Assembly: GCA_017964345.1 (NCBI GenBank)
Contig: JAGCSD010000195.1
Span: 1 to 10,278 of the forward strand
Reading direction: 5' to 3'
Length of the DNA stretch: 10,278 nucleotides
Origin: Clostridia bacterium
GTDB taxonomy: Bacteria; Bacillota; Clostridia; Christensenellales; QALW01
The notes beneath the pieces were generated by a model, which had not been told where the DNA came from, did no database searches, and saw nothing but the letters and a program-made list of their open reading frames with translations. This document shows positions 1 through 10,278 of the stretch, piece by piece. Within the stretch, counting starts at the first letter, position 1. Each line of letters begins with the position of its first letter. A program made the position numbers and the translations under genes.

Positions 1-268
1 CGGGCGCGGGGAGAAGCGTCAGTTCGTATAGGTCCTCGCGCCAGCGGCACAGACGGCCTCCGCCGGGCGAGAGCGTCCACACGCCGGCGGATTCGCTTAA
101 AAACAGACAGCCCGGCAGAAAACGCGGATCAGTCGGATAAAAGAACAGAACCGTTTCCTGACGCGCCAAGGGCAGCGTCTGCTCTTCCTCCGGCTTGAGA
201 AGCGCGATAAACGCGCCGTTTTGTGACAGCGCGACCGTTTGAGCACAGCGAACAGACAGTAAATGCAC
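1..268 (-). CDS. Unrecognised protein, N-terminal 89 codons (3' end beyond the window)
   Basis: The minus-strand frame is open from the start to the left edge, with no stop in 89 codons. The protein begins MHLLSVRCAQTVALSQNGAF and later reads VLFFYPTDPRFLPG, then GVWTLSPGGGRLCRW. GTG at 268 is preferred as the start because AGGAGG (280-275 on the minus strand) lies 6 bases upstream. The ATG at 274, in the same frame, abuts that AGGAGG with no spacing. The protein has alternating hydrophobic and polar stretches suggesting beta structure, and no clear signal peptide or membrane helix in the visible part. I do not recognise the family. It is transcribed away from the ribosomal operon, so the two share an upstream region but not a transcript. 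Whether it is a real gene rests on the open frame and the well-placed ribosome binding site. Confidence 0.6.
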   Translation of the reverse strand, partial: MHLLSVRCAQTVALSQNGAFIALLKPEEEQTLPLARQETVLFFYPTDPRFLPGCLFLSESAGVWTLSPGGGRLCRWREDLYELTLLPAP

Positions 269-339
269 GGGCATCCTCCTTTCCGTTGCGCGGCGCTTCG
301 CCGCCCGTTTTTTCTCACTGTACGCCCGCATTTCATAAA

Positions 340-407
340 AAAGACGGCGAAACACAAAAAATATAAATAAAGTTTACAAAAAGTTCATAAATAAAAGACA
401 AAAACGC
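340..407. promoter_or_regulatory. AT-rich block upstream of the S10 promoter (UP-like)
   Basis: This stretch is dominated by A and T, in contrast to the GC-richer surroundings. ATAAATAAA occurs twice, at 363 and 387, 24 bases apart. It lies directly upstream of the -35 box of the S10 promoter, where A-tracts can bind the alpha subunit of RNA polymerase and raise transcription. That role is an inference from position and composition. Confidence 0.4.
373..401 (-). promoter_or_regulatory. Possible promoter for the divergent minus-strand gene
   Basis: Read on the minus strand, TTGTCT (401-396) and TGTAAA (378-373) are separated by 17 bases, each matching four of six positions of the sigma-A consensus. 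The region is very AT-rich, so chance matches are likely. The predicted transcript would have a leader of about 100 bases before the GTG at 268. Confidence 0.3.
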
Positions 408-436
408 TTGCCTAAAAAAACGGATTGCGGTATACT
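408..436 (+). promoter_or_regulatory. Sigma-A-type promoter of the S10-spc operon
   Basis: The -35 box is TTGCCT (408-413, four of six matches to TTGACA) and the -10 box is TATACT (431-436, five of six matches to TATAAT), with an ideal 17-base spacer. Transcription would start near 441-443. It is the best promoter match I found ahead of rpsJ. It lies about 200 bases upstream of that gene, implying a long untranslated leader. Confidence 0.75.
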
Positions 437-440
437 ATTC

Positions 441-637
441 ACGCTGCCCTATGCGGTGGAGCAGCTGTGCCTGTCGGCACGAAACGGTATGAAGCGGAAG
501 GTTGCTGCTTACAGGCAGGTAATTTCCGTGGACAAATGTCCGAACCGATCGGACGAACGGCCGAATACACCGCCGCTTAAAATTTTATGAGCGGCACACA
601 CGGAACAGTGTATTTGAGCCAGTAAGGAGGTAACAAT
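441..637 (+). promoter_or_regulatory. Structured 5' leader RNA of the S10 operon
   Basis: This leader of about 195 bases has several pairings. The segment 459-465 can pair with 504-510, enclosing a hairpin GTGCC/GGCAC (467-471/476-480) with a 4-base loop. GTCCGA (538-543) pairs with TCGGAC (549-554), or alternatively GTCC (538-541) pairs with GGAC (530-533); these exclude each other. The segment 562-570 pairs with 608-616 over 9 positions, including one G-T, and encloses GCCGCT/AGCGGC (572-577/590-595). The AAGGAGG of rpsJ (624-630) follows this last helix. In E. coli the S10 leader binds L4 for feedback control. A similar role here is inferred from position only, because I cannot match the fold to a known family. 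No convincing intrinsic terminator or leader peptide was seen. Confidence 0.55.
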
Positions 638-946
638 ATGGCATCGCAAAAAATCAGAATCAAGTTGAAGGCCTATGATCACAATCTGATCGATCAGTCG
701 GCCGCCAGGATCGTGGATACCGCGGTCAAAACCGGCGCTTCGGTCAGCGGACCGATTCCGCTGCCCACCGAAAAGGAAGTCATTACGATTCTTCGCGCTC
801 CTCATAAATATAAGGATAGCCGGGAACAGTTTGAACTTCGTACGCACAAGCGGCTGATCGACATTTACAATGCCGGCAGCAAAACGGTGGACGCGCTGAT
901 GAAGCTTGACCTCGCCGCCGGCGTGGACATCAACATCAAACTGTAA
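638..946 (+). CDS. rpsJ: 30S ribosomal protein S10
   Basis: This is the first gene of the operon and encodes 102 residues, the normal length. The protein begins [20 protein letters not shown] and contains the S10 signatures VSGPIPLPT (about 37-45) and [16 protein letters not shown] (about 66-81). S10 binds 16S rRNA in the head of the small subunit; the same protein acts as NusE, pairing with NusB and NusG in antitermination. The ATG is preceded by AAGGAGG at 624-630 with 7 bases of spacing, directly after the leader helices. The next gene starts 12 bases after its TAA. Confidence 0.97.
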
Positions 947-958
947 GGAGGAAGAACG

Positions 959-1594
959 ATGATGACAAAAGGTATTTTGGGTAAAAAGGTCGGCATGACG
1001 CAGATCTTTGCGCAAGATGGCACGGTAGTTCCTGTAACAGTCGTTCAAGCCGGTCCCTGCCCCGTTGTGCAGATCAAAACGGTGGAAAAAGACGGTTATG
1101 ACGCCGTTAAGGTCGGTTTTGGCGCCATTCGCGAACAGAACGTCAACAAACCCGACAAGGGACAGTTCACCAAAGCAAACGTTCCCGTCGCCCGGTTCAT
1201 GAAAGAATTCCGTTTCGACAACACGGCGGATTACAAGGTCGGCGATACCATCGCGTGCGACATCTTTGCCGCGGGCGACAAGGTCGATGTGACCGCGAAG
1301 AGCAAAGGACACGGCTTCTCCGGCGTGATCCAGAAGTGGAATCAGCATACCGGTCCGATGGCACACGGTTCCGGAAGCCACCGCGTGGTGGGTTCCATGG
1401 GCGCCAGTTCGTAGCCCAGCCATGTGTTCAAAAATAAACACATGCCCGGTCATTGGGGCAACGAGCAGGTAACCGTACAGAATCTTGAGATCGTGCGCGT
1501 GGACAGCGAACGCGGCGTGATCCTGATCAAAGGCGCGGTTCCCGGCGCGGCAGGCGCGCTGCTTACCGTAAAGCAGTCCGTCAAGAGTAAGTAA
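959..1594 (+). CDS. rplC: 50S ribosomal protein L3, interrupted by an in-frame TAG
   Basis: L3 binds 23S rRNA near its 3' end, starts large-subunit assembly and reaches toward the peptidyl transferase centre. The frame opens [17 protein letters not shown] and runs through [15 protein letters not shown] and [11 protein letters not shown] to a TAG at codon 152. It then continues in the same frame with [19 protein letters not shown] and [19 protein letters not shown] to a TAA at 1592-1594. The total of 211 codons matches the usual L3 length. The two halves join exactly at a variable loop, so there is no frameshift or lost segment, only one nonsense codon. Read as a stop it would leave 151 residues without the last quarter of the protein. 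The in-frame ATG at 1442 has no ribosome binding site, so a restart is unlikely. ATG at 959 (AAGGAGG 945-951, spacing 7) is preferred to the ATG at 962. Confidence 0.93.
1412..1414 (+). other. In-frame amber (TAG) codon inside rplC
   Basis: The codons read GCC AGT TCG TAG CCC AGC CAT. From general memory, clostridial L3 proteins often carry GASS, one variable small or polar residue, then PS at this place. The TAG therefore replaces a single tolerated residue. One base change from TCG (Ser), CAG, TAC, TTG, TGG, AAG or GAG would produce it. The base following the codon is C. Confidence 0.9.
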
Positions 1595-1608
1595 GGAGGT
1601 CAGCAGCA

Positions 1609-2229
1609 ATGCCGAGAGTAAACGTTTATAACATAGAAGGCGAAAAGGTCGGCACGGTCACGTTGAACAAAGAGATCTTTGAGGTTGAAGTCAACCCGCA
1701 CGTGCTTCACACCGTGGTGCGCGCCCAGCTCGCCAACAAGCGTCAGGGCACCAAGGGCACGCTCACGCGCACCGAGGTCGCCGGCGGCGGCAGAAAGCCG
1801 TTCCGTCAGAAGGGTACCGGTCGTTCCCGTCAGGGTTCCAGCCGTTCCCCGCAATATTACAAGGGCGGCGTGGTGTTCGCGCCCAAGTCCCGCGATTTCT
1901 CCATCACCGTTCCGCGCAAGGTCAAGCGCCTGGCGCTCAAGGGCGCGCTTTCCAGCAAAGTCAGCGATAAAGACCTGATCGTGCTGGATTCGCTGGAGAT
2001 CGAAGCCAAAACCAAGGCGATGGTCAAAGTGCTTGCCAACTTGAAAGCAGAGGGCAAGGTATACATCGTCAACGAAGAACCCGCAGTGAATGTGGAGAGA
2101 GCAGCCGCCAACCTTCCCGGCGTCAAGACGGGGCTGGTCGGCACGCTCAACGTGGTGGATATTCTGAACCACGACAAGCTGATCCTCACCAAAGCTGCGC
2201 TGAAAAAGCTTGAGGAGGTTTACGCATAA
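1609..2229 (+). CDS. rplD: 50S ribosomal protein L4
   Basis: The 206-residue product has the normal L4 length. The long loop that lines the nascent peptide tunnel carries [20 protein letters not shown] (about 59-78), the family hallmark. It is followed by [20 protein letters not shown]. In E. coli L4 also represses the S10 operon by acting on its leader RNA, which makes it the first candidate ligand for the leader at 441-637, although that is untested here. The start is ATG with AAGGAGG at 1593-1599, overlapping the TAA of rplC. The last base of its TAA is the first base of the rplW ATG, a one-base overlap consistent with translational coupling. Confidence 0.97.
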
Positions 2230-2519
2230 TGTTCAAAGAGGATATCATTCTCCGTCCGGTTCTCACGGAAAAGAGCTACGATATGATGAATGACAAACGC
2301 TATGTCTTTGAAGTGGCGCCTAAGGCGACCAAGTCACAGATCAAAGCGGCGGTGGAAGAGATCTTCGGCGTGAAGGTGGAAAAAGTCAACACCGTGACCA
2401 CGCAGGGCAAGATCAAGCGCATGGGACGTTTTGAAGGCAGAACGTCCACGGTCAAGAAAGCCTATGTCATTCTGAAAAAGGATTCCAAGGCGATCGAGTT
2501 CTTCGAGAACATGGCTTAA
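2229..2519 (+). CDS. rplW: 50S ribosomal protein L23
   Basis: The 96-residue protein begins [19 protein letters not shown] and contains [20 protein letters not shown] and [11 protein letters not shown], typical of L23. L23 sits at the tunnel exit on 23S domain III and is the docking site for trigger factor and a contact of the signal recognition particle. Its ribosome binding site, GAGGAGG at 2212-2218, lies inside the rplD coding region and its ATG overlaps the rplD stop. It is followed by the longest gap in the operon, 91 bases. Confidence 0.97.
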
Positions 2520-2610
2520 CCCGTTATAACACTATACTCCCGGATCCGTGCCGCAGCGACGCACCCCGGTGAGCGATAAAGAGGTCGCTGAGAAATGGAG
2601 AATTTACGAA
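2520..2610 (+). promoter_or_regulatory. Unusual 91-base gap between rplW and rplB
   Basis: All other gaps in the operon are 35 bases or less. The gap contains TATACT (2533-2538), identical to the -10 box of the main promoter but without a matching -35 box. It also holds the palindrome CGGATCCG (2541-2548) and a small hairpin AGCGA/TCGCT (2572-2576/2585-2589) whose loop contains AGAGG. The frame upstream of the rplB ATG is open back to a GTG at 2548 with no ribosome binding site. A regulatory role is possible but unproven. Confidence 0.3.
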
Positions 2611-3441
2611 ATGGGTATCAGAAAGTATAAGCCTACTTCTGCCGGCAGACGGTTCATGTCGGTTTCCACGTTCGAGGAAATCACCAAAACCACGCCGGAA
2701 CGCTCGCTTCTGGATAAAGTAAGCAAGAGCGGGGGCCGCAACAATGCCGGCCGGTTGACCGTTCGCCATATCGGAGGCGCCAACACAAGAAAATACAGGA
2801 TCATTGACTTCAAACGCAACAAGGACGATGTGCCGGCACGCGTCGCGTCGATCGAATACGATCCCAACCGTACCGCCAACATCGCGCTCCTGCATTACAA
2901 CGACGGCGAGAAGCGTTATATTTTAGCACCTCTCGGTCTGTCTGTGGGCGTCACGGTGCTGTCCGGCGAAAACGCCGACATCAAGCCCGGCAACGCGCTG
3001 AAGATCAAGAATATCCCCGTCGGTACGCTGCTGCACAACATTGAGCTTCTGCCCGGCAAAGGCGGTCAGCTCGTGCGCGCGGCAGGCAACGCGGCACAGC
3101 TTATGGCAAAGGAAGACAAATACGCGCAGGTGCGTCTGCCTTCCGGCGAAGTCCGCTATATCCTGATGGAGTGCAAAGCCACGATCGGTCAGGTCGGCAA
3201 TCTCGATCACGAGAACGTCAACCTCGGTAAAGCGGGACGTAAACGCCACATGGGTATCCGCCCGACGGTGCGCGGCGTGGTTATGAACCCCTGCGATCAC
3301 CCGCACGGCGGCGGCGAAGGCAAATCGCCTGTCGGTCGTCCCGGCCCTGTTACCCCGTGGGGCAAGCCCGCGCTCGGGTACAAGACGCGTTCTAAGAAGA
3401 ACAAGTCGGACAAATATATCGTAAAACGCCGCAACGGCTAA
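2611..3441 (+). CDS. rplB: 50S ribosomal protein L2
   Basis: L2 is a primary 23S rRNA binder that supports the peptidyl transferase centre and forms an intersubunit bridge. The 276-residue product matches the usual size. The start [16 protein letters not shown] fits the family N-terminus exactly. The ATG has only a modest GGAG (2597-2600) 10 bases upstream. The C-terminal block [17 protein letters not shown] holds the conserved histidines near residues 230-232, and the tail [18 protein letters not shown] is typical. The frame extends 21 codons upstream to a GTG at 2548, but that segment does not resemble L2 and lacks a binding site, so it is not included. Confidence 0.97.
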
Positions 3442-3463
3442 GATTTTGCAAAGGAGGCTCCTT

Positions 3464-3742
3464 ATGAGCAGGTCAGTTAAAAAAGGACCTTTCGTCAGCG
3501 CCAAGCTGCTGAAGAAGGTAGAAGAAATGAATGCTTCCGGGGACAAAAAGGTTTTGAAGACCTGGTCCAGATCGTCCACGATCTTCCCCCAGATGGTAAG
3601 CCACACCATAGCCGTTCACGACGGCAGAAAACACGTTCCCGTCTATATCACCGAAGATATGGTCGGGCACAAGCTGGGCGAGTTCGCGCCCACAAGAACA
3701 TTCAGAGGTCACTCCGGTTCGGAGAAGTCCTCGGGCAAGTAA
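3464..3742 (+). CDS. rpsS: 30S ribosomal protein S19
   Basis: The 92-residue protein begins [20 protein letters not shown] and contains [20 protein letters not shown] and [13 protein letters not shown], all standard S19. S19 binds 16S rRNA in the small-subunit head with S13 and forms a bridge to L5 of the large subunit. ATG at 3464 follows AAGGAGG (3451-3457) by 6 bases. A longer frame from a TTG at 3446 is ruled out because that codon lies upstream of the ribosome binding site and the added residues are not S19-like. Confidence 0.97.
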
Positions 3743-3754
3743 GGAGGCAGCGCA

Positions 3755-4150
3755 ATGGCTAAAAATATCAGAGAAAAAGCGGCGGCACGCAAGGAAAACC
3801 GCGACAGAAGACCGAAGGCGATTGCCAAATACATCCGTATTTCCTCCCGTAAGGTACGCATCGTGATCGACCTGATCCGCGGCAAGCAGGTGGATGAGGC
3901 GCTGGCGATCCTGCAGTTCACGCCCAAGGCGGCTGCGCCGGAAGTCGCGAAGGTTCTTTCCTCCGCAATAGCCAACGCGGAGAACAATCCTCCGTATCTG
4001 CATCGTGACAACCTCTATGTCGCGGAGGCGTACGCCAACCAGGGTCCCACGCTGAAGCGGTTCATGCCCCGCGCCAAGGGCAGCGCTTCTCCGATCCTGA
4101 AGCGTTCGAGCCACATCACGGTCATCCTGGATGAGAAGAAGGAGGATTAA
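3755..4150 (+). CDS. rplV: 50S ribosomal protein L22 with a basic N-terminal extension
   Basis: L22 binds 23S rRNA and sends a hairpin into the peptide exit tunnel, where changes can give macrolide resistance. The core starts at [20 protein letters not shown] (about 21-40), continues with [10 protein letters not shown] and ends in the hairpin region [20 protein letters not shown]. At 131 residues it is longer than the roughly 110-115 usual for the family. The extra length is a charged N-terminal segment, [20 protein letters not shown]. The start is supported by AAGGAGG at 3741-3747 with 7 bases of spacing, and no binding site precedes an internal start, so the extension appears real. The end carries the binding site for rpsC. 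Confidence 0.96.
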
Positions 4151-4155
4151 GGAAT

Positions 4156-4815
4156 ATGGGACAGAAAGTCAATCCCCATGGACTCAGAGTAGGCGTTATC
4201 AAAGGATGGGATTCCCGCTGGTACACCGGCAAGGATATCGCCAAGAATATCAAGGAAGACAATGAACTGCGCACGTATCTTTCGGAGAAGCTGAATCAGT
4301 TCAGCCTGTCCAAAGTTGAGATCGAGCGCAAGAGCAACGCCGTTACGGTGTTCCTGTTCACCGCCAAGCCCGGCGCCCTGATCGGCAAGGGCGGCGCGGG
4401 GATCGAAGCTCTGCGCGCGGACCTGGAAAAGAAGGTCGGCAGAAAAGTCAACGTCAACATCATGGAGATCCGCAAGCCCGATATGGACGCACAACTTGTA
4501 GCGGAATCCATTGCCCAGCAGCTGGAGCGCCGCGTGTCGTTCCGCCGTGCGATGAAGCAGGCGATGCAGCGCGTGATGCGTGCCGGCGCCAAGGGCGTGA
4601 AGATCCAATGCGGCGGACGTTTGGGCGGCGCGGAAATCGCCCGCAGTGAGGGCTACCATGAAGGAAGCATTCCGCTGCAGACGCTGCGCGCGGATATCGA
4701 CTACGGATTCACCGAGGCCGCCACGACTTATGGTCGTATCGGCGTCAAGGTGTGGGTCTACAAGGGCGAGATCCTGCCGAAGAAGAAAGCCGCCAAAGCG
4801 GAAGGAGGCAAGTAA
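4156..4815 (+). CDS. rpsC: 30S ribosomal protein S3
   Basis: The 219-residue protein starts [20 protein letters not shown], the S3 N-terminus. The type II KH domain shows the RNA-binding loop GKGG at residues 77-80, and the C-terminal domain has [20 protein letters not shown] and [16 protein letters not shown]3 lies at the mRNA entry of the small subunit with S4 and S5, where the ribosome unwinds structured mRNA. The GGAGG of its binding site (4141-4145) sits in the last codons of rplV and only 5 bases separate the two genes, so the two are probably translated in a coupled way. Confidence 0.97.
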
Positions 4816-4818
4816 ATC

Positions 4819-5259
4819 ATGTTAATGCCCAAGAGAGTAAAAAGAAGAAAAGTGTTCCGCGGCAGAATGAAGGGAACCGCACAGCGCGGCAACTTCATTT
4901 CCAACGGGGAATACGGTTTAATGGCGCTTGAGCCTTCCTGGGTGACCAGCGCGCAGATCGAAGCCGCCCGTATCGCCATGACGCGTTACATCAAGCGCAG
5001 CGGACAGGTGTGGATCAAGATTTTCCCCGATAAGCCTGTCACCGCAAAACCCGCGGAAACGCGCATGGGTTCCGGTAAAGGTTCGCCCGAATACTGGGTT
5101 GCCGTTGTCAAGCCCGGCCGCGTCCTGTTTGAAATGGCAGGCGTGGATGAAGAGGTCGCTCGCGAAGCCCTCCGTTTGGCGGGACACAAGCTTCCCCTGA
5201 AGGTGAAGTTCGTGAAAAAGGAAGATTTCAATACAGAACAGGACGGTGAAGTGGAATGA
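4819..5259 (+). CDS. rplP: 50S ribosomal protein L16
   Basis: L16 binds 23S rRNA near the A site and helps position aminoacyl-tRNA. The 146-residue product starts [19 protein letters not shown], which fits the family pattern MLxPKRVK and supports ATG 4819 over the second ATG at 4825. AAGGAGG at 4802-4808, inside rpsC, is 10 bases before 4819. Family motifs include [20 protein letters not shown] (about 33-52) and [20 protein letters not shown] (about 83-102). The gene ends in TGA overlapping the rpmC ATG by four bases (ATGA). Confidence 0.97.
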
Positions 5260-5450
5260 AACCGAGCAAGCTTCGTGAAATGAACACCGAAGAGCTGAAC
5301 AAGAAGCTGGCGGAGCTTAAAAGAGAGCTGCTGAACCTCAGATTTCAGAACGCCACCGGACAGCTCAACAACGTCAAGCAGATCGATGCCTGCAAAAAGG
5401 ACATCGCCCGCGTGATGACTATTTTGAGAGAAACCGAATTGAAAGGATAA
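5256..5450 (+). CDS. rpmC: 50S ribosomal protein L29
   Basis: The 64-residue, mostly helical protein carries the L29 pattern [20 protein letters not shown] followed by [13 protein letters not shown]29 sits next to L23 at the tunnel exit. Its ATG overlaps the rplP stop and only a weak purine-rich stretch precedes it, in contrast to the strong sites of most neighbours. Translation therefore probably depends on ribosomes finishing rplP. Confidence 0.96.
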
Positions 5451-5465
5451 GGAGGCTTGAGGACT

Positions 5466-5720
5466 TTGGAAAGAAACTTTCGCAAGCAAAGAGTAGGCAT
5501 TGTGGTCAGCGACAAAATGGATAAGACCATAGTGGTAGCCGTTAAAACAAAGGTACTTCATCCTCTGTACGGCAAAACGGTCAACCGCACGACCAAGTTC
5601 AAGGCGCACGACGAAAAAAATGAATGCGGCATCGGCGATACCGTGCGGATCATGGAAACCAGACCGCTGAGCAAAGATAAAAGATGGAGATTGGTGGAGA
5701 TCGTGGAAAAGGCGAAATAA
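5466..5720 (+). CDS. rpsQ: 30S ribosomal protein S17 (TTG start)
   Basis: S17 is an OB-fold protein that binds 16S rRNA early in small-subunit assembly. There is no ATG at the N-terminus. TTG at 5466 gives [20 protein letters not shown], which matches the family start, and lies 10 bases after GGAGG (5451-5455). Another in-frame TTG at 5457 lies 1 base from that site, too close for normal initiation. From 5466 the product has 84 residues, near the usual size. The core reads [20 protein letters not shown], then [20 protein letters not shown]. Confidence 0.94.
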
Positions 5721-5734
5721 GCCTTGCCATCGAT

Positions 5735-5753
5735 TTTACCGGAAAGGGGTAAA
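5735..5753 (+). promoter_or_regulatory. Hairpin enclosing the rplN ribosome binding site
   Basis: TTTACC (5735-5740) can pair with GGTAAA (5748-5753) over six base pairs, with the loop GGAAAGG (5741-5747). The binding site for rplN, GGAAAGGGG (5741-5749), is therefore partly in the loop and partly in the 3' strand of the stem, just before the ATG at 5756. This is the junction between what are separate S10 and spc operons in E. coli. Confidence 0.45.
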
Positions 5754-5755
5754 TT

Positions 5756-6124
5756 ATGATTCAGCCTCAGACAAGACTGAAAGTTGCCGACAATACCGGC
5801 GCTAAAGAAATCATGTGTATCAGAGTCCTCGGCGGCTCGTTCAGACGGTATGGCAGTGTGGGCGACACCATCGTGGCAAGCGTGAAAACGGCACAGCCCG
5901 GCGGCGTTGTCAAAAAAGGCGACGTGGTCAAAGCCGTGATCGTGCGTACGACCAAGCCCATTCACCGTGCCGACGGCACGTATATTCGCTTTGACGAAAA
6001 CGCCGCCGTGATCATCAACGACCAAAAACTTCCCCGCGGTACCCGTGTGTTCGGGCCGATCGCAAGAGAGCTTCGTGAAAAAGACTTTATGAAGATCATT
6101 TCTCTTGCCCCGGAAGTTCTGTAA
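5756..6124 (+). CDS. rplN: 50S ribosomal protein L14
   Basis: The 122-residue length is exactly that of most bacterial L14 proteins. It starts [20 protein letters not shown] and contains [33 protein letters not shown] and the end [13 protein letters not shown]14 lies at the subunit interface, bridging to 16S rRNA, and is the binding site of the silencing factor RsfS. The gap before it, 35 bases, is the second longest in the operon and holds a hairpin over its ribosome binding site. Confidence 0.98.
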
Positions 6125-6137
6125 GGAGGACGGCAGC

Positions 6138-6458
6138 ATGAAAATCAAAAAGGGAGATACCGTTGTCGTGATCAGCGGCAACAGCAAAAATCTCGGTGAA
6201 AACAAAACACACAAGGTCCTCCAGGCATTCCCGAAGGCGAACCGCGTGATTGTGGAGGGCGTCAATATGATCACCCGCCACACCAAGCCCAAGAAAATGG
6301 GCGAGCCCGGCGGCAGGATCGAGCGTGAAGCGGCGATCGACGCCTCCAACGTAATGCTCTATTGCTCCGCCTGCAAGCGCGGCGTGCGCGTGGAAAGCAA
6401 GACCGTGGACGGTAAAAAAGTTCGCGTCTGCAAAAAATGCGGCAAGAGCATCGATTGA
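6138..6458 (+). CDS. rplX: 50S ribosomal protein L24, four-cysteine form
   Basis: L24 starts large-subunit assembly by binding the 5' end of 23S rRNA. The 106-residue protein has a KOW motif at its N-terminus (MKIKKGDTVVVISGNSKN) and GEPGGRIEREAAIDASNVML before the C-terminal part. That part has two CxxC pairs, at residues 76/79 (CSAC) and 98/101 (CKKC). They could bind a zinc ion, a feature absent from many L24 proteins such as that of B. subtilis. ATG 6138 follows AAGGAGG (6123-6129) by 8 bases. An in-frame extension upstream overlaps rplN and is not L24-like. Confidence 0.96.
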   Translation: MKIKKGDTVVVISGNSKNLGENKTHKVLQAFPKANRVIVEGVNMITRHTKPKKMGEPGGRIEREAAIDASNVMLYCSACKRGVRVESKTVDGKKVRVCKKCGKSID

Positions 6459-6485
6459 GAGAGGATCGGAGGTTAAGGAGATACT

Positions 6486-7025
6486 ATGGCCAGATTAAAA
6501 GACAAGTACATTAGCGAGATCGTTCCCGCTTTGCGCGAGAAGTTCGGCTATCAGAACATTATGCAGGTTCCCAAACTGGAAAAAGTCGTTATCAACGTCG
6601 GTTTAGGCGATTTGAAGGACGACGCCAAGAAGTTTGACGCCGCGGTTCAGGAAATCGCCCTGATCAGCGGTCAGGCGCCTGTGGTAACGAAGGCTAAAAA
6701 GTCCGTTGCTAACTTCAAGGTCCGTGAGGGCATGAATATCGGCGCGAAGGTCACCCTGCGCGGCGAAAGAATGTATGAGTTTGTGGATAAACTGCTCAAC
6801 ATCGCGCTTCCGCGCGTGCGTGACTTCCACGGCGTTTCCGCCAACGCTTTTGACGGTCGCGGCAATTACGCCTTGGGTATCAAGGAGCAGTTGATCTTCC
6901 CCGAGATCGAGTACGATAAGATCGATAAAGTACGGGGAATGGATATCATTTTTGTGACTACGGCAAGATCCGACGAGGAAGCCCGCGCCCTTTTGGGATT
7001 GATGGGTATGCCCTACGCCAACTGA
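6486..7025 (+). CDS. rplE: 50S ribosomal protein L5
   Basis: The 179-residue product is standard length. It has the motifs [17 protein letters not shown] (about 30-46), [20 protein letters not shown] (about 111-130) and [18 protein letters not shown]5 carries 5S rRNA into the central protuberance with L18 and contacts the P-site tRNA and S13/S19. Two purine-rich binding sites stand before it, CGGAGG (6467-6472) and TAAGGAG (6474-6480); the second has only 5 bases to the ATG. In E. coli the S8 repressor site lies at this junction, but I could not see a clear copy of that fold here. Confidence 0.97.
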
Positions 7026-7042
7026 GGGAGGAGGACGGAAAC

Positions 7043-7228
7043 ATGGCAAAGACATCAATGAAGATCAAACAGCAAAGACCTGCGAAATTCTCTACCCGCG
7101 CTTATACGCGGTGCAGTATTTGCGGTCGTCCTCATGCCGTTCTGAGCAAATACGGCGTTTGCCGCATCTGCTTCCGTGAACTGGCATACAAAGGTCAGAT
7201 TCCCGGCGTGAAAAAAGCCAGTTGGTAA
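7043..7228 (+). CDS. rpsZ: 30S ribosomal protein S14, type Z (zinc-binding)
   Basis: The 61-residue protein is the short S14 form common in Firmicutes and other Gram-positives. Four cysteines at 24, 27, 40 and 43 (CSIC and CRIC) form the zinc site, and the C-terminus [17 protein letters not shown] is typical. S14 binds 16S rRNA in the head of the small subunit. Having the zinc form inside the main operon means this organism's primary S14 needs zinc. Many relatives keep a cysteine-free paralog elsewhere for zinc starvation, which cannot be judged from this window. Confidence 0.97.
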
Positions 7229-7248
7229 CAGGAAGGAGGAACACAAAC

Positions 7249-7647
7249 ATGGTTTTAACAGATCCTATCGCGGATATGCTCACCAGAATCCGCAACGCCA
7301 TGGTAGCAAGACATACCACGGTCGATATTCCCAAATCCAAGATCAAGCAGTCCATTGCACAGCTCCTTCTGGATGAAGGCTACATCAAGGGCGTGGAGCT
7401 GATCGACGAGGCGCCTCAGGGAACCATCCGTATTACGCTGAAATACGGCGCCAACAAAGAAAAGATCATTTCCGGTCTTCGCAGAATTTCCAAGCCCGGC
7501 TTGAGAGTGTATGCCCGTGCGGAGGAGCTTCCCCGCGTGCTGGGCGGCATGGGGGTTGCCATTATCTCCACGTCCAAGGGCGTTATGACCGACAAGCAGG
7601 CGCGCGCGCTGAATATCGGCGGCGAAGTTCTGGCGTACGTCTGGTAA
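7249..7647 (+). CDS. rpsH: 30S ribosomal protein S8
   Basis: S8 is a primary 16S rRNA binder (central domain) and in E. coli the translational repressor of the spc genes. The 132-residue product starts [18 protein letters not shown] and has the C-terminal signature [20 protein letters not shown]. The internal segment [19 protein letters not shown] is also typical. ATG 7249 follows AAGGAGG (7233-7239) by 9 bases. A longer frame beginning at 7222 would overlap rpsZ and lacks support. Confidence 0.97.
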
Positions 7648-7662
7648 GAAGGAGGAACGATT

Positions 7663-8205
7663 ATGTCAAGAATAGGGAAGCAATCTATCACTATTCCCGC
7701 CGGCGTCACCGTTTCGGTCGCTGACGGCAACGTGGTTACTGCCAAAGGTCCCAAGGGAACCACCACGCAGCAACTGGCCAAGGACATGACGATCAAGGTC
7801 GACGGCAACACCGTAACGGTGGAGCGTCCGTCCGACGATAAAGACCATCGCGCACTGCACGGGTTGACTCGCACGCTGCTGCATAACATGGTCATCGGCG
7901 TTTCCGAAGGCTTTTCCAAGAGCCTGGTGATCCAGGGAACCGGTTACCGTGCGACGATGCAGGGAAAAAAGCTCGTGCTGACGCTCGGCTTCTCTCACCC
8001 GGTGGAAATGGAAGCACCGGAAGGCGTGACGATCGAGTGCCCCTCGCAGACCAGCATCGTGATCCACGGTGCCGATAAGCAGGTGATCGGTCAGTTTGCC
8101 GCGGAAATCCGCGGCGTCCGTCCGCCTGAACCGTATCACGGCAAGGGTGTCCGCTATGAGGGCGAGCATGTCGCACTCAAAGAGGGCAAGTCCGGTAAGA
8201 AGTAA
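7663..8205 (+). CDS. rplF: 50S ribosomal protein L6
   Basis: The 180-residue protein has two similar alpha/beta domains. The first starts [19 protein letters not shown]. The second contains [20 protein letters not shown] and the conserved C-terminal [16 protein letters not shown] from residue 153. L6 binds 23S domain VI near the sarcin-ricin loop and the factor-binding site. It has AAGGAGG at 7649-7655, 7 bases before the ATG, and sits 15 bases after rpsH in the standard spc order. Confidence 0.97.
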
Positions 8206-8221
8206 AGGAGCGTGACAGAAT

Positions 8222-8590
8222 ATGATTACGAAAATTGATAAAAACGCCAACCGTCTTGCCAGACACGCCCGTGTCCGCAAGAAGCTCAGCGGCACAAGCG
8301 AGCGTCCGCGCCTGGACGTGTATCGCAGCAACAGTCACATCTACGCACAGGTGATCGACGACAGCAAAGGATGCACTCTGGCATCCGCTTCCACCTTAGA
8401 GAGCGAAGTCGCTTCTCAGGTCAAGGGTAAAACCAAGACCGAGGCGGCGCAGGTAGTGGGCAAATTGGTTGCCGAGCGCGCGCAAGCCAAGGGAATCAAA
8501 GAAGTTGTATTCGACAGAGGTGGTTACCTCTACACCGGTCGTGTTCAGGCGTTGGCGGAAGCCGCGCGTGAAGCGGGACTGGAATTCTAA
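8222..8590 (+). CDS. rplR: 50S ribosomal protein L18
   Basis: The 122-residue protein has the basic N-terminal tail [20 protein letters not shown], then the core [17 protein letters not shown] and the end [21 protein letters not shown]18 binds 5S rRNA and anchors it in the central protuberance with L5. The AAAGGAG at 8204-8210 is 11 bases from the ATG, a slightly long spacing. Confidence 0.97.
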
Positions 8591-8606
8591 GGGGAGGTAA
8601 TAAGCA

Positions 8607-9107
8607 ATGAATAAAATCGATCCCAAAACACTGGATTTGAAAGAGAAACTGGTTTCAGTCAATCGTGTTGACAAAACGGTGAAGGGCGGCCGTAATATGC
8701 GTCTGGCGGCGCTGGTCGTCGTCGGGGACGGCAACGGTCACGTTGGCGTCGGTCAGGGCAAAGCCGTGGAAGTACCCGAAGCGATCCGCAAGGCGACCGA
8801 GGATGCGAAAAAGCACATGATCACTGTGTCCCTGCGCGGCACGACAATCCCGCACGCAGTGGTCGGCAAGTTCGGCCGCGGCAAGGTCCTTTTGATGCCC
8901 GCGCCCGAAGGTACCGGCGTTATCGCCGGCGGTCCGGTGCGTGACGTACTGGAAATGGTCGGTGTGCGCGATATTCTGACCAAGAGCCAGGGTTCCAACA
9001 ACCCCGCCAACTGTGTGAAGGCGACGCTCGAAGGTCTTGCGTCCCTGAGAACGGCGGAGCAGATCGCGCAGATGCGCGGTAAGACCGTCGAGGACATTTT
9101 GAGCTGA
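8607..9107 (+). CDS. rpsE: 30S ribosomal protein S5
   Basis: The 166-residue protein has the N-terminal double-stranded RNA-binding fold followed by the S5 C-terminal domain. The loop KTVKGGRN (residues 23-30) is where spectinomycin-resistance changes occur in other bacteria; it looks wild-type. It is followed by [20 protein letters not shown], and later motifs are [19 protein letters not shown] and [19 protein letters not shown]5 acts in decoding accuracy and mRNA entry with S3 and S4. It ends in TGA, and rpmD starts 14 bases on. Confidence 0.97.
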
Positions 9108-9121
9108 GGGAGGCGGAAAAT

Positions 9122-9298
9122 ATGTTGAAAATTACACTGACCAAAAGCACGATCGCCTGTCAGAAGGATCAGATCGCCACGGTTCAGGCACTTGGTCTGA
9201 AAAAGCTGCACTCATCGGTGATTAAAGAGGACAACGCCGCTATCCGCGGCATGATCTTCAAGGTCAAGCACCTCGTTACCGTTGAGGAAACAGACTAA
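9122..9298 (+). CDS. rpmD: 50S ribosomal protein L30
   Basis: This is a 58-codon gene. The product starts [20 protein letters not shown] and continues [20 protein letters not shown], then [16 protein letters not shown]. That is the full single-domain L30, a small protein of the large subunit found in the spc operon of most bacteria. GGGAGG (9108-9113) lies 8 bases upstream of the ATG. Cys13 in place of the usual glycine or nearby residue is a small change in a variable loop. Confidence 0.95.
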
Positions 9299-9313
9299 AC
9301 GGAGGTACGAAAC

Positions 9314-9757
9314 ATGAAATTAGTAGATCTGAAACCCGCTGAGGGTGCCACTCAGGTCGGTCGCCGTCGCGGACGCGGTCCGGGCAGCGGTCTGGGCAAA
9401 ACATCCGGTAAGGGACACAAAGGTCAGAACGCGCGTTCCGGCGGCGGTGTCCGTCCGGGATTTGAAGGCGGTCAGATGCCGCTGACGCGTCGCCTGCCCA
9501 AACGCGGTTTTTACAATCCCTTCAGCAAGGTTTATACGCAAATCAATGTGAAAGCGCTGGAGATTTTTGACGAAGACACCGTCGTAACGGCGGAACTTCT
9601 GAAAGAAAAAGGCGTAATCAGCAAAATCGAAAAAAACGGTGTAAAAGTTCTGGGAAACGGTGAATTGACGAAGCGCCTTACTGTTCAGGTTGCCGCCTTT
9701 ACCCGCACGGCGCAGCAGAAGATCGAAGCGCTTGGCGGCAAGGCGGAGGTGATCTAA
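9314..9757 (+). CDS. rplO: 50S ribosomal protein L15
   Basis: L15 binds 23S rRNA and joins late in large-subunit assembly. The 147-residue product has the family's long glycine- and arginine-rich N-terminal tail, including [20 protein letters not shown] and then [20 protein letters not shown]. The globular C-terminal domain has [17 protein letters not shown]. The start follows GGAGG (9301-9305) by 8 bases. The binding site of secY lies in its last codons and its TAA is 2 bases before the secY ATG. Confidence 0.97.
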
Positions 9758-9759
9758 CC

Positions 9760-10278
9760 ATGTTTTCGGTTTTCAGAAACGCATGGAAGCTTCCCGAGCT
9801 TCGTAAAAAGATCCTCTTTACCCTGCTGATGCTGCTCGTGTATCGCCTCTGCTGCTATATCCCGACGCCCGGCGTGAACCCGTCGCTGACGATCGAAGCG
9901 GCACAGACGAGCATTTGGGGTCTCATGAACATCATCACCGGCGGCTCGCTTGAAGGGTATACGTTCATGGCAATGGGCATTTCGCCCTACATCAACGCCT
10001 CCATTATCATTCAGCTTCTTCAGGTGGTCATTCCTTCCCTGGAGCGGCTGGCGCATGATGAGGACGGCAGAGAGAAAATCAACAAGATCGTGCGCTACAC
10101 GTCTTTCGGACTGGCGTTTTTACAGGCTGTCGGCATTTGCTACGCCTTTTCACGCAGTCAAACGATTTTGGCGGACGGCATCAACCCGATCATGGGTTAC
10201 GCGCTGGTCGGTCTGTCCCTGACAGCCGGTACCGCCGTGGCGATATGGATCGGTGACCGCATCAGCGAAAAAGGACTC
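9760..10278 (+). CDS. secY: Protein translocase subunit SecY, N-terminal 173 codons
   Basis: SecY is the membrane channel through which proteins leave the cytoplasm or enter the membrane, working with SecE, SecG and SecA. The visible part has hydrophobic helices at about 17-34, 70-90, 114-131 and 147-165. The motif GISPYINASIIIQLLQVV (73-90) marks helix 2 of SecY, and the segment between helix 1 and helix 2 contains the plug region. The gene is open to the right edge, where about 60 percent of the protein is missing. GGAGGT (9745-9750) within rplO and a 2-base gap suggest coupled translation. In related genomes adk, map and infA usually follow. Confidence 0.97.
   Translation, partial: MFSVFRNAWKLPELRKKILFTLLMLLVYRLCCYIPTPGVNPSLTIEAAQTSIWGLMNIITGGSLEGYTFMAMGISPYINASIIIQLLQVVIPSLERLAHDEDGREKINKIVRYTSFGLAFLQAVGICYAFSRSQTILADGINPIMGYALVGLSLTAGTAVAIWIGDRISEKGL

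Follow-up and report, generated by a model that had tools for sequence, protein, structure and literature searches.

Natural or laboratory nonsense suppressors occur alongside isolated in-frame stops in genes that the cell needs, with the release factors still in place, and UAG is known to encode pyrrolysine in methylamine methyltransferases. Stop codons can also look like sense codons where the code is unchanged: in the portion of Shulgina and Eddy (2021; PMC8629427) drawn on here, apparent stop-to-sense codons were attributed to pseudogenes with in-frame stops or to contamination, and the pseudogene cases were yeasts in which a suppressor tRNA was not found. Here we set beside these systems a TAG inside rplC, the gene for ribosomal protein L3, in an uncultured Clostridia bacterium. 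Reasoning from sequence, we hold that this TAG is very probably a single-base consensus error in a low-quality metagenome-assembled genome, and the data do not support recoding or a new genetic code.

The stretch of DNA analysed (10,278 nucleotides, hereafter the window) is the S10 ribosomal protein operon of this bacterium and spans contig C133 of the draft genome, G000, from end to end. The draft amounts to 1,022,296 bases (1.02 Mb) in 204 contigs, with a completeness of 73.3%, and among named genomes its nearest relatives are two metagenome-assembled ones, RGIG5434 (from sheep colon) and SIG404. Two congeners, G001 and G002, served for close comparison. The features in and around the interrupted gene are:

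638..946, + strand: rpsJ, intact, upstream of rplC
959..1594, + strand: rplC (ribosomal protein L3, uL3), 211 codons plus TAA, broken by one in-frame TAG
959..1411, + strand: upstream part of rplC, 151 residues, with a TIGR03625 match
1412..1414, + strand: in-frame TAG, codon 152 of rplC, serine in both congeners
1415..1594, + strand: downstream part of rplC, 59 residues plus TAA, with a TIGR03625 match and an in-frame GTG at 1424
1609..2229, + strand: rplD, intact, downstream of rplC, with a normal start at 1609

Re-reading the frame bore out a preliminary description of this DNA on the position of the TAG, in frame and at codon 152 of the L3 gene, and on the integrity of the frame to either side. 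From the ATG at 959 to the TAA at 1592–1594 the frame is open except at codon 152, and the NCBIfam model TIGR03625 (L3_bact, 202 positions) covers both halves, with positions 1–147 before the stop and 150–202 after it. The 59-codon downstream part is indeed L3, as had been proposed, and its terminal TAA lies ahead of a normally starting rplD. The interrupted rplC has 87% and 85% identity to its counterparts in the two congeners, and a search of G000 for a second copy returned this one match only. From rpsJ to rplO the window has 20 other complete ribosomal genes, all of them open; 16 end in TAA, 4 in TGA and none in TAG.

L3 was matched in 56 of the 60 relatives searched, and 55 of the 56 matches cross codon 152; the other, in G053, is limited to residues 168–210. 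No internal stop was reported in the 55 matches that cross the codon, and in G019, the sole relative flagged as having a TAG inside, the TAG is the final codon of its own L3. An alignment of relatives over this loop, a check suggested in the preliminary description, gives a sense codon in the relatives, with serine at the equivalent of codon 152 in 23/23 of the closest database proteins; a single substitution separates TAG from a serine codon. The accompanying claim that almost any residue would be tolerated here was too broad: the 145 proteins listed by two L3 searches have only Ser (96), Asp (33), Thr (14) or Asn (2) at this site. The closest listed database L3 has 91% identity, and no intact L3 of the same species was seen in this database, which is clustered at 90% identity. 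Among 120 listed matches to the truncated form there was no truncated L3 of 151 residues, in a database where a rare truncated allele could sit hidden within a cluster. In one relative, contig JAFUKM010000006.1 (L090) ends within rplC, two bases past the codon aligned to 152, which is probably a coincidence.

The window holds several other features. A match to the Rfam S10-Clostridia ribosomal protein leader (RF03136) lies at 481–556 (+ strand), the expected site ahead of rpsJ, and its score of 35.3 bits is barely above the gathering score of 35.1. An antisense open frame of 366 codons (509–1609, − strand) runs opposite rpsJ and rplC; it was rejected as a gene, as it has no Pfam family and the same strand of G001 has several stops. 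Antisense ORFs of this kind disturb simple gene scans. At the contig edge, an open frame of 118 codons (2–355, − strand), divergent from the operon, has no Pfam family either. Codon 114 of rplB (2950–2952) encodes Val in a near-invariant column where the other loci covering it have Asp, which may be another base error within this contig or else a real change.

The comparison beyond rplC used 70 pieces of G000 (350,555 bases, about a third of the genome, with ~1.3 kb counted twice in two overlapping loci). These were 60 whole contigs sampled at regular intervals, contig C92, part of C135, the window, and seven loci on six further contigs that came with tRNA matches. They were compared against ORFs from G001 (60 stretches, 1,098,051 bases) and G002 (20 stretches, 382,689 bases), and 163 places at 50% identity or more yielded 41,483 aligned G000 codons. 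As a control, G001 and G002 were set against each other by the same comparison (48,577 and 48,404 codons). Conserved genes in the 70 pieces contained five in-frame stops in total (four TAG, one TAA and no TGA):

Window 1412, + strand: TAG in rplC
Contig C31 of G000 (L118), position 3979: TAG in ispH-rpsA
Contig C109 of G000 (L144), position 2487: TAG in ftsK, in the linker between the membrane and motor parts
Contig C1 of G000 (L108), position 1410: TAG in a solute-binding protein gene
Contig C139 of G000 (L193), position 1099: TAA in pyrB

A fixed rule, which demanded an alignment of no fewer than 150 columns with the stop 20 or more columns away from both ends, returned five stops in 36,115 codons of G000, the same five as had been picked by inspection; the 89,078 codons of the two congeners gave 0 once the antisense ORF L168_246_986 was set aside. 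This ORF, on the strand opposite the ribosomal operon, contains two stops and gave the sole congener rows that pass the rule. With full counts, the difference between G000 and the congeners has a Fisher p of 0.0024. Since the stops occur in G000 and none in the congeners, the anomaly belongs to G000 and not to the lineage, and it is specific neither to rplC nor to TAG. On average, an unexplained in-frame stop turns up about once in 7,000–8,000 conserved codons of this draft. The residues that relatives carry at these sites differ, being Ser in L3, Tyr in PyrB (G001), Lys in the solute-binding protein (G001 and G002) and mostly Tyr in IspH; because both the residues and the type of stop vary, one new codon meaning fails to explain them. 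In ftsK, which has a single match in G000, one FtsK protein continues through both sides of the TAG. No gene split by a frameshift was reported in the homology-placed gene scan of G000.

The raw scan had produced more stop rows, 10 in G000 and 22 in the two congeners, most of which are short or antisense ORFs, and the “INTERNAL” flag alone fails to separate the genomes (6/10 rows in G000 vs. 9/22 in the congeners). Four INTERNAL rows were retained for G000 together with the FtsK row, which was flagged “edge” and falls in a poorly aligned linker. The remaining G000 rows (L142 177, L042 1509, L042 1359, window 579 and window 437) were rejected as short ORFs, tRNA overlaps or positions upstream of genes, and inspection led to the rejection of all 22 congener rows, which were short ORFs, ran antisense to the ribosomal operon or lay ahead of a start codon. 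L125 2782 (45.7% identity), where the TAG stands immediately before the start, was also left out, as were L205 4794 and L205 4761. A reference-free coding scan picked 15 stops in G000; the raw figure for G001 was 33. Three of the known interruptions are among the 15 (L108 1410, L193 1099 and L118 3979), and the scan missed rplC 1412 and ftsK 2487. Eight of the other 12 were rejected: in seven an ordinary gene stops and the next one begins, and L193 4843 was probably read in the wrong frame. At L144 3972 ftsK itself ends, and at L115 1507, L138 518 and L113 148 another frame scores higher.

One of the five sites can be read against a nearly identical protein. The ispH-rpsA gene (L118 2354–4483, − strand, contig C31) encodes a fusion of IspH with ribosomal protein S1 that belongs to the bifunctional family NF000907, and its read-through product is identical to the database protein P0146 (710 residues) at 709/710 positions, the sole difference being Tyr at the TAG. 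P0146 is encoded on a contig 10,104 bases long and the G000 gene on one of 6,445 bases, so the two contigs are different. The 34 nearest proteins have Tyr (19, P0146 included), Phe (10), Trp (4) or Val (1) at this site. The tyrosine of P0146 is the strongest single result of this study. In principle it could come from a gene caller reading TAG as Tyr; against such an origin, the relatives also have Tyr, and no routine pipeline for bacteria is known to us to make that call.

Error had been put forward in the preliminary description as the simplest reading, and it gains support from the TAA among the extra stops and from the TAG that is Tyr in P0146. Stops of mixed type in one assembly, absent in the congeners and in one case absent from P0146, point to base errors rather than a code change. 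The rplC stop would share its origin with the other G000 stops, and codon 152 in the living cell would probably be a sense codon, serine in the relatives, within an ordinary full-length L3. Uniform random substitution with this codon usage is expected to give 45% TAG, 40% TAA and 15% TGA, a prediction of mixed stop types that the observed stops fit, and the chance of at least four TAG in five under such substitution is 0.13. If all five stops were random substitutions, the implied error rate would be about 1.1e-3 per base, which should bring about 21 missense changes per stop. Radical unique amino-acid changes, compared over 10,244 columns in 35 genes, are mildly raised in G000 (42/1,252 vs. 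28/1,247 in the congeners; p = 0.11). In the 235 near-invariant columns of five ribosomal genes, unique changes number three in G000, none in G001 and one in G002, and 3 or 4 unique changes in these columns also occur in several more distant genomes. The G>T/C>A damage signature shows no excess, with 15/210 single-base changes in G000 vs. 21/169 in the congeners. The mild rise in missense changes, the lack of a damage signature and the lack of frameshift splits either give no help to the error reading or count against it.

In the decoding apparatus nothing unusual is apparent. Full-length RF1 matches the prfA equivalog model (497 bits vs. a cut-off of 423); RF2, which the contig start truncates, scores as prfB. 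Both contain GGQ, and the recognition tripeptide is PVT in RF1 and SPF in RF2, all of which we take to be release-factor motifs. Of 104 gene ends placed by homology in G000, 50 are TAA, 47 TGA and 7 TAG, and one gene that we take to be ruvA terminates at TAG directly ahead of what is presumably ruvB. There are 17 tRNA matches in G000 vs. 41 in each congener. No stop-reading tRNA (CUA or UUA included) is among the 16 typed of these 17 in the 73% complete genome, and none is among the 25 and 12 typed in the fetched parts of the congeners. PylS is above the cut-off in none of five genomes (G000 to G004, G000 being incomplete), the weak matches in G001 and G002 reaching 21.7 and 22.8 bits vs. a cut-off of 178.15. 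The preliminary description had held that a genome with a normal RF1, no CUA tRNA and conserved genes free of further in-frame TAG codons would refute recoding. The first of these was found, as was the second for the 16 typed tRNAs of an incomplete genome; the third was not, for G000 has three more TAGs and one TAA in such genes.

Next to base error, the stops could be genuine nonsense mutations private to the cells sampled, from a decaying or dead lineage or from a mixture with broken copies. We consider this very unlikely, although the assembly alone cannot separate a mutation from an error and P0146 differs solely at the stop. At least five genes would be interrupted in a third of the genome, among them those for L3, IspH-S1 and FtsK, which are generally required for growth. 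No intact second copy was found, rplC and ftsK having one match each in G000, and no frameshift splits were reported.

A natural suppressor tRNA, either amber or of an ochre type reading both UAG and UAA, might instead be encoded in the unassembled part of the genome and insert a residue at the stops. The five stops are all TAG or TAA with zero TGA, as an ochre suppressor requires, and in a genome that is 73% complete, with 17 tRNA matches vs. 41 per congener, such a tRNA could be missing. Yet the 16 typed tRNAs include none that reads a stop, P0146 has Tyr at the IspH-S1 site and is identical elsewhere, and TAG and TAA are used normally as terminators. Partial suppression would presumably also be costly, as every ribosome needs L3. 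That an uncultured member of the Clostridia carries an ochre-type suppressor and keeps UAG and UAA in essential genes, rplC and ftsK among them, with RF1 and RF2 continuing to terminate its genes normally, is a remote prospect in our judgement, as is a suppressor of either type. If true, it would mean a bacterium that naturally keeps stops within ribosomal protein genes, which would surprise specialists.

The two forms of recoding raised in the preliminary description, reassignment of UAG to sense in the lineage and insertion of pyrrolysine, fit the fact that 4/5 stops are TAG and are otherwise strongly disfavoured; we give them almost no credence. Against reassignment, prfA is intact, TAG still terminates genes (e.g. 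ruvA before ruvB) and no CUA tRNA is among the 16 typed in the incomplete genome; against pyrrolysine, PylS is under the cut-off in 5/5 genomes searched. Relatives carry sense codons, TAA is also involved, and no single residue suits all sites. Hardly conceivable, finally, is an L3 made in two pieces by restart at the GTG shortly past the stop (1424), or made by programmed readthrough, given that by eye no Shine-Dalgarno-like sequence precedes this GTG, the RNA structure of 1400–1510 is unremarkable (z = −1.13), relatives spanning the site lack the stop, and the 120 listed matches include no 151-residue L3.

Base error in the draft is the best reading of the rplC stop, and it carries a caution: when recoding is claimed from a single gene in an assembly like this one, the whole genome must be compared with close relatives as a control. 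Pyrrolysine-coding genes resemble this case in having an in-frame UAG in a Clostridia-type genome, but no PylS is above the cut-off here and the sites in G000 are not methylamine methyltransferases. Nonsense suppressors are matched in that G000 has isolated stops in needed genes together with release factors; unlike them, G000 has no suppressor tRNA among those found, and one of its sites is sense in the otherwise identical P0146. The cases in the part of PMC8629427 considered above are alike in that in-frame stops there, and very probably in G000 too, mimic recoding without a new code; whereas pseudogenes or contamination were held responsible there, the source proposed here is base errors in a draft assembly.
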